From Solidesulfovibrio carbinoliphilus subsp. oakridgensis (lineage in GTDB: Bacteria > Desulfobacterota > Desulfovibrionia > Desulfovibrionales > Desulfovibrionaceae): DNA of 64,000 bases. The stretch's first letter is position 1. Each line of letters starts with the position of its first letter. The position numbers and the translations under genes are program-made. The notes beneath the pieces are model-generated. The model searched no databases and was not told the DNA's origin. It was given only the letters and a program-made list of their open reading frames with translations. The DNA is taken from NCBI RefSeq assembly GCF_000177215.2, contig NZ_CM001368.1, forward strand, positions 3,479,625-3,543,624, written 5' to 3'. Positions 1-64,000 of this stretch are shown piece after piece.

Positions 1-1
1 T

Positions 2-721
2 CTCGGCGGCTGCAATCTCCAGGAAGTGGTCCTGACGGCCGACCGGGAGATCGTGGAAAACGCCTGCTTCCTGGTCACCCAGACCGTGGGCGGCATCTGG
101 GAGCAGACGCTCTCGCGCCGGCCGGTGCCGGCGGACTTCATGGGCCAGATGCGTTCCCGCCTGGAGGACGTCTTCCGGCTCTATCCCGGGTTCGCCCGGG
201 GGCCCAAGCGGCTCGGCGAGGTGGCCATCGCCTCGGTGCCCGAGCTTTTGGCCTCGGCCACGGATGCCGAAGCCGGATTGGCCGCGCCCTTTTCCGTGTT
301 CCTGCACGGCGATTTCAACCTCAACAACGTCGTCTACGACCACACGGCCCAGCGCATCCACTACATCGACCTCAACCGCTCGGCCGAGGGCGACTACGTC
401 CAGGACACGGCCGTGTTCCTGGCTTCCAACTTCCGGCTGCCGGTCTTTGAAGCGCGCCTTCGCGGCCGCATCGAACTGGCCATGGCCCGGTTTTTGGAAT
501 TCGCCCGGTCCTTTGCCGCCGAGCAGAATGATGCCCAGTTCGAGGCCCGGCTCACCTTCGGCGTGGCCCGGGCCCTCGCCACCTCGGCCCGGTTCGAGAT
601 GCACCGGGACTTTGCCCAGGAACTGTTCCTGCGCGGCGTCTACCTGCTGGAACGGGCCACGGCCCATGCCGGGCGGCCCTGGGAGGACCTGGCCTTTCCG
701 GACGCGGTCCTCCTGTATTAG
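2..721 (+). CDS. Aminoglycoside-phosphotransferase-family kinase (5' truncated by window edge)
   Basis: The frame is open to the left window edge, so this is the C-terminal 239 residues of a longer protein; the GTG at 26 is unlikely to be the start. The APH/choline-kinase fold is recognisable from the catalytic loop HGDFNLNNVVYD (about visible residues 102-113) and the following metal-binding segment YIDLNRSAEGDY. In this family the loop Asp is the catalytic base and the second Asp binds Mg. The rest is a helical C-lobe ending in an Asp/Phe-rich tail. Members phosphorylate small alcohols, sugars or antibiotics with ATP in the cytoplasm; the substrate cannot be told from this fragment. The next gene lies 123 bases downstream and looks independent. 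Confidence 0.75.
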   Translation, partial: LGGCNLQEVVLTADREIVENACFLVTQTVGGIWEQTLSRRPVPADFMGQMRSRLEDVFRLYPGFARGPKRLGEVAIASVPELLASATDAEAGLAAPFSVFLHGDFNLNNVVYDHTAQRIHYIDLNRSAEGDYVQDTAVFLASNFRLPVFEARLRGRIELAMARFLEFARSFAAEQNDAQFEARLTFGVARALATSARFEMHRDFAQELFLRGVYLLERATAHAGRPWEDLAFPDAVLLY

Positions 722-812
722 CCACTCCCCGCCGCCGGTCTCCTTTTGGTGCCTCGGGCACCGGCAGTCGCTTCTTGCCGCCGGGCCTTATTCGGGCCAT
801 AGGATACGGCAG

Positions 813-839
813 GCCTCCGGCATACCGGAGGCAAGGAGG
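813..839 (+). promoter_or_regulatory. Hairpin abutting the ribosome binding site of the dehydrogenase gene
   Basis: A perfect 8-bp stem (813-820 with 825-832, loop CATA) is followed immediately by AAGGAGG (833-839) and the ATG at 845. The CCTCC in the first arm could pair either with the second arm or with the Shine-Dalgarno GGAGG, so two exclusive structures are possible. Whether this regulates anything is inference. Confidence 0.35.
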
Positions 840-844
840 TTCCC

Positions 845-1852
845 ATGCAGGCAGTCATGGCCAAGGGCGGCGTGCCGCCCGGCCGGCCGGGCGCGTTCGT
901 CCTGGCCGAGGTCCCGATTCCCGCGCCCGGGCCGGACGATCTCCTGGTCAGGGTCGCGGCCGTTTCCGTCAACCCGGTGGACGCCAAGGTCCACGCCAGG
1001 ATGGCCGCCGGCGAGGAAAAAATCCTCGGCTACGACGCCTGTGGCACGGTTGCGGCCGCAGGCGCCGCCGTGTCCGGCTTCGCCCCCGGCGACCGGGTCT
1101 ATTACGCCGGCGACGTGACCCGGCCCGGCTGCGACGCCGAGTTCCATCTGGTCGACGCCCGCATCGCGGCCAAGGCCCCGGCGAGCCTCGATACCCCGGC
1201 CGTGGCCGCCCTGCCCCTGACCGGCATCACGGCCTGGGAGGCCCTCTTTGACCGGCTCGGTTTCACCGCCGACGCCGGGGCCAACGCCGGGCGCGACATC
1301 CTCGTCATCGGCGGGGCGGGCGGGGTCGGCTCCATGGCCATCCAGCTGGCCAAATGGGCCGGCCTTCGGGTCGTGGCCACGGCCTCGCGACCCGAGTCCG
1401 CCGACTGGTGCCGGGGGCTCGGGGCTGAGATCGTCCTCGACCACAGGAAAGACCTGCCGGCCCAGCTCCAGGCCGCCGGCCTTGCCGACGTGTCGGCCGT
1501 TTTCTGCACCACCCACCTGGAGACCCACTGGGCGGCCATGGCCGCCTGCCTGCGGCCCCAGGGCGCGGTCTGCTGCATCGACGACCCGTCGGGGCCCCTC
1601 GACATCACGGTCTTTAAATCCAAGTGCGCGAGCATCCATTGGGAATTCATGTTCGCCCGTTCCATGTGGAAGACCCCGGACATGGCCGAGCAGGGCCGCA
1701 TCCTGGCCCGGCTGGCCGGGCTCCTCGACGCCGGCACGGTCCGGCCGACCCTGGCCGCCGCGCACTCGGGCCTCGATCCGGCCGTCTTCGCCAGGGCCCA
1801 CCAGGACCAGCTCTCGGGCCGGATGGTCGGCAAGCAGGTCATCGTCTTTTAG
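845..1852 (+). CDS. Zinc-type alcohol dehydrogenase-like / quinone oxidoreductase (MDR superfamily)
   Basis: A 335-residue protein of normal length for the medium-chain dehydrogenase/reductase superfamily. Residues 1-125 form the GroES-like catalytic domain (SVNPVDAK, GYDACGTV, FAPGDRVYYAG). From about residue 150 a Rossmann domain carries the nucleotide-binding stretch VIGGAGGVGSMAIQLAK. The Cys and His ligands of the catalytic and structural zinc sites of true alcohol dehydrogenases are not apparent, so an NADPH-dependent quinone or enone reductase is more likely despite the usual 'zinc-type' family name. The start is fixed by AAGGAGG six bases before the ATG. It appears monocistronic; the neighbour at 1894 is convergent. 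Confidence 0.85.
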   Translation: MQAVMAKGGVPPGRPGAFVLAEVPIPAPGPDDLLVRVAAVSVNPVDAKVHARMAAGEEKILGYDACGTVAAAGAAVSGFAPGDRVYYAGDVTRPGCDAEFHLVDARIAAKAPASLDTPAVAALPLTGITAWEALFDRLGFTADAGANAGRDILVIGGAGGVGSMAIQLAKWAGLRVVATASRPESADWCRGLGAEIVLDHRKDLPAQLQAAGLADVSAVFCTTHLETHWAAMAACLRPQGAVCCIDDPSGPLDITVFKSKCASIHWEFMFARSMWKTPDMAEQGRILARLAGLLDAGTVRPTLAAAHSGLDPAVFARAHQDQLSGRMVGKQVIVF

Positions 1853-1893
1853 CGTGGGGGCGCGGCCGCCTGGTCGCGGCCGCGCCTGCCCGC

Positions 1894-2832
1894 TCAGGTG
1901 AAGTCGTAGCGCGTGCCCACGCTGCTTTGCATGAACTGTCCGGGCATGGCCGCGGCAAAGGCGTGGGTGGACTTCCAGCCGGTGCAGTGCATGGGGATGA
2001 GATGGGCCGGGGCAAGTTCGCGCATGGCCGCGACGGTCTGGTCGACGATGGGCTCGAAAAGGGGCCCCGTCAGGTGGAAGCCGCCCATGACGGCCAGGAT
2101 CGCCCGGGTGCCCGTCACTTTCTGGGCGTAGCGGACGCTGTTGATGATGCCGGCGTGGGCGCAGCCGCTTATGACCACCAGTCCCTTGCCCGCCACGTCA
2201 AAGACCAGGGCCTGGTCGTCGCAGAAGGGATCGGCCAGCCATTGGCCGCCCTCGTGGATTTCCGCCCAGGGAAAGCCCCGCTCGAACGCCGTCGTCCGTT
2301 CGATCTCGCCAAGCGTCAGCAGCATGTCCGAAAACCACAGGGTCGGGTCCGGGGCCGTGCGGATGGTGGCCCCGGCCTCGGCCAGGGCGGCCGCGTTAAG
2401 GGCCGGCAGCTCCGGTTGCGGCCCCTGGCCCGGGATGTTGAGCCGCCGCCGGCAATAGGCCCCGGGGTGCGAGATGAGGTCGCACCCCCGGCTGGTCCTG
2501 GCCAGAAAGCCGGGCAGCCCGCCGATATGGTCCATGTGGCCGTGGCTGAGGATGACGGCCTCGATGCGGTCCGGATCCAGGCCCAGGACGTCCATGTTGT
2601 GCGAAAGGGCCAGATCGCTCAGGCCCGTGTCCAAAAGGACGGTATGGGCCTCGCCGCCTCTTTCGAACTCGATGAGAAGCGACAGGCCGTGTTCGGCCAC
2701 CGGGCTCTTGCTCCAGGACAGAAGCGGCCGTTTCAGGACAGCCGTGCTTTCGAGGAGGAAATGGTCCAGGGAGTTGTCGATCAGGGTGGTGACGGAGACG
2801 CGTTCCACGGGCGCTACGGGCTGGGTATGCAT
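1894..2832 (-). CDS. Metallo-beta-lactamase-fold hydrolase (COG1237-like)
   Basis: A 312-residue cytosolic protein. The zinc motif HGHMDH (HxHxDH, residues 97-102) sits in ILSHGHMDHIGGLPGFL. Further putative metal ligands lie in SGCAHAGI and near the C-terminal MHCTGW. The pattern LLDTGLSDLALSHNMDVLGLDPDRI is typical of the group annotated as 7,8-dihydropterin-6-methyl-4-(ribofuranosyl)aminobenzene 5'-phosphate synthase-like MBL proteins (COG1237). The substrate is unknown and no pterin genes lie nearby. The longer open frame upstream is in the gap; the ATG at 2832 begins the conserved part. The gene is divergent from the histidine kinase at 3093; I saw no convincing promoter in the roughly 260 bases between them. 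Confidence 0.8.
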   Translation of the reverse strand: MHTQPVAPVERVSVTTLIDNSLDHFLLESTAVLKRPLLSWSKSPVAEHGLSLLIEFERGGEAHTVLLDTGLSDLALSHNMDVLGLDPDRIEAVILSHGHMDHIGGLPGFLARTSRGCDLISHPGAYCRRRLNIPGQGPQPELPALNAAALAEAGATIRTAPDPTLWFSDMLLTLGEIERTTAFERGFPWAEIHEGGQWLADPFCDDQALVFDVAGKGLVVISGCAHAGIINSVRYAQKVTGTRAILAVMGGFHLTGPLFEPIVDQTVAAMRELAPAHLIPMHCTGWKSTHAFAAAMPGQFMQSSVGTRYDFT

Positions 2833-3092
2833 GGGAGGGCCTTGGTTGGAGGGGATGGCCACGGCGGCGGAGGGAAAATTGCCATGATCGTGGCAGGGGG
2901 CAACGCCGAAGTCAAGGCAGGGCCCGACGTGGGCGGTGTGTCCGGGCCATGCCCCTTGCCTCGCCTCCCGTGGCCGGATAGTACGGTGGAAGTCGCAGGG
3001 ATGCCCGGTCTTGGGGGACGCCACGGCCCGACGACCCAGGAGCCGGGGGCTTTGCCCCGTGCCTGCGGCACGTGATTCCAAGGATGCCGCCC

Positions 3093-5837
3093 ATGGCCAA
3101 GGGCCTCTTTTCAAAGGCCGGGATTCTCCTCCTCGGCTTCGCGGCGGCGGGCCTGCTCGTCGTGCCGGCGGGGTGGCTCGTGTTCCGGGTCGAAAACGCC
3201 CGTTTCCTGGAAGGGCGGCGGGCCACGGTCCAGGCGCATCTCGGCGAGGTCCGCCTGGCCCTGGAAGCGGCCCTGGCCGCAAGGCTCGCCTGCCTCCACG
3301 CCCTGGCCGCCTTTGCCGCCTCCCGGCCGGATGCCGGGGACCGGGAATTCACGGTCTTCGCCGCCCGGCTCGTCGCAGGCGAGCCGGACATCCGTTCCGT
3401 GCAGCTCGCCCGCGACCTCACCGTCAGCCATGTCTTTCCCGAGGCCGGCAACCCCGGCATCCTCGGCCTGTCCCTGCCAAAGGCCTTGCCGCCGCCGCAG
3501 GCGGCCGCCCTGGCCGAGACCCTCGAATCCGGCCGGATGACCCTCCTTGGCCCGGTCCCGCTCCTCCAGGGCGGGCAGGGGCTCATCGCCCGCATGCCGG
3601 TCAGGCTGCCGGCCGGGCCAGGCGGACCGGATGCGCCGCGTTTGTGGGGCCTGGCCACGGTCATCCTCGATTCGGACGCCTTTTTCCGGGACGTCGAGCC
3701 CGGGCAGATCGGCGCCATCCGGCTGGCCATCCGCGCCGGCGACGACGCGGGGCCGGGAGGCGCGCTGGCCTACGGCGATCCGGCGATTTTCGGCGACACC
3801 CCGGTCGTGGCCGATATGGCCGTGCCGGGTGGCTCCTGGCGGCTGGCGGCCATCCCGGCCGGCGGCTGGGCCCCCCTGGCCGTGCCCTGGTCCCTGCTCG
3901 GCCCGGCCGGAGCCACCTGGCTGGTCCTGGGGCTGGCCTTTTCCGTCTTTCTCACCTGGCCGGCCCGGCTGGCCCGGGGCATCCGCCTGGCCACCGCCGC
4001 CCTGGACGCGGCCAAGGGCGACCTGGAACGGACCGTGGAGGCGCGCACCCGGGAGCTTTCGGCCGCCAACGAATCCCTCCGGAACCTCTACGAATACGCC
4101 CCGGTCGGCATCTTCACCTCCGGCCCCGAGGGCCGTTACCGCACGGTCAACCACTGCCTGGCCCGGATGTACGGCTTCGACACGCCCCAGGAGCTTCTGG
4201 CGGGCGTGACCGACATCCAGGACCAGATCTATTGCGATCCCGGCGAACGCACGGCCCTGCTGGCGCGCCTGGCCGACTGCGGCCAGCTGTCCGACTACGA
4301 GACCCGGCGCCGCACGCGCACCGGCGACGCCATCTGGGTGTCGCTCAACATCCGGGCCGTGTGCGACGCCTCCGGCGGCATCGTCCGGCTGGAAGGGTTT
4401 TGCACGGACATCACCGCGCGCAAGCGGGCCGACGCCTCCCTGCGCCTCCTGTGGGCGGCGGTCGAGCAGTCGCCGGCCTCCATCGTCATCACCGACGCGG
4501 ACGGAACCATCGAATACGTCAATCCGCACTTCACGGTCCTGACCGGCTACACCCCGGAGGAGGCCCGGGGGCAAAACCCGAGATTGCTCAAAAGCGGGGT
4601 CCACCCTCCGGCCTTCTACGCGGCCCTATGGGAGACGCTCCGGTCCGGCCGGGTCTGGCGGGGGGAGTTTTGCAACCGGACCAAGGAGGGCGGCATCTAC
4701 TGGGAGGATTCCTCCATCTCGCCCGTGCGCGACGAGGCCGGCCGCATCACCCATTTCGTGGCCGTCAAAGAGGACATCACGGCGCAGAAGGAGCGCAAGG
4801 ACCGCCTGCGCCGGCTCATGGCCGAGTTCGAGGCCCTCTTCGACGCCTCTTCGGTGGGCATCGTCCACCTCGGCCCGGACAGGCGGGTGGTGCGGGTCAA
4901 CCGCCGCTTTTCCGAACTCTTCGGCCTGGCTTCCATGGAAATGGCCGGCCGGGCCCTGGAGGACATCCACGGCGGCAGCACCCGGCTGCGGGCCTTTCGC
5001 CAGGAGACCCTGGCCCGGATCGAGGCCGGCGAAAGCGTCCATTTCGAGGAGCGGTTGCGCAGCAAGGCCGGCCATGTCTTCTGGTGCTCCATCCACGGCA
5101 CGCGCATCGAGCCCGACAGCCCGGCCTCGGGCTCCCTCTGGATCTTCGACGACATCTCGGCCCGCCGGGAACTGGAGGCGGTCCGCGAGGACGTGGAGCG
5201 GATCATGCGCCACGACTTGAAGGCCCCGCTCAACAGCATCGTCAACCTGCCGGAACTCGTCGCCGCCGTCGGACCGGTCACGGACGAACAGCGCGAAATG
5301 CTCGGCGAGATCGAACGGGCCGGCGAGGTCATGCTCCGCCAGATCGAGCTGTCGCTTGACCTTTACAAGATGGAAACCGGGACCTACGTGCCCCAGGTCC
5401 AGCGCATCGATCTGGCCCGGATCGTGGCCGGCGTGGGGGCCATGCTGGCCAAGACCGCGTCGCCCAAAGGCGTGGCCCTGGCCCTGTCGGCCGGTGACGG
5501 CCCGGTCTTCGCCATGGGCAGCGCCGTGCTGTGCCAGAACATCGCCGCCAACCTGCTCAAAAACGCCATCGAGGCCGAAGCGGCCGGCGCCACGGTCGCC
5601 ATCCGCGTCTTTGCCGAGGCCGGCCGCACCGTCCTCGCCATCCACAACCCGTCGCCTGTCCCGGCCGACATCCTGCCGGTCTTCTTCGAGAAATACGCCA
5701 CCAGCGGCAAGGCCGGCGGCAGCGGGCTCGGCACCTATTCCGCCCGCCTCATGGCCGAAAGCCAGGGCGGCCGGATCAGCCTGGAATCCACCCCCGCCTC
5801 CGGCACCACCGTCACCGTCTCGCTGCCCGGGGCGTAG
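3093..5837 (+). CDS. Membrane PAS-PAS-PAS sensor histidine kinase
   Basis: A protein of about 914 residues. A transmembrane helix near residues 7-30 and a second near 270-290 flank an extracytoplasmic sensor region of about 240 residues. Three PAS domains follow (about 330-450, 450-570 and 578-690), the second with the typical segment ITDADGTIEYVNPHF. The dimerisation/phosphoacceptor box RHDLKAPLNSIV carries the autophosphorylated His at about 707. The C-terminal ATPase domain has the N-box NLLKNAIEAE and the G-box GGSGLGTYSARLM. The start was chosen at ATG 3093 because AAGG lies nine bases upstream; GTG 3072 and ATG 3084 are alternatives. No response regulator is adjacent on this strand, so the partner is unknown. 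Confidence 0.85.
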   Translation: MAKGLFSKAGILLLGFAAAGLLVVPAGWLVFRVENARFLEGRRATVQAHLGEVRLALEAALAARLACLHALAAFAASRPDAGDREFTVFAARLVAGEPDIRSVQLARDLTVSHVFPEAGNPGILGLSLPKALPPPQAAALAETLESGRMTLLGPVPLLQGGQGLIARMPVRLPAGPGGPDAPRLWGLATVILDSDAFFRDVEPGQIGAIRLAIRAGDDAGPGGALAYGDPAIFGDTPVVADMAVPGGSWRLAAIPAGGWAPLAVPWSLLGPAGATWLVLGLAFSVFLTWPARLARGIRLATAALDAAKGDLERTVEARTRELSAANESLRNLYEYAPVGIFTSGPEGRYRTVNHCLARMYGFDTPQELLAGVTDIQDQIYCDPGERTALLARLADCGQLSDYETRRRTRTGDAIWVSLNIRAVCDASGGIVRLEGFCTDITARKRADASLRLLWAAVEQSPASIVITDADGTIEYVNPHFTVLTGYTPEEARGQNPRLLKSGVHPPAFYAALWETLRSGRVWRGEFCNRTKEGGIYWEDSSISPVRDEAGRITHFVAVKEDITAQKERKDRLRRLMAEFEALFDASSVGIVHLGPDRRVVRVNRRFSELFGLASMEMAGRALEDIHGGSTRLRAFRQETLARIEAGESVHFEERLRSKAGHVFWCSIHGTRIEPDSPASGSLWIFDDISARRELEAVREDVERIMRHDLKAPLNSIVNLPELVAAVGPVTDEQREMLGEIERAGEVMLRQIELSLDLYKMETGTYVPQVQRIDLARIVAGVGAMLAKTASPKGVALALSAGDGPVFAMGSAVLCQNIAANLLKNAIEAEAAGATVAIRVFAEAGRTVLAIHNPSPVPADILPVFFEKYATSGKAGGSGLGTYSARLMAESQGGRISLESTPASGTTVTVSLPGA

Positions 5838-5855
5838 CGGGGAGGGGAGGAGAAG

Positions 5856-5903
5856 GAAGATGCCTCCGGCGGCCGGGGGGGATCATCCCCCCCGGACTCC
5901 CCG
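5856..5903 (+). repeat. Intergenic hairpin repeat, family A copy 1
   Basis: Begins 18 bases after the histidine kinase stop with GAAGATGCCTCCGGCGGCC. A perfect hairpin then runs from 5873 to 5895 (9-bp stem of CC plus seven G, loop ATCAT). The same layout recurs at 6122, 18029, 42268, 50475 and 50582. It is a probable transcript 3'-end element. Confidence 0.7.
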
Positions 5904-5963
5904 GACGGGGGAGCGGGGATGGGGGGAAGCGGGTGGCGGGGTGGTGGTGGTCGGGTATGTGAC

Positions 5964-6034
5964 GTGTGGCCGGAATTGGCCGGCCGTGCTGGCTGGCTTT
6001 GCAGCCAGTGTCGGACGGCCAATTCCGGCCACAC
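5964..6034. repeat. Long perfect inverted repeat with nested hairpin
   Basis: Two perfect 19-base arms (5964-5982 and 6016-6034) share the core GGCCGGAATTGGCC. Between them is a second hairpin of 6-bp stem (5993-5998 with 6003-6008, loop TTGC). It lies between two convergent genes, and between two family A repeats whose sequence it does not share. It could be a bidirectional terminator, a cruciform, or the remnant of a small palindromic element. With this and the flanking repeats I see no gene in 5838-6201. Confidence 0.6.
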
Positions 6035-6121
6035 AGGCCCGTCGCCCGGAGGAACCGGGCGAGTTTAGAGGTGCCGGGAATGACGCCTTGCCGCCTGCGC
6101 CGTGCCTTCCATTCGTCCACC

Positions 6122-6185
6122 CCGTTCGGGTGGGTCCGGGAGGGGGTGACCCCCTCCCGGCCGCCGGAGGCATCTTCTCTTCCTC
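6122..6185 (-). repeat. Intergenic hairpin repeat, family A copy 2
   Basis: The hairpin at 6136-6160 has two 11-base arms with loop TGA. Read on the minus strand it follows the stop of the gene ending at 6202 as a purine-rich GAAGA run, then TGCCTCCGGCGGCC, then the hairpin. This is the same order and orientation relative to the gene as copy 1. Confidence 0.7.
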
Positions 6186-6201
6186 TTCCTCGTCCTCTTT
6201 C

Positions 6202-6819
6202 TTAAGGCCAGACGATGGCCACGCGGCCGGGCTGGCGGACCAGGCGGGCCCCGATGCGGGCGGCCAGGGCCTGGCCCGGGCCGTCGTCCACCGGCGCGGC
6301 GTCCGGGGCCAGGCCGGTGACGACCAGGGCCGGCCCCGCCCCGTCTCCTCCGGCCTCCACGCAGACCGCGACCGTCTTGCCGGTGTCCGGCGCGGCCATG
6401 GCCCATTCCAGGCACAGGGCGAGCAGCCGGCAAAGAACGAAGGGGTCGGTCGACACCCGGGCGTCCGGGCCGGGCGTGGCCGAAAGCGCCACCTGGCGCA
6501 TGCTGGCCTGCCGTTCGCCCAGGGCCACGGCCAGGGCGGCGGTCTCGGCCAGGGAGACCTCGCGGCGGGGCGCGTCGGCGGTGTGGGCGAAGCGGTTCAG
6601 GTGGGTCAGGATGGCGTCCCCGCGCCGCACCTGCTTGAGCAGGCAGGAGGCGGCCAGGGCCAGGCGCTCGGGATCGAGGGGCATGCCCCGGCCGGCGAGC
6701 CTCGACAGGTCGTCCAGGAGCCCGGCCTGTTCGTTGATGACGGCCAGGATGTTTTTGAGTTCATGGGAAACAGAGGCGCTGACCCGGCCGAAAAAAAACA
6801 GGTCATCGTTTTCCGGCAT
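6202..6819 (-). CDS. Degenerate histidine kinase: phosphoacceptor domain with non-canonical ATPase region
   Basis: A 205-residue soluble protein. The N-terminus carries a clear HisKA box, SASVSHELKNILAVINEQAG, with the candidate phosphoacceptor His19. The C-terminal 100 residues align in position with an ATPase domain but lack the N-box Asn (the region reads LCRLLALCLEWAM) and the glycine-rich G-boxes. ATP binding is therefore doubtful. It may be a dimeric histidine phosphotransfer protein in the manner of ChpT or Spo0B, which also consist of a HisKA-like bundle and a degenerate ATPase fold. It is the last gene of the operon and starts nine bases after the receiver at 6829, so that receiver is the natural partner. 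The phosphotransfer role is inference. Confidence 0.7.
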   Translation of the reverse strand: MPENDDLFFFGRVSASVSHELKNILAVINEQAGLLDDLSRLAGRGMPLDPERLALAASCLLKQVRRGDAILTHLNRFAHTADAPRREVSLAETAALAVALGERQASMRQVALSATPGPDARVSTDPFVLCRLLALCLEWAMAAPDTGKTVAVCVEAGGDGAGPALVVTGLAPDAAPVDDGPGQALAARIGARLVRQPGRVAIVWP

Positions 6820-6828
6820 ACGGACTCC

Positions 6829-7168
6829 TCAGCCCTGGCCGGCGGCCAGGGCCTGGTTGACGGCGGCGAGCAGGTCGTCCAGGCGCACGGGCTTGACCAG
6901 ATAGCCGGCCGCTTCCGACGAACCGGCCCGGAAGTCCTCTTCCGACCCGTGGCCGGTCATGAAGATGAAGCGCATGCCGGGTCGCAGGCGCTGGAGCTTT
7001 TTTTTGAGATCCAGGCCCGAGAGGCCCGGCATCTTCATGTCGAGGACAGCCAGGTCGTAGGGGTTGGCCCGGACCAGCTCGGAAGCGGCGTCGCCGTCGG
7101 TGGCGAAATCCGCCTCGATGCCGCGCAGGGTCAGGCGTTCGGCCAGGGCCGAGACCAGTTCCGATTCG

Positions 7169-7191
<23 letters not shown>
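6829..7191 (-). CDS. Single-domain response regulator (CheY-like receiver)
   Basis: A 120-residue stand-alone receiver domain. The acidic pocket is LLLVDDE (D7, D8), the phosphoacceptor is D51 in AVLDMKMPG, the conserved Thr is in FMTGHGS, and the conserved Lys is in YLVKPV. There is no output domain, so it works by protein contact or as a phosphorelay intermediate. Its start overlaps the end of the upstream histidine kinase by 23 bases, and the degenerate kinase follows nine bases later. This suggests a relay: kinase at 7169, this receiver, then the His-containing protein at 6202. Confidence 0.9.
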
Positions 7192-8908
<1,717 letters not shown>

Positions 8909-8977
8909 GGCCCCTTCCTTGTTTGCCGGCCGGCCCGGTCCGCGGCCCGCCAAAGGGGCCGCGGACCGGGCAAGGCG

Positions 8978-10204
8978 TTACTGGCCGGCCTTTTTGGCGC
9001 GCACCTTTTCGTTGGCCCGCTTGAGGGTATCGCTTAACTGTTCGATGTCCACGGGTTTTTGCAGGTAGGCGAAGGCGCCAAGGCGCATGCACTCGTCGCG
9101 GTCGGCCTCGGAGCCGTGGCCGGTCAGGATGATGATCTCGACGTCGGGCCTCGTGGCCTTGGTGCGCTTTAAGACCTCCAGGCCGTCGATGCCCGGCATC
9201 TTGAGGTCGAGGACCATCACCTCGGGCTCGTCGTCGGCCACCATCTCCAGGGCGGATTCGCCGTCAAAGACCACGTGGGAGCCGACCTCGCGCATGGACA
9301 GGCGCTCGGACAGGGTCTGGACGAATTCGCGCTCGTCGTCGACGAGCAAGACCCTGGTCGGCATCTCGAAGTCGGCCCGGCGGTAGATGTCGGTCTGGTA
9401 GTAGCCCTTGCCGACCTTGGTGACGATGTCGGAGACGCCGTCGATCTTGGTGGCGATGGAACGCAGCTCGTTTTCCAGGCGGTCGAGCAGCAGGACTTTC
9501 TTGTTGATGGTCAGGATGACCACGCCGTCCCTGGCGGACACGGCCACGTCGTGGCCCTTGCCCGTGATGGCGGTCTCGACCCGGGCGGCCAGGAGGAAAT
9601 CGCGGGCCGTGCGGCGGGAGGCGTCGGTGACGCGCACGGCCGGATCGGCGGCGTGGCGGGTGATGAGCCCGGCCGCCTCGTCCACTCCGGTTTTGTCCAT
9701 GGGCACGACGATGTCGTAGAGGGAGGGAGACCAGGGATCCTTGGTGTCCGCGACCAGGGCGGCCCACAGGGCCCGTTCCTCGTCCCCGCGCTCCAGGGCC
9801 TTTTGGGCCTCGCGGTCCGGGAGCCCGGCCTCCTCGGCGGCCGCGGCCCGGCGGAAGCCGGCGTCCGCGATCAGGCAGACGCGAAGGACGTGGGCGATTT
9901 CGCGCGGCGGCAAAAGGGCCGTGAAGCCGGCGAGGAGCATCCGGTCCTCTTCGGCCAGCCTGGTCGCCAGGGCCAGGCGCAACCAGGCGGCGGCGCGCTG
10001 TTTTTCGTGGGTGAACTTGTTGAAAACCGAAGTCTTGGCGGAAAAGGCCTTTTCGATCTTGTCCGCGCCAAGGCCCGAGAGCTTGGCGGCCAGGGCCACC
10101 AGCTCGGCGTCGCGCACGATGGGCAGGCCCGTGGCGTCGTGAAGGGCCGCGACCACCGATTGTTCCTTGCAAAACACGCCGCTGAAGATGGATATGACGG
10201 ACAT
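8978..10204 (-). CDS. Cytidylate-kinase-like domain fused to a response-regulator receiver
   Basis: A 408-residue protein. Residues 1 to about 195 resemble the cytidylate-kinase-like family (Cytidylate_kin2): helical segments, then the SLYDIVVPMD...GVDEAAGLI strand-helix matching the family's conserved YDLVIN-type region. The N-terminal strand, which should carry a Walker A loop, reads IFSGVFCKEQSVV and has no GxxGSGG, so ATP binding is doubtful. Residues 195-275 look like a small BON-like alpha/beta module (DGVVILTINKKVLLLD). Residues 284-400 are a complete receiver (LLVDDE, phosphoacceptor D333 in VLDLKMPG, TGHGS, LQKP). The gene lies 23 bases after SulP and 69 before the histidine kinase, so it probably links permease and kinase. 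Family assignment of the first half rests on pattern recall. Confidence 0.7.
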   Translation of the reverse strand: MSVISIFSGVFCKEQSVVAALHDATGLPIVRDAELVALAAKLSGLGADKIEKAFSAKTSVFNKFTHEKQRAAAWLRLALATRLAEEDRMLLAGFTALLPPREIAHVLRVCLIADAGFRRAAAAEEAGLPDREAQKALERGDEERALWAALVADTKDPWSPSLYDIVVPMDKTGVDEAAGLITRHAADPAVRVTDASRRTARDFLLAARVETAITGKGHDVAVSARDGVVILTINKKVLLLDRLENELRSIATKIDGVSDIVTKVGKGYYQTDIYRRADFEMPTRVLLVDDEREFVQTLSERLSMREVGSHVVFDGESALEMVADDEPEVMVLDLKMPGIDGLEVLKRTKATRPDVEIIILTGHGSEADRDECMRLGAFAYLQKPVDIEQLSDTLKRANEKVRAKKAGQ

Positions 10205-10227
10205 GGCGACTCCTTAGAGGTTCGGGC

Positions 10228-12357
10228 TTAGGCGCCGGGCAGACGGCACACGCTGGTCAGCGGGCAACTCTCGCCCGGGGCGTGCCAGGAATCCTTGTGC
10301 ACGGTGCAAAGGGCCTGGGTCAGATCCGGATAGAGGTGGTCTTCGCCGATGTGTTCCAGAAGATGGGTCCGTTTCATGACGTCCATGACCGATTCCTTCA
10401 CGCCGCACAGCGAGATGTCAAGACCGGCGCTGCGGACCCGGTCCACAAGCAGCGACAGGGCTTCCTCGCCCGAGGCGTCCATGTCGTTTATGCCGTCCGC
10501 GGCCAGGATGATGTGCTTGAGGCTTTTGCTCGCCTGCATCCGCTCGGTGATCTGGTCCTCGAGGAAGCTCGCGTTGGCGAAAAAGAGCGTGCCGTCGAAC
10601 CGGACCACGGCCACGAACGGGCACTCGGCCAGCTTGAAGACCGAGGCGTCGCGGTAGGCGCTGTCCTCGGTCAGGGACAGGGAGGCCACGCGTGGCCGCA
10701 TGCTCTTGTAGAGGAAGACCAGAAGCGACAGGGTGACGCCGACCATGATGCCCTTGTCCAGGTGCGGGGCAAAGGCCAGGGTGCAGAGAAAGGTCAGGAT
10801 CGAGATGGCCCCGTCGTACCACTGGGCCTTCCAGGCGTGGACGAAGCCCGAGGCGTTTAAAAGTCCGATGACGGCCATCATGATGACCGCGGCCAGGACG
10901 CTCTGGGGCAGGTGGTAGAGGAGCGGGGTGAAGAAAAAGAGCGCGATGACCACGGTCGCGCTGGTAAAGACCGACGAGAAGCCGGTCATGGCCCCGGCTT
11001 GCAGGTTGACGGCCGAGCGGGAAAACGAGCCCGAGGCCGGATAGCTCTTGCCGACCGCGCCGAGGATGTTGGCCAGGCCCTGGCCGATCAGCTCCTGGTT
11101 GGGGTCCAGGCGCTGGCCGGTCTTGGCGGCCATGGCCTTGGCGATGGAGATGGCCTCCATGAAGCCCAGAAGCGAGATGATGGCGGCAAAGGGCAGCAGG
11201 CGCACGATGGCCTTGAGGTCGAGCTTGGGGATGGTGAAGGTCGGCAGGCCCGAGGGCACGACGCCGATCACCTGGCCGCCGCCGATCATGAGGAGCTTGT
11301 CGGTCTTAAGCGGCGAGTTGCCGACCTTTATTATCCAGGTGCGGCCGTCGGTCTTGGCCCCGGCCGGCAGTTCGCCCTTGTCGTAGAGGGCCAGGGTGCC
11401 GCCCTGGCCGGGCACGCCGGCCAGGAGGTAGTGGCGCAGCTTGTCCCGGAAGGCGGCGCTCTGTTGGGCGGCCTGGTCTTTTTCCAGGTCGAGCAGGGCG
11501 ATGTCGTGTTCCACGGCCAGGATGGCGGCCGGGTCGTGGGCGGCCTTGGCCGCGTCCTCGCGTGGGGTCAGCTCGGCCCGTTTGGCGGCGATGGCCGGCA
11601 GGGCGGCGGCCGCCTTGTTGAAGGCCTCGATGTCGGCCACGACCGCGGGCGACTTGATGGCGCTCATATCCACCGTGGCGTTGTGCTCGAAACCCATGGC
11701 CCAGGACGCGACCGTGGTCAGGACAACGGCCACCAGGACGTTGGGGATGCGCGGGTTGAGCTTTTTGAGCCCGAACATGATGGCGAAGGCGGCCGCGCCC
11801 ATGATGAAGGTGGTCCAGTCGGTGTGGTGCCAGGCTGCGGCCACCACCCGCATGATGGTCTCGTAGTAGTGCTCGGCGTCGTCGACGCTGACGCCGAACA
11901 TCTTGGACAGCTGGGAGGAGGCGATGATCAGCGCGCCGGCGTTGGTGAAGCCGTTGACCACGGGGTGGGACAGGAAGTTGACCACCAGCCCCAGGCGCAG
12001 GACGCCGAGCGAGAACTGGAAGATGCCGACCAGCAGGGCCAGCAGGATGGCGTAGGCGATGTAGCCTTCCGAACCGGCCGTGGCCAGGGGGGCGAGCGAA
12101 GCCGAGGTCATGAGCGAGACGACCGCGACCGGGCCGGTGGCCAGCTGCCGGCTCGAACCGAAGAGCGCGGCCACCAGCGGCGGCAGGAAGGAGGCGTACA
12201 GGCCGTAATAGGGCGGCATGCCGGCCAGCTGGGCGTAGGCCATGGATTGGGGGATGAGCACGAGGGCCACGGTCAGGCCGGCGATGGCGTCGGCCCGGAG
12301 CGCGGCCATGTCGTAGCCCTTGAACCAGCCGAGGAAGGGAAAGATTCTCAGTAACAT
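10228..12357 (-). CDS. SulP-family anion (sulfate) permease with STAS domain and large insertion
   Basis: Inner-membrane SulP transporter of about 709 residues. The SulP signature region IPQSMAYAQLAG and PPYYGLYASFLPP is near the N-terminus, the second conserved block is GVVPSGLPTF...ISLLGFMEAISIAKAMAAKTG, and a C-terminal STAS domain (about 560-670) includes DMDASGEEAL. SulP proteins usually have about 550-600 residues. The excess is a charged, Ala/Glu/Lys-rich insertion of about 120 residues after ASWAMGFEH and before the GLP block. The ATG at 12357 overlaps the TetR stop as TGATG and has GGGAG six bases upstream, so it is preferred over TTG 12363. The likely substrate is sulfate or another oxyanion, or bicarbonate; SulP specificity cannot be read from sequence. 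Confidence 0.88.
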   Translation of the reverse strand: MLLRIFPFLGWFKGYDMAALRADAIAGLTVALVLIPQSMAYAQLAGMPPYYGLYASFLPPLVAALFGSSRQLATGPVAVVSLMTSASLAPLATAGSEGYIAYAILLALLVGIFQFSLGVLRLGLVVNFLSHPVVNGFTNAGALIIASSQLSKMFGVSVDDAEHYYETIMRVVAAAWHHTDWTTFIMGAAAFAIMFGLKKLNPRIPNVLVAVVLTTVASWAMGFEHNATVDMSAIKSPAVVADIEAFNKAAAALPAIAAKRAELTPREDAAKAAHDPAAILAVEHDIALLDLEKDQAAQQSAAFRDKLRHYLLAGVPGQGGTLALYDKGELPAGAKTDGRTWIIKVGNSPLKTDKLLMIGGGQVIGVVPSGLPTFTIPKLDLKAIVRLLPFAAIISLLGFMEAISIAKAMAAKTGQRLDPNQELIGQGLANILGAVGKSYPASGSFSRSAVNLQAGAMTGFSSVFTSATVVIALFFFTPLLYHLPQSVLAAVIMMAVIGLLNASGFVHAWKAQWYDGAISILTFLCTLAFAPHLDKGIMVGVTLSLLVFLYKSMRPRVASLSLTEDSAYRDASVFKLAECPFVAVVRFDGTLFFANASFLEDQITERMQASKSLKHIILAADGINDMDASGEEALSLLVDRVRSAGLDISLCGVKESVMDVMKRTHLLEHIGEDHLYPDLTQALCTVHKDSWHAPGESCPLTSVCRLPGA

Positions 12358-12953
12358 CAGCAACTCCCGTCACGTGGTTTGGCCAGCATCCTGCGGCAGG
12401 ATGCGATCAGCTCGTCGAAAAGCGCCCCGGCGTCGTAGAGGTTGCAGGTCTTTAGGCGTAACAGACCGTCGACCATGGCAAAAAGGATCATGGCGGTTTC
12501 CCGGGGCGGAAACGCGCCCATGGAGCCGTCGTCCTGGCCGGCGCGCACCACCCGTTCGAAGATGTCGGTCAGGCAGTTGTAGATGGCCGCCAGATGGGAC
12601 CGGCACTCGGAGTTGTCCTCGGCCAGCTGGTGGGGAAACTGGCGCTGGAGCAGCGTGAACTCGTGTTCCATGACCCCGGCCAGATGGAAGTAGAAGGTGA
12701 CGGCCTCTTCCATCATTTCCAGGCCCGAGGCGAAGTCCCGGCCGGTGAAGGCGGCGTCGTACTCTTCGAGAATGCGGGTCTTGGCCTGCTCGAGGATGGC
12801 GATGAGCAGGCCTTCCTTGCTCTTGAAATGGTAAAAGATCGTGCCCTCGGCGGTCCCGGTCACCTTGCAGATGTCCTGCATGGTGGTATCCTGAAACCCC
12901 TTGTGGGCGAAAAGGACCGTGGCAGCGTACCGTATGGCTTCTTTTTTGGTCAT
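12357..12953 (-). CDS. TetR/AcrR-family transcriptional regulator
   Basis: A 198-residue protein. The N-terminal helix-turn-helix is canonical: AATVLFAHKGFQDTTMQDICKVTG, then AEGTIFYHFKSKEGLL. The C-terminal helical ligand/dimer domain is divergent, as usual. The stop overlaps the SulP start by one base (TGATG), implying translational coupling. A perfect palindrome right downstream of a promoter 20 bases ahead of the start suggests autorepression and control of the whole six-gene operon to 6202. The inducer is unknown. The long frame in the opposite strand is a shadow. Confidence 0.9.
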   Translation of the reverse strand: MTKKEAIRYAATVLFAHKGFQDTTMQDICKVTGTAEGTIFYHFKSKEGLLIAILEQAKTRILEEYDAAFTGRDFASGLEMMEEAVTFYFHLAGVMEHEFTLLQRQFPHQLAEDNSECRSHLAAIYNCLTDIFERVVRAGQDDGSMGAFPPRETAMILFAMVDGLLRLKTCNLYDAGALFDELIASCRRMLAKPRDGSC

Positions 12954-12971
12954 GTGAAGGTCCGCACAAAT

Positions 12972-12989
12972 CGACTGAGTACTCAGTCG
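12972..12989. promoter_or_regulatory. Palindromic TetR operator
   Basis: An 18-base perfect palindrome, CGACTGAGTACTCAGTCG, begins 19 bases upstream of the TetR start and just downstream of its predicted -10 box. Spacing and symmetry are those of a TetR-family operator that blocks the transcription start. Confidence 0.75.
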
Positions 12990-12995
12990 GTTTTT

Positions 12996-13025
12996 GTTTT
13001 AGACCCCCGTCCGGGCCGGTGTCAA
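12996..13025 (-). promoter_or_regulatory. Predicted promoter of the TetR-SulP-signalling operon
   Basis: On the minus strand a consensus -35 TTGACA (13025-13020) is followed after 18 bases by TAAAAC (13001-12996). The operator lies at the expected start point. Upstream, 13043-13057 holds a 7+1+7 palindrome (GTTTCGA-T-TCGAAAC) and 13061-13095 an A/T-rich island unusual for this genome. Between there and the Rrf2 gene at 13448 I see no gene. A weak plus-strand promoter for Rrf2 may be TTGACG at 13353 with TACCGT at 13376. Confidence 0.6.
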
Positions 13026-13447
13026 GAAAATCGGGGGTTTTTGTTTCGATTCGAAACATGCTGAAAAATATTTTTATTTTAATATGTTAAAAGAAAATTC
13101 CGGCGCTGCCGGGCCGTACGGTCCGGAAGAAATGGTTGCGGTGTTTCAGAAGGAACGGCGTGCCGGGGCGCCGGCAGTCGGCGGCAACGGGCCGGTCCGG
13201 CGGCCGGCCGGGACGGGGATCGTGGCCCGCAACGGGCAGGGTGGAGCGCAGCCCGGGCGCCTGGGACGGAGGGCCGGTCGCGGCGGCAGGGACGGCGGCA
13301 GGAGGCGGGCGGGTCCGCCCGGTCTTTTCTTTCCGGATGCACCCTTGTCGCGTTGACGCCGCCGGGGAGTTTGTCTACCGTATTCGTATGGATGAGTGCG
13401 CCGGGCTGATCGCTTTGCCGTCCGCCATCCCGCCAGGAGGCCTCGCC

Positions 13448-13888
13448 ATGAAGCTGACCACCCGCAGCCGCTACGGAACCCGCATGATCCTGGACATGGC
13501 CTTAAACGACCAGGCCGGTCCGGTGCGCATCAAGGACATCGCCGCCCGCCAGGGCGTGTCCGTCAAATACCTGGAAAAGCTGGTGCGCGAGCTCAAGCAG
13601 GCCGGATTCGTCCGCAGCCGGCGCGGTCCGCGCGGCGGCCACGAGCTGGCCCGGCCCTTGGAGGAAATTTCGGTCGGGGCCATCGTCCGGGCCCTGGAGG
13701 GCGAATTCACCCTGGTCGAGTGCGACGGCGAGGCGGGAACCCCCTGTCCGCGCCAGGCCGACTGCCTGACCCGCGAGGTCTGGGCCGAGGCCTCCCGGGC
13801 CATGCACGAGAAACTCGACGCCATTACCCTGGCCGATCTGGTCGGCCGGAGCCGGGCCCGGAACGGGGGCGGGGACTGCGCCGGCTAG
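13448..13888 (+). CDS. Rrf2-family transcriptional regulator with three-cysteine motif
   Basis: A 146-residue DNA-binding protein. The N-terminal winged helix-turn-helix is typical: MKLTTRSRYGTRMILDMAL, then GVSVKYLEKLVRELKQAGFV and RGPRGGHELARP. Three cysteines (C92, C100, C106) occupy the position used by IscR, NsrR and RsrR to bind an iron-sulfur cluster, with spacing C-x7-C-x5-C rather than the C-x5-C-x5-C of IscR. A redox- or NO-sensing [Fe-S] regulator is therefore plausible. The start is set by AGGAGG eight bases upstream. It is followed 88 bases later by the PAS kinase; no isc or suf genes are adjacent. Confidence 0.88.
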   Translation: MKLTTRSRYGTRMILDMALNDQAGPVRIKDIAARQGVSVKYLEKLVRELKQAGFVRSRRGPRGGHELARPLEEISVGAIVRALEGEFTLVECDGEAGTPCPRQADCLTREVWAEASRAMHEKLDAITLADLVGRSRARNGGGDCAG

Positions 13889-13976
13889 TGCTTCGCAATA
13901 GTGCTTGAACGCCCACGCCGTTTTGCCCTAGGGTGGCGAGTACAGTCGCGACAAAACGGAACAGTCGGGTGGGCGC

Positions 13977-16391
13977 ATGGCCGGCACGGACACAAGCGTG
14001 GAACGCAGGCGCGTTCTGGTCGCCGAGGACGATCTGGCCTCGGGGGAGTCGTTGCGCCGCGAGCTCGTCCGGCTGGGCCACCAGCCGGTGGGGCCGGCCC
14101 CGGACGCGGCCACGGCTATGGACCTGGCCGTGCGGCTCGCCCCGGACATCGCCCTGGTCAGCATCCCGTTTCCGGACGTCGCCGCCGGCGTGGCCCTGGG
14201 CAAGGCCCTGGCCGGGCGGGGCATCCCGGTCGTCTTCGTGGCCGCCAGCCGGGACGGGGAAAGCCTTGCGGCCCTGGCCGAGGCCAGGCCCTACGGGCTG
14301 CTCCTCAAACCCCTCGATCCCTACCAGCTGGCCGTGTCCCTCGAAGGGGCGCTGCGGCTTCGGGCCGAGGAACAGCTGGCCGACCGGTGCCGCGACCTTT
14401 CGGAAAGCGAGCGCCGGTTTCGGGCCGTCTTCGAGCAGGCCGGCATCGGAGTCAACCGCCAGACCCCGGACGGCCGGTATCTCGAAGTCAACGAGCGGTT
14501 CGCCCGCATGGTGGGGCGGCCGGCCCTGGAACTGGTCGGCAGGGCCCATGCCGACATCTCCCATCCCGACGAGCGCGAAGGCGACCGGACCGCCCTGGCC
14601 GGGCTGTTGGCCGGGCGCGAGGATTCCGTGGTCCGGGAAAAGCGCTACCTGCGGCCGGACGGGACCGAGGTGTGGGCCCGGGTCAACGTGACGGCCGTCC
14701 GGGACCCGGAGGGCCGTCCGGAATGCCTGCTCGCCGTGGCCGAGGACATCACCGACCGCCGCCGGACCGAGACCGAGCTCAATAACCAGCTTTCCTTCCA
14801 GCGAAGCCTCATGGACGCGGCCGTCAACCCCATCTACGTCCAGGACCCGGCCGGGCATTACGTCAGCCTCAACCGGGCCTTCGAGACCTTTCTCGGCGTG
14901 TCCATCCAAAGCGCCCTGGGGCTGACCGCCCGCGAGATCTTTTCCGAGGAGGTCGGGGAATTCCTGGCCGAAAAGGACCGGGAGATCCTGGAGACGGACG
15001 GGGTGCAGCAGTTCGAGATCGCCCTGGAGAACGCCTCGGGCCGGGAACGCCACCTGGTCCTCAACCGGGCCCGCTTCGACGACGCCGAGGGCCGGCCCCA
15101 GGGGATCGTCGGCGTGGCCACGGACGTGACCGACAGCAAGCGGGTGGAAAAGGACCTGCGCGACGAGCAGGAGGTCCTGCGCCGCATCCTCACCGGGGTC
15201 CAGGCCGGCATCTTCATCATCGACCCCAAGACCCGGATCATCGAGGACGTCAATCCCGTGGCCGAGGAACTGTGCGGCCAAAGCCGCGAACAGCTCCTCG
15301 GCAAGTCCTGCGGGGTCATCGACTGGAGCGACCAGGGCGGCCGCCGCATTACGGCCTGCGTCCTGGCCGAGCGCAACCTGGTCAACGAGGAGATGCGGCT
15401 GACCCGGCCGGACGGCCGCACCGTGCCGATTATAAAGACCGTGGTCGCGGCCATGCGCCGGGGCAAGCTCAAGCTTTTCGAGATCGTCTTCGACATCAGC
15501 GAGCGAAAGACCCTGGAACGCCAGCTGGCCGTGGCCCAGAAGCTCGAGAGCGTGGGCGAGCTGGCCGCCGGCATCGCCCACGAGATCAACACCCCGACCC
15601 AGTACATCGGCGACAACCTCCATTTTCTGTCCACGGCTTTCGCGGGCCTCGCCGCCGCTTTGGAAAAGACCACGGCCCTAGCCGGGGAGCTGGCCCGGAC
15701 GGCCGGCGACGCGGAGGCCGCCACGGCCATCGAGGCGGCCCGGCGCGAGGCCGACGTGGACTTTCTCCTGGACGAGGCCCCCCGGGCCCTGGAACAGTCC
15801 GTGGAAGGCGTGGCCCGGGTCACGGCCATCGTGTCGGCCATGAAGAAGTTCTCCCACCCCGGCGGCGAGGACAAGGTGGCGGTGGACATCAACGCGGCCG
15901 TGGAAAACACGGTCATCGTGGCCAAGAACGAGTGGAAGTACGTGGCCGACCTGTCGCTCGACCTCGACCGGACCCTGCCGCCGGTCTTCTGCCTGCCCGG
16001 CGATTTCAACCAGGTGCTCCTCAACATCCTGGTCAACGCCGCCCACGCCATTGCCGACAAGGTCAAGGGCACGGCCGAAAAGGGCGTCATCACCATCCGC
16101 ACCGAGGCGGACGGCGAATTTTTGAAGCTGACCGTGGCCGACACCGGGGCCGGCATCCCGGAGGCGAACCGCCGCAAGATCTTCGACCCGTTTTTCACCA
16201 CCAAGGAGGTGGGCAAGGGCACGGGCCAGGGCCTGGCCATCACCCACAACATCGTGGTGTCCAAGCACGGCGGATCCATCGATTTCGACAGCGAGGCCGG
16301 CCGGGGGACCACCTTTGTCGTGCGCGTGCCGTTTGGCGGGGGCGAAGGGGACGGCACGGCCGGCCTCGCCGCCGGGGAGGAGCCGTTGTGA
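13977..16391 (+). CDS. Soluble PAS histidine kinase with N-terminal pseudo-receiver
   Basis: An 804-residue protein without transmembrane helices. Residues 13-130 fold like a receiver ([14 protein letters not shown]), but the phosphoacceptor position reads [11 protein letters not shown], with Ser62 instead of Asp. Three PAS domains follow (about 145-265, 270-390 and 395-515). The kinase core has the H-box [18 protein letters not shown] (His535) and an ATPase domain with [17 protein letters not shown] and GTGQGLAIT. About 110 residues, rich in Ala and Glu, separate the H-box from the N-box, longer than usual. The stop overlaps the next gene's GTG by four bases (GTGA), so the REC-HDOD protein is the probable cognate regulator. 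Confidence 0.88.
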
Positions 16392-17611
16392 AGACCCGGA
16401 TACTGTTCGTCGACGACGAGCCGAACGTCCTGTCGGCCCTGCGCCGCATGTTCCACGACATGCGCGGCGAGTGGGACATGGCCTTTGCCTCGGACGGGGC
16501 GGCCGGCCTGGCCATGATCGCGGAGCAGCCCTTTGACGTGGTGGTGGCCGACATGCGGATGCCGGGCATGGACGGGGCCATGTTCCTGCGCGAGGCCCAG
16601 ATCCGCAATCCCGGGGCCATCCGCATCGTGCTCTCGGGCCATTCCGACCGGGAGATGATCCTGCAGACCGTGCGCCCGGCCCACCAGTTCCTGCCCAAGC
16701 CCTGCCAGCCGGCCGAACTCAAGGCCGCCATCGCCAGGAGCCTTGGCCTGCGCGAGGTCTTTCTGGATGAGCGGGTGAAAAACGTGGTGGCCAGGCTCGA
16801 CCGCCTGCCGACCGTGCCCCGGCTCTACGCGGCCCTGCTCGACCTCCTGTCCTGCGAGGACCCGTCCATGCGGGAGGTGGCGGGGCTCATCGCCCAGGAT
16901 GTCGGCATGTCGGCCGGCATCCTCAAACTCGTCAATTCGGCCTTTTTCGGCCTGCGCACCCATGTGTCGAGCCCGGCCCACGCGGTCAACCTGCTCGGGC
17001 TCGAGGTCATAAAGGCCCTCGTTCTCGGCGTCGGACTCTTCGATCGGTTTCGCAAGGAGGATTTCCGGGACTTCGACCTGGAGAAGCTGTGGGCCCACAG
17101 CTTCGGCACGGGCCGGCTGGCCCGGCTGATCGCGGTCGGGGAGGGGGCCCCGGGCGCGATCCAGGAGCATTGCTACATCGCGGGCCTGCTCCATGATGTC
17201 GGCAAGCTCGTCATGGCCACCAATTTTCCGGACGCCTACCGCGAGGTCATCGCGGCCTGCCAGGAGGGGCGGGGCACCGTGCTCGACATGGAGCGGCAGG
17301 TCTTTGGCGCGTCCCACGCCGAGGTCGGGGCCTACCTGCTCGGCCTGTGGGGCGTGGACGATCCCGTGGTCCGGGCCGTGTACCTGCACCACGAGCCCGG
17401 CCGCGACCGGTGGGCCGGCTTTTCCCCGCTGCTGGCCGTGCACGTGGCCAACCGCTTCGAACACGAGCTGGTGGTCATCAGCCGGGGGTACGCGCTCAAT
17501 CCCCTGGACGAGCTCTATCTGGCGGCTTCCGGGCTGTCGGAGCGCCTGCCGGCCTGGCGCGAGGCCTGCGCGGCCGAGGTGGCCAGGGGCCAGGCCGCGG
17601 GCGAGGCCTGA
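16388..17611 (+). CDS. Response regulator with HDOD output domain
   Basis: A 407-residue cytosolic protein. Residues 1-120 are a receiver (LFVDDE, phosphoacceptor D55 in [17 protein letters not shown]). Residues 135-340 form an HDOD domain, the degenerate HD relative often attached to receivers, with [16 protein letters not shown] and the partly retained [17 protein letters not shown] proteins are regulators of signalling and motility rather than proven phosphodiesterases. The start is GTG 16388, overlapping the kinase stop, with GGGGAGGAG upstream. An STAS protein gene follows after 42 bases. Confidence 0.88.
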
Positions 17612-17653
17612 GCCCGGCCCTGCGACACAACGCACCATCGTGAGGGGGAATCC

Positions 17654-17998
17654 ATGGAACTGACGGCGACGCGCGAAGGCTCGTGCCTGGTGGTGGAGGT
17701 GGGAGCGGCCGAAGTGGACCATACGGTCAGCGACGATTTCAAGGACATGGTGCTGGAGCGTTTTGCCGGTTCCTCGGCCGCGAACCTGCTGCTCGATCTC
17801 GGCCAGGTGGCCTTCATGGACAGCAAGGCCATCGGGGCCATGGTCTCGATCCGCAAGGCCGTCGCCAACCACGGCGGCCGGTTCGCCATCTGCAGCCTGC
17901 ACCCGCATGTGGCGAAAGTGATCCGGGTGGTGACGCTCGGCACCATCTTCGACGTCTTCCCGGACAAGGCGGCGGCTCTTACCAGTCTGGCCGTCTGA
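17654..17998 (+). CDS. STAS-domain anti-sigma-factor antagonist-like protein
   Basis: A 114-residue single STAS domain. The conserved loop [13 protein letters not shown] carries Ser57, the residue that is phosphorylated in SpoIIAA/RsbV-type antagonists. GAGGGGG precedes the ATG. Such proteins are switched by a serine kinase and a PP2C phosphatase. A REC-PP2C phosphatase is encoded convergently at 18105, only about 105 bases away, which suggests a partner-switching module. The matching HATPase_c_2-type serine kinase is not in this window. Confidence 0.88.
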
Positions 17999-18028
17999 CC
18001 GACGACCGGCCTTCTCCCTCTCCTCCCC

Positions 18029-18100
18029 CGCCAGGGAGGGTCCGGGAGGGGCTTAGCCCCTCCCGGCCGCCGGAGGCATCTTCTCTTCTCTTTTCTTTTC
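18029..18100 (-). repeat. Intergenic hairpin repeat, family A copy 3
   Basis: The hairpin at 18042-18066 has two 10-base arms with loop CTTAG. Read on the minus strand it follows the phosphatase stop as a GAAGA-rich run and TGCCTCCGGCGGCC. It separates the two convergent genes and probably ends the phosphatase transcript. Confidence 0.7.
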
Positions 18101-18104
18101 CCCC

Positions 18105-19223
18105 TCAGAGACGGCGCAGGGCGGCCATGGCCAGGTCGTCGTGGAGGGTGCCCTTGCAAAAGGGCAGGGCGGTCTCGATGATTTCGCCGATCAGGTCCTT
18201 GGGCGACCGGTCCGGGCGCAGGAGCAGGCGCAGCCGCTCGTCCCCGAAAAACACCTTGTCCGGGGAGCGCAGCTCGGTCAGGCCGTCGGTGTAGAGAAAG
18301 AGCATGTCCCCGCGTCCGAAGGGCACGGTCTCGGCGGTCCAGGCGTAGTCCGCGATGATGCCGAGGGCCGGGCCGTGGGGCGCGATGTCGGCAAGCCCCC
18401 GGGGGCCGAGGATGAAGCTTGGGACGTGGCCGGCCGAGACCACGGACAGGATCGGGGCGGCCCGGTCGATGCGGGCCAGGACCAGGGTCACGAACATGTC
18501 GAGGTCCCCGCCGTCGAGCAGGGTGCACAGGAACCGGTTCAGCCGGCCGACGATCTCCTCGGGCGAGAGCCGGTCCTCGCGCAGGGACAGGAGCAGGCCC
18601 TTGCAGACAGCCATGAGCATGGCGGCCGAGGCGCCGTGCCCGGAGATGTCGGCCATGAGGATGTAGACGGCCCGGCCGTCGTCCCAGGCCTCGTAGAAAT
18701 CCCCGCCCACCTGCTCCTGGGCCTGGTACACGGCCGCCGACTCGAACCCCGGGAAATCGAGGTCCTTGGGCAGGAGCTGGCGCTGGACGCAGCCGGCCAG
18801 GTAGCGTTCCCGGGAAAAAAGGGCGTTCTGGGACCGCAGTTCCCGGCCGAGGCTGGCGAGCTTCAGGTGCAGCGACAGCCGGGCCTCCAGCTCCTGGCGG
18901 TGGTAGGGCTTGGAGATGAAGTCGTTGGCCCCGGCCGAGAGGGCCTCGGCCCACTTGCGGCGGTCGGTCTCGGCCGAGAGAAAGACGATGGGCACGTCAC
19001 GCATGGCGGGCAGGGCCCGGATGCGGCGGATGGCCTCGATGCCGTCCATGCCGGGCATCATGAGGTCAAGCAGGATCAGGTCCGGCCGGCCGGCCTCGGC
19101 CAGGGCCACGGCCGCGGCCCCGTCGGCGGCCTCCACGGTCTCGAAGCCGAAAAGCGCGACCACGTGCCGCTTGATCACTTCCCGGAAGATCGCATTGTCG
19201 TCGGCGATGAGCACTCGCGTCAT
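18105..19223 (-). CDS. Response regulator with PP2C (SpoIIE/RsbU-like) phosphatase domain
   Basis: A 372-residue cytosolic protein. Residues 1-120 are a receiver (LIADDN, phosphoacceptor D53 in LLDLMMPGMDG, FISKPY). A helical linker leads to a SpoIIE-type Ser/Thr phosphatase domain (about 160-372) with the metal-binding elements QVGGDFYEAW, MADISGHGASAAMLM and FLYTDGLTE plus the late TLHDDLAM. Phosphorylation of the receiver would control dephosphorylation of an STAS protein; the convergent STAS gene at 17654 is the obvious candidate. The ATG at 19223 is chosen because the receiver begins there; the frame stays open for 14 more codons upstream. Confidence 0.9.
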   Translation of the reverse strand: MTRVLIADDNAIFREVIKRHVVALFGFETVEAADGAAAVALAEAGRPDLILLDLMMPGMDGIEAIRRIRALPAMRDVPIVFLSAETDRRKWAEALSAGANDFISKPYHRQELEARLSLHLKLASLGRELRSQNALFSRERYLAGCVQRQLLPKDLDFPGFESAAVYQAQEQVGGDFYEAWDDGRAVYILMADISGHGASAAMLMAVCKGLLLSLREDRLSPEEIVGRLNRFLCTLLDGGDLDMFVTLVLARIDRAAPILSVVSAGHVPSFILGPRGLADIAPHGPALGIIADYAWTAETVPFGRGDMLFLYTDGLTELRSPDKVFFGDERLRLLLRPDRSPKDLIGEIIETALPFCKGTLHDDLAMAALRRL

Positions 19224-19385
19224 GAAACCGCCTGTGTCCGCCCCGCTGTGGTTGCAGGCCGCCATGCCAGCCGGGGGGAAGGCCTCCGGCGGCCCAAGGC
19301 GGCGGCCCTTTGGAATCCCGCAAGAATGCGCCGCTGCCGGCTCGCCTTCCCCGGTCCCTTCCGAACGTCCTTCGCGGCGCCTGGG

Positions 19386-20558
19386 TCAGCGCGGCATGAG
19401 GACGTAGGCCTTGGCCGTGCCCTTCATGAGGCCGGCCTGGTGGGCGGCCTTGTCCCCGGGGCCGAGGTAGAGGTCGAAATGGTTGCCGCGCATGCAGCCC
19501 GTGTCCTGGGCCATGACGAAGCCCGTAAACCGCTCGGGCGACGGGCTCGAAAAGCCGGGCAGGTCGCCGTCCACCACCAACAGCGTGCCGTAGGGCACGA
19601 ACCCCGGGTCCACGGCCACGCTGCAGTGGGGCGTCACCGGCACGCCCATGGCCCCGACCGGCGGGGTCTGGGAGGCCTTGAAATAGATGTAGCTCGGGTT
19701 GGCGGTCAGGTATTCCCGGATCTGGGCCGGGTTTTCCTCAAGGAAGCGGCGGATGCGCTGCATGCTCATCTCTTCCTCGGCGAAGCAGCCCCGGTTGACC
19801 ATGATCCGGCCGACGCCGACGTAGCGGTGGCCGTTGTTGCCGTCGAAAAGCGCATAGACCGTGGAGCCGTCCTCCACGTAGCGCAGCTTGCCCGAGCCCT
19901 GGACGTGGAGGAAAAAGACCGCGATCGGGTCCTTGGCAAAGCCCAGTTCCAGGCCCCGGCCCTTGAGGGCCCCCTTGTAGTCGATGGCCTCGCGGCTGTG
20001 GGTTTTGGCCAGGCTGCCGGGATTGCGGTAGATGGGCCAGACGTAGGGCCCGTGCGCGGTGCGCGAGACCTCGATGGTCGGCTCGTAGTAGCCGGTCAGG
20101 AGCGTGTCGGACTCCAGGGGCGCCCATGTGAAATACTTGGAAAGAATACTCGGATCACGGTCGAGTTCCGGCAGGATGCGGCGGAAGGTGGAAAGCGACT
20201 GGTGGAGCTGGCCCCAGGTCAGCCGGGCTCCGGGCCGGTCCACGGCCAGGGCGCCGGCGGGCTTCCGGGCGGCGTAGGCGATGGACCGGTCCACGGCCGG
20301 GGCCAGGGAGGCGAAACTCGGGATCTGCTGGCTGGCCGGGGTGAGACGCCCGGGCCAGGGGCCGGCCGCCGTCGCCTGGGGGCCGGGCGGCAACGGCTGG
20401 CCGGTCGTGGCCGGCGCCGGGGGGGGGCCGGGCCGCACGGCCGGGGCTTCGGAGCGTTCCCGGTCGGCCACGCCGGCGCAACCGGCGACCAGGCACAGGG
20501 CGAACAGGCAGACAAACCCGGCCAGGAGCCGGCGGACGGAGGGGGTGGGGCGCTTCAT
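19386..20558 (-). CDS. mltA: MltA-type membrane-bound lytic murein transglycosylase (lipoprotein)
   Basis: A 390-residue lipoprotein. The signal sequence ends in the lipobox LVAGC (Cys at about 26), followed by a Pro/Ala-rich linker. The MltA domain includes LLTGYYEPTIEVS, the FFLHVQGSGKL block, GRIMVNRGCFAEEEMSMQ and the 3D domain with the catalytic Asp in FVMAQDTGCMRGNHFDLYLGPG. It cleaves the beta-1,4 MurNAc-GlcNAc bond to 1,6-anhydro products and acts from the outer membrane in the periplasm. The gene lies about 70 bases after the DsrE gene on the same strand. The ATG at 20558 starts the signal peptide. Confidence 0.9.
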   Translation of the reverse strand: MKRPTPSVRRLLAGFVCLFALCLVAGCAGVADRERSEAPAVRPGPPPAPATTGQPLPPGPQATAAGPWPGRLTPASQQIPSFASLAPAVDRSIAYAARKPAGALAVDRPGARLTWGQLHQSLSTFRRILPELDRDPSILSKYFTWAPLESDTLLTGYYEPTIEVSRTAHGPYVWPIYRNPGSLAKTHSREAIDYKGALKGRGLELGFAKDPIAVFFLHVQGSGKLRYVEDGSTVYALFDGNNGHRYVGVGRIMVNRGCFAEEEMSMQRIRRFLEENPAQIREYLTANPSYIYFKASQTPPVGAMGVPVTPHCSVAVDPGFVPYGTLLVVDGDLPGFSSPSPERFTGFVMAQDTGCMRGNHFDLYLGPGDKAAHQAGLMKGTAKAYVLMPR

Positions 20559-20629
20559 GGCCCGGCTATAGCGCGGGGCCGGGGCGTTGGCAACGAAACC
20601 CGGCCCCCTGCCCGGTCCGCCGGACCGGG

Positions 20630-20950
20630 CTAGTAGTTGAGGATGCGATCCGCGGCCCGCATCTGGGCGTAGAGAAATTCCATGTTCGACAGCACGACCG
20701 GGGCTTTGGCTTCCACACCGTGGATGCCGAGGCACTTGCCTCAGGCGGCGAGCTTGCCCTCGCTGAGGCCAAAGAGCTTGGCCTGGGCGGCGATGGGGAA
20801 GGCGTCGCTGTCGCCCTGGCAGAGGTCCACGGCCGGCCCGTTCAGGAAGATGGTCACTTCCTCGCCCTTTTCGAGCAGGAAGTTGCCGAAGCGCACGGCG
20901 TTCCATTTGATTTCCGGGTCCGGGCTCGACAGGACGATCAGTATTTGCAT
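20630..20950 (-). CDS. DsrE-family protein with in-frame TGA, probable selenoprotein
   Basis: Read straight through one TGA, this is a 106-residue DsrE/DsrF-like protein. ATG 20950 has GGAGG upstream. The N-terminal part (ILIVLSSPDPEIKWNAVRFG, EVTIFLNGPAVDL) is a good match to the small sulfur-relay/DsrE family. The TGA (20743-20741, residue 70) falls in LAA-U-GKCLGIHG, exactly where family members have the first Cys of an ACGTC-type CxxC. The same frame then continues in family style (VVLSNMEFLYAQMRAADRILNY) to TAG at 20630. A hairpin with a GGU loop follows the TGA at SECIS distance. A conventional caller would end the protein at the TGA after 69 residues. The alternative is a nonsense mutation or sequencing error, but conservation after the TGA argues against decay. 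Likely role: thiol/selenol redox or sulfur transfer in the cytoplasm. Confidence 0.8.
20708..20743 (-). promoter_or_regulatory. Putative bacterial SECIS element
   Basis: On the mRNA strand the TGA is followed after 12 bases by a hairpin at 20728-20708. It has three G/C pairs, an A/A mismatch, a U-A pair, a 4-bp apical stem CCAC/GUGG and the loop GGU. Loop distance (22-24 bases after TGA) and loop guanines match the SelB-binding SECIS of bacterial formate dehydrogenase mRNAs. A competing 5-bp hairpin GAGGC-AAGT-GCCTC overlaps the TGA itself. Confidence 0.65.
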
Positions 20951-21052
20951 TTTCGATTCCTCCGGCCCATTGCAATAGAAAAATTCGATAGCCAGGGCAA
21001 TACCGAGTGGCGGCCGGAGGGAAGGCGCGGGGACGGGAGGGCGGCGCGCAGC

Positions 21053-21078
21053 GGGAACCCGCGTCGACGCGGGTTCCC
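21053..21078. terminator. 26-base perfect palindrome after the gene ending at 21092
   Basis: Bases 21053-21078 are fully self-complementary (GGGAACCCGCG arm around TCGA). The palindrome starts 13 bases after the minus-strand stop at 21092 and precedes the DsrE gene. It has no T-tract, so it may be a processing or stabilising hairpin rather than an intrinsic terminator. Confidence 0.5.
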
Positions 21079-21091
21079 GGGGCTGTTTCGC

Positions 21092-21466
21092 TTACGGCAG
21101 CGGATTGGTCCGGGCGTAGTGGAGCAGGTCTTCGTAGATCTGCTGGCAGGTGGCCACCGGCACGTCCGGGGCGAACAGGACCGTCGGCCGCTCGGTGGCG
21201 AACAGCTTGGCCCAGGGCTTGTTCTGGAGGTCGAGCCAGGCCCCGTAGCGGCCGTAGCTGATCACGCCCTGGACGGTCATGAGGCGCACCTCGAAGGATT
21301 CGTAGCCCATGGGGTCGGGCAGAACCGTCTGGGGCCGGCTTTCGTGGTAGGGCCCGGCCTGGGCGGAAAAGTAGAACCAGCCGCCGATCTGGATGTCCCC
21401 GAACCAGCGGTCCCCGTCCGGCAGCCTGTCCGTTTCCATGAGAAGCGTCCTGAAATCCTCGGCCAT
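21092..21466 (-). CDS. Conserved-looking hypothetical protein
   Basis: A 124-residue soluble protein that I do not recognise. It is rich in aromatic residues (DRWFGDIQIGGWFYFSAQAG, PWAKLFA), with no signal peptide, membrane helix or cysteine pair (one Cys, near the C-terminus). The start is ATG 21466, because AAGGAGG lies six bases upstream; an ATG at 21472 directly abuts the Shine-Dalgarno and is unlikely. It lies 55 bases after the phosphatase gene and 141 before the DsrE gene on the same strand, so it probably belongs to the same transcription unit. Codon use and clean boundaries support a real gene. Confidence 0.7.
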   Translation of the reverse strand: MAEDFRTLLMETDRLPDGDRWFGDIQIGGWFYFSAQAGPYHESRPQTVLPDPMGYESFEVRLMTVQGVISYGRYGAWLDLQNKPWAKLFATERPTVLFAPDVPVATCQQIYEDLLHYARTNPLP

Positions 21467-21521
21467 GCCCATCCTCCTTGGCGACTTGTGCCCCGGCTTG
21501 TAGCCCGGGGGGCCGGGCGGG

Positions 21522-22583
21522 TCAACGTCCGGACGGACCGGCCTTGGCCAGGAGGAACTTGAAGACCGAGGAGACGTAGCGACCGGACACCACGTCCGGC
21601 AGCGGAAAACGCGGCAAGGTCTCCTCGCCGATGGTCCCGGCCAGGGCCAGAAGCATCTGGCGGGACAGGGCGGCCAGGCCCGGCTCCAGGGTCTGCTCCC
21701 ACAGGGCGGCGGCCGCCTCGGCCGGCAGGCCGGAAAGCAGGCAGACGAGCGGGCGGTTGGCGAAGATCCGGCAATTGCCCTCGAAGGACAGCGGACAAAG
21801 CCGCGTCCAGGCCGACAGGCAGTGCGGGCTGGCCTCGCCGTAGAGGGCGTTGAGGCGGGCCATTTCCCGGGAGGCCTCGGCCGCGTCCTCCATGACCGTC
21901 AGGCGCACTTCGCTTGGCAGGCCGATGTTCACGCGGTGGCTGACATGCACGGCCTCGGCCAGGGAGAGGGTCAACGGCCGGCGGCAGCATTGGGCGTGGT
22001 CCCGGCCGCACCGGGGCAGGCCCTTGGCCGCCAGGCGGGCGGTGGCCACGAGTCTGGCGTAGTCGTTTAAAAACGGGGCCAGATCGACCCGCCGGCCGGA
22101 TTCGAGGCTCGGCTCGCGCACGGTCAGCCGGCCGGCCGCCTTGCCGTAGCGGCGGATCGTCCACCACTGGTCGAAATTGGCCGGCTTGGCCCGCAGGGGA
22201 CGCAGCACCTTGGCGGCCAGCCTGTGGCCCAGGCCCCGGCGCAGGAGGTAGGCGTTTAAGACCGTGCCGGTGCGGCCGATGCCGTGGCGGCAGTGGATGA
22301 GGACCTTTTTGCCGAGGTAGACGGCCTCGTCGAGCCAGGCGAGGGCCCCTTCGAGGGCCGGCAGGTCCGGGGCCTTTTCGTCCGGGATCGGCAGGTAGCG
22401 GACCTCGAACCCGGAGGCGGCCTCGATGTCGTGGAGGTCGCAGAATTCGGCGCACAGGTTGAGGATGGCCGTCACCCCCTGTTCCTTCAGGGAATCGAGC
22501 TGCTCGTAGGACATGGGGGCGCCGCCGACGGCGATGTGGCCCGTCACCCAGGTCAGGGGGTAGGCGTGGAAGGTTGCCGGCAT
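21522..22583 (-). CDS. Dual-specificity/tyrosine phosphatase fused to a YkgJ-like cysteine domain
   Basis: A 353-residue cytosolic protein. Residues 1-150 form a cysteine phosphatase of the dual-specificity type: the P-loop is IHCRHGIGRTG (HCx5R, nucleophile Cys98, Arg104), with a candidate general acid Asp68 in PIPDEKAPD. Residues 190-285 carry a cysteine pattern C192, C199, C200, C255, C263, C271, C281, ending in NCRIFANRPLVC. This resembles the YkgJ zinc/iron-chelating domain (CxIYxxRPxxC). The gene starts seven bases after the PEP-utilizer-like gene, so the two are co-transcribed. A phosphatase reversing phosphorylation within this operon is a reasonable guess; the substrate is unknown. 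Confidence 0.8.
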   Translation of the reverse strand: MPATFHAYPLTWVTGHIAVGGAPMSYEQLDSLKEQGVTAILNLCAEFCDLHDIEAASGFEVRYLPIPDEKAPDLPALEGALAWLDEAVYLGKKVLIHCRHGIGRTGTVLNAYLLRRGLGHRLAAKVLRPLRAKPANFDQWWTIRRYGKAAGRLTVREPSLESGRRVDLAPFLNDYARLVATARLAAKGLPRCGRDHAQCCRRPLTLSLAEAVHVSHRVNIGLPSEVRLTVMEDAAEASREMARLNALYGEASPHCLSAWTRLCPLSFEGNCRIFANRPLVCLLSGLPAEAAAALWEQTLEPGLAALSRQMLLALAGTIGEETLPRFPLPDVVSGRYVSSVFKFLLAKAGPSGR

Positions 22584-22589
22584 GGCCGG

Positions 22590-25079
22590 TCACCGGTCCG
22601 TGCGCGCCAGGAATCGGTCCACCCAGGCGTCGGCGTCGGCCTCGCCCGACAGGCGCATGTCGAGCAGGCGGGTGGCGGCCAGCAGGCAGCCGAGCATGGC
22701 CAGCCGCTTCTGGACCAGGTGCTCCGGCACCCGGGCGAGGGAAGCGTCGAGGAGGTCGCCCGAGGTCCTGACGGTGAAGCCGAAGTGGGTGAGGATGCGG
22801 CGCACGCAGGAAAGGCGCAGGGTGCGCTGCTCGTAGCCGGCCCCGCCGCCCTTGAACCGGAAATTGACGAAGTTCTGGCTTTCGGCCGGGCCGCACAGGG
22901 CGTCGACCACGGTGAAGTGGTAGCCGAAGCGGAGCATGACGTGGGCGTAGAGGTCGGAGACCACGGCATAGCTGGCCAGATGCTTGGAGTCGCTGGCGAA
23001 GATGCCGCCGCTGGTCTGGTCGAAGGCCGTGTCGTCGGTGATGGGCGGGCCCTCGGGCCAGGGGGTGTCGTCGGCGGCCAGGCCCGACCACAGGGCCCAC
23101 ATGGGCGCGCTTCGGATCTGGTCCGGGCGCAGTTCCTTGTCCTTGGCCGCGGACTCGAACACCCCGCCGCCGAGGTCCAGGAGGTACATGGTCATGGGCA
23201 GGTGGCTTTTGAGCTTTCTGGCCGAGGCCAGGCCGCGCGCCCCGGGGCCGACCAGGGAGAACATCTCGGTCACGGCCTTTTCATGGGCGAAGCGCACGAT
23301 GTCGTGGAGGGATTTGACCCGGGAAGGCGCGAAGTCCGGGGAGGCCGGGTCGGTCAGGGTCAGGCCGGCGATGAGCGGCACCAGCCGGCCGAGGCGCTCG
23401 GCCACGGGCGAGCCCTCGCTCGGCCGGTTCTGGCGCGGCCGGGCCAGGAGCGAGGCCACCCGGCCGGGGTAGACGGCCCCGGCGTCGGCGTCCACGGTCA
23501 CCACCGCGCCCTCGGCGAGGGCGTGGAAGGCGTCCTCGACGCCCGTGACCACGGGCAGGCCGAGCTCCCGGGCCACGGAGGCGAAATGTCCGGCCCGGCT
23601 GCCGGCGACGGCCACCACGGCGGCCAGCCGGTCGGCCGCCCGGGCCAGGGCCGGCGGCAGGGTCGGGGTCACGAGGACCGTGCCCGGGGGGATGTCCGCC
23701 ACGTCGAGGACGGTGGCGGCAAAGCGCACGGTGCCGGCGGCCGCGCCGCCCGAGGCCCGGCCGCCGCCGACGACCAGGGGCGGGACGTCCGGCCGGGGCG
23801 GGGGAGCCACGGCGGGTGCGCCCTCCACGGCCATGGGCCGGGACTGGAGCACGGTGAGGGCGCCGGCCGGCCCAAGGACCCATTCCACGTCCTGGGGCGC
23901 CTCAAAGGCGTTTTCGAGGGCCAGTCCCAGGGCGGCCAGCTTCCGGGCCGCGGCCTCGGGCAGGACCGGAGCGTCCAGGGTGTGGCGGTCGAGGAGAATA
24001 TGGGGCGGCCGGCGGGACAGGGCCAGGCGCTCGGGCGTGGTCGCCCCCCCGACCAGGTCCGCGCCGAGGCCCGGCACGGCATAGGCGGCCATGGGCGCGT
24101 CCTCGTCGGCGCTGTCGCGGGTGTAGAGCACCCCCGAGGCCACGGCCGGCACCATGGGCAGGAAAAGGACGGCCATGGGCGTTTCCTCGTCCGCATAGCC
24201 GGTCAGGACCCGGTAGGTGATGGCCTTGGCCGCGTACTTGCCGGCAACGACCCGGAGGTAGGCCGTGGCGGCCTCGTCCGGCGGAACGTCGAGGAGGCTC
24301 TCGTACTGGCCGGCGAAGGAGGCCCGGCCGTCCTCGGCCACGGCCGAGCTGCGGGCGGCCAGAAGGAGCGGCTCGCCGTCCGGGCCGACGGCCAGGGCCC
24401 GGGCGGCTTCGGCCAGCGGCCCGGCCACCTCGTCGGGGAGCCTGGCCCCGAGGATGAGCCGCCGGATCTCGGCGGCCGCCTCGGCCAGCTCGTTTGGCCG
24501 GGCCAGATCCACGCGCCGCAGCCACCGGTCGATTTTGGGGCGCAGCTCGCCTGCTTCGAGGAAATAGCGGAAGGCCCCGGTGGTGACCACGAATCCCGGC
24601 GGCACGGCCACCCGGCCAAGCCGGCCGGCCCGGGCCAGATTGGCGGCCTTGCCCCCGGCCCGGGCCGCGTCCCCGGCCACCTCGGGGAGCGGCACGACAA
24701 AGGGCGGGGCCATGTCCCCGGCCGGCACATCGAGCGCCATCTGGACGTAGAAATCCACCTTCTTGGCGTATTCCGGCAGGTCCAGGTGGTGGGCCGGGGA
24801 GAGCCTCGTGAGCCGGGCCACCATCTCCTCCACCGAGATCCGCAGCCGGCGGGCCAGATGGACGACCCGGGCCCAGTCCACGGCCGCCTGGCCGTAGTGG
24901 ATGTCCTCGATGGCCGCGATCAGCTCCAGACAGGCGTCGTCAAAGCGCAAAAGCTCCCGAAAGGCGTTGTACTTCTCGCGAAGGAGCACGCCCGGGGCGA
25001 AAACCTGGTAGGTCCAGCGTCGAAAGAGTTCCTTGGAAAACACGAACAACCCGCTATCAGCCGTTTGGGGGGCCGGCAA
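22590..25079 (-). CDS. PEP/pyruvate-binding-domain protein (PEP-synthase-like)
   Basis: A protein of about 829 residues. After about 130 helical residues comes a PPDK-N type nucleotide/pyruvate-binding region (GGKAANLARAG, VPPGFVVTTGAF, ARSSAVAEDGRASFAGQYES, and later DVEWVLGPAGALTVLQSRPM). A phosphohistidine swivel domain follows, with GSRAGHFASVARELGLPVV and the candidate His498. The PEP-binding TIM barrel of true PEP synthase or PPDK is missing; the C-terminal 240 residues are a different domain (FAPSRVKSLHDIVRFAHE, PMWALWSG). So the classical reaction is unlikely. The frame begins at TTG 25079, inside the receiver gene and close behind GAGGAGG; GTG 25043 is an alternative start. It sits in a kinase/receiver/phosphatase operon, suggesting a regulated phosphotransfer role. 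Confidence 0.8.
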   Translation of the reverse strand: MPAPQTADSGLFVFSKELFRRWTYQVFAPGVLLREKYNAFRELLRFDDACLELIAAIEDIHYGQAAVDWARVVHLARRLRISVEEMVARLTRLSPAHHLDLPEYAKKVDFYVQMALDVPAGDMAPPFVVPLPEVAGDAARAGGKAANLARAGRLGRVAVPPGFVVTTGAFRYFLEAGELRPKIDRWLRRVDLARPNELAEAAAEIRRLILGARLPDEVAGPLAEAARALAVGPDGEPLLLAARSSAVAEDGRASFAGQYESLLDVPPDEAATAYLRVVAGKYAAKAITYRVLTGYADEETPMAVLFLPMVPAVASGVLYTRDSADEDAPMAAYAVPGLGADLVGGATTPERLALSRRPPHILLDRHTLDAPVLPEAAARKLAALGLALENAFEAPQDVEWVLGPAGALTVLQSRPMAVEGAPAVAPPPRPDVPPLVVGGGRASGGAAAGTVRFAATVLDVADIPPGTVLVTPTLPPALARAADRLAAVVAVAGSRAGHFASVARELGLPVVTGVEDAFHALAEGAVVTVDADAGAVYPGRVASLLARPRQNRPSEGSPVAERLGRLVPLIAGLTLTDPASPDFAPSRVKSLHDIVRFAHEKAVTEMFSLVGPGARGLASARKLKSHLPMTMYLLDLGGGVFESAAKDKELRPDQIRSAPMWALWSGLAADDTPWPEGPPITDDTAFDQTSGGIFASDSKHLASYAVVSDLYAHVMLRFGYHFTVVDALCGPAESQNFVNFRFKGGGAGYEQRTLRLSCVRRILTHFGFTVRTSGDLLDASLARVPEHLVQKRLAMLGCLLAATRLLDMRLSGEADADAWVDRFLARTDR

Positions 25080-25428
25080 GCGCCTCCTCGACCTTGCGCT
25101 CGAGCTCTTCCTTGTCGATGGGCTTCACGCAGTACTCGCAGGCCCCGAGCCGCACCGATTCCCGGGCCGTCTCCAGGGTGGGATAGCCCGTCAGCATGAT
25201 GACCCGGGTGTCCGGGGACCGCTTCCTGATCTCCTCGAGCACTTCCACGCCGCTCATCTTCTTGAGTTTCATGTCGAGGATGGCCAGATCCGGCTTCTTT
25301 TTGGCCACATGGGCCAGGGCTTCCTCTTCCTCGGTAAACACGCCGACCGTGTGTCCCTTGCGTTCGAGGATGCGCTTTATGACCACGCCGGCGTCGATGA
25401 CGTCGTCGAGCACGATGATTGCTGCCAT
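25057..25428 (-). CDS. Single-domain response regulator
   Basis: A 123-residue receiver without output domain: acidic pair in IIVLDDV (D8, D9), phosphoacceptor D52 in AILDMKLKKMSG, Thr in MLTGYPT and Lys in YCVKPI. It begins five bases after the histidine kinase stop and overlaps the maximal frame of the PEP-utilizer-like gene. It is the evident target of the kinase at 25434. With no DNA-binding domain, it probably acts on a protein, perhaps the downstream PEP-utilizer-like protein or phosphatase. Confidence 0.9.
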   Translation of the reverse strand: MAAIIVLDDVIDAGVVIKRILERKGHTVGVFTEEEEALAHVAKKKPDLAILDMKLKKMSGVEVLEEIRKRSPDTRVIMLTGYPTLETARESVRLGACEYCVKPIDKEELERKVEEALAGPPNG

Positions 25429-25433
25429 GGGCG

Positions 25434-27572
25434 TTATCCCTCCACGGGACCGGCGGCCTCTTTGCCGCCGAGGGTTTCTTCATGGTCCAGGGGCAGGTCC
25501 ACGGTGAAGACCGTGCCCGGCCCGGCCCCGTTCCCAGAATCGTCGGCCGGGAGGGCGGCGTCGAAAAATCCGGCCGGCACCGGGCTTGCCACCGTGATCG
25601 TGCCGCCGTGGTCCTTGATGATGCCAAAGGACACGGACAAGCCGAGCCCGGTGCCCTGGCCCACGGGCTTGGTGGTGAAAAAGGGGTCGAAGATGCGGCT
25701 CTGGTTGTCCGGGGAGATGCCGGGGCCCGTGTCCGCGAACCAGGCCGTGACCTTCTGCTCGGCGGCGAAAAGCCGCGAGCGGACAAGAAGCGTGCCGCCC
25801 TTCCTGTCCAGGGCGTCGCGGGCGTTGGCCAGCAGGTTGATCCAGACCTGCTTGAGCTTTTCCGGGTCGCCGTAAATGATGGGCATGCGTTCGTCGAGGT
25901 CCGTGGCAATGGCCGCCTGGTCCAGGGAAAAGGCGTGCCGCACCAGGGTGACGGCCTCCATGAGGGAATTGTTGAAACACATTTCGATCTTGGCGCTTTC
26001 GGCCTGCCGGGAGAACCCGAGCAAATCGGCCACGATTTTCCGGCAGACCTTGGCCTGTTTCTCGATGGTTTGCAAATCCACCAGGATCTGGCTGTCGGGC
26101 GGCACGTCCTCCTGGAGGAGCTGGGAGTAGCCGAGGATGACGCCAAGGGGGGTGTTGATCTCGTGGGCCACGCCCCCGGCCAGCTTGCCGAGGGACTCCA
26201 TCTTCTGGGCCTGGATGAGCTGTTCCTGGAACTGCTTGAGCTGGGTGACGTCGCGGGCGGTGCGCAAAAGCCCGATGGCCCGGCCGGACGCGTCCGTGAC
26301 CGGCACCCGGACCACGTGGAGCCAGACCGGGGCCCCGCCCCGGCGCAGCTGCACCTCGCGGTCGCTCGGGCGGCCGGAGGTCAGGACGAGCCTGTTTTCG
26401 CCGTGCATGGCCGCGCCTTCGTCGGCCGGGAAGACCTGCTCGTCCGTGGCCCCGACGATGGCCTGGGCGTCCCGGCCGACAAAGGTGGCAAAGGCCCGGT
26501 TGACGGCCAGGTAGGTCAGGCGCTCATCCAGAAGGCAGACGAGGTCCGGCGTGGCGTCGAGGATGGTGCGCAAAAGCCGCTCCTGGCGGGTGAGCACCCG
26601 CTCGGCCCGGCGCAGTTCGTCGAGGTGGGTCTTGAGCGACACGGCCATGACGTCGAAGGTCTCGGCCAGGTCCTGGATCTCGTCGCCCTTCTGCTCCCGG
26701 TAGACCGGGCAGGCCCGGCAGGAGTCCGGGCCGTCGCGATAGAGGTCCGGGGAGGCCGTCAGCCAGCAGCGGCGGTCGCGGTCGCCGTGGGCCGGGCAGG
26801 CGGCCTTGTCGCAGGCCATGATGGCCGAGCAGGCGTCCTCGGTCCGGGGGCCGGTGCGCAGGTCCAGGTTGCCCTTGACCACCTCCTCGGCGTGGATCTT
26901 CAAGCGGTTTATCCGCTCGGTGACCCGCCGGGCGAAGAGCGTCGACGGGGCCAGCGCCGCCACCATGGCCAGGGCCGAATAGAAGACGATCATGAGGGCC
27001 AGCCGGTCGGCCGCGGCCTCGGCCTTGGTGCGCGAGAGCCCGATGCGGGCCGTGCCGAAGGGCGTGCCCACGATGACCACCGGCGCGGCGAAGTCGTCGA
27101 TCAGTTCCCGGCCGGTGTCGAGGAGCTGGATGTGGGGCGCGCCGCCGGCCGGGGCGTTGGCGTCGGTCAGCTCCACCGGAAAGCCGTCCCGGAAGGTGTG
27201 GACCAGCACCCGGCCGTCCCGGTCGAGGATGAAGGCGTAGACGATGTCGTCCACCTTCCTGAGCTCGTCGACCATGTTTTTGAGCCGCAAGAGATCCATG
27301 GACAGCATGGCGTCCGAGACCCGCATGGCCAGATTCTCGGACAGGACCAGGCCGCGCTTTCTGGTCTCGGCCTGGAGCGACTGGGCGGCCGCCCGCCAGG
27401 TCAGGTAGGCCAGCGGTATGCTCACGAGCCCGACGATGAGCACGATGCCGCAGTTGATCTTGGTCCGAAAGCTCAGGCGCGACAGGCTCGGAAAGCGCGG
27501 CAGGCAGGACAGGCCCGTCAGGCGGGCCAGCCGCGCCCCCGCCAGGCGCAGGAGGCGGGGGGGGCGGATCAT
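25434..27572 (-). CDS. Membrane histidine kinase with cysteine-rich insertion in HAMP
   Basis: A 712-residue protein. Transmembrane helices near 41-60 and 191-212 enclose a periplasmic domain of about 130 residues. A HAMP segment follows, interrupted by an insert with six cysteines (C248, C254, C259, C269, C285, C288; final pair in DSCRACPVY). HAMP resumes with GDEIQDLAETFDVMA. A PAS domain (335-450), the H-box GGVAHEINTPLGVILGYSQ (His470) and an ATPase domain (NLLANARDAL, GTGLGLSVSFG) complete it. The cysteine cluster suggests a metal or Fe-S site, so redox sensing is possible. The ATG overlaps the stop of the PhnD-like gene by four bases (ATGA), indicating that the binding protein feeds this kinase. 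Confidence 0.9.
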   Translation of the reverse strand: MIRPPRLLRLAGARLARLTGLSCLPRFPSLSRLSFRTKINCGIVLIVGLVSIPLAYLTWRAAAQSLQAETRKRGLVLSENLAMRVSDAMLSMDLLRLKNMVDELRKVDDIVYAFILDRDGRVLVHTFRDGFPVELTDANAPAGGAPHIQLLDTGRELIDDFAAPVVIVGTPFGTARIGLSRTKAEAAADRLALMIVFYSALAMVAALAPSTLFARRVTERINRLKIHAEEVVKGNLDLRTGPRTEDACSAIMACDKAACPAHGDRDRRCWLTASPDLYRDGPDSCRACPVYREQKGDEIQDLAETFDVMAVSLKTHLDELRRAERVLTRQERLLRTILDATPDLVCLLDERLTYLAVNRAFATFVGRDAQAIVGATDEQVFPADEGAAMHGENRLVLTSGRPSDREVQLRRGGAPVWLHVVRVPVTDASGRAIGLLRTARDVTQLKQFQEQLIQAQKMESLGKLAGGVAHEINTPLGVILGYSQLLQEDVPPDSQILVDLQTIEKQAKVCRKIVADLLGFSRQAESAKIEMCFNNSLMEAVTLVRHAFSLDQAAIATDLDERMPIIYGDPEKLKQVWINLLANARDALDRKGGTLLVRSRLFAAEQKVTAWFADTGPGISPDNQSRIFDPFFTTKPVGQGTGLGLSVSFGIIKDHGGTITVASPVPAGFFDAALPADDSGNGAGPGTVFTVDLPLDHEETLGGKEAAGPVEG

Positions 27573-28501
27573 TCGGCGTCCTCGATGACGTCGAGGCCGA
27601 GCTTTTCGGCCAGGGTCCGGACCGAGTCGTAATCGGCGTCCACGGCCGGGATGATGCCGCGCATGCCGGCGGTCCGCAGGATCCGCTCATGGTCCGGCCG
27701 GGACGCGTCCAGGGCGAACATGGCCTCGGCGATGCGGCCCGTGACCTCGGGCGGGAACCCGGCCCGGGCGGCGTAGACCCAGCCGGGGTAGGACTTGCTC
27801 TCGGCCAGGACCCGGATCTGGCCGAGGTCGATGGTGCCGCGCAGGATGTCCAGGGTGCCGTCGCGGATGGAACCCAGGTCGCAGGTCCCGGCGTAGACGG
27901 CCAGGACCACCTTCTCCTGCTTGCCGCCCGGGCCCGGGGCGAAGGTGATCTCCGCGAAGTCCCGGCGGCGGATGCCGTTGTCCAGGAATTCGCCCAGGGC
28001 ATAGAGGTAGCCGCCGGCCGAGGACGGGTCCACGGCCATCCAGCGCTTGCCGCGGCAATCGGCCAGGGTCAGGAGGTTTTGGTTATCGCGGCGGCAGATG
28101 ATCTGGCTGCGGAAGTCGGGCTTGCCCGAGGGCTCGATGATGCGGGCAAAGGCCCGGGCCCCGGAGCGGGCCATGCGGATGTAGGCAAAGGGGTTGGAAA
28201 AGGAGATGTCGATCTCGCCCCGGTCCACCATGCGGACGTGCTCCTCGAAGGTGTCGGGAAAGACCTGGCGCAGGGTCAGGCCGGCCGCCCGGCCGAGGTA
28301 GGCCAGGAGCAGACGGTGGCGTTCGTAGGAGACGGTGTGGGCGTACTGGGGCAGATAGGCGTAGGTGACGGCTTTGGACGGCAGGCGTCGGGCCGGCTCC
28401 TCCCGGCGCGACAGGTCCACGTGCCGGGCGTCCTCGTCCCGGCCGCAGCCGGCCAGGACCGGCAGCAGAAAAAGGCTCCCCAGAAAATCCCGTCGCCGCA
28501 T
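27569..28501 (-). CDS. PhnD-like phosphate/phosphonate-type substrate-binding lipoprotein
   Basis: A 310-residue periplasmic lipoprotein. The N-terminus MRRRDFLGSLFLLPVLAGC combines Arg residues with a lipobox. The fold is the phosphate/phosphonate ABC binding protein family: VTYAYLPQYAH near the N-terminus, a long helix, then GEIDISFSNPFAYIRM, DPSSAGGYLYALG and YAGTCDLGSIRDG. No permease or ATPase gene is adjacent. Instead the gene overlaps a histidine kinase by four bases, so the protein more likely serves as an extracytoplasmic sensor subunit than as an importer. The start at ATG 28501 gives a clean lipoprotein signal; the open frame is nine codons longer. Confidence 0.85.
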   Translation of the reverse strand: MRRRDFLGSLFLLPVLAGCGRDEDARHVDLSRREEPARRLPSKAVTYAYLPQYAHTVSYERHRLLLAYLGRAAGLTLRQVFPDTFEEHVRMVDRGEIDISFSNPFAYIRMARSGARAFARIIEPSGKPDFRSQIICRRDNQNLLTLADCRGKRWMAVDPSSAGGYLYALGEFLDNGIRRRDFAEITFAPGPGGKQEKVVLAVYAGTCDLGSIRDGTLDILRGTIDLGQIRVLAESKSYPGWVYAARAGFPPEVTGRIAEAMFALDASRPDHERILRTAGMRGIIPAVDADYDSVRTLAEKLGLDVIEDAE

Positions 28502-28577
28502 GGTCCGCCCCTGTGCTTTGCCGGCCAAGGTTACGCCACTTCGGCCGGACTGGAAAGGGTGGGCCGGGTGGGCCCTC

Positions 28578-28599
28578 GAAATCCGCCGCTGCGGATTTC
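28578..28599. repeat. Hairpin in the AT-rich gap upstream of the PhnD-like gene
   Basis: A 9-bp perfect stem (GAAATCCGC with GCGGATTTC, loop CGCT). The adjoining bases 28600-28660 are unusually A/T-rich for this genome and contain TATAAC- and TATTGT-like -10 candidates on the minus strand. A promoter for the PhnD operon is likely here, but no full consensus pair can be named. Confidence 0.4.
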
Positions 28600-28668
28600 A
28601 AGAACAATACACTTGAATAGTTATATTTTCTGGAAAGATAGGGATATGTTCTTTGGGGGGACCCAGCC

Positions 28669-29211
28669 CTAGCCGAACGGGGAGGGGGGCAGGTCGGCGG
28701 GCGGGGCGTCCCGGCGGGCGGGCGGCTTGCGCAAGAGGCGCGAGAGCCCCCACTGGGCCAGGAGGTAGGCGGGGATGAAAAAGGCGGCCGGTCCGGCCGC
28801 TTCCCCGACCAGGGGCAGGGGCACGCCGGCAAAACGCCAGCCGGCCCAGGCCAGGACGGCGCAGGCCGGCCATAAAAGCGCCGCCGCCCGGCCGGCGGCC
28901 AGGGCCATGGCGTTGCCGTAGGCCTCCCGGGCCAGCCGGTTGGAGGCCTGGTAGGCGGTCTTGTCCCCGGCCTGCAAGGCCCGAAGCGACAGCTCGTGGT
29001 GCTTTCTGGTCTCGCCTTCCTCCCGCTCCCGCCGCGCCCGGTGGAGACGGGCAAGCCCGGCCACGCACAGGCGGCCGAGGACGGCCGCGGCCACGGCCAG
29101 GGTGGCCATGCCGCAGAGAAACCCGGCGGCCGGGTCGGGCACGAGCCGGAAGGGGGCCACGAGCAGGGCATCGCAGGCCAGGAAGATGTCGAGGAGGAGG
29201 GTGTCCATCAT
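28669..29211 (-). CDS. Small three-helix membrane protein of unknown function
   Basis: A 180-residue protein. Predicted membrane helices lie near 28-52, 100-125 and 135-158. A charged stretch at 55-97 (RAREEREEGE, then LQAGDKTAYQASNRLAREAYG) is likely a cytoplasmic coiled coil. The tail is Pro/Arg-rich. This layout, with a charged helical hairpin between the first and second membrane helices, recalls the DUF106/EMC3-YidC/Oxa1 group, but I cannot confirm that. The gene follows the sulfite exporter on the same strand. A terminator-like hairpin runs up to its start codon and contains its Shine-Dalgarno, so expression probably depends on read-through or refolding. Confidence 0.65.
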   Translation of the reverse strand: MMDTLLLDIFLACDALLVAPFRLVPDPAAGFLCGMATLAVAAAVLGRLCVAGLARLHRARREREEGETRKHHELSLRALQAGDKTAYQASNRLAREAYGNAMALAAGRAAALLWPACAVLAWAGWRFAGVPLPLVGEAAGPAAFFIPAYLLAQWGLSRLLRKPPARRDAPPADLPPSPFG

Positions 29212-29212
29212 G

Positions 29213-29251
29213 AAAAAGGCTCCCCGTCCCGATACGACGGGAGGGGGAGCC
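29213..29251 (-). terminator. Intrinsic terminator after the sulfite exporter, overlapping the next gene's RBS
   Basis: On the minus strand the arms GGCTCCCC (29251-29244) and GGGGAGCC (29225-29218) close an imperfect longer stem. They are followed directly by TTTTT (29217-29213) and then the ATG at 29211. The 3' arm is also the only Shine-Dalgarno candidate for that ATG. Confidence 0.65.
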
Positions 29252-29271
29252 GTGTCCAGACAGCGTCCGGC

Positions 29272-30426
29272 CTAGACGCCGGGCAGCTTGTAGTTGAAAA
29301 AGCCGGCCAGCAGGTAGCCCACGCCGACGTAGAGGGCCAGCACGATGAAAAGGCGCTTGAGCCACACGTCGGAGAAGTACTTGGAGGTCATGGGGCCGAT
29401 GATCGAGCCGACGGCCACGCCGGCCAGCTCCAGGCCGATGAAGTGCCATTCGATGGGCGTTCCCTTGCCAAGCAGCGTGATGATGCTTGTGACCATGCCG
29501 ACCAGCACGGCCAGGGCCGAGGTGCCGGCGGCCAGGTACATGGGCAGCTGGGTCACGCTGGTCAGGAACGGGACGAGCAGGAAGCCGCCGCCGACGCCGA
29601 GGAAGGCGGCCACGGCCGAGATGACCACGCCGCCGAGGAACGGGATCAGCGGATTGAACTTGAAGGGCACGCCGTAGAAGGTGAAGGCGCAGGTGGTCAG
29701 GGTGAACTGGTTTATATGCAGGCCGATGTTGGACGCGTCCACGGCCTCGCCGCTGCGCATCTTCTTGGCCGCGTCCTCGAAGGCGCGGGCGGCCTTTTTG
29801 GCGGTCTGCTTCTTGGACTGGCCGGCCGGGGTGGTCTCGTAGAAGAGCCAGGCGCCGAGCAAGAGGACGAACAGGCCGAAGTAGCCCTGGTAGGACTTGA
29901 AATCGAGCTTGCCGGCGGACAGTTCCTGGGCGCCCCAGGCGCCGATCAGGGAGCCGAGGCCGAGGCTGATGGCCAGGGGCAGGACGAGCCGCTTCATCTT
30001 CAGGTAGTTAAACGAGCTGATGGCGGCGGACAGGCCGACCAGGAACTGGTTGGAGGCCTTGATGGAGTCGGTGACGACCTTGCCGAGGTCGGGCGCGGTC
30101 TTCTTGAAGCCGCCGGCATAGGAGCCGAAGCCGAACACGCTCATGTGGCCGACGCCGGCCATGACGCCGCCGAAGGCGCCGACCGTGGAGAAGATCCAGC
30201 CGACCCACACGGCCCAGCAGAAGGCCAGGATGGGATTGACGACCGGGGCCCCGGGAATGCCGAGGAACCCCAGCGGCTTGGTCGGGTCGATCTGGCCCGG
30301 TTCGCCGCCCAGGGGGGCCTTGGCGATGGCGTCGGCCAGCTTGTCGGCAAAAGCCGGATGGGTCCACAGGGCCAGGACGATGAGGGCCATAAGCCCCAGG
30401 GGCAGGGTCAGCTTCCAGTGTTTCAC
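29272..30426 (-). CDS. TauE/SafE-family sulfite exporter
   Basis: A 384-residue inner-membrane protein. A signal-like first helix (LPLGLMALIVLALW...AFA) is followed by the two-repeat TauE/SafE core with about eight helices. Conserved glycine-rich segments are STVGAFGGVMAGVGHMSVFG in the first repeat and AFLGVGGGFLLVPFLT in the second. A charged cytoplasmic loop of about 55 residues (QSKKQTAKKAARAFEDAAKKM) lies between them. Members export sulfite, sulfoacetate or related organosulfonates. In sulfate reducers this long form is common and is probably used for sulfite or sulfonate. The start is GTG 30426, with AAGGAGG seven bases upstream; the open frame extends 36 codons further without a Shine-Dalgarno. 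Confidence 0.87.
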   Translation of the reverse strand: MKHWKLTLPLGLMALIVLALWTHPAFADKLADAIAKAPLGGEPGQIDPTKPLGFLGIPGAPVVNPILAFCWAVWVGWIFSTVGAFGGVMAGVGHMSVFGFGSYAGGFKKTAPDLGKVVTDSIKASNQFLVGLSAAISSFNYLKMKRLVLPLAISLGLGSLIGAWGAQELSAGKLDFKSYQGYFGLFVLLLGAWLFYETTPAGQSKKQTAKKAARAFEDAAKKMRSGEAVDASNIGLHINQFTLTTCAFTFYGVPFKFNPLIPFLGGVVISAVAAFLGVGGGFLLVPFLTSVTQLPMYLAAGTSALAVLVGMVTSIITLLGKGTPIEWHFIGLELAGVAVGSIIGPMTSKYFSDVWLKRLFIVLALYVGVGYLLAGFFNYKLPGV

Positions 30427-30694
30427 CAGGGGCCTCCTTGGGTTGCGGGGGAAACGTCTGTTGCGGGTACGGGCCGCCCGGGTCTTGCGGATCGGGCGGG
30501 CGTACGGTTCAAGCCAACTGCGGGGAGGCACCATGCCTGCCGCCGCAAAAAACCGTGCATACCGTGGCCTGGTCCCGTTGCGGCCCTGGGAGCGGAACGT
30601 TCCGTCCTGTCTCGCCGGGCTTTCGGGACCGCCTGTACCTGTGGGCGCCAGCCGCGGGGCTCGGCGTCACGCAGTGGCGAAGCCTTCAGGCCAG

Positions 30695-30723
30695 GGTAGA
30701 GCATCGGCGCGTGGCAATGTCAA
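30695..30723 (-). promoter_or_regulatory. Candidate promoter of the sulfite exporter gene
   Basis: Minus-strand TTGACA (30723-30718), 17 bases, TCTACC (30700-30695). The -10 is weak. A transcript from here would have a leader of about 260 bases before GTG 30426, in which I see no recognisable riboswitch. Confidence 0.35.
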
Positions 30724-30943
30724 GAACGAGTTGCAATTGTTCTGTTTTTCGCAATGCCGGCGGAAAAGGGGGGCAAACGGGGAGAAATGGCGGCCGGAGA
30801 TTGTTCTTTTTTTCACAAAGTCAGGCCCTAAAAAAGGGCGTCGCCGCCGCCGGCCACGCCCTTTTTCCGAGCCACCCGGCCCGACAGCCGTCTTATGGCC
30901 CAAAGCGGCGGGCCTGGCAAGGATTATGCGGCCCGCTTTCCTT

Positions 30944-30999
30944 TTGACCCCCGGCCCGGGCCGGGCTATATCCCCTGCGCCGCGGACCCGGTCCGCGGC
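30944..30999 (+). promoter_or_regulatory. Promoter and 5' hairpin of the gene at 31028
   Basis: TTGACC (30944-30949), 17 bases, TATATC (30967-30972). The expected start point coincides with a perfect 9-bp hairpin (30979-30987 with 30991-30999, loop CCG), which would cap the 5' end of the mRNA. GGAGG at 31014 is the ribosome binding site. The rest of 30427-31027 shows no gene I can support. Confidence 0.55.
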
Positions 31000-31027
31000 C
31001 AGTTCCCGCCTGTGGAGGCTCCCGTCG

Positions 31028-31585
31028 ATGCTCCGTTTGCTGCGGCCGAAAAACGAAAAGGACCTGGGCGAAAAGCTTTTCGGGAAAGTCAAAAAGTTCC
31101 GGTTGGCCCGAAACGGGTCCGCCGTGACCGTGACCGGCAGGCTCTTGGCCGTTTTCCGCCGCGAGGTCGAACCCGACGGACTCATGCCGCCCCGGGCCGG
31201 CCGGGTGGAGCTTCTGGCCGTTTTCCAGACCCGGGCCGGGCGCTTCCTCGTCTATTACGTGGTGTCCTACCCCGAGACCGAGGACATCGCCGGCCGGCAG
31301 GAGTACGTCACCGTCTGTCCGGGCCTCGACGCCGTGCGGGAGTTTCTTGCGGCCATGCACTATCCCAACCGCGCGCGTTTCGCGGACGCGGTCCTGGCCC
31401 AGGCCGCCCTGACGCTTTCCGGCAAGCCCAAGGCCGCGCCGCCCGCTCCGGAGACGGCCGCAGCGGCGGATGGGCCGGCCGGCTTGGACCATGCGCCCGT
31501 TTCGGAAAAAAAAGAGGCGGCAAAGACGCCCGCCGCCGAGACACAGCCAGCCCCGGCCGGTTCCGTCCAAAAATCCGACTGCTGA
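31028..31585 (+). CDS. Hypothetical protein with charged/low-complexity tail
   Basis: A 185-residue protein of unknown family. Residues 1-125 look like a compact soluble domain beginning MLRLLRPKNEKDLGEKLFGK and containing VTGRLLAVFRREVEP and FLVYYVVSYPETEDIAG. The last 60 residues are a Pro/Ala/Glu/Lys-rich disordered tail ending in SDC. There is no signal peptide or membrane helix. A good promoter, a 5' hairpin and GGAGG before the ATG support a real, independently transcribed gene. It is followed by a double hairpin repeat and faces the toxin-antitoxin pair. No function is assigned. Confidence 0.7.
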   Translation: MLRLLRPKNEKDLGEKLFGKVKKFRLARNGSAVTVTGRLLAVFRREVEPDGLMPPRAGRVELLAVFQTRAGRFLVYYVVSYPETEDIAGRQEYVTVCPGLDAVREFLAAMHYPNRARFADAVLAQAALTLSGKPKAAPPAPETAAAADGPAGLDHAPVSEKKEAAKTPAAETQPAPAGSVQKSDC

Positions 31586-31602
31586 CCCGACCCGGTTCCC
31601 CC

Positions 31603-31665
31603 TTTTGTTTCGAAGGGGGTTCGGGGGAAACGCTTAGGAAAAGCGTTTCCCCCGAGTCTTCTTTC
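31603..31665 (-). repeat. Intergenic double-hairpin repeat, family B copy 1
   Basis: The main hairpin at 31623-31653 has two perfect 13-base arms (GGGGGAAACGCTT and its complement) with loop AGGAA. A second hairpin of C/G runs around TTCGAAACAAAA lies beside it. Read on the minus strand it follows the antitoxin stop with a GAAGA-like purine run. A near-identical copy is at 32470-32530. Confidence 0.65.
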
Positions 31666-31679
31666 TTGTCCTGTACCCG

Positions 31680-32006
31680 TCAGCCGGTGCAGGCCATGTC
31701 GTGGCTGGGCGCCACGGCCAGCCGCAGGCCGACCGCCCGCAGCACAGCGGTCAATGTCTTGAGGGTCGGGTTGCCGGACGGCGAGAGGGCGCGGTAGAGG
31801 CTTTCCCGTTTAATGCCGGCTTCCCTGGCCACTTCGGCCATGCCGCAGGCCTCGGAGACGTGGCGCAGGGCGATGAGAAGCACGGCCGGTTCGTCGGTAT
31901 CTTCCATGGCGGCTTGCAGGTACTCGGCCGCCAGCGCCGGGTCGGCACGAAGTTCCCGCACCAGGGCTTCGTCGTGGCTGCCGCTGGCCTGGGCCAGATT
32001 TTTCAT
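31680..32006 (-). CDS. HigA-type antitoxin (addiction module antidote, Xre family)
   Basis: A 108-residue protein. It matches the HI1420-type antidote family: YLQAAMEDTDEPAVLLIALRHVSEACG, then a helix-turn-helix region GMAEVAREAGIKRESLYRALSPSGNPTLKTLTAVLRAVGLRL. It binds and neutralises the toxin encoded just upstream and usually represses the operon together with it. Its ATG overlaps the toxin stop by four bases (ATGA). The order toxin then antitoxin is the HigBA-like arrangement. Confidence 0.9.
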   Translation of the reverse strand: MKNLAQASGSHDEALVRELRADPALAAEYLQAAMEDTDEPAVLLIALRHVSEACGMAEVAREAGIKRESLYRALSPSGNPTLKTLTAVLRAVGLRLAVAPSHDMACTG

Positions 32007-32329
32007 GAGCCTACCCTTCTTTTAAAATCGGCCAGGCAGACTACAGCCCGGTCGATGTCCACTGGTTGCGTGTCCTTGTCGCCGCCGTACAGAAGCAGGA
32101 TGACGGTCCGGCCGATTTTGCCGAAATAGAGACGGTAGCCCGGGCCGTAGTCGATCCGCAGTTCCGAAACTCCTTCCCGCACCGCCCGGCAGTCGCCGAA
32201 GTTGCCGGCTTTGAGGCGGTCCACCCGGACCAGGATGCGCGCCCGGGCCCGAAGGTCTTTGAGCCGGGCCAGCCACTCCGTGATTGGCTCCCGGCCGTCT
32301 TCGGTCTGGTAGCGGCGGACGTCGAGCAT
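32003..32329 (-). CDS. HigB/RelE-like toxin (phage Gp49-like family)
   Basis: A 108-residue basic protein of the HI1419/Gp49-like RelE superfamily. Typical elements are EPITEWLARLKDLRARARILVRVDRLKAGNFGD split over the first helices, ELRIDYGPGYRLYFGKIG and VILLLYGGDKDTQ. RelE-fold toxins of this kind inhibit translation by cleaving mRNA at the ribosome. The residues Arg, Tyr and Lys expected at the active site are present, so it appears intact. The predicted transcript start lies at or within a few bases of the ATG, and there is no Shine-Dalgarno, so the mRNA may be leaderless. Confidence 0.9.
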   Translation of the reverse strand: MLDVRRYQTEDGREPITEWLARLKDLRARARILVRVDRLKAGNFGDCRAVREGVSELRIDYGPGYRLYFGKIGRTVILLLYGGDKDTQPVDIDRAVVCLADFKRRVGS

Positions 32330-32333
32330 GAAA

Positions 32334-32363
32334 GACTGTAACTTTTAAGTCACAGTCGGTCAA
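32334..32363 (-). promoter_or_regulatory. Toxin-antitoxin promoter with embedded operator
   Basis: Minus-strand TTGACC (32363-32358), 17 bases, TACAGT (32340-32335). A 24-base near-perfect palindrome (32334-32357; outer arms GACTGT/ACAGTC, inner ACTT/AAGT) fills the spacer and the -10 box. It is an obvious binding site for an autoregulating HigA-type antitoxin. Confidence 0.7.
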
Positions 32364-32469
32364 GGGCGGTCGTCCCCGGCCGTAGCTCTGCCGCCCTCGT
32401 CCCCAAAAGAAGGAGAGCCTTTCGCACGGAGAAAAGGCCAGAAGCCCAAGAGCCGCCAGCCCGGTCCTC

Positions 32470-32530
32470 CCTTTGTTTCGAAGGGGGTTCGGGGGGAACG
32501 CTTTTCAAAAGCGTTCCCCCCGATTCTTCT
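32470..32530 (-). repeat. Intergenic double-hairpin repeat, family B copy 2
   Basis: The main hairpin at 32491-32521 has 15-base arms with G6AACGCTTTT sequence, flanked by the same TTTGTTTCGAAGGGGGTTC as copy 1. It lies just after the stop of the Fe-S gene ending at 32541, in the same orientation to that gene as copy 1 has to the antitoxin. Confidence 0.65.
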
Positions 32531-32540
32531 CTTCGCTTAC

Positions 32541-33047
32541 CTAGCCTTGGCGCAGGAGCAGGCGTTTGCCGTAGGTGTCGCGTTCGTCCGGGGTGGGGCG
32601 GTCTGGGCGCTGGAAGGTCAGGGCGTGGGCGGTGCAGCCGGTGACGCAGGCCGGGTCGAGGCCGGCGTCGATGCGGTCGCGGCAGTAGTCGCACTTGACC
32701 ACCTTGCCCGTGGCCTCGTTCCACTGGGGGATGCGCCAGGGGCAGGCCTGGATGCAGGCCTTGCAGCCCACGCACAGCTCTTCCTTCACATAGACCACGC
32801 CGTCTTCCTCGCGCCGGGCCATGGCTCCGGTCGGGCAGGCCGGCACACACCAGGGCCGCTCGCAGTGGTAGCAGGACATGTAGAGATTGAGCAGGCGCGG
32901 CTTGCCCTTGACCATGTCCGGGCCGACGGTCACGAGCTTGCCGGGCTTGGCCGAGGGCGGGACGGCGTTTTTGACCTGGCAGTGCACCTCGCAGGCGTGG
33001 CAGGAAATGCAGCGCTTCTTGTCGAGCTGGATCATGTACTTGCTCAT
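32541..33047 (-). CDS. Four-cluster ferredoxin-type electron transfer subunit (DmsB/NrfC/PsrB-like)
   Basis: A 168-residue protein with four cysteine motifs for [4Fe-4S] clusters: CISCHACEVHC, CYHCERPWCVPAC, CVGCKACIQAC and CDYCRDRIDAG...CVTGC. This is the normal architecture of the electron-transfer subunit of DMSO-reductase-family molybdoenzymes. There is no signal peptide. The ATG overlaps the stop of the upstream ferredoxin gene by four bases (ATGA) and has GAAGGAG upstream. The molybdopterin catalytic subunit is encoded divergently at 33896. Together they would form a cytosolic oxidoreductase, possibly reducing polysulfide, thiosulfate or a related sulfur compound. Confidence 0.88.
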   Translation of the reverse strand: MSKYMIQLDKKRCISCHACEVHCQVKNAVPPSAKPGKLVTVGPDMVKGKPRLLNLYMSCYHCERPWCVPACPTGAMARREEDGVVYVKEELCVGCKACIQACPWRIPQWNEATGKVVKCDYCRDRIDAGLDPACVTGCTAHALTFQRPDRPTPDERDTYGKRLLLRQG

Positions 33048-33625
33048 GCGGGCTCCTTCATGGGGCGGTCGGCGGGCGTCGGGGCCGTGGCCAGGGCCTG
33101 GCGGCGAAGGCGCGTCAACAGGTCCAGGCGGAAGTCCTGGCGGCGGGTGCCGATGAAATAGGCGTGGCGGGAAAAGCGCAGCGAATCCACGGGGCAGGCT
33201 TTGACGCACTGGCCGCACAGGCTGCACAGCGAATAGTCGTAGACGAAAGCGCCCGGCGTCTTGCACCCCTTTTGCGGGGCCGGGCCCATGGTCTCGACCT
33301 CGGGGATGAGCTCCCCGGCCAGTTCCGCGGCCGACCGGCCTTCCGGTCCGGGCTTGCCGCCGCCGATGGGGCAGGCCACGGCCAGGCACTGGGACGGACA
33401 GGCCCGCACGCAGGCCCCGCAGGCGATGCAGCGGGGCACGGCCGGTTCGCCGTCCTTGCCGACAAGCTCCACGTGGCCCCGGTAGGTGTCGAGGTTGCCC
33501 ACTTCCCGTTTCGGATAGAGCACCGTGACCGACGGCCGGGCCATGGCCCGGCCGGTGATGCCGAGCCCGACGAGCAGGCTTTTGAGGCCGACGGCCGCCT
33601 CGCTGAACAGTCTGGTAAGGGTCAC
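33044..33625 (-). CDS. NuoI-like two-cluster ferredoxin protein
   Basis: A 193-residue protein with two [4Fe-4S] motifs: CIACGACVRACP with its remote partner in CLAVACPIGGG, and CSLCGQCVKACP. An amphipathic N-terminus and an insertion of about 45 residues separate the motifs. This resembles the NADH dehydrogenase subunit I type (NuoI/EchF-like) ferredoxins that link redox modules. It heads a two-gene minus-strand operon with the four-cluster ferredoxin, divergent from the molybdoenzyme. It could connect that enzyme to a further electron donor; no membrane anchor subunit is present. Confidence 0.85.
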   Translation of the reverse strand: MTLTRLFSEAAVGLKSLLVGLGITGRAMARPSVTVLYPKREVGNLDTYRGHVELVGKDGEPAVPRCIACGACVRACPSQCLAVACPIGGGKPGPEGRSAAELAGELIPEVETMGPAPQKGCKTPGAFVYDYSLCSLCGQCVKACPVDSLRFSRHAYFIGTRRQDFRLDLLTRLRRQALATAPTPADRPMKEPA

Positions 33626-33687
33626 GCCGTGGCCTCCCGCGGCCGTCGGCCGCTTGCGTCCGGGACGTTTGGATCTCTTTGACCCAG

Positions 33688-33716
33688 TCTAAACGTGTTT
33701 CCGGCCCCCTTGTCAA
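33688..33716 (-). promoter_or_regulatory. Candidate promoter of the ferredoxin pair
   Basis: Minus-strand TTGACA (33716-33711), 17 bases, TTTAGA (33693-33688), giving a leader of about 55 bases. For the divergent molybdoenzyme gene I find only a TTATAT at 33773 without a -35 partner in the remaining 180 bases. Confidence 0.45.
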
Positions 33717-33895
33717 CGGCCCGGGGCACAAGTTCCCACCTTCACAAACATCCGTCCCGGACGGCGTGATTCTCTTATATCCATGCGCCTCGTTTCACAA
33801 CGCTTTTCCCTTGCCACGGGTCACGGATTCCTGCTACTTCGTGTGCGGTGGAAAAAAGCGATACGAACGCAACGCCGCGTTGATCGGAGTGAGCC

Positions 33896-35983
33896 ATGGA
33901 ACGAAAAAGCGTCTACAGCGTCTGCGGCATGTGCACCGTGCGGTGCCCCATGATGGCCACGGTCGAGGGAAACCGGGTGGTGCATCTGCAAGGCAACCCC
34001 CATGCCGCCGGCATCAAGGGGGCGCTTTGCGCCCGGGGCGCGGCCGGCGGGGCCCTGGTGGCCGACGACGAACGGCCCCAGTTCCCCATGATCCGGGCCG
34101 GCGAGCGGGGCGAGGGCAAGTGGCGGCGGGCTTCCTGGGACGAGGCGCTCGGCCACGTGGCGGGGGAGTTGTCCCGCATCCGCGAGGCCCATGGCGCGCG
34201 TTCGATCCTTCTTTCCGACCGGGGCGGGCCCTTTCGCGACATGCACCGGGCCTTTCTAAAGGCCCTTGGCAGCCCCAACTACTGCAACCACGACAGCGCC
34301 TGCGCCCGAAACGTCCAGCACGCGGCCCTCTCGCTTTTCGGCTTCGGCCGCAAGGACGTGGCCTACGATTACAAGAACAGCAAGCATGTGGTGCTCCAGA
34401 CGCGAAACATCTTCGAGGCCATAAACGTCAAGGAAGTCAACGACCTCCTCGACGCGAAAGAGGCCGGGGCCAAGATCACCTGCATCGACGTTCGGACCAC
34501 GGTGACCGCGGCCAAGGCCGACAACTTTTTTCTCGTCCGGCCGGGCACGGACTATGCGTTCAACCTGGCCGTCATCCACGAGCTGCTGGCCAGGGACCTC
34601 TACGACAAGGCCTTCGCCACGGCCTGGATCAAGGACCTCGACGCCCTCAAAGCCTTTGTGGCGCCCTACGGCCCGGACTTCGCCGCCCGGGAGACCGGCG
34701 TGCCGGCCGCCCGCATTGCCTCCCTGGCCGCCCAGCTGGCGGCCGCGGCTCCGGCCGTCATCTGGCACCCGGGCTGGATGACCGCCCGCTACGGCGACTC
34801 GTTTGCGGTCTGCCGCACGGCCTACATCATAAACGCGCTCCTTGGCTCCATCGGGGCCAAGGGCGGCCTGCCCCTGGTCAACAAACCCGGCCATGTCGGC
34901 AAAAAGGGCCTCAAAAACCTGGTCGACCTCTTTCCCAAGCCCGCCGACAAGCGCGTGGACGGGGTGGGCTGGATGGAGGGGCGCACCCACTTCGAGGCCG
35001 GCCCGGGCCTGGTCAACCTGGCCTTCGAGGCCATCGAATCCGGGGAGCCGTACCCGGTCAAGGCCTACATCGCCCACCGCCACGATCCGCTCATGGCCTT
35101 CCCGGACTCGGCCGACGTCAGGCGGCGGTGGAAGAACCTGGAGCTTCTGGTCGCCGTCACCTTCTCCTGGTCGGACACGGCCTGGAACGCCGACGTGGTC
35201 CTGCCCATGTCGCCGTACCTGGAACGCGAGTCCATGATCGCGGGCAAAAGCGGGGTGTCGCCGTCCTTTTTCGTGCGCAAGCGGGCGCTTGATCCCCGGT
35301 TCGACACCCGGGCCGACTGGGAGATCTACCGCGATCTGGCCCGGCACATGGGCATAAAGGAACTCGATTTCGATTCCATCGAGGACATCTGGAAGTTCCA
35401 GCTGGCCGACACGGGCGTCGCCCTCGGGGACTTCGAGGCCACCGGCATGGTGAAACTCGGTGGACCGCTCTACCGGCCGGTCGATGACAAGACCTTCAAG
35501 ACCGGGACCGGCAAAATCGAGATCGTAAGTCCCAAGCTGGAAGCCGACGGCGTGCCCTCCCTGCCGCCGTACGCCGCCCCGGCCGTGCCGCCCGAGGGCA
35601 GCTACCGGGTCAGTTTCGGCCGCATAGGGCTCCACACCCAGGGCCACACGGTGAATAATCCCCTGCTTTTTGCCCAGATGCCGGAAAACGAGCTGTGGAT
35701 CCACACCGGCGAGGCGGCAAAGCTCGGCATCGCCGACGGAGCGCTGGTCGAGGTGCGAAACGGGTCCCACGCCGGCACCCTCAAGGCCAAGGTCACGGAC
35801 GGCATCCACCCGGAGACGGTCTTCATGGTCCACGGCTTCGGCCACACCCTGCCCGTGGAAAGCCGGGCCCGGGGCCGGGGCGTGGCCGACAACGAACTCA
35901 TGCCCCGGGGCATGGCCACCTGGGACAAGGGCGGCGGCGGCGTGTGCATGCAGGAGCACTTCGTGACCGTGCGTCCGGCCTGA
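33896..35983 (+). CDS. Molybdopterin oxidoreductase catalytic subunit (PhsA/PsrA-like)
   Basis: A 695-residue member of the DMSO-reductase family. The [4Fe-4S] motif is at the extreme N-terminus (C10, C13, C17, C45; VCGMCTVRCPMM). Mo/W-bis-pterin binding is suggested by SPNYCNHDSACARN (C130, C136) and by the late blocks VVLPMSPYLE and HTQGHTVNNPLL. Thiosulfate and polysulfide reductases are the closest group by motif. Unlike those enzymes it has no twin-arginine signal, since the cluster begins at residue 10, so it should be cytoplasmic. Electron partners are the divergent ferredoxins; an FmdE/MoeA-like protein is encoded downstream. The substrate is unproven. Confidence 0.88.
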   Translation: MERKSVYSVCGMCTVRCPMMATVEGNRVVHLQGNPHAAGIKGALCARGAAGGALVADDERPQFPMIRAGERGEGKWRRASWDEALGHVAGELSRIREAHGARSILLSDRGGPFRDMHRAFLKALGSPNYCNHDSACARNVQHAALSLFGFGRKDVAYDYKNSKHVVLQTRNIFEAINVKEVNDLLDAKEAGAKITCIDVRTTVTAAKADNFFLVRPGTDYAFNLAVIHELLARDLYDKAFATAWIKDLDALKAFVAPYGPDFAARETGVPAARIASLAAQLAAAAPAVIWHPGWMTARYGDSFAVCRTAYIINALLGSIGAKGGLPLVNKPGHVGKKGLKNLVDLFPKPADKRVDGVGWMEGRTHFEAGPGLVNLAFEAIESGEPYPVKAYIAHRHDPLMAFPDSADVRRRWKNLELLVAVTFSWSDTAWNADVVLPMSPYLERESMIAGKSGVSPSFFVRKRALDPRFDTRADWEIYRDLARHMGIKELDFDSIEDIWKFQLADTGVALGDFEATGMVKLGGPLYRPVDDKTFKTGTGKIEIVSPKLEADGVPSLPPYAAPAVPPEGSYRVSFGRIGLHTQGHTVNNPLLFAQMPENELWIHTGEAAKLGIADGALVEVRNGSHAGTLKAKVTDGIHPETVFMVHGFGHTLPVESRARGRGVADNELMPRGMATWDKGGGGVCMQEHFVTVRPA

Positions 35984-36104
35984 GGCAGGGGCCCGGGGCG
36001 CGGCCGGGCCGGCGCGGGCGTCGTGGTCCGCCGGTCCGGCAGTGTCACGCAAATTGGCAAATGGCGTTGACCGCAGGGTGTTCGGTTGCTAGGAACAGGG
36101 CTCT

Positions 36105-36569
36105 ATGAATGCAACGCCTCCCACCGCCGACGACCTGCGTCCTTTTCCCCTGCGGGAGTCCCTGGGATTTCTCCTGGTGCGCACGGCCCTGCGGCTGCGC
36201 CTGCTCGGGAACACCCTCCTGCAGGAGGCCGGGGTGGACATCACGGTGGACCAGTGGGGCATCCTGAACCTCCTGTGGGAGGCCGACGGCCAGACCCCCG
36301 TGGAACTGGCCCGCCGCGCCGACAAGGACAAGCCCAACGTCACCCGTCTGCTGAAAATCCTGGAAGACAAGGGGCTGGTCAGCCGCGAGCCCGATCCGGC
36401 CGATCGCCGCAGCCACCGCATCCGCCTGACCGAGGCCGGCACGTCCCTCAAGGACCAGCTTCTCGACCTCGGGGTCACCTGTCTGGAGAGGGCCTGCCAG
36501 GGCCTGTCCCGGCAGGAGATCGCGACCCTCAAACAGCTCCTCAACCGCGTCTACGCCAACGTGTCCTGA
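36105..36569 (+). CDS. MarR-family transcriptional regulator
   Basis: A 154-residue winged-helix protein with the usual MarR layout: an N-terminal dimer helix (LGFLLVRTALRLRLLGNTLL), then WGILNLLWEADGQTPVELARRADKDKPNVTRLLKILEDKGLV and the wing REPDPADRRSHRIRLTEAG. It lies between the molybdoenzyme and the FmdE fusion gene, 58 bases before the latter, so it probably controls one or both. A weak promoter may be TTGACC at 36067 with TAGGAA at 36090. The ligand is unknown. Confidence 0.9.
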   Translation: MNATPPTADDLRPFPLRESLGFLLVRTALRLRLLGNTLLQEAGVDITVDQWGILNLLWEADGQTPVELARRADKDKPNVTRLLKILEDKGLVSREPDPADRRSHRIRLTEAGTSLKDQLLDLGVTCLERACQGLSRQEIATLKQLLNRVYANVS

Positions 36570-36627
36570 CCGTTCCCGCCGGCCTGCCGGCGGCCGCCGA
36601 CCCGGGCGTAGTGTTGCGAGGTTTTGC

Positions 36628-38271
36628 ATGTCAAATTTGACCGAACAGGTTCGCTCCGACAGCGCCATCGGCCCCTACACCTTCGAGGAGTTCCTGGACG
36701 TGGCCGCGGCCTTCCACGGCAACCCCGCGCCCGGGCTCATCCTCGGCGGCTACATGGTGGACGCGGCCCGGGCCTTTCTGCCCGAGGGCACCCTTTTCGA
36801 CGCGGTGGTGGAGACCAAGAAATGCCTGCCCGACGCGGTCCAGATCCTGACCCCGCCGAGCTACGGCAACGGCTGGATGCGGGTTCTGAACCTCGGCCGC
36901 TACGCCTTGTCCCTCTACGACAAGTTCACGGGCGAAGGGTACCGGGTCTGGCTCGATCCGGCCCATTTGCAGGCCTGGCCGGAAATCCACGCCTGGTATC
37001 TGAAGACCAAGCCGAAAAAGGAGCAGGACCGGACCAGGCTTTTCGCCGAGATCAAGGCCGGCGGCCGGGCTCTCTGCCGGGTGGCCAAGGTCCGGCTGCG
37101 GCCGGATTTCGTGGCCAAGTCCCACATGGGGGCCATCGGCGTCTGTCCGGTCTGCCACGAGGGCTACCCCGCGGCCGACGGGGCCATCTGCCGGGGCTGC
37201 GCCGGCGAGGCGCCCTACCTGCGCGAGAGCGAGACGCCGAAACTGCGGGCCGTGCCCCTGGACGCGGCCGCCGGCCGGCGGGCCCTCCACGACATGACCC
37301 GGATCGTGCCGGGCACGTCCAAGGCCGTGGCCGTCGCGGCCGGGGCCGACATCACGGCCGGGGACGTCTGCCGGCTCCAGACCATGGGCCGCAACAACGT
37401 CTACGTGGAGGACCTGTCCGAGCCGCTCGGCGAATTTGTCCACGAAAACGAGGCGGCCCTGGCCTTTGCCGAGGCCATGTGCGGGCCGGGGCTCGTGCCG
37501 TCCGGGCCGCCGCGCGAGGGCAAGGTGGAGCTTATGGCCGTTTCGGGCGGCCTTTTCACCATCGACCGCGAGCGCCTCACGGCATTTAACATGATCGAGG
37601 GCGTCATGTGCGCCTCGCGCCAGTCGCATCTGGTGGTCGAGGCGGACAAGGCCGTGGCCGGCTGCCGGGCCATCCCGCTCTACCTGCCGCGCCGCGTCTT
37701 CGAGGCCGCCATGCACGTCCTGGCCGAGGGGCCGCTTTTTGTCATCCGGCCGCTGCGGCAGGCCCGGGCCGGGGTCCTGGTCACGGGCACGGAGATCTAT
37801 TCCGGGCTGATCGAGGACAAGTTCGAGCCGGTGGTCCGGTCCAAGGTCGAGGCCCTCGGAAGCGCGGTCGTGGCCTGCCGCAAGGTGCCGGACGACCGGG
37901 CGGCCGTGGCCGCGGCCGTGGCCGAACTGCTTTTCGCCGGCGCGGACCTGATCGTCACCACGGCCGGCCTGTCCGTGGACCCGGACGACGTGACGCGCCT
38001 TGGTCTCGACGACGCCGGCCTTTGCGACGCCGTCCACGGCATGCCGGTCCTGCCCGGGGCCATGGCCCTTGTCGGCCGGGTGGGCGGGGCCGATGTCATC
38101 GGCGTGCCGGCCTGCGCCCTTTTCCACAAGACCACGAGCTTCGATCTGCTCCTGCCCCGGGTCCTTTCGGGTCTGAAGCTCACGCGCCGGGATATGGCCG
38201 GGCTGGCCGAAGGGTCCATGTGCCTGTCCTGCCGGGCCTGCACCTACCCGAAGTGCCCGTTCGGGAAATAG
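36628..38271 (+). CDS. FmdE-type zinc protein fused to a MoeA/MogA-like molybdopterin-binding domain
   Basis: A 547-residue cytosolic protein. Residues 1-200 resemble FmdE, a protein associated with tungsten/molybdenum formylmethanofuran dehydrogenases: FHGNPAPGLILGGYMVDAA, and a zinc ribbon CPVCHEGYP...CRGCAG. The C-terminal half (about 220-520) has a molybdopterin-binding fold: RAGVLVTGTEIYSGLIEDKF, DLIVTTAGLSVDPDD and VGGADVIGVPACALF. It ends with CLSCRACTYPKCPF, another possible metal site. Placement next to the molybdoenzyme suggests a role in cofactor insertion or metal choice, which is inference. GAGG precedes the ATG. Confidence 0.85.
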   Translation: MSNLTEQVRSDSAIGPYTFEEFLDVAAAFHGNPAPGLILGGYMVDAARAFLPEGTLFDAVVETKKCLPDAVQILTPPSYGNGWMRVLNLGRYALSLYDKFTGEGYRVWLDPAHLQAWPEIHAWYLKTKPKKEQDRTRLFAEIKAGGRALCRVAKVRLRPDFVAKSHMGAIGVCPVCHEGYPAADGAICRGCAGEAPYLRESETPKLRAVPLDAAAGRRALHDMTRIVPGTSKAVAVAAGADITAGDVCRLQTMGRNNVYVEDLSEPLGEFVHENEAALAFAEAMCGPGLVPSGPPREGKVELMAVSGGLFTIDRERLTAFNMIEGVMCASRQSHLVVEADKAVAGCRAIPLYLPRRVFEAAMHVLAEGPLFVIRPLRQARAGVLVTGTEIYSGLIEDKFEPVVRSKVEALGSAVVACRKVPDDRAAVAAAVAELLFAGADLIVTTAGLSVDPDDVTRLGLDDAGLCDAVHGMPVLPGAMALVGRVGGADVIGVPACALFHKTTSFDLLLPRVLSGLKLTRRDMAGLAEGSMCLSCRACTYPKCPFGK

Positions 38272-38335
38272 ACCGCCCCTTGACCGGCCGGGTCGGCCGT
38301 CCTATGGGAGGATGGCCGATCCCGCCGGAGGCGCG

Positions 38336-39148
38336 ATGCCAAGACGTTTTCTCCCGGCCCTGCTGTCCGGGGCCCTCTTTCTGCTGCCTTTCCCCGCCGA
38401 CGCCTACACCCTGTACGGCTACGAGGACGACTACGGCCTCGTGCACCTGAGTGAGGAAAAGCTCGACGCGCACTACGTCCTCCTCTACGAGGGGCCGTCG
38501 GACCCGCACCTCGGTTTCCCGGCCATCAGGAAAAAGCTCCGGGACCTTGGCGCGGTTTCCCAAAACCGCAAGGACGACTGGATCCGCGACGCGACCCGGG
38601 ACTACGCCCGCATGGCCACGGCCCCGCTCGGTCCCTCGGGCTTTCCCCCGGTCATCGAGTCCGGGCCGCTCCTGGACCTGGTCCGGAACAAGAGCCGGAT
38701 CTACGGCCTGGCTCCGGAACTCCTCTACGCGGTCATCGAGCAGGAGTCGCGGTTCTCGGCCTCGGCCGTCTCGCCCAAGGGCGCGGCCGGCCTCATGCAG
38801 CTCATGCCCGACACCCAGGCCACCTACGGCGTGGCCGACCCCTTCGACCCGGAGCGCAACGTCACCACCGGCGCCAAGTTCCTTCGCGCGCTCATCAGCC
38901 GCTTCGGCGACATCCAGCTGGCTCTGGCCGCCTACAATGCCGGGCCCGAAACCGTGGCCCGCTCCGGCGGCATCCCCAACATCGCCGAGACCCGCACCTA
39001 CGTGGCCCGCATCATGACCCGCTTCGCCATGCTCCAGGAAAGCCACCCCGGGCTCGCGCCCAAAGCGCCGCCCGCCAAGGCCAAAGCCAAGTCCAAACCC
39101 GGAAAGAAGGAGGTCCGGCGGCCGGTCCGTCCCGGGCCGGCGTCTTAG
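38336..39148 (+). CDS. Secreted SLT-type lytic transglycosylase
   Basis: A 270-residue exported protein. The signal peptide is MPRRFLPALLSGALFLLPFPADA. A short N-terminal region (YTLYGYEDDYGLVHLSEE) precedes the Slt70-like domain: VIEQESRFSASAVSPKGAAG with catalytic Glu137, GLMQLMPDTQ, ALAAYNAGPE and ETRTYVARI. The tail is Lys/Ala/Pro-rich. It cleaves peptidoglycan glycan strands in the periplasm. ATG 38336 follows GCCGGAGGCGCG; ATG 38312 abuts GGGAGG and is unlikely. Its stop overlaps the stop of the convergent alcohol dehydrogenase gene by four bases. Confidence 0.9.
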   Translation: MPRRFLPALLSGALFLLPFPADAYTLYGYEDDYGLVHLSEEKLDAHYVLLYEGPSDPHLGFPAIRKKLRDLGAVSQNRKDDWIRDATRDYARMATAPLGPSGFPPVIESGPLLDLVRNKSRIYGLAPELLYAVIEQESRFSASAVSPKGAAGLMQLMPDTQATYGVADPFDPERNVTTGAKFLRALISRFGDIQLALAAYNAGPETVARSGGIPNIAETRTYVARIMTRFAMLQESHPGLAPKAPPAKAKAKSKPGKKEVRRPVRPGPAS

Positions 39149-40344
39149 AGCGAATGCTGGAAGATCCGCTCCACCACGCCGCAGTCCACGCGGATGGGGG
39201 CCAGGGGCAAGAGCATTTTCGCCAGCGAGGACTTCATGGCCATGCGCGTCAGCGCCGGCACGTCCACGCCCGTGAAATAGGCCCCCATGGTCGCCGGCTG
39301 GCCGATGGCCGCCAACCATTCCCGGACCCGGGCCACGGCGGTCTCGGCCTCGCCCGGCCGGCCGGCCAGGCCCGGCGCGATGGGGGCCAGGATGTCGGCC
39401 AGGACCTCGGGCGCGGCCGGATAGATTTCACGCAAGACGGCCGGCAGGAGGATGCCGAGGCCCTCGCCGTGGGGGATGTCGGCATTGAGCGCGCTCATGG
39501 CGTGTTCCAGGGCGTGGGTGACGTGCAAAAGGCCGAGGTCGAAGCTCATGCCGGCGATGGCCGAGGCGTACATGAGCCAGTAGCGGGCGGCGAGGTTACC
39601 TGGCTGGACGATGGCCGTCGGCAGAAAGGCGGCTACCAGCCGCACGGCTTCCCGGGCCAGGGTGATGGAGTAGGGCGAGGCGGTCACGGCCGTGGCCGCC
39701 TCCAGGGCGTGGCACAGGGCGTCCATGGCCGTGGACACGGTCAGTTTGACCGGCAGGGAGACGGTGAGGGCCGGGTCCTCGATGGTCTGGACCGGGTAGA
39801 GGTGGGGCGAACGGATGGCCGGCTTTTCCTCGCCGTCGGACTGGGCCACGGCAAAGGCCCCGACCTCCGAGCCCGTGCCGTGGGAGGTGTTGACCGCGAC
39901 CAGCGGCAGGGCCCCGGTGACGGGCGCCCCTTTTTCGTAGAAATCCGAGGCTTTTTTGCGGGGATGGACCAGGAGCACGGCCGCCGTCTTGGCCGTGTCC
40001 AGGGCGCTGCCGCCGCCGATGGCCAGGACCGCCGTGGCCCCGAGTTCCCGGCCGAGGGCGGCCGCGGCCTCGCAGTTGGCGTAGGTGGGATTGGGGCGCA
40101 CCCCGTCGAAGTGCTCCCAGGCCACGTGGCGTTCGAGCATGGGCCGGACCGTGTCCCAGGCGCCGCTGGCCCGGTAGGCCACGGTGTCGGTGACCAGGAG
40201 CACCTTGTCCCGGCCGGCGGCGGCCAGTCCGGCCAGGATGCCGTCGAGCCGGGCGAGCGCTCCCACGCCGAAAAACGTCTGCGGCCGGGTCGGTTGCAGG
40301 ACAAATATCCGGTGGATGTCGACTTTTCCTTCCCAGCCACCCAT
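39145..40344 (-). CDS. Iron-containing alcohol dehydrogenase
   Basis: A 399-residue member of the type III (iron-activated) alcohol dehydrogenases. Key elements are the NAD-binding AIGGGSALDTAKTAAVL, NTSHGTGSEVGAFAV, the metal-ligand helix STAMDALCHALEA and LHVTHALEHAMSALNADIPHGEGLGILLP with the iron-binding His residues. It oxidises or reduces short alcohols and aldehydes in the cytoplasm; sulfate reducers often use such enzymes on ethanol or 1,3-propanediol, but the substrate is not readable here. GGGAGGCGGAA precedes the ATG. The 317-base gap upstream (40345-40661) shows no gene and no clear promoter. Confidence 0.9.
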   Translation of the reverse strand: MGGWEGKVDIHRIFVLQPTRPQTFFGVGALARLDGILAGLAAAGRDKVLLVTDTVAYRASGAWDTVRPMLERHVAWEHFDGVRPNPTYANCEAAAALGRELGATAVLAIGGGSALDTAKTAAVLLVHPRKKASDFYEKGAPVTGALPLVAVNTSHGTGSEVGAFAVAQSDGEEKPAIRSPHLYPVQTIEDPALTVSLPVKLTVSTAMDALCHALEAATAVTASPYSITLAREAVRLVAAFLPTAIVQPGNLAARYWLMYASAIAGMSFDLGLLHVTHALEHAMSALNADIPHGEGLGILLPAVLREIYPAAPEVLADILAPIAPGLAGRPGEAETAVARVREWLAAIGQPATMGAYFTGVDVPALTRMAMKSSLAKMLLPLAPIRVDCGVVERIFQHSL

Positions 40345-40647
40345 TTCCGCCTCCCTGGTTACGGTTCGCGGCGCTTATGGGCGCGTCGCCCGGAGGCTTT
40401 CGCATCAAATCCCGTGCCAGCGGGGTTTGGAACCGGGCGGGCGGGCCGCAGCCGCGGCGGCCGCGTCCCGGGTGGGCAAAATCACCCCGCGCGGCAGGGG
40501 GGAATAGGAAACGCGGCCGGGAAGCGTCCCGCCAGCCGGCCCGGGCCGGCTGAATCCGGCGATGGGTAAGAAGGAAACAGGTTAGCCGGTACCAGGGAAC
40601 TATTGACCCAGGCTGCTCGCGGTATCGGCGGGAGGGCGCAAAGGCCC

Positions 40648-40675
40648 TGAAAAAGGCCTGCCTAATGCAGGCCTT
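40648..40675 (-). terminator. Intrinsic terminator of the EmrB-like gene
   Basis: On the minus strand a perfect 9-bp stem (40675-40667 with 40661-40653, loop ATTAG containing the stop codon TAG) is followed by a T-run. The gene's last codons form the first arm. Confidence 0.8.
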
Positions 40676-42218
40676 CGGGCATCTTGGAGCCCATGGGCGG
40701 TTTTTTCATGATCCACATGAGCGCGGCCAAGCCGAGGAAAAGCATCCCCTGGGCGTGGAACACGTCGTAGAAGGCCATGGCGTTGGCCTGCTGGAGCATG
40801 AGCTTGTAGAGGGCCGCCCCGGCCATCTGGCCGACGTCGTAGACCCCCTGGACCTTGGGCGCCAGATAGGCTTTGATGCCCTCAAGCGCCGTCTGGTAGG
40901 ACAGGTCGTAGGGCGTCAGGTTCTCGATCAGCCGGGCCTGGTGGAACTGGGCCCGGCGGGCCAAGAGGGTGGTGATGAAGGCCACGCCGAAGGAGCCGCC
41001 GAGGTTTCGCAGCAGGTTGAAGACGGCCGAGGCGTTGTTCATGCCCTCCTTGGGGATGTAGGCCATGGTCAGGTAGGAGAGCGGCACGAAGAAAAAGGCG
41101 ATGCCGACCGCCTGGATGTTGCGGGCCGTGATGGCCGTGCCGAGGTCGATGCCGAGGGTGAAGCCGGCCATGTTAAAAAGCGAATAGGCGCTTATGAGCA
41201 GGCCCACGAACAGCAGGTACCGGGCGTCGATCTTCTGGGTCATCTTGCCGACCACGGGGAGGACCAGCAGCATGATGAGCCCGCCCGGGCCAAGGACCAC
41301 GCCGGAGAGAAAGGCCGTGTAGCCCATCAGGTTTTGCAGATAGAGGGGCAGGAGGACAATGGCCCCGAAAAAGGCGAAATAGCCGAAAAACATGACCACG
41401 TTGCCCGTGGCGAAACTGCGGTCCCGAAAGACGGTCAGGTCCACGATGGGCGCCTTGGTGCGCAGCTCCCAGACGAGAAAGGCGCCGAGGCACACGGCCG
41501 CGACCACGGTCAGAGCCAGGATGGCGTCGGAATTGAACCAGTCGTCCTGCTGGCCCTTGTCGAGCACGATCTGCAGGCAGCCAAGGCCCACACTCAAAAG
41601 GGCCAGGCCGATGTAGTCGACCGTGTCGCCGGCCTTTCGCCGGACCAGGTAGCCCGGGTCCTTGATGTAGAGCCAGATGAGCCCGATGGCCGCGATGCCG
41701 ACCGGCACGTTGATGTTGAATATCCAGCGCCAGGAATAGTTGTCCGTGATGTAGCCGCCGAGAAGCGGCCCGAGGATGGGCCCGAGGACCGCGCCCATGG
41801 CGAAGATGGCCATGGCCAGCCCGCGCTCGTGCGGCGGGTAGGCTTCGAGCAAAATGGCCTGGGACATGGGTTGGAGCCCGCCGCCGCCGATCCCCTGGAC
41901 GATGCGGAAAAAGATCAGCATGCCAAGGCTGGTGGCCAGTCCGCACAGCATGGAGGCGATGGTGAAGACCGCAACCGAGAGGAGCAGGTAATTGCGCCGG
42001 CCGAAGAGCTTGGACAGAAAGCCGCTTATGGGGATGACGATGGCGTTGGAGACGAGATAGGAGGTGAGCACCCAGGTCACCTCGTCCTGGCCGGCGGACA
42101 GGCTCCCCTGGATGTGCCCCAGGGCCACGTTGGCGATGGAGGTGTCGAGGATCTCGATCAGGGTCGGGACCATCACCGCCAGGGTGATGAGCCATTTGTT
42201 GGGCGCTTGTTCCGCCAT
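40662..42218 (-). CDS. EmrB/QacA-type MFS multidrug transporter (DHA2 family)
   Basis: A 518-residue inner-membrane protein with about 14 helices. Motifs include LIEILDTSIANVALGHIQG in helix 1, the motif A region GFLSKLFGRRNYLL, RIVQGIGGGGLQPM, motif C AMGAVLGPILGPLLGGYI and NNYSWRW-like DNYSWRWIFNINVP. It is a proton-driven efflux pump working with the membrane-fusion protein encoded upstream. ATG 42218 starts the conserved region; 25 extra open codons upstream include another repeat copy and are not coding. No TolC-like gene is in the cluster. Confidence 0.92.
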   Translation of the reverse strand: MAEQAPNKWLITLAVMVPTLIEILDTSIANVALGHIQGSLSAGQDEVTWVLTSYLVSNAIVIPISGFLSKLFGRRNYLLLSVAVFTIASMLCGLATSLGMLIFFRIVQGIGGGGLQPMSQAILLEAYPPHERGLAMAIFAMGAVLGPILGPLLGGYITDNYSWRWIFNINVPVGIAAIGLIWLYIKDPGYLVRRKAGDTVDYIGLALLSVGLGCLQIVLDKGQQDDWFNSDAILALTVVAAVCLGAFLVWELRTKAPIVDLTVFRDRSFATGNVVMFFGYFAFFGAIVLLPLYLQNLMGYTAFLSGVVLGPGGLIMLLVLPVVGKMTQKIDARYLLFVGLLISAYSLFNMAGFTLGIDLGTAITARNIQAVGIAFFFVPLSYLTMAYIPKEGMNNASAVFNLLRNLGGSFGVAFITTLLARRAQFHQARLIENLTPYDLSYQTALEGIKAYLAPKVQGVYDVGQMAGAALYKLMLQQANAMAFYDVFHAQGMLFLGLAALMWIMKKPPMGSKMPEGLH

Positions 42219-42267
42219 GGTACCCCGGGTCCTTGCAAACGTTCCGTACAGGGTTTCGGCCATCCCC

Positions 42268-42318
42268 CGCCGAGGGGGCCCGGGGGGAATCATTCCCCCG
42301 GCCGCCGGAGGCCGCTTC
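42268..42318 (-). repeat. Intergenic hairpin repeat, family A copy 4
   Basis: The hairpin at 42280-42301 (CCGGGGG with AAT pairing ATT around a single C) carries the same flank GGCCGCCGGAGGC. It lies three bases beyond the EmrA stop and in the same orientation to that gene as the other copies, inside the emrA-emrB gap. Confidence 0.65.
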
Positions 42319-42321
42319 TTC

Positions 42322-43530
42322 CTAGTCGGTATGGATGGTCGGCACCACGCTCATGCCGAGGCGAAGGTTCGGCAGGTCGCCGTTTTCCTTGTCAAAGACG
42401 ATCTTGACCGGAATGCGCTGCACGATTTTCACGTAGTTGCCCGAGGCGTTTTCCGTGGGGAAAAGCGAGAAGACCGACCCCGTGCCGGCCATGATGGATT
42501 CCACCCGGCCCGTGATGTCGCGGCCGGGATAGGTGTCCACCTCCATGGTGACCCGCTGGCCGGGTTGGACGTTTTTAAGCTGGGTTTCCTTGTAGTTGGC
42601 CGTGACCCACAGTTCGCTGGCCGTCAGCGGCACGAGGGTCATGAGCGACTGGCCGGCCGCCACCAGCCGGCCGGACTCGATCTGCTTTTTGGTCACGTGC
42701 CCGGCCACCGGGGCCAGGATCCTGGTGTAGGTCAGGTTGAGTTCGGCCTGCCGGACCTTTTCCCGGGCCAGTTCCACCCGGGCGCGCTGGGCCGCGGCCT
42801 CCTTGTCCTGGATGACGGCCTGGTCCTGGCCGGTTTCGGCCAGGGTGATCTCCGAGCGCAGCCGCTTGATGTCGGCGGTGATGGATTCGAGCCGCCGGCC
42901 CGCGCCCTCGGCCTTGGCCCGGGCGGCCCGCAGCTGGGCCTCGTGGCCCCGGCGCTTGTTTTCGATGGTATCCAGGTCGGACTGGGAGACCACGCCCTTG
43001 CCGCGCAACTGGCTGATGCGGGTGTAATCGAGCTTGTCCTGGTCGAGTTGGGTCTGGATTTGGTCCGCCTCCTGGACGGCGGCGTCGCGTTCCTTGACGG
43101 CCTGGTCGAAGCTGCGCTGCTCGCTTTCGAGCTGGGCCTTGGCCGCGGTCACCTTGGAGGAGGTCTGGGACAGCTGGAGCGGCACGCCGAGCTCCTGGGC
43201 CGCGAGCTGGGCCTCGGCCGAGGCCAGGTCGGCCTTGGCCTGGGCCAGGGCCACGGCGTTGTCGGTCGGGTCGAGGACGACCAGCACGTCCCCGGCGGCC
43301 ACGAGCTGGTTGTCCTCCACCGGCACCGCGTTGACGTAGCCGGCCACCCGCGGGGTGATGGGGTGGACCCGGCCGTCGACGAAGGCGTCGTCGGTGGAAA
43401 TGAGGCTTCTCGTATAGAGGTAGTAGCCGAAGCCCGCCAGGGCCAGGACGGCCGCGACCAGGATCGCCGCCTGCTTCTTCTTGGACGAGGCCCCCTCGGG
43501 CTTGTGCTTGGGGCGGAAAAACGGCTTCAT
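42322..43530 (-). CDS. EmrA-type membrane fusion protein (HlyD family)
   Basis: A 402-residue protein. An N-terminal Lys-rich cytoplasmic tail leads to one membrane helix (AAILVAAVLALAGFGYYLY). The periplasmic part has a split lipoyl/barrel-sandwich domain (TPRVAGYVNAVPVEDNQLVAAGDVLVVLD and later TRILAPVAGHVTKKQIESG), a long coiled-coil hairpin (about 95-265) and a beta-barrel domain. It bridges the EmrB pump to an outer-membrane channel. Its ATG overlaps the MarR stop by four bases (ATGA), so MarR-EmrA-EmrB form one operon. Confidence 0.92.
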   Translation of the reverse strand: MKPFFRPKHKPEGASSKKKQAAILVAAVLALAGFGYYLYTRSLISTDDAFVDGRVHPITPRVAGYVNAVPVEDNQLVAAGDVLVVLDPTDNAVALAQAKADLASAEAQLAAQELGVPLQLSQTSSKVTAAKAQLESEQRSFDQAVKERDAAVQEADQIQTQLDQDKLDYTRISQLRGKGVVSQSDLDTIENKRRGHEAQLRAARAKAEGAGRRLESITADIKRLRSEITLAETGQDQAVIQDKEAAAQRARVELAREKVRQAELNLTYTRILAPVAGHVTKKQIESGRLVAAGQSLMTLVPLTASELWVTANYKETQLKNVQPGQRVTMEVDTYPGRDITGRVESIMAGTGSVFSLFPTENASGNYVKIVQRIPVKIVFDKENGDLPNLRLGMSVVPTIHTD

Positions 43531-44009
43531 GGGAGGTCCTTTGGTTCGAGCATGGCGTCCAGGCGGGTTTCGATGTTCCCGAGGATGCGGGCCAGGGTCC
43601 GGCGGTCGTCCGGTGGCACGTCGGCAAAGGCTTCGGCCGCGTAGCGCCGCACCAGCGGCACGAGGGCCTCGACCAGGGCCGCGCCGGCCGGGGTCAGGAA
43701 GATGCGCTGGCTGCGCCGGTCCGCGGCGTCGCGCCGGCGGGCGACGAGACCCTTGCCTTCCAGACGGTCCAGGATGCGGGTGATGGTGGTCTTGTCCTTG
43801 ACCGTGCGCTCCCCGAGCCCGCACTGGGTCAGGCCCTGGCTTTCGTAGAGCCGGTAGAGGACCACCCACTGCTCGGGGGTCACGTCGTGGCCGGCGGCCA
43901 CAAACACCCGGCGCAGCCCGATTTTCAGGCGCGCGGCCGCATGGCCGATGGCGTAGCCCACGGCGTTGTCCATGTCGAAGAAAAACGTATTGTCCATATC
44001 GGCTCGCAT
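43527..44009 (-). CDS. MarR-family regulator of the efflux operon
   Basis: A 160-residue winged-helix repressor: IGLRRVFVAAGHDVTPEQWVVLYRLYE, LGERTVKDKTTITRILDRLEGKGLV and the wing RRRDAADRRSQRIFLTPAG. It is the first gene of MarR-EmrA-EmrB, in the manner of EmrR. Autoregulation is likely because the promoter overlaps a partly symmetric sequence with repeated GGCAA and GGTTG elements. The ATG at 44009 has no strong Shine-Dalgarno; ATG 43997 is an alternative. Confidence 0.9.
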   Translation of the reverse strand: MRADMDNTFFFDMDNAVGYAIGHAAARLKIGLRRVFVAAGHDVTPEQWVVLYRLYESQGLTQCGLGERTVKDKTTITRILDRLEGKGLVARRRDAADRRSQRIFLTPAGAALVEALVPLVRRYAAEAFADVPPDDRRTLARILGNIETRLDAMLEPKDLP

Positions 44010-44027
44010 TTAACGGTTGCCGTGCGG

Positions 44028-44056
44028 AAAATATACATGACAACCATTGCCGTCAA
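44028..44056 (-). promoter_or_regulatory. Promoter of MarR-EmrA-EmrB
   Basis: Minus-strand TTGACG (44056-44051) with TATTTT (44033-44028, spacer 17) or TATATT (44035-44030, spacer 15). The flanking GGTTG and CAACC elements could serve as a MarR site. The divergent NRAMP gene starts about 80 bases away. Confidence 0.5.
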
Positions 44057-44133
44057 GAAACGGGATGGCTTCTTGCCGTCGGCCCGGGCTTCTGTCAGGA
44101 TGATTTTCCTGAAGTTTCAAGGAGGCGCGCGGT

Positions 44134-45420
44134 ATGGAGTTTGTGCGGCGTTTCATGGCGGCCGTGTCGGACATGGCCCGGCTGCGGGACCATCCCCGGC
44201 CCCGGCTGACGGCGCTTGAGATCTTCAAGTACGTGGGCCCGGGCCTGCTCGTCACGGTGGGATTCATCGACCCGGGCAACTGGGCCTCCAACGTGGCCGC
44301 CGGGTCGGATTTCGGCTACACGCTCCTGTGGATGGTCACGCTTTCGACCGTCATGCTGATCATCCTGCAGCACAACGCGGCCCACCTCGGCATCGCGACC
44401 GGCCTTTGCCTGTCCGAGGCGGCCATGAAGCACCTGCCGCGGCCGGTGGCGGTCTCGGCCCTCGGCACGGCGGTCGCCGCCTCGGTGTCCACGGCCCTGG
44501 CCGAGCTTTTGGGCGGAGCCATCGCGCTTCGCATGCTCTTTGGCTTGCCGCTGGCCGTGGGCACGCTCCTGACCCTGGTCGTGGTCCTGTGGATGCTTTT
44601 TTCCAAGTCCTACCGCCGGCTCGAACGCTACATCATCGGGTTCGTGTCGCTCATCGGGTTGTCCTTTATTTTCGAGCTGTCCCTCGTGCACCTCGACTGG
44701 CCCGCCGCGCTTGCGGGCTGGGTGACCCCAAGTTTGCCGGACGGGTCCCTGCCCGTGGTCATGAGCGTCCTTGGGGCGGTGGTCATGCCGCACAACCTCT
44801 TTCTGCACTCCGAGATCATCCAGAGCCGGCAGTGGAACCTGGACGAGCCGGCGATGATCAAGCGCCAGCTCAAATACGAGTATCTGGACACGCTCTTTTC
44901 CATGCTGGTCGGGTTTTGCATCAACAGCGCCATGATCTTGCTCGCCGCGTCCGCCTTTTTCAGCCACGGCGTGTCGGTGGGGGAGCTGGAGCAGGCCAAG
45001 GCGCTTCTCTCGCCGCTGCTTGGCCCGTCGGCCGGACTGGTCTTCGCCGTAAGCCTGCTTTTGGCCGGCGTGGCCTCGAGCGTCACGGCCGGCATGGCCG
45101 GAGGCAGCATCTTCGCCGGCATCTTCGGCGAGCCCTACGACATCCACGACAGCCACTCGCGCCTCGGCGTGGTCATCACCCTGGTCGGCGCGGCCGTGTG
45201 CATCCTTTTCGTGGGCGATCCGCTCAAGGGGCTCATCTATTCCCAGATCGCCCTGTCGATCCAGCTGCCCATCACCATCCTGCTCCAGATCGGGCTGACC
45301 TCGCGCCGGTCGGTCATGGGCAGCTACGTCAACCGGCCCTTCACCACCGGGGTGCTGGCCGTGGTCGCGGCCGTGGTCATCGCCCTCAACATCATGCTCC
45401 TGGTCGACACCCTGGCCTGA
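44134..45420 (+). CDS. NRAMP-family divalent metal transporter (MntH-like)
   Basis: A 428-residue inner-membrane protein with about 11 helices. The helix-1 metal site motif DPGN is at 46-49 (GFIDPGNWASNVAAGS), and helix 6 has the MPHNLFLHS motif with the selectivity methionine. Proton-coupled uptake of Mn(II) or Fe(II) is the family function. The C-terminus is shorter than some eukaryotic forms but normal for bacteria. AAGGAGG precedes the ATG. It is divergent from the efflux operon; no Mn or Fe regulator site was recognised. Confidence 0.9.
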   Translation: MEFVRRFMAAVSDMARLRDHPRPRLTALEIFKYVGPGLLVTVGFIDPGNWASNVAAGSDFGYTLLWMVTLSTVMLIILQHNAAHLGIATGLCLSEAAMKHLPRPVAVSALGTAVAASVSTALAELLGGAIALRMLFGLPLAVGTLLTLVVVLWMLFSKSYRRLERYIIGFVSLIGLSFIFELSLVHLDWPAALAGWVTPSLPDGSLPVVMSVLGAVVMPHNLFLHSEIIQSRQWNLDEPAMIKRQLKYEYLDTLFSMLVGFCINSAMILLAASAFFSHGVSVGELEQAKALLSPLLGPSAGLVFAVSLLLAGVASSVTAGMAGGSIFAGIFGEPYDIHDSHSRLGVVITLVGAAVCILFVGDPLKGLIYSQIALSIQLPITILLQIGLTSRRSVMGSYVNRPFTTGVLAVVAAVVIALNIMLLVDTLA

Positions 45421-45451
45421 CCGGGGTCGGCCCGACAGGCTCCCCGGGGGC

Positions 45452-45496
45452 AACAAAAAAACGCCGCCGTCCGGACGCATCCGGGCGGCGGCGTTT
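45452..45496 (-). terminator. Strong intrinsic terminator of the small exported protein gene
   Basis: A 16-bp stem with one wobble pair (45459-45474 with 45481-45496, loop ACGCAT). On the minus strand it is followed by seven T. It also ends the convergent NRAMP transcript, though with a poorer T-tract on that side. Confidence 0.85.
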
Positions 45497-45514
45497 CCCC
45501 CTCGAAAAGCGGAA

Positions 45515-45760
45515 CTACTTTTTGGCTTTCTTGGCCTTCTTGCCCATGGGAGCGGCTTTGTCCGGACCCGGGTAGTTGGCGACCATGCCGCCCATTTTCA
45601 TGCACTCTTCCACCGTGCCGGTCATGACGGCGTTGCCGCCGACCGTGCACTGCCAGGTCTTTTTGGCGGCGGCCTTTTTGGAGGTCTTGCCTTTGGCGAA
45701 GGCCGGGGCGGCGGACAGGGCCAGGGTGAGCGCGGCAGCCAGAACGATAAGCTTTTTCAT
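45515..45760 (-). CDS. Small exported lysine-rich protein
   Basis: An 81-residue protein. The signal peptide MKKLIVLAAALTLALSAAPAFA is clear. The mature part of about 59 residues is very basic at both ends (KGKTSKKAAAKK, then GKKAKKAKK) and has a middle segment TWQCTVGGNAVMTGTVEECMKMGGMV with two cysteines that could form a disulfide. GAGGAGGG precedes the ATG and a strong terminator follows. A weak promoter is TTGCAC (45821-45816) with TATATC (45800-45795). I do not recognise the family; an envelope- or polyanion-binding role is only a guess. Confidence 0.8.
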   Translation of the reverse strand: MKKLIVLAAALTLALSAAPAFAKGKTSKKAAAKKTWQCTVGGNAVMTGTVEECMKMGGMVANYPGPDKAAPMGKKAKKAKK

Positions 45761-46340
45761 GGGAACCCTCCTCGAACGGATCATTTTTCCATTGGATATA
45801 ACGGCCCGTTGGGGAGTGCAAGAGACAGCAGGGGGATGATGGCCGGCCGGCGCAGTGGGCGCGGCCCATGGAGTGGCCGGGGCCGCTGCCAAAGGCCGGT
45901 GCAGGTCGGGGGAAAGGCTGCCGGAGAGGGAAATTTCCGGGCACAACCGATCTTGCACGACGACTTGGAAGGAAACGACGTTGTTGCGCCAAGGAGTGCT
46001 TCCCGTTGTCGCACGGCCATGGCCGTCTTGTACGAACTGGCGCGGGGGGTGTTGCCTTTGCGGCAGCCGAAGAAGCGGGCGTCCGGCGCCGGTGTTTTCT
46101 CGCTGCAGAGCGAAGGAAAAAATACTGCCCCTCTTCCTGTCGCGCCCGGCCTGGCCGGGAATTTTTTGCAAAGGGCCCGGCGCCCCCCTGCGTGCCGGCG
46201 GCCCGGCTCCAAGAGCGCCACGGGCCGGTTTCACAGGCAAAACGCCGGGGCGGGCGGATTGACAGCCGGGCCGTCTTTGGCAATGACAAGAGCGGGGCGC
46301 CGCCGCCCCGTCCTTTCGAACGCACCAACCGGGTCGTGCC
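45761..46340. other. Non-coding gap before the hybrid kinase
   Basis: About 580 bases without a supported gene. Open frames here have atypical composition and no homology I recognise. The left end holds the promoter of the small exported protein. On the right, TTGACA (46259-46264) with a poor AATGAC 17 bases on (46282-46287) may start the hybrid kinase transcript. I see no repeat or RNA signature. Confidence 0.4.
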
Positions 46341-49300
46341 ATGCCGCATCCGTTTTCCTTCAGGCCCGGGTCTGTCCGGGAGCCTTCCCTGCGGGTGTGG
46401 CTGACGGCTCCTTTCCTTGTCCTCATGCTGGCCAGCGCCGGGCTGGTGGGGTGGCTCGGGCTGACGGGCGGCCGGGAAGCGGTGCTGGACGTGGCCGGCC
46501 AGTTGCGGGCCGAGGTCCTGTTCCGGGTCCGCCAGACGCTGGCCGCCTACCTTTCCGTGCCGCCGGAGGTCAACGCCCTGAACGCCCAGGCCCTGGGGCG
46601 CGGCCTGCTCGTCCCTGAAGACCCGCGCAACGCCGCGCGGTTTTTCGCCACCGTGGTCGAGGCCAATCCGTCCATCGCCTACAGCTTTTACGGCGACGCC
46701 GCGGGCGAATTTTACGGCGCCAGACGTCTGGCCGCCGGCGAGGTCCAGATTGTCCGGGCCGGCCGGGAGACCGGCGGGGATTCCTTCAATTTCGCGGTCA
46801 CGCCCGACGGCGACGTCGGGGACCTGCGGCAGGTCTACAGGAATTTCGACCCGCGCACCCGCCCCTGGTACAAGGCCGGCGCGTCCGCCCACGGTCCGGC
46901 CTGGACCCCGGTCTACCGGCACTTCGCCCTGGGCGTGCCGACCGTCACGGCCTGCCTGCCGGCCTATGCCCCGGACGGGGCGCTCCGGGGCGTTTTCGGC
47001 GTGGACTATCCCCTCACCCGCATCCACGACTTCCTGCGGACCATCAAGGTCGGCAGAAGCGGCGAGGTCTATCTCCTCGAACGCTCGGGCGCGCTTCTGG
47101 CCGCCTCCTCGGCCGGCCTCGAGACGAGCATGGTCGCCGGTCCGGACGGCACGTTCGCCCTGGCCCCGGCCGGAGCCTCGGGACTGCCCATGCTGGAGGC
47201 GGCCGTGGCCCACCTGGCCGGCCGGCCCGGCGGCCTGGCCGGCATCCGGGGCGAGGTCCTGGCCCAGGTGCAGGGGGAGGGCGGCGACCTCTACCTGCTG
47301 GCCGAACCGTTCTCCGACGGCCGTGGCCTCGACTGGCTCATGGTGGCCGTGGCCCCGGCCTCGGATTTCATGGGCCGCATCGATGCCGGGGCGCGCCAGA
47401 CCGTGGCCGTGGGACTGCTCGGCCTGGCCGCGGCGGCCGCCGCCGGCATCGTCGTGTCCCGGCGGATTTCCCGGCCGGTGGAGCGGCTGGCCGAGGCGGC
47501 CGACGCCATTTCGCTCGGCCGGTGGGACCTGCCCGTGCCCGCGCCCCACAGCCGGGAACTGCGCCGGCTGGCCGAGGCCTTTGCCCGGATGACCGGACAG
47601 CTCCGGCAGGCGCTCGCCGGCCTGACCGAACAGCATGCGGTCATTGCCGGGCAAAACAGGACCCTCGAGGCCCGGGTGGCCGCCCGCACGGCCGAGCTGA
47701 CCCACATGCACCGCCGCTTGCGGGCCATTTTCGACGCAATCCCCGGCTACGTCCACGTGGTCGACCGGGACCTCAAGGTGGTGGACGCCGGGGACAAGCT
47801 CCTGCGGGCCATGAACCTGTCCCGCGAGGCGGTCCTCGGCCGGCCCTGCCACGAGGTCTTCCGGGGCCTGGACGCGGCCTGCGACTGCTGCCACCTGGCC
47901 GGGGACGCGGCCGAGGCCGGTGGCTGCGCCCGCCCCTCCACGCCGGAGGAGGAAGCCCTGCTCGGCATGCCGTTTCTGGCCTACAGCGCCCCTATCGTCG
48001 GCGAGGACGGCCGGGTCTGGGGCCATATCGAATGTCTCATGGACGTGAGTCGGCTGCGGGAAGCCGAACGGAAGCTCGCCGCCGCCAAGGAGGAGGCCGA
48101 GGAGGCCAACCGGGCCAAGTCCGATTTTCTGGCCAAGATGAGCCACGACATCCGCACCCCGCTCAATTCCATCATTGGCCTCACCGACATCACCCTCCAG
48201 TCGCGGGTGCCGGCCGATGTCCGGGACAATCTGGCCCACGTGCTGGAAGCGGCTCGCAGCCTGCTCGAACTGGTCGGCGACCTGCTCGATTTCTCCCGGG
48301 CCGAGGCCAAGGGCCTGACCCTCAAGGAGGAGGACTTCTCCCTGGCCCGGCTCCTGGCCGTGGTCGTGCGCTCCTTCACAGCCCAGGCCCGGTTCAAGGG
48401 AGTCAAGCTGCGCCTGCGCCAGGACCGGGCCTGTCCCCGGGTGGTTCGGGGGGATCCGGCCCGGCTGCGCCAGATCCTGGCCAATCTGGTCGGCAATGCG
48501 CTCAAATTCACGGAGCACGGCCAGGTCGCCCTCCGGGTGGAGCCGGCCGCCCGGCCGGCGGCCCTGGGCCCCGCCGGCCCGGGAGCCGACGGGGCGGCCG
48601 TGTGGCTGCGCTTCACCGTGGCCGACACCGGTCTTGGCATTGCGGCCGAGGCCCTTGCCACCATTTTCGAGCCCTTCCGGCAGGCCAGCGGCGACATCGC
48701 GGCCCGTTTCGGCGGTTCGGGCCTGGGGCTGGCCATCTGCCGGCAGATGGTCGACCTCATGGGCGGCGTCATCGAGGTGGCGAGCACCCCGGGGGAGGGG
48801 AGCGTCTTCGCCTTCACCGTGCCCCTGGCCCCGGGCGATCCGGCCAAAGCCGCGGCCCTGGCCCCGCCGGCCCGCAGCCTCGACGTCCTGCGCCAGGACC
48901 AGCGGCCCATGCATCTGCTCCTGGCCGAGGACAATCCCATGAACGTCAAGCTGGCCAAGGCCCTGCTGGCGCGCCTCGGGCACCGGCTGACCGTGGCCGG
49001 CTCGGGCCGCGAAGCCATCGCCCGCCTGGCCGCCGAATCCTTCGACGCCGTGCTCATGGACGTGGAGATGCCGGAAATGGACGGCATCGAGGCCACCCGG
49101 CGCATCCGGGCCGGCGAGGCCGGAGCCGGCCGAAGCGGCACGCCCATCGTGGCCATGACCGCCCACGCCCTCTCCACCTTCATGGAACGGTGCCGGCAGG
49201 CCGGCGTGGACGCCTTCGTGGCCAAACCCGTGGATTTCGGCCAACTCGCCGACGTGCTCCGGGCCATTGCCTGCCGCGACGGGAGTGCTGCGCCGCCCCA

Positions 49301-49643
49301 GCCCGATCCCGTGCGCCGGGCCGAAGCCATTGCCCGCCTCGACGGGGACACCGGCCTTTACGGCGAACTGTGCCGGATTTTCTGCGACGAAACCCCGCTC
49401 TACCGCGAGCGTCTGGCCGCGGCCCTGGCGGCCCGGGACATGGCGGCCCTCGGCCAGGCGGCCCATTCCATCAAGAACAGCTGCGGCGCCGTCGGCGCGG
49501 GCGGTTGCCGGGCCCTGGCCGACGAGCTGGCCGCCCTGGCCGCGGCCGGCGATCTGGCCGGGCTGCGGCCCGTGGTCGAGACCCTGGACCGGGAGCTGGC
49601 CCGGGTGGCCGCCTCCCTGGCCGGGGGCCCTGCCCACGCCTAG
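46341..49643 (+). CDS. Hybrid sensor histidine kinase with Cache, HAMP, PAS, receiver and HPt domains
   Basis: A 1100-residue protein. Transmembrane helices near 20-40 and 350-375 flank a double-Cache periplasmic sensor (FNFAVTPDGDVG, NFDPRTRPWYKAG). HAMP follows (to about 430), then a PAS domain at 455-575 with a cysteine-rich insert (RPCHEVF, ACDCCHLAG, GGC). The kinase core has AKMSHDIRTPLNSIIGL (His602) and the ATPase boxes LVGNALKFTE and GGSGLGLAICRQM. A receiver has D907 in VLMDVEMPEMDG, and a C-terminal HPt domain has AHSIKNSCGAVGA (His1042). All relay residues are present, so an internal His-Asp-His relay is intact. The long antisense frame is a shadow. The downstream regulator is not local. 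Confidence 0.9.
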   Translation: MPHPFSFRPGSVREPSLRVWLTAPFLVLMLASAGLVGWLGLTGGREAVLDVAGQLRAEVLFRVRQTLAAYLSVPPEVNALNAQALGRGLLVPEDPRNAARFFATVVEANPSIAYSFYGDAAGEFYGARRLAAGEVQIVRAGRETGGDSFNFAVTPDGDVGDLRQVYRNFDPRTRPWYKAGASAHGPAWTPVYRHFALGVPTVTACLPAYAPDGALRGVFGVDYPLTRIHDFLRTIKVGRSGEVYLLERSGALLAASSAGLETSMVAGPDGTFALAPAGASGLPMLEAAVAHLAGRPGGLAGIRGEVLAQVQGEGGDLYLLAEPFSDGRGLDWLMVAVAPASDFMGRIDAGARQTVAVGLLGLAAAAAAGIVVSRRISRPVERLAEAADAISLGRWDLPVPAPHSRELRRLAEAFARMTGQLRQALAGLTEQHAVIAGQNRTLEARVAARTAELTHMHRRLRAIFDAIPGYVHVVDRDLKVVDAGDKLLRAMNLSREAVLGRPCHEVFRGLDAACDCCHLAGDAAEAGGCARPSTPEEEALLGMPFLAYSAPIVGEDGRVWGHIECLMDVSRLREAERKLAAAKEEAEEANRAKSDFLAKMSHDIRTPLNSIIGLTDITLQSRVPADVRDNLAHVLEAARSLLELVGDLLDFSRAEAKGLTLKEEDFSLARLLAVVVRSFTAQARFKGVKLRLRQDRACPRVVRGDPARLRQILANLVGNALKFTEHGQVALRVEPAARPAALGPAGPGADGAAVWLRFTVADTGLGIAAEALATIFEPFRQASGDIAARFGGSGLGLAICRQMVDLMGGVIEVASTPGEGSVFAFTVPLAPGDPAKAAALAPPARSLDVLRQDQRPMHLLLAEDNPMNVKLAKALLARLGHRLTVAGSGREAIARLAAESFDAVLMDVEMPEMDGIEATRRIRAGEAGAGRSGTPIVAMTAHALSTFMERCRQAGVDAFVAKPVDFGQLADVLRAIACRDGSAAPPQPDPVRRAEAIARLDGDTGLYGELCRIFCDETPLYRERLAAALAARDMAALGQAAHSIKNSCGAVGAGGCRALADELAALAAAGDLAGLRPVVETLDRELARVAASLAGGPAHA

Positions 49644-49843
49644 GGCCGCAGCCGGGGAAAAACACCCTTGACCCGGCCGCCGCAAGCCGGCACAAGTCCT
49701 CGCCGGCCGCAAGATCGTCGCTGCCGGAGCTCCGCCCGTGGCATCCCGGACGGCTTTTCCGTATAACGGCTGCATAGGCAGCCCCGGCCCCGCGCCCGCC
49801 GCGTCCGCCGCTTCGCCCGTCACCCCAAACGCCAGGAGGCCCC

Positions 49844-50470
49844 ATGCCCGTCACCGTCGTCGACCATCCCCTGGTGCGCCACAAGCTCGGCCTGCTCCGC
49901 GAAAACGGCATCAGCACCAAGGATTTTCGCGAGCTGGCCGGCGAGGTCGCCCGACTGCTCACCTACGAAGCCACCAAGTCCTTGAAGACCGAAAAAATTT
50001 CCATCAACGGCTGGGCCGGGCCCCTCGAAGTGGACCGCATCGCGGGCAAGAAGATCACCGTCGTCCCCATCCTGCGCGCCGGACTCGGCATGATGGACGG
50101 CGTCCTCGACATGATCCCCGGCGCCAAGGTCAGCGTGGTCGGCATGTACAGAAACGAGGAGACCCTCGAACCCGTGCGCTATTACGTCAAGCTCGCCAAG
50201 AAGATCCACAAGCGCCGGGCCATGATCCTTGACCCCATGCTGGCCACCGGCGGCACGCTCATCGCCACCATCAATCTCCTCAAGGAAGCCGGCTGCCGCC
50301 ACATCATGGGCCTCTTTCTCGTCAGCGCCCCCGAAGGCCTGGCCCGCCTGGAACGCGAGCACCCCGACGTCATGGTCTATACCGCCGCCATCGACGACCA
50401 CCTGAACGAGAACGGCTATATCATCCCCGGCCTCGGCGACGCCGGCGACAAGATTTTCGGCACCAAGTAA
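49844..50470 (+). CDS. upp: Uracil phosphoribosyltransferase
   Basis: A 208-residue protein of standard length. Conserved blocks are [39 protein letters not shown], the PRPP-binding loop [19 protein letters not shown] and the uracil-binding end [17 protein letters not shown]. It converts uracil and PRPP to UMP in pyrimidine salvage. CAGGAGG precedes the ATG. A TATAAC at 49762 may be the -10 box, without a good -35. The uracil permease gene follows 225 bases later, after two hairpin repeats. Confidence 0.97.
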
Positions 50471-50474
50471 TTAT

Positions 50475-50525
50475 TGAAGAGGCCTCCGGCGGCCGGGAGG
50501 GGGTCACCCCCTCCCGGACCCACCC
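50475..50525 (+). repeat. Intergenic hairpin repeat, family A copy 5
   Basis: Starts five bases after the upp stop with GAAGAGGCCTCCGGCGGCC. The hairpin at 50493-50517 has 11-base arms and loop TCA. Position and orientation relative to the upstream gene match the other copies. Confidence 0.7.
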
Positions 50526-50581
50526 GGACCGGGCAGGCGGACGGCAGGGTTGTGCCTATGCCACGACTCCCGCGTGCCCCG

Positions 50582-50658
50582 TCCAGGGGGTCCGGGGGGG
50601 ATGATCCCCCCCGGCCGCCGGAGGCATCTTCGTCATGCCCCAGCCGCCGGAGGCATGG
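50582..50658 (-). repeat. Intergenic hairpin repeat, family A copy 6 with partial duplicate
   Basis: The hairpin at 50592-50614 (9-bp stem, loop ATGAT) is followed by CCGCCGGAGGCATCTTC and a second truncated flank CCGCCGGAGGCATGG at 50644-50658. It is inverted relative to copy 5 and is the only copy not directly after a stop codon, so the pair forms a larger inverted repeat between upp and the permease. Confidence 0.65.
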
Positions 50659-50694
50659 GAACGTGCAAGCAAGTAAGTAAGTAGGGAGGGTGAC

Positions 50695-51960
50695 ATGGCG
50701 ACAGAGCGACGGGAGGGGAGGGATTACGAGTTGCGGGTGCGGGATTTTCCCGTGGGCGCGCAGATGCTCTTTGTGGCCTTCGGGGCCCTGGTGCTGGTGC
50801 CGCTTCTGACGGGGCTCAATCCCAACGTGGCTCTTTTCTGCGCCGGCCTCGGCACGCTCCTTTACCAGGTGCTGACCAAGTTCCGCATTCCGATCTTTCT
50901 CGGCTCGTCTTTCGCCTTCATCGCGCCGATCATGTACTGCGTGAAGACCTACGGCGTGCCGGCCACCATGGGGGCGCTCGCCGCAGTGGGCGTGGTCTAC
51001 GGCCTGGCCGCGCTCCTTATCAAGTGGCGCGGGGTGGGCATCCTGTCGCGGCTGTTGCCGACCATCGTCACCGGGCCGGTCATCATGGTGATCGGGCTTA
51101 TTCTGGCCCCGGTCGGGGTCTACATGGCCATGGGCCGCACGGGCGACGGCGCGGCGGTCCTTTTCCCCCAGCCCGTGGCCATGGGCGTGTCGCTTTTCTC
51201 CCTGGCCGTGACCGTGCTGGTGGCCATTTACGGCCGGGGGATGCTGCGGCTGGTGCCGATTTTGTGCGGCATCGGGGCCGGGTACGCGGCCAGCCTCTTT
51301 CTGGGGCTGGTCGATTTCGGGCCGGTGGCGGCCGCGCCGTGGTTCGCGGTGCCGTCGTTCGTCGGGCCTTCCTTCAATCTGGACGCCATCCTGGTCGTGG
51401 TGCCGGTGGCCATTGCCCCGATCATCGAGCATTTCGGCGGGGTCATCGCCATCGGCCAGGTGACGGGCCGCAACTACCTGGAGAATCCGGGCGTGCACCG
51501 GTCGCTGCTCGGCGACGGGGTGGCCACGGCCCTGGCCGGGTGCCTGGGCGGTCCGCCGCTGACGACCTACGCCGAGGTCACGGGCGCGGTGGCCCTGACC
51601 CGGATCTACAATCCGGCCCTTATGACCTGGGCGGCGGTCACGGCCGCGTGCCTGGCGTTTGTCGGCAAGCTCGGGGCCCTGCTCCAGACCATCCCGACGC
51701 CGGTCATGGGCGGCATCATGCTGCTTCTCTTTGGCACCATCATGGTGGTCGGGCTCAACTCCCTGGTGCGCGAGGGCGCGGACCTGATGGAGCCGCGCAA
51801 CATGGTGATCGTGGCCCTGATCATCGTCCTTGGCATGGGCAAGATGGTCTTTTCCCTGGGCGGCGTGCACCTGGAAGGCATCGGCCTGGCCGGCGTGGCC
51901 GGGGTGGTCCTCAATTTCCTTCTGCCGCAACCGAAGCGGCAGGCGGACCGGACGCCGTAG
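50695..51960 (+). CDS. uraA: Uracil/xanthine permease (NCS2 family)
   Basis: A 421-residue inner-membrane transporter with about 12-14 helices. NCS2 motifs are present: FRIPIFLGSSFAFIAP in the helix 3 region, VPVAIAPIIEHFGGVIAIGQVTG (substrate-binding Glu region), GDGVATALAGCLGGPPLTTYAEVTGAVALT and PTPVMGGIMLLLFGTI. Proximity to upp supports uracil as substrate, with proton symport. AGGGAGG precedes the ATG. It ends in a good terminator at 51987. Confidence 0.92.
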   Translation: MATERREGRDYELRVRDFPVGAQMLFVAFGALVLVPLLTGLNPNVALFCAGLGTLLYQVLTKFRIPIFLGSSFAFIAPIMYCVKTYGVPATMGALAAVGVVYGLAALLIKWRGVGILSRLLPTIVTGPVIMVIGLILAPVGVYMAMGRTGDGAAVLFPQPVAMGVSLFSLAVTVLVAIYGRGMLRLVPILCGIGAGYAASLFLGLVDFGPVAAAPWFAVPSFVGPSFNLDAILVVVPVAIAPIIEHFGGVIAIGQVTGRNYLENPGVHRSLLGDGVATALAGCLGGPPLTTYAEVTGAVALTRIYNPALMTWAAVTAACLAFVGKLGALLQTIPTPVMGGIMLLLFGTIMVVGLNSLVREGADLMEPRNMVIVALIIVLGMGKMVFSLGGVHLEGIGLAGVAGVVLNFLLPQPKRQADRTP

Positions 51961-51986
51961 GCAAGGCGGGGCATCCGGTCGCCAAG

Positions 51987-52020
51987 CGCCCGTCCGCCCG
52001 GAGAGGCGGGCGGGCGTTTT
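51987..52020 (+). terminator. Intrinsic terminator of the uracil permease gene
   Basis: A 12-bp stem with one wobble pair (51987-51998 with 52005-52016), followed by TTTT, 26 bases after the stop. Confidence 0.8.
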
Positions 52021-52098
52021 GCGTTTGCGGAAACGGGGAGGGGAAGCTGCTTTCGGCACGCGCCATGCAAAGCAAGAAGGCAACCGGAGGTAAACACC

Positions 52099-52200
52099 AT
52101 GTCCGTTGAAAAAATCTTCCTGGTTTCCCTGGTGGTTATGTTCTGCTTTGCCCTCTCCCGCCTGGCCGACGCGGTTATGAAAACCAAACAGGCCGATTAA
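52099..52200 (+). CDS. 33-residue membrane peptide
   Basis: A short open frame with ATG, strong GGAGG eight bases upstream and TAA stop. The peptide begins MSVEKIFLVSLVVMFCFALS and ends MKTKQAD. This is one hydrophobic helix (residues 6-20) followed by a charged tail with Asp, Arg and Lys. It sits between the permease terminator and a GC-rich hairpin at 52228, so it could be its own small transcript. Small single-helix proteins of this kind often modulate a transporter or kinase; the partner here is unknown. Confidence 0.6.
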   Translation: MSVEKIFLVSLVVMFCFALSRLADAVMKTKQAD

Positions 52201-52227
52201 GAAATTCAGAAAGACTCCCTCCCTCGC

Positions 52228-52262
52228 CGCAACCGGCCGGACGGGACCCCCGGCCGGTTGCG
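52228..52262 (+). terminator. Hairpin after the small membrane peptide gene
   Basis: A perfect 13-bp stem (52228-52240 with 52250-52262, loop ACGGGACCC), 27 bases after the stop and without a T-run. The rest of the gap to 52924 has no gene I can support; TATAAC at 52697 is a possible -10 box for the exopolysaccharide operon, without a clear -35. Confidence 0.55.
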
Positions 52263-52924
52263 GACAGCGTTCCCGCCGTTCCCCGCCTCGAAAAGGCACC
52301 CCAATTTCCGACGTTCCTTGTCTGGGATCTGAAGGTCGCGCATCTCCGGGCATCCCTGGAAAAGGGACCCGACCCCGAAGGGCGCCGCGGGCCACGGCCG
52401 CCGGCCGAAGCCGGCGACGGCCCGATGCGGCGTTTTTTCGCCGTTGGAGCCGCCTCTCCCCGGTCCGTGGATATTCGCAGGTAATCGCCTGGCCGGTCGG
52501 CGGAAGTCCGTCCCGGGCCAAGGATGCCGACCCCGGCCGCCTGGGGCGAAGCGGGCAACGCCGGGCGCGATCCCTGGTCCCCGTTTTGCAGCATGAGCCG
52601 AAAATCGGATTTCTTTCCAATGGGGTGGGGCCGCAGGGGCGGTTTTGAAAGGATGCGGGCAGATGTCCGGGCGGACCCCGCCGAAGCATTCCTGACTATA
52701 ACGGGAACGTTTCCCAAAGCATTTTCTCCGGAGGGCGTGGTCGGGCCGGAGGCGTCGGCCGCCACGGTCCGGCGCGGCCGCCGCGACGCGCGCCGGGAGA
52801 CGCCTGTTGTCCGCTATGAATGAATAACAAAATGAAACGCCAGGACCCAGGCGGCCAGGCCGGGCCGGGATGCGGATCCGGCGCCGGGCACCCGACACCC
52901 CCCACGCAGGGAGGCAAGACGAAC

Positions 52925-54592
52925 ATGGAAGTATTCCCCAAAGAAAACCCGGATCGCCGTTTCCTCCCGGACCTGCCTTCCAAGAACGCCACGCGCCGCC
53001 AGCACGATACGCGCTACATTTCAGAAGGCCGGGCCGACGTCTATTCCGTGGACGGCAAGTACCGGTACTGTTCCGGCAAGGTCGTGAACGTGTCCGAGGG
53101 CGGCATGCTCCTGGACGCCGACCGGTCCCTGCACGTCGGGGACACGGTGATGCTGCGGTTTTTCCTGAGCGCCGGCACCATGCCCGAAGGCTACGAGTCG
53201 TTCGTGAAGCTGCCGGCCAGGGTGGTGCGGGTGGATGGTTCCACCCGGCAGGTGGCCCTGCGGTTTGAAAAAAGCATCACCGAGTATTTCAAGCGCAAAA
53301 GGTGGCGCTCCTTCGAGGCCTCCTCGCTCCTTGGCATCCTGCTCGCCCTGGTCGGGGTCTGGTTCATCAAGAAGGAGAGCATCTTCTACTTCTGGTTCGA
53401 CGTGCCGGTCTTCCTGTACGGGCTGTGCGCGCTGTTCTACCTCCTGTCCCGGTTCTTCTTCGCGGCCCTGTACCGGCCCTATCCCGTGGACCCGGGCTAC
53501 AAGCCGGCCGTCAGTGTCGTCATCCCCTGCTTCAACGAGGAAGTCTGGATCGAAAAGACCATCCGCGGCTGCCTCAACCAGAACTACCCCGAGGAGCTTC
53601 TGGAAGTGATCGTGGTGGACGACGGCAGTTCGGACGGTTCGGTGGCCGTGTTGGAAAGGGTTCAGCGCAAGGTGTTCGAAGAGGTCGGGGAGCGGCTTTT
53701 CGTCCACGTGTTCCCGGAGAACCGGGGCAAGCGCCACGCCATGGCCGAGGGTGCCCGACGGGCCAAGGGCGAAGTGGTGGTCTTCGTCGATTCCGACAGC
53801 TTCCTGCAGCCCGATTCCATCCTCCAGATCGTCCAGCCGCTCAAGAACCCGAAAATCGGGGCCGCCACCGGCCGGTGCGAAGTGGAAAACAAGTGGACCA
53901 ACACGCTCACCCGGATGCAGGCCGTGCGCTACTTCATCGGATTTCGCATCTTCAAGGCGGCCGAGAGCATCTTCGACGCGGTCACCTGCCTGTCCGGGCC
54001 CCTGGCCGCCTACCGTAAGGACGTGCTCCTGCGCTACCTGGGCGCCTGGGTCAACCAGCGCTACCTGGGCCAGCCCGCCACCTTCGGCGACGACAGGAGC
54101 CTGACCAACTACGTCCTTGGCAGCCACTACGCCGTCTACCAGCACACGGCCATCACCCACACCATCGTGCCCTCGACCTACCGGCAGTTCTATATCCAGC
54201 AGATGCGCTGGAAGCGGTCGTGGTTGCGCGAGAGCCTTCGGGCCGCGCTTTTCATGTGGTACAAGGAGCCCTTCATGGCCATCTCCTTCTACCTGGGGGT
54301 GATCCTGCCGCTCCTGGCCCCGGTGGTGGTGCTGCGGGCCTTTGTCTTCGTGCCGGCGGCCTACGGCGTGTGGCCGACCATGTACGTGGCCGGCGTCTTT
54401 TTCATGAGCATGCTCATGTGCACCTCCTATCTTCTCATCAAGCGGTCCAACCTCTGGCTCTACGGCGTGCCATTCTGCTTCTTCTACCTCTTCGTGCTCC
54501 TGTGGCAGATCGTCTGGGCCGTGTTGACCTTCTGGAAATCGGAATGGGGAACCCGGGCCTCCAAGCATGACAAGAGCCCGAGCATGGGCTGA
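52925..54592 (+). CDS. PilZ-domain processive glycosyltransferase (family 2, exopolysaccharide synthase)
   Basis: A 555-residue inner-membrane protein. Residues 20-120 are a PilZ-like domain, with an arginine motif RRQHDTRY and NVSEGG (N55-x-S57-x-x-G60). Two membrane helices follow (about 138-190). The GT2 domain has VVDDGSSDGS, the metal-binding VFVDSDSFLQPDS, the catalytic GDDRSLTNYVLG and QQMRWKRSW (QxxRW). About four C-terminal helices form the export pore. This is the hyaluronan synthase/PgaC/NodC architecture. PilZ implies c-di-GMP control, but the first motif has four rather than three residues between the arginines. The start is ATG 52925 after GGGAGG; it is the first gene of the locus. 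Confidence 0.9.
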   Translation: MEVFPKENPDRRFLPDLPSKNATRRQHDTRYISEGRADVYSVDGKYRYCSGKVVNVSEGGMLLDADRSLHVGDTVMLRFFLSAGTMPEGYESFVKLPARVVRVDGSTRQVALRFEKSITEYFKRKRWRSFEASSLLGILLALVGVWFIKKESIFYFWFDVPVFLYGLCALFYLLSRFFFAALYRPYPVDPGYKPAVSVVIPCFNEEVWIEKTIRGCLNQNYPEELLEVIVVDDGSSDGSVAVLERVQRKVFEEVGERLFVHVFPENRGKRHAMAEGARRAKGEVVVFVDSDSFLQPDSILQIVQPLKNPKIGAATGRCEVENKWTNTLTRMQAVRYFIGFRIFKAAESIFDAVTCLSGPLAAYRKDVLLRYLGAWVNQRYLGQPATFGDDRSLTNYVLGSHYAVYQHTAITHTIVPSTYRQFYIQQMRWKRSWLRESLRAALFMWYKEPFMAISFYLGVILPLLAPVVVLRAFVFVPAAYGVWPTMYVAGVFFMSMLMCTSYLLIKRSNLWLYGVPFCFFYLFVLLWQIVWAVLTFWKSEWGTRASKHDKSPSMG

Positions 54593-54645
54593 GCCCACGG
54601 ACACGGCAGGCCCCGGACCCGACTCGCAGCCACCGGACGGACACC

Positions 54646-56616
54646 ATGAGAAAATTCTTCCGCTACCTCTTCCAGTACGCCATCCTCGCCGCCTTTGCCT
54701 CGTTCGTCTACCAGACGGCCTTCAGGCGCGACACGGCCCCGGTCCACGACCGGGCCCTGTGGAGCCAGCGCGACGGGTTCGTGGCCATTTCCTATTCCGG
54801 CATCACCCTCGACGGCCAGGGCGGCCTGGCCGTCGGCAAGGACACCCTGCGCCAGCACCTCGAAGCCCTGTCCCGGGCCGGCTACAAGACCGTGACCACC
54901 CGGGATGTCGTCGATTTCTACCAGGCAAACAAGCCCTTGCCGGACAAGGCCCTCTACCTGATGTTCGAGGGCGGCCGCAAGGACAGCGTGCTTTTCAGCC
55001 AGCCCGTCCTGACCGCGGTGGGGTACAACGCGGCGCTCTACCTCTTTGCCGATCGCCTGAAGGGCTGGAACCGTTTCTTCGTGCGCGACGACGAGGTCAG
55101 GAAGGTGGCGGACAATCCCTTCTGGGACGTCAACGCCATGGGCTACCACTCCGGCCTCATCAACCAGACCGCGGACGGCCATTACGGCTATTTCCTGAGC
55201 GAATACCTGGCCGCGCCCGACGGCAAACCGGCCGAAACCCCGGAGGCCTTCGAGGCCCGGGTGGCCAGGGACTACAAACAGGCCTACCAGGCCATCGACG
55301 CCGCCACCGGCAAGCCGCCTTTGGGCTACCTCTTCATTCCGGCCAACACCCTGGGCGTGGGCCTGCCCGAACCCCTGGCCCGGCCCAACCAAAAGGCCCT
55401 CCAGGAAGACTTCGCCCTGGCCTTCACCCGGGTCGGCGAGACCTACAACCCCCGCGAGGCCGACTGCCGGGCCCTGACCCGGATGCAGGTCGGCCCGGAC
55501 TGGACCGCCGACCGGCTGCTCCTCGAAATCGGGTCCCGGATGCCCAAATCCCGTTTTCTCGACTTCGCGGCCTCGGTCAGCCAGGGGCTGTGGCAGGTGG
55601 GTGCGGGCGAGATCGCGGCCAAGGGGCCACGGCTCACCCTGGCCAACCCGGCCGGCAAGGACGGCTTCGCCCGGCTGCGCGGCTCCGAAGGCTTCGAGAA
55701 CTTCCGGTGCGAGGTGAAAGTCGACCCCTCCCCGGACGGGGCGAGCCTCATTTACCTGCGCTACCGCGACGCCGGCTCCTTCGTGCGCATCCAGACCACG
55801 GCCGACCGGGTGCTGGTCCAGGAGAAAAACGGTCCCTCGCTCAACACCATCTTCCAGTACGTCCTGCCCCTCGACCACACCGGCCCCGTGGCCTACGACT
55901 GCTGCGTCAAGAGCAACCGGCTGCTCCTGGCCGTGGACGGGGTGAACGTCAGCCCCTACCCCATCCCGCTGGCCGTCGGGACCAGCCGGGGCAGCTTCGC
56001 CCTGGGCTCGCTCGGGGACGGGGGGAGCCATGTGGCGTCGTTTGCCGACCTGCGCCTGGCCACCTTTCCGCCGCGCTGGGTGGAGGCCGGCCGGGTGGCC
56101 GACGTGCCCCTGGCCGAGGCCCGCACGCTTACCACCGTGGTCCTGCCGGCCGCCTCCCTGACGGCCGATCCCATAAACGACGCCGCCGCCCTGGTCTCCG
56201 TGGCATCGAGCGGCGTCACCGCCTTCCTCGACCTGCCGGACGCGGACGCGGCCAAGGTCGGGGAGATCGCGCACTTCGTGGCCAACGCCCCGGCCTCCCT
56301 GGTCTTTGCCAAGCTGCTGCACGGCTTCGTGCTGTCCCTGGACCGTTTCCCCGATCCCGCCGTCCTGGCCAAAACCATGGCCGACCTGCGCGCCCGGGGC
56401 CTGGCCGTGGCCCTGCGCCTGGGTCCGGCCGGGAAGGCCCGGCTGCTCGCCACCGATGTCGCCCTGGCTCCGGACTGGCTGCTCTTCGACCTGCCCCCGG
56501 CCGAGGGCGAGGACGACATGACGGTGCTCGAAAATCGCTTCGACAAGAGCCGCATGCTTTTCAGGGCCGCCACGCCCGACGACTCCACCGCTGTCTACTA
56601 CGACGTGAAGGGGTAG
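54646..56616 (+). CDS. Membrane-anchored polysaccharide deacetylase-like protein with inactive catalytic motif
   Basis: A 656-residue protein with one N-terminal helix (LFQYAILAAFASFVYQTAF) and a periplasmic body. Residues 45-300 follow the NodB/PgaB deacetylase pattern: FVAISYSGITLDG, DTLRQHLEALSRAGYKTVTTRDVVDFY, LPDKALYLMFEGG. The last segment is where active enzymes have TFDDG; here the metal Asp pair is Glu108-Gly109. The middle (about 310-475) resembles a concanavalin-like GH16/LamG or DUF1080 fold (SLIYLRYRDAGSFVRIQ). The C-terminal 150 residues are unassigned. It starts 53 bases after the synthase and ends four bases before the barrel protein, so it is part of the operon. It is probably a binding or scaffolding subunit rather than an enzyme. 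Confidence 0.75.
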   Translation: MRKFFRYLFQYAILAAFASFVYQTAFRRDTAPVHDRALWSQRDGFVAISYSGITLDGQGGLAVGKDTLRQHLEALSRAGYKTVTTRDVVDFYQANKPLPDKALYLMFEGGRKDSVLFSQPVLTAVGYNAALYLFADRLKGWNRFFVRDDEVRKVADNPFWDVNAMGYHSGLINQTADGHYGYFLSEYLAAPDGKPAETPEAFEARVARDYKQAYQAIDAATGKPPLGYLFIPANTLGVGLPEPLARPNQKALQEDFALAFTRVGETYNPREADCRALTRMQVGPDWTADRLLLEIGSRMPKSRFLDFAASVSQGLWQVGAGEIAAKGPRLTLANPAGKDGFARLRGSEGFENFRCEVKVDPSPDGASLIYLRYRDAGSFVRIQTTADRVLVQEKNGPSLNTIFQYVLPLDHTGPVAYDCCVKSNRLLLAVDGVNVSPYPIPLAVGTSRGSFALGSLGDGGSHVASFADLRLATFPPRWVEAGRVADVPLAEARTLTTVVLPAASLTADPINDAAALVSVASSGVTAFLDLPDADAAKVGEIAHFVANAPASLVFAKLLHGFVLSLDRFPDPAVLAKTMADLRARGLAVALRLGPAGKARLLATDVALAPDWLLFDLPPAEGEDDMTVLENRFDKSRMLFRAATPDDSTAVYYDVKG

Positions 56617-56620
56617 CGCC

Positions 56621-59600
56621 ATGTCCATCCGCACCTGCCTCCTCCTGGCGCTGCTGCTGGCCGCGCCCTCTCCCGTCCTGGCCGTCGAGGCCTCGGTCGT
56701 GACGCTTTTGCGCCAGTCCCAGCAGGCGGCGGCGCGCGGCCAGACGGACCAGGCCCTGGAAATGGTCGAACAGGCCCTGTCCCAGGACCCGGCCTATCCG
56801 CCGCTCTGGAACCAGAAGGCTTCGCTTTTGATCCGCAGGAAGGACTATGCCGGGGCACTGGACACCCTGGCCATTGCCCTCAAGGTCGAACCGGACAATG
56901 TCGAGACCAACATCCTGGAACTGACGGCGCTGTTGCGCCAGGACGAGCAGTCCGGCGGCAAGGAGCCGGCCCTTGGCCGCTACGTCTCGGGCCTCAAGGA
57001 AGACACGGCCGCGGCCCTGCTCCTCGATCTCCTGGCCCGGCCCGGGGCCAAGGCCGATCTGCGGCGTTTTCTCGGCGCCTGGCAGCCGGCCTCGGCCGAC
57101 GGCCGGCTTGTGGCCAGGCTGGCCGCCGGCTACGCCTCGGGCGATCCGGCCTCCCTGCGCGAACTGGCCGCCGCGCCGGCCGCCTCGTCCCGCACCGACG
57201 TGCTCGGCGCGCTTCAGTTTTTCGCCGGCAAGGCGATGCTGGCCGAACAGCGCCTGGATCTGGCCAGGGACCTGCTCGAGGGGGCGCTGGCCAACAACTA
57301 CGACCAGGTGGCCGTGGACGGCGAACTGGGCTGGGTCTACTACAATCAGGGCGACCCGGCCAAGGCGGCCGACCTGTGGGAAAAGGACTGGCGCAGCGCC
57401 CCCAACGTCGGCCTGTGGGCGAGCTGGATCGCCGGCGGCCGGCTGGCGGCCAAGGACTACAAGCGGGCCGCCGACTTCCTGGACAAAAGCCTCCAGTTCG
57501 ACCCGAAAAACCCGGTCCTCCAGGGCCAGTACCTGATGGCGCTCGATGCCTCGGGCCAGACCCAGGCGGCCGAGGCCTACGCCGGGCAGTTGCGCGGCGA
57601 GCCCGACCAGGACGGCCTCCATTTCGGCCTGGCCATGACCGCCTGGCACAAGGACGACTTTGCCGGCGCGGCCGAGGCCCTCGGCCGCATCCAGAACAGA
57701 AAGCCCTTCCGCGACCAGTTCGTCGACCTGGCCGACGCCATGGTGCGCCGCATCGGCAAGGGCGGCGACGCGGACAAGACCATCGCCGACGTGCGGGCCC
57801 TGGTCGAGGACATGGACATCAAGCCGGCCGTCATGCGCGACATCGGCTGGCGGCTGTGGGCGGCCGGCCGGGAGGTCCCGGCCCTGGCCTTCTGGAAGGA
57901 GTCGCTGGCCAGCAGCCTGCCGGCCAGCGATCCGCTGGTGGCCCGGGTCGTGCCCCTTCTGATCGAGACCGGCAGGACCGGCGAGGCCCTGGCCCTTTTG
58001 CGGACCAACGCCCCGGAAGTCACGCCCCTGGGCCTCGCCTGGTCCCTGGCTGCGGCCAACCGTTGGGACCTGGTCGGCAAGGTCCTGGCCGCCGGTCCGG
58101 CCGGCCCCTATCCGGACCTCCTTCTGGCCATGGCCGGCCTGCAAAACGGCCAGGCGCCCCTGGCCCTCGACAAGCTGCGCTCCCTGGCCGCCCTGCCGGC
58201 CGGCGGGCTCGGCCAGGCCCCGGTCACGGGGTTCAACGCCGACGGTCGGGTGGTGCGCGGCCTCCTGACCCCGGAACTCGGCCGGGAGCTGTATCTGCGC
58301 ATCGCACGGACCCTGGTCGCGGACCAGCTGGTGGACGGCTTTTTCTTTCTCACCCCCCCCGTCTGGGCCGCCGGCGTCCCGCCAAAGGCCCTGGGGCAGG
58401 TCCAGGCCGAGGCCGGCCGGGTCCTGTGGCGCGCGGGCAGGCTCGACGAGGCCGCCCGGTTCCTGGAAGCGGCTCTCTCCGCCGACCCGGCCCAGAACCA
58501 GGCCCGGCTCTACCTGGCCCTGGTCCGAAAGCGGCAAGGCCGGGCCGAGGAGGCCCAAAGGCTTCTGGCCGAGGCTCTTGCCAAGGCCTCGCCCGTTGAC
58601 CGCGAGTATGCCCTGGGTGAATTCGCCCTGGCCGACGGCGACGCGGCCGCGGCAGTGGCCCACTTCCAGGCCTGCCTGGCCCTGGCTCCGGCCGACGACC
58701 TCCTGCGCCTGCGTCTGATCGGCCTGCTCGTGGCCGAAAACCGCTTCGCCGAGGCCCGGGAATACGCCAAGTGGTACGAGGCCCGGGTGGCCAAAAACGA
58801 GCGGGCCCTTTTCAGCACCACGGCCGTGGTCCGGCTGGAACTCGGCGACGCGGCCGGGGCCGAGGCCCTCTATCGCCGGCTTTTGGCCGACAATCCGAAT
58901 TCCCAGGACTATCTGGCCGGCCTCGGCCGGGCCATGAACCGCCAGAACAAGTTCGACCAGACCGTGGCCGCCCTGTCCCCGGCCTACGCCGCCTCGGCCG
59001 ACCCGGCCCTCGGCGGGGTGGTGTGCGAGGCCTTGATGGCCCTTGGCGACTACCGGGAGGTGGTGCGCCAGGCCGAGATCGGGCTGGCCCGGCGGCCGGA
59101 CGACCGGGAGCTTTTGCGCGTCGCGGCCGAGGCTTCGGAATTCGCCAGGGATCTGGCCGGCAGCGAAGGCTATGTCCGCCGTTACCTGGCCCTGGACCCC
59201 GGTTCCCTGACCCTGCAGAACATGCTCGGCCGGCTGCTCCTCGACCAGGAGAAGTTCCCGGAGGCCAGGGAGCGGTTCGAGGCGCTCCTGGCCAAAAACC
59301 CGCGCCACCTGCCGTCCCTTCGCGGCCTTTTAAGCGTCTACCAGCTGACCGGGCAGGCCAGGGAGGCCTACGCGGTGGCCAAGGCGCTCTACGAAGCCGC
59401 CCCGGACGACGCCTCGGCCCGCATGAAGTTCGCCATCGCGGCTGCGGGCGAGCAGGATTTCCGGCCGGCCTATCCGACCCTGGAGAAGCTGCGGGCCTTC
59501 GGTCCGGGAAGCCCGGTCCTTTGCCTCTATTACAGCGACGTGCGCGACGCCGAGACGCCGGGCAAGGTCCGCCTGTCCCAGCTGGCCGACCACCTCCGGG

Positions 59601-61471
59601 TCGTGGCCGCCCGAAACGGCACGTTCCTCGGCGCCGACGACCTGGCCCGGCGCCCGGCCGGCGACGCGGCCCTCGGCGACAGGGACACGAACCCGAATCC
59701 GGCCGTGCTGCTCCTGATCGACCGGACCGACGCCGGGGTGCTCGAAAAAATCGACGCCCTCCTGGCCGCGGTCGGCGGCCGGGCCGTGCTGGTGGTCGGG
59801 GGCGAATCCCTGGCCCCGGCCACGCCGTACCTGCCGGATGCCGCCCTGATGGCGCGGCTGGTCGGGACCGGCCGCTGGTCCCTGGCGCTGACCGACCACA
59901 AGCCGCCGGCCGCGCCCGGTCCGGACGGCACTCCGACGACCCTCTGGAACGCGGCCGGCGGCCAGGATGCGCCGTCCCGCCTGTCGGCCCGCCTCAAGGC
60001 CCTCGATCCCAAGGGCGAAATCCTCGGCCAGACCCGGCCGGTCTTTTTCTACCCCGGCGGCTACGCCCCGGACGAACTGCTGGCCGCCGACGCGGCCGGC
60101 CGCGACGCCTACGGCCAGGCCGTGGCCGCCGCCTTCCCCATGGCCTTCGAGCTCAATCCCGAAGGCTTCTGGACCCCGATCACCGATCCCCGCCGGATCG
60201 CGGCCCGGGCCGTGTCCCCGTCCCTGGACGCCGGCAGCCTCGACCGCTACCTCGACCAGGGCAACCCCATGCACCAGGTTTCCCTCGAACTGGCCAAGGT
60301 CTCCTCCTGGCAGGAGCAGCTGGGGCAGGCCGAGAACTATTTCAAGGAAGCCGAGGAGCTGAAGGTCAATCCGGCGGAGGAGACCTACAACCACGCGGTC
60401 AACGCCTACTACCGCCACGACGACCCCGTGGCCGTGGCCCTGGCCGAGCAGGCCGTGGCCCTGGCCCCGGATTCCGGGCGGGCCGCCATCCAGCTCGACC
60501 GGGCGAGGCTCCGCACCCGGCCCCAGGCCGAGGCCCTGGCCACCACCTGGTGGGACAGCGACAACCGCCGCTACTGGTGGACCGGCCTTGGCGGCAACGT
60601 CCACATCCGCGACAGTCTGGTGGTCTTTGCCCGGGCCGGCGGCGTGGAGTGGTCCATCGACAGCTCCCAGCGCCAGGGCCAGATGCAAAAGGCGCTGGCC
60701 AACACCATCGCCGACGGCGCGGTCTCGGCCGCCGATCTCCAGAGCATCGCCCGGGCCCGCCACACCCAGTACCTGTCCGGCCAGGACCTGACCGTCGGCG
60801 GCCGCTGGTTCTTCCACCCCGGCTCCTGGCTGGAAGTCCAGGGCCAGCTGACAAGCACCGAGGCCGGCCCCGGCACCTGGGCCAACGGCCAGGCCACGCT
60901 CCACGGGCCGCTCGCGCCCAAGGGGGTCAAGGTCGACGGCACCTGGGACATCCAGGCGGCCCACGAACGCATCGACACGGTGGAGGCCATAAGCGCCCGG
61001 ATCATGGCCAACCGGCTGAGCCTTTTCAGCCACAACCGGATCCTCGACTTCTGGGACCTCTTCCTCAACCTCCACGGCATCGCCCGCACCGACGGCAACA
61101 ACACCGCCTCCGCCGACGGCCGCCTGCTGCGCCGGCTCATGGAATTCCCGCTCCTCTCGCTTGGCTACGCCTTCCAGTTCGCCACCAGCGACCGCAACCC
61201 CATGGAGTACTGGGCCCCGCAGAATCTGGCCACCCACCTGGCCTACGCCGCCTTCGGCTATTCGCCCGCCCGCTGGTTCAACGTGAACGGCAGCCTGGGC
61301 TACGGCACCTCGAGCGACAGGAACGACGGCTGGCGGGAAGTCTGGCGGGCCAACGCCGGCATGGACATCACCTTGAAAGAACGGTTAAAGTTGTCGCTCA
61401 AGTACTCCTACTTCAGCACGCCGAACTACAATCTGAGTGAAGCATGGGCAGGCATAAACTACACGTTCTAA
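56621..61471 (+). CDS. TPR - deacetylase-like - outer membrane beta-barrel exopolysaccharide export protein (PgaA-like fusion)
   Basis: A 1616-residue exported protein. The signal peptide is MSIRTCLLLALLLAAPSPVLA. Residues 25 to about 1000 are TPR repeats (QTDQALEMVEQALSQDPAYP, AENYFKEAEELKVNPAEE being another near 1240). A domain at about 1010-1225 resembles a polysaccharide deacetylase without its metal ligands (PVFFYPGGYAPDEL, AAFPMAFELNPEGFWTPI, DRYLDQGNP). Residues 1290-1616 are an outer-membrane barrel ending in GINYTF with the final aromatic residue. TPR plus barrel is the logic of PgaA, BcsC and AlgK/AlgE, which guide nascent polysaccharide out; the deacetylase-like middle is unusual. 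Its Shine-Dalgarno (GAAGGGG) lies in the end of the previous gene. Confidence 0.82.
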   Translation: MSIRTCLLLALLLAAPSPVLAVEASVVTLLRQSQQAAARGQTDQALEMVEQALSQDPAYPPLWNQKASLLIRRKDYAGALDTLAIALKVEPDNVETNILELTALLRQDEQSGGKEPALGRYVSGLKEDTAAALLLDLLARPGAKADLRRFLGAWQPASADGRLVARLAAGYASGDPASLRELAAAPAASSRTDVLGALQFFAGKAMLAEQRLDLARDLLEGALANNYDQVAVDGELGWVYYNQGDPAKAADLWEKDWRSAPNVGLWASWIAGGRLAAKDYKRAADFLDKSLQFDPKNPVLQGQYLMALDASGQTQAAEAYAGQLRGEPDQDGLHFGLAMTAWHKDDFAGAAEALGRIQNRKPFRDQFVDLADAMVRRIGKGGDADKTIADVRALVEDMDIKPAVMRDIGWRLWAAGREVPALAFWKESLASSLPASDPLVARVVPLLIETGRTGEALALLRTNAPEVTPLGLAWSLAAANRWDLVGKVLAAGPAGPYPDLLLAMAGLQNGQAPLALDKLRSLAALPAGGLGQAPVTGFNADGRVVRGLLTPELGRELYLRIARTLVADQLVDGFFFLTPPVWAAGVPPKALGQVQAEAGRVLWRAGRLDEAARFLEAALSADPAQNQARLYLALVRKRQGRAEEAQRLLAEALAKASPVDREYALGEFALADGDAAAAVAHFQACLALAPADDLLRLRLIGLLVAENRFAEAREYAKWYEARVAKNERALFSTTAVVRLELGDAAGAEALYRRLLADNPNSQDYLAGLGRAMNRQNKFDQTVAALSPAYAASADPALGGVVCEALMALGDYREVVRQAEIGLARRPDDRELLRVAAEASEFARDLAGSEGYVRRYLALDPGSLTLQNMLGRLLLDQEKFPEARERFEALLAKNPRHLPSLRGLLSVYQLTGQAREAYAVAKALYEAAPDDASARMKFAIAAAGEQDFRPAYPTLEKLRAFGPGSPVLCLYYSDVRDAETPGKVRLSQLADHLRVVAARNGTFLGADDLARRPAGDAALGDRDTNPNPAVLLLIDRTDAGVLEKIDALLAAVGGRAVLVVGGESLAPATPYLPDAALMARLVGTGRWSLALTDHKPPAAPGPDGTPTTLWNAAGGQDAPSRLSARLKALDPKGEILGQTRPVFFYPGGYAPDELLAADAAGRDAYGQAVAAAFPMAFELNPEGFWTPITDPRRIAARAVSPSLDAGSLDRYLDQGNPMHQVSLELAKVSSWQEQLGQAENYFKEAEELKVNPAEETYNHAVNAYYRHDDPVAVALAEQAVALAPDSGRAAIQLDRARLRTRPQAEALATTWWDSDNRRYWWTGLGGNVHIRDSLVVFARAGGVEWSIDSSQRQGQMQKALANTIADGAVSAADLQSIARARHTQYLSGQDLTVGGRWFFHPGSWLEVQGQLTSTEAGPGTWANGQATLHGPLAPKGVKVDGTWDIQAAHERIDTVEAISARIMANRLSLFSHNRILDFWDLFLNLHGIARTDGNNTASADGRLLRRLMEFPLLSLGYAFQFATSDRNPMEYWAPQNLATHLAYAAFGYSPARWFNVNGSLGYGTSSDRNDGWREVWRANAGMDITLKERLKLSLKYSYFSTPNYNLSEAWAGINYTF

Positions 61472-62565
61472 AGGCCACGCGGGCCGTGCGCCGGCGGCGG
61501 CCCCCGGTGCGGGCCCTGTGCCTGGCCCTTTTTCTCCTGGCCTGGGCCGCCTTCTCTCCGCCGGGCCGGGCCCTGGCCCAGGCCGCGTCGCCGACCGGGC
61601 CGGCCGCGCCGGCCGCCGCCGACCGCCTGTCCGCCTGGATTGCCGACTGGGACCTGACCCGGGGCCTGGCCGAATGGCGGGCCCATCCCGGGCTTTTCGA
61701 CGAAGTCCGGGTGTTCGCGGCCTATTTCAACGAAAAAGACACCCCTTGCTTGGCTCCGGCGTGGGCGGCCCTGCTCGGCGGGAACGCCCGGGCCGTCTTT
61801 GGCGGCACCCCGGTCTTTCTCACCGTGGTCAACGATCTGGTCACGGCCTCGGGCCAGGGCAACCGCCTCAAAGACCCGGAACTGGTGCGCCGGCTGGTGT
61901 CCGGCCCCGAGGCCCGGGCCCGCCACATCGCAACGCTTCTGGCCCTGGCCGCGCGGTATGGTTTTTCCGGCCTCGAGATCGACTACGAGGAAGTGTCCGC
62001 CCCGGTCTGGCCGGAATTCCTGGTCTTCGTCGGCGAACTCCAGACCCAGGCCCGGGCCCGGGGACTGGCCCTGTCCGTGCTGCTCCAGCCCCAGCGCCGC
62101 TACCTTTCGAGTCCCCTGCCGACGGGACCGGACTACGTGCTCATGGGCTACAACCTCTTCGGCTCCCATTCCGGCCCCGGCCCCAAGGCCACGCCCGCCT
62201 TTCTGGCCCAGCAGGCCGCCTCGCTGCGCGCCCTGGGCGCCCTGGAGGCCACGGGGCTGGCCCTGGCCACCGGCGGCTTCGACTGGACCGGAGGCAAGGC
62301 CGCCCGGCAGCTCGACGAGGCCGAGGCAACGACGCTTCTGGCCCGCACCAAAGCCGCCACCACCCGTTCGGCCGACGACGGGTATCTCGTTTCCCGCTAC
62401 CGCGACGGCAAGGGCCAGGACCACGAGGTCTGGCACGCCGACGCGACAACCTTGGCCACCCTGTGGACGGCCGCCCGGTCGGCCGGCTTCGGGCGGCTGG
62501 TGGTCTGGCGGCTCGGCGGCAATCCGCCGGCCCTGTTCGACGGGCTGGCCACCCTCAAGCCTTGA
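61444..62565 (+). CDS. Exported GH18-like glycoside hydrolase
   Basis: A 373-residue protein with an Arg-rich N-terminus and a signal peptide (ALCLALFLLAWAAF...ALAQA). The TIM-barrel signature of family 18 is RYGFSGLEIDYEE, with D180 and the catalytic Glu182 of the DxE motif retained. Supporting blocks are VFLTVVNDL, YVLMGYNLFGSH and LATGGFDWTG. GH18 domains occur in PgaB, where the C-terminal domain cleaves partly deacetylated poly-GlcNAc; here the same function would be a separate polypeptide. The frame overlaps the barrel gene by 28 bases; GTG 61486 or 61507 are possible later starts. Confidence 0.8.
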   Translation: MGRHKLHVLKATRAVRRRRPPVRALCLALFLLAWAAFSPPGRALAQAASPTGPAAPAAADRLSAWIADWDLTRGLAEWRAHPGLFDEVRVFAAYFNEKDTPCLAPAWAALLGGNARAVFGGTPVFLTVVNDLVTASGQGNRLKDPELVRRLVSGPEARARHIATLLALAARYGFSGLEIDYEEVSAPVWPEFLVFVGELQTQARARGLALSVLLQPQRRYLSSPLPTGPDYVLMGYNLFGSHSGPGPKATPAFLAQQAASLRALGALEATGLALATGGFDWTGGKAARQLDEAEATTLLARTKAATTRSADDGYLVSRYRDGKGQDHEVWHADATTLATLWTAARSAGFGRLVVWRLGGNPPALFDGLATLKP

Positions 62566-62581
62566 CCCGGAGGTGGGTTCC

Positions 62582-63736
62582 GTGCAGTTCCGCTTTGCCG
62601 CCGGCTTTGGCGGCCTCCTGCTCGCCGTGCTCCTTTTCGCGGCCGCGTCCGTTCCCGCTCCCGCCGGGGCCCAGGGGCTTTCCGCCGCCACCAAGGGCGC
62701 GCCGCTCCCGGGCCAGGGCCCGCGCGCCTACGTCAACATCGTCATCGACGACCTGCCGAACCTGGAGCTGTGGTCGCGTCTGGCCGACGATTGCGACGCC
62801 TTCGGCATGAAGACCACGCTGGCCCTCAATACGGCCAAGGCCACGCCCGGGGACTACGCCGTCATGGCCAAACACGTGGCAAACGGCCACGAGATCGCCA
62901 ACCACACCCGCGACCACGTGCCCGTGGCTCCGGGCGGGGTGGTGCGGCTGCGCTATTTCGATCCCCGGGCCAAATCCGCCGCCGCCGTGGTGGACCAGTC
63001 GGCCGGCAAGCTTCGGATCACGGTCGACGACCCGCCCCGGACCGTGGCCGAGCTCGACCTGTCCGAGGAGGGGCGCACCCCCACCCTCAAGCAGCTCGTC
63101 GAGGCCCTAAACGACGTGCGCGGCGTGACCGCCGAGCTCGGCGACCCCTATTACGCCAACATCCACGCCCGCTTCCTGGCCGAGCGGGACAGGGTGGACA
63201 TCTTTTTCAAAAACGGCCTCGTGCCGCTTTACGTCAACGTGGCCGAGCACGCCCGCTACGAGATGGCCGGCGGCAAGGCCGACATCGAGGCCGGCCTGCC
63301 CGGGACCGCCTGCCAGTCCATGGTCTACCCCTTCCTGGTCACGGACGCCGTTTCCCGGCAGGTGGCCCGGGAACTCGGCCTGACCTGCGGCCGGGTCGGC
63401 ACCGCCGGCTTCGCGGCCCTTGGCGCGCCCGCCGGCTACGACCTCATGCAGGTCTACGCCGGCAAGCCCCGCGACCTCTTCGGCCCGGACCCGGCCAGTC
63501 CGGAATTTGCCGCCAAGGTCGAGGCATTCTTGAAAAAGCTCAAGGAAATCGGCGGCGTCTGCTGCCTCTATTCCCACGGGCCCGACGAATTCACCAATGA
63601 CCAGTGGAAGGCGCTCCTGCCCCTTCTGGCCCGGGACAAGGACGTGGCCTACGTCACCCTCCACGGCCTGGCCGCCTACGTGACGTCCACGGCCCGGCTG
63701 CAGGACGGCCGGTACTTCCTGCCCCAGGGCAGGTAG
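62582..63736 (+). CDS. Exported polysaccharide deacetylase with intact NodB motifs
   Basis: A 384-residue protein with signal peptide (GLLLAVLLFAAASVPAPAGA). The NodB-type active site is recognisable: metal/base Asp pair D56-D57 in VNIVIDDLPN, and HEIANHTRDH with H108 and H112 as metal ligands. Later elements are CQSMVYPFLVTDAVS and CCLYSHGPDEF. An insertion of about 80 residues between motifs 2 and 3 makes it longer than a minimal NodB domain. It would deacetylate the polymer in the periplasm, the step done by the N-terminal domain of PgaB. The start is GTG 62582, with GGAGG eight bases upstream; it begins 16 bases after the GH18-like gene. Confidence 0.82.
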   Translation: MQFRFAAGFGGLLLAVLLFAAASVPAPAGAQGLSAATKGAPLPGQGPRAYVNIVIDDLPNLELWSRLADDCDAFGMKTTLALNTAKATPGDYAVMAKHVANGHEIANHTRDHVPVAPGGVVRLRYFDPRAKSAAAVVDQSAGKLRITVDDPPRTVAELDLSEEGRTPTLKQLVEALNDVRGVTAELGDPYYANIHARFLAERDRVDIFFKNGLVPLYVNVAEHARYEMAGGKADIEAGLPGTACQSMVYPFLVTDAVSRQVARELGLTCGRVGTAGFAALGAPAGYDLMQVYAGKPRDLFGPDPASPEFAAKVEAFLKKLKEIGGVCCLYSHGPDEFTNDQWKALLPLLARDKDVAYVTLHGLAAYVTSTARLQDGRYFLPQGR

Positions 63737-63804
63737 GGAGCGGGGGCCGCAACTCCCGGCCGATTCTTGATTCCCCGGTCCCGTGGCTTGATAACCGCAG
63801 CCAT

Positions 63805-63831
63805 GGGCGCCCCGCCGCGCGCGGGGCGCCC
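63805..63831 (+). repeat. GC hairpin before the last gene of the window
   Basis: A perfect 11-bp stem (63805-63815 with 63821-63831, loop CGCGC) in the 117-base gap between the deacetylase and the next gene, with no T-run. It could attenuate or protect the downstream message. Confidence 0.5.
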
Positions 63832-63853
63832 CGGAACATCCAGGAGGTCGTCC

Positions 63854-64000
63854 ATGTCCCAGCCGGAGGCAGCCGGAGCGCGCATGGTGATGATCGGCAC
63901 GCCGTGCTACAACGGCAACGTGACGGTCCATTACCTGCGTTCGGTGGTGTCCATGATCGGGTTTCTCGAACAGCAGGGCGTGCGCACCGGCATGCTGACC
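63854..64000 (+). CDS. Glycosyltransferase-like protein (3' truncated by window edge)
   Basis: Only the first 49 residues are visible. AGGAGG lies seven bases before ATG 63854. The segment RMVMIGTPCYNGNVTVHYLRSVV resembles the start of GT2/Anp1-like glycosyltransferases, where the first beta strand and a conserved Pro-Cys-Tyr begin the nucleotide-sugar site. Its place at the end of the exopolysaccharide locus fits, but the assignment rests on a short stretch. Confidence 0.55.
   Translation, partial: MSQPEAAGARMVMIGTPCYNGNVTVHYLRSVVSMIGFLEQQGVRTGMLT

Follow-up and report, generated by a model that had tools for sequence, protein, structure and literature searches.

Does the UGA codon that interrupts a short DsrE-like gene of Solidesulfovibrio carbinoliphilus subsp. 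oakridgensis end a 69-residue protein, or is it read as selenocysteine (Sec) within a longer one, and what might the longer protein do? We analyzed the gene within a stretch of 64,000 nucleotides (here, the window) and in related genomes. With a probability of about 0.93, the window gene encodes a DsrE-family selenoprotein in which the UGA at codon 70 is read as Sec. Computation established the frame, the Sec/Cys position, covariation of the hairpin, and the presence of the decoding genes; the protein probably carries or reduces reactive sulfur.

An in-frame UGA in a DsrE-family gene

The first-pass annotation had described a DsrE-like frame running from the ATG at 20950 through an in-frame TGA to a stop at 20630, with the TGA in place of the first Cys of a CxxC motif (U-G-K-C) and family-like sequence beyond it. 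Translation agrees (69 codons, the TGA, GKCLGIHGV..., and the terminal TAG; Table 1), and so does Pfam: the DsrE model (PF02635) matches residues 1 to 105 of the read-through protein with 34.3 bits (cut-off, 22.7), and the 69-residue truncation, at 15.5 bits, stays under the cut-off. The product is a single-domain protein (DsrE alone by Pfam) that carries the UxxC motif as U-G-K-C, and the NCBIfam models gave no match to it. The annotation had also expected a standard caller to report a 69-residue truncation, and such an open reading frame (ORF) is indeed listed; the gene model is thus corrected from this fragment to a read-through protein of 106 residues.

Table 1. Features of the selenoprotein locus in the window
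Feature	Coordinates	Strand	Details and basis
Predicted DsrE-like selenoprotein CDS	20630..20950	(-)	106 residues, stop TAG; translation and PF02635 match over the full length on read-through
In-frame UGA, putative Sec, residue 70, position 1 of U-G-K-C	20741..20743	(-)	Sec or Cys in 125/125 members
bSECIS-like hairpin within the CDS	20708..20728	(-)	One A-A mismatch, GGU loop at 20717-20719; fold and covariation
Shine-Dalgarno-like GGAGG	20959..20963	(-)	8 bases 5' of the ATG; from sequence reading
DSP-type phosphatase, upstream neighbor (context only)	21522..22583	(-)	Pfam
PEP-synthase/PPDK-like protein, upstream neighbor (context)	22590..25079	(-)	Pfam PF01326 and PF00391

Searching named records gave 12 relatives (64 to 84% identity), all of which have TGA at codon 70 (in one of them, L028, the frame breaks later, after the UGA). 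Within the genus, 10 of 14 genomes contain a DsrE match, and 12 of the 13 matches have one TGA; the thirteenth is distant (33% identity) and has none. Matches occur in 60 of 247 genomes of the order; at the phylum level, a profile search that counted Sec and Cys forms alike found the family in 82 of the 395 genomes sampled. The pN/pS ratios for four genus relatives were 0.20 to 0.27 before the TGA and 0.22 to 0.29 after it; the ratio went from 0.21 before the TGA to 0.58 after it for one more distant relative and from 0.44 to 0.47 for another, indicating weaker selection past the UGA. The frame 3' of the UGA is under purifying selection, and this, together with the extent of the Pfam match, bears out the claim that family-like sequence continues past the TGA.

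Frames are broken or the N-terminus is degraded in the copies at loci L028, L087, L088, L089, L137, and L148, and the gene therefore decays in some lineages. Separately, a partial C-terminal DsrE copy with GGG at the motif site lies about 200 bases downstream in L042 (1187-1294) and L090 (3135-3242; same place in genome G081).

The downstream hairpin and the decoding genes

Bacterial Sec insertion uses SelB with Sec-tRNA-Sec and an mRNA hairpin downstream of the UGA. As annotated from the sequence, a hairpin with a GGU loop was located 12 bases past the TGA, and folding gives it as GGCAUCCAC-GGU-GUGGAAGCC. It fits the description of the bacterial SECIS as a hairpin shortly past the UGA whose small apical loop contains a G (PMC1088965). 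Under a strict rule (a TGA followed by a GGN three-base loop on at least five Watson-Crick pairs, with threshold and distance set on the candidate itself), the candidate alone passed among the window's 1077 TGA triplets (both strands), and none reached six pairs; 3 of 1835 triplets passed in 23 other stretches of the same genome. By a looser rule (loop of 3 to 8 bases, G-U allowed), 218 of the 1077 window triplets reached five pairs. Since loose rules find many such structures in this GC-rich window, the hairpin was rejected as sole evidence. A dinucleotide-shuffle control of the 38-base stretch gave a z of -4.81; the synonymous-codon control gave -0.62 for the window gene (not significant) and a mean of -1.2 for 70 sequences, 2 of which are Cys forms. 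A weak synonymous-codon z would be expected where most codons are fixed by the protein. With a value of only -0.62, the hairpin of the single gene is weak evidence, and covariation across relatives carries the case.

Covariation was assessed in 62 distinct sequences from order-level and named loci (L028 and Cys forms excluded). Counted from the UGA, the sixth and seventh codons pair in register with the tenth and ninth, respectively, and codon 8, which forms the loop, is GGN (Gly) in all but one sequence. For the two outer codons, 177 of 186 cells pair, compared with 146.5 in shuffles (0 of 20,000 as high), and 47 of the 62 sequences have a perfect six-pair stem. The outer codons change together (AUC/GAU, CUC/GAG, GUC/GAC, ACC/GGU, GCC/GGC, and CUU/AAG), and the residue pairs I-D (28), L-E (15), L-K (2), T-G (1), and A-G (1) therefore follow the RNA pairing; the pairs V-D (6), I-E (4, including the window), V-E (2), and three others fit it in part or not at all. 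In 42 of these sequences, thinned by hand, 95.9% of the cells of a seven-pair stem pair, and there are 24 double-sided changes, compared with 8.2 for shuffled data (none of 500 as high) and at most 9 in slid versions. Since the rows share ancestry, the shuffle results are not to be taken as probabilities. The SECIS check that the first-pass annotation had proposed thus came out in its favor, with folding and covariation in place of a SECIS predictor: the hairpin is conserved with compensatory changes.

Of 68 Sec forms, 60 close a GGN loop with at least five Watson-Crick pairs and the other 8 fall short; this hairpin form was found in neither of the two Cys forms examined. A group of Sec forms with the motif UGVC has another hairpin form, mostly with a six-base loop, and 11 of 24 members scored fall under five pairs by the looser rule. 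In the window's genome, selD has a GGN-type loop past its UGA on an eight-pair stem, and the hairpins of two formate dehydrogenase (fdhA) genes, also with GGN loops, have four Watson-Crick pairs (nine and seven pairs with G-U).

The annotation had further called for a search for selA, selB, selC, and selD, and all four components are present in the window's genome (G000; 100% complete): tRNA-Sec (82.7 bits), selB (358 bits), selA (613 bits), and selD (331 bits), the last itself with one UGA. Both fdhA genes are over the cut-off, with one UGA each. Across the genomes tested, selB is over the cut-off in 63 of 67. Two selB-less genomes (G006 and G120) have a distant DsrE match without UGA as their sole match. 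The exceptions are G012 (96% complete, 220 contigs) and G236 (95% complete, 3 contigs), which hold the UGA form without a selB match, either through an assembly gap or through real loss. In the proposed mechanism, the mRNA hairpin 12 bases downstream would recruit SelB with Sec-tRNA-Sec, and the UGA at codon 70 would be read as Sec.

These two exceptions would suit a UGA decoded as another residue (e.g., Trp) without Sec machinery. That reading is nonetheless very improbable, given that homologs have Cys and never Trp at this position, that the hairpin shows covariation, its GGN-loop form being missing in the two Cys forms examined, and that the window's genome has selA, selB, selD, and tRNA-Sec. 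It is barely conceivable that the gene is a pseudogene, that its codon was misread in sequencing, or that the 69-residue protein is genuine: a standard caller does list the truncated ORF, and decaying copies occur in relatives (L028 and L087-L089). But the UGA recurs at the same codon in many genomes, which excludes a sequencing error such as the TGC or TGT misreading considered by the annotation; selection is purifying past the UGA; and the truncated form scores under the Pfam cut-off. The relatives in effect refute this explanation.

Sec and Cys forms of the family and their known relatives

The fetched loci yielded 143 distinct proteins, of which 18 partial ones (<95 residues) were set aside and 125 were read. 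At the key position, 109 of these full-length members have Sec and 16 have Cys, with no other residue; the counts are not frequencies, because the loci of 20 of the 82 matching phylum genomes are absent and stop-less forms were fetched deliberately. The column of the TGA hence matches Cys in homologs, as the annotation had anticipated. Of the 109 Sec forms, 89 have Cys at motif position 4 and 20 have another residue there (L, 10; S, 7; A, 2; R, 1); CxxC is kept in 15 of the 16 Cys forms. Judged from these sequences, the second Cys, absent from 20 of 109 Sec forms, is dispensable in nature. A tree of 112 thinned rows (105 columns, the motif's fourth column masked) requires six changes between Sec and Cys and six between Cys and another residue at motif position 4, with 43 of 109 inner branches open and some rows long-branched. 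Two large Sec groups appear on it, one with UGKC, UGKL, and UQKS (window included) and the other with UGVC.

Cys and Sec copies stand in tandem at L141, L142, and L152 (the Cys copy of L152 is truncated), and two adjacent Sec copies occur at L153. Five haloarchaeal plasmid records match with 31 to 37% identity, and the one that was read is a Cys form. Two IMG/VR (putative viral) contigs, L216 and L217, encode distant Cys-form DsrE proteins with CGTC.

The window protein belongs to a selenoprotein type already predicted in 2005-2006. A DsrE-like type with UxxC was reported in 2005 from two sequences of the Sargasso Sea set (PMC1088965), and a 2006 study tabulated a DsrE-like selenoprotein of Desulfovibrio vulgaris, with one Cys-to-Sec event (PMC1794560); the latter supplies the deltaproteobacterial precedent that the annotation had mentioned. 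The GOS set contained DsrE 1 and DsrE 2, both UxxC (PMC2398784), and the motif is again given as UxxC in reviews of 2022 (PMC9312934) and 2026, the latter describing the functions of DsrE-like and other such selenoproteins as largely uncharacterized (PMC13188914). Like the window protein, the 2005/2006 type (listed representative, WP_014524487.1) belongs to PF02635 and has Sec first in UxxC; the D. vulgaris protein, a possible ortholog, comes from another genus and differs in sequence. D. vulgaris is now placed in Nitratidesulfovibrio, in the same family as Solidesulfovibrio, and two Nitratidesulfovibrio relatives are 65 to 67% identical to the window protein, with UGA at the same codon. In the main texts of the mostly open-access papers covered by the search, we found no mention of DsrE-like selenoproteins lacking the second Cys. 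Two points thus go beyond the descriptions consulted: the second Cys is absent from 20 of the 109 Sec forms, with the first position always Sec or Cys, and a few lineages have desulfurase-like, sulfide:quinone reductase (SQR)-like, or thioredoxin-reductase neighbors or a tandem Cys copy.

The only significant solved-structure match of the family profile is Escherichia coli YchN (PDB 1jx7; E value, 7.5e-5; whole length). The first Cys of its CKTC motif aligns with the Sec; YchN has Cys there, not Sec. To our knowledge, the function of YchN is unsettled. DsrE and TusD belong to the same Pfam family as the window protein. In Allochromatium vinosum, Cys78 of DsrE binds sulfur and hands it on to DsrC, and an essential Cys is the sulfur carrier of the DsrEFH/TusBCD relay (PMC3397948). 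The window differs from this relay in that dsrF/dsrH (tusC/tusB)-like genes are not among its eight tested neighbors (Pfam and NCBIfam). YedF (TIGR03527) resembles the window protein in its C-terminal DsrE-like domain with a CGxC motif and in its selenium link through SelD (PMC5322559); it differs by an N-terminal SirA/TusA-like domain, which the window protein lacks.

Neighboring genes and possible function

The eight neighboring ORFs in the window comprise PEP-synthase-like, phosphatase, MltA, regulator, and kinase genes and one without a match, and no sulfur genes were found among them with Pfam and NCBIfam. The DSP-type phosphatase lies near the DsrE selenoprotein gene in eight genus loci, window included (the genus neighbor list, mostly shadow ORFs overlapping the gene, was used for genus neighbors only). 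At L172, a 48%-identical phosphatase homolog overlaps the selenoprotein gene by 4 bases and is adjoined by a 44%-identical PEP-synthase/PPDK-like homolog. In the phylum sample of 395, the phosphatase occurs in 42 genomes and DsrE in 82, and they are side by side in 2 of the 24 sampled genomes holding both (counted by eye); a functional link to the PEP synthase and phosphatase was dropped because adjacency is limited to these 2 of 24.

No neighbor common to most DsrE loci was found, and a conserved operon was therefore rejected. Sulfur genes adjoin the gene at a few loci. A cysteine-desulfurase-like gene lies directly upstream at L075 (Sec) and L151 (Cys form); both are strong matches to desulfurase models, and for one NCBIfam model (cut-off, 304), L151 scores above the threshold (318.8) and L075 slightly below (301.8). 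A short distance downstream of DsrE, SQR-like genes occur at L142, L079, L175, and L154 (the last with a distant Cys form of DsrE); L079 alone passes the model cut-off of 525, at 614, and the others score 93 to 208. The L079 SQR is not itself a Sec form, because it ends in TAG and has no UGA inside. Among 80 hand-picked genomes with a DsrE match, 15 match SQR_III at 1e-20 (9 over the cut-off), and 4 (G046, G482, G491, and G564) carry it no more than about 1.5 kb from a DsrE gene; the window's genome gave no match to the model. BLAST clustering placed thioredoxin-reductase-like genes near L075, L122, L169, and L090 and, farther off, L018; in the model searches (Pfam for L075 and L090, NCBIfam for L075), thioredoxin reductase is over the cut-off in L075, and L090 has a thioredoxin-reductase-like ORF upstream. 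The haloarchaeal plasmid Cys form has desulfurase-like and CoA-disulfide-reductase-like genes nearby, neither over the cut-off.

We suggest, at about even odds, that Sec loads sulfane sulfur much as the active-site Cys of DsrE and TusD does, forming a mixed Se-S persulfide, and that the sulfur would then be passed on or reduced. The second Cys, where present, would aid its release without being essential. A more specific and tentative version is that in sulfate reducers and their kin, Sec may, as a one-residue carrier, take sulfane sulfur from cysteine desulfurase or SQR and pass it on, with the second Cys optional and lost several times, and with some Sec copies working with a tandem Cys copy in certain lineages. 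If true, this would constitute a persulfide relay with Sec as the carrier.

The strongest competitor is a thioredoxin-like thiol:disulfide oxidoreductase requiring the Sec-Cys pair, in line with the published UxxC label, a reading that is possible but less than an even bet. Most Sec forms (89 of 109) keep UxxC, nearly all Cys forms keep CxxC, and the thioredoxin-reductase-like genes listed above suit an oxidoreductase equally well. Against the need for a pair, the second Cys is replaced in 20 of 109 Sec forms, with six changes on the tree and the first position always Sec or Cys, and the DsrE precedent acts through one Cys (PMC3397948). The desulfurase-like and SQR-like neighbors likewise speak for a carrier. 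Weighing against a carrier, three of the four SQR-like neighbors score under the cut-off, the window gene itself does not adjoin sulfur genes, its genome gave no SQR_III match, and most loci have no neighbor in common. A one-residue sulfur carrier is somewhat more likely than an obligate Sec-Cys oxidoreductase, since losses have repeatedly affected the second Cys but never the first position. The natural single-Sec forms and the Sec/Cys tandem pairs beside sulfur genes make the carrier-or-reductase question directly testable.

It is improbable that the protein handles selenium rather than sulfur, e.g., as a YedF-like carrier feeding SelD. The CGxC-bearing DsrE domain of YedF and its tie to SelD are in keeping with such a role (PMC5322559), as is the presence at L101, some 2 kb downstream of the DsrE-Sec gene, of a YedF-like gene (CPGP and CGTC; 391-570 and the upstream part of the frame). 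However, this neighbor occurs at one locus only, and 4 of the 14 genus genomes (G004, G009, G010 [69% complete], and G011) have selB but no DsrE match; Sec decoding is therefore independent of the DsrE protein.

Other neighbors were noted apart from these questions. ArsR-type regulators occur at 20 loci (single-linkage BLAST), 16 of them on the gene's strand; they were left unused, as distances vary and some loci are near-identical or overlapping, and the identity of the cluster was checked by Pfam in one. By eye, neighbors of the DsrE-Sec gene read like ilvN at L019, L022, and L028 (also ilvC at L019 and L028) and like trpC and trpF at L170 and L173. Elsewhere in the window, a 695-residue molybdopterin-oxidoreductase-like protein (33896-35983, plus strand) has no in-frame UGA past its start, and a ferredoxin-like iron-sulfur sequence was seen by eye at 32541-33731 on the opposite strand. 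Between a 126-residue gene and the selenoprotein gene lies a strong palindrome (GGGAACCCGCG/CGCGGGTTCCC; 21052-21079) that is not in the terminator-scan list.
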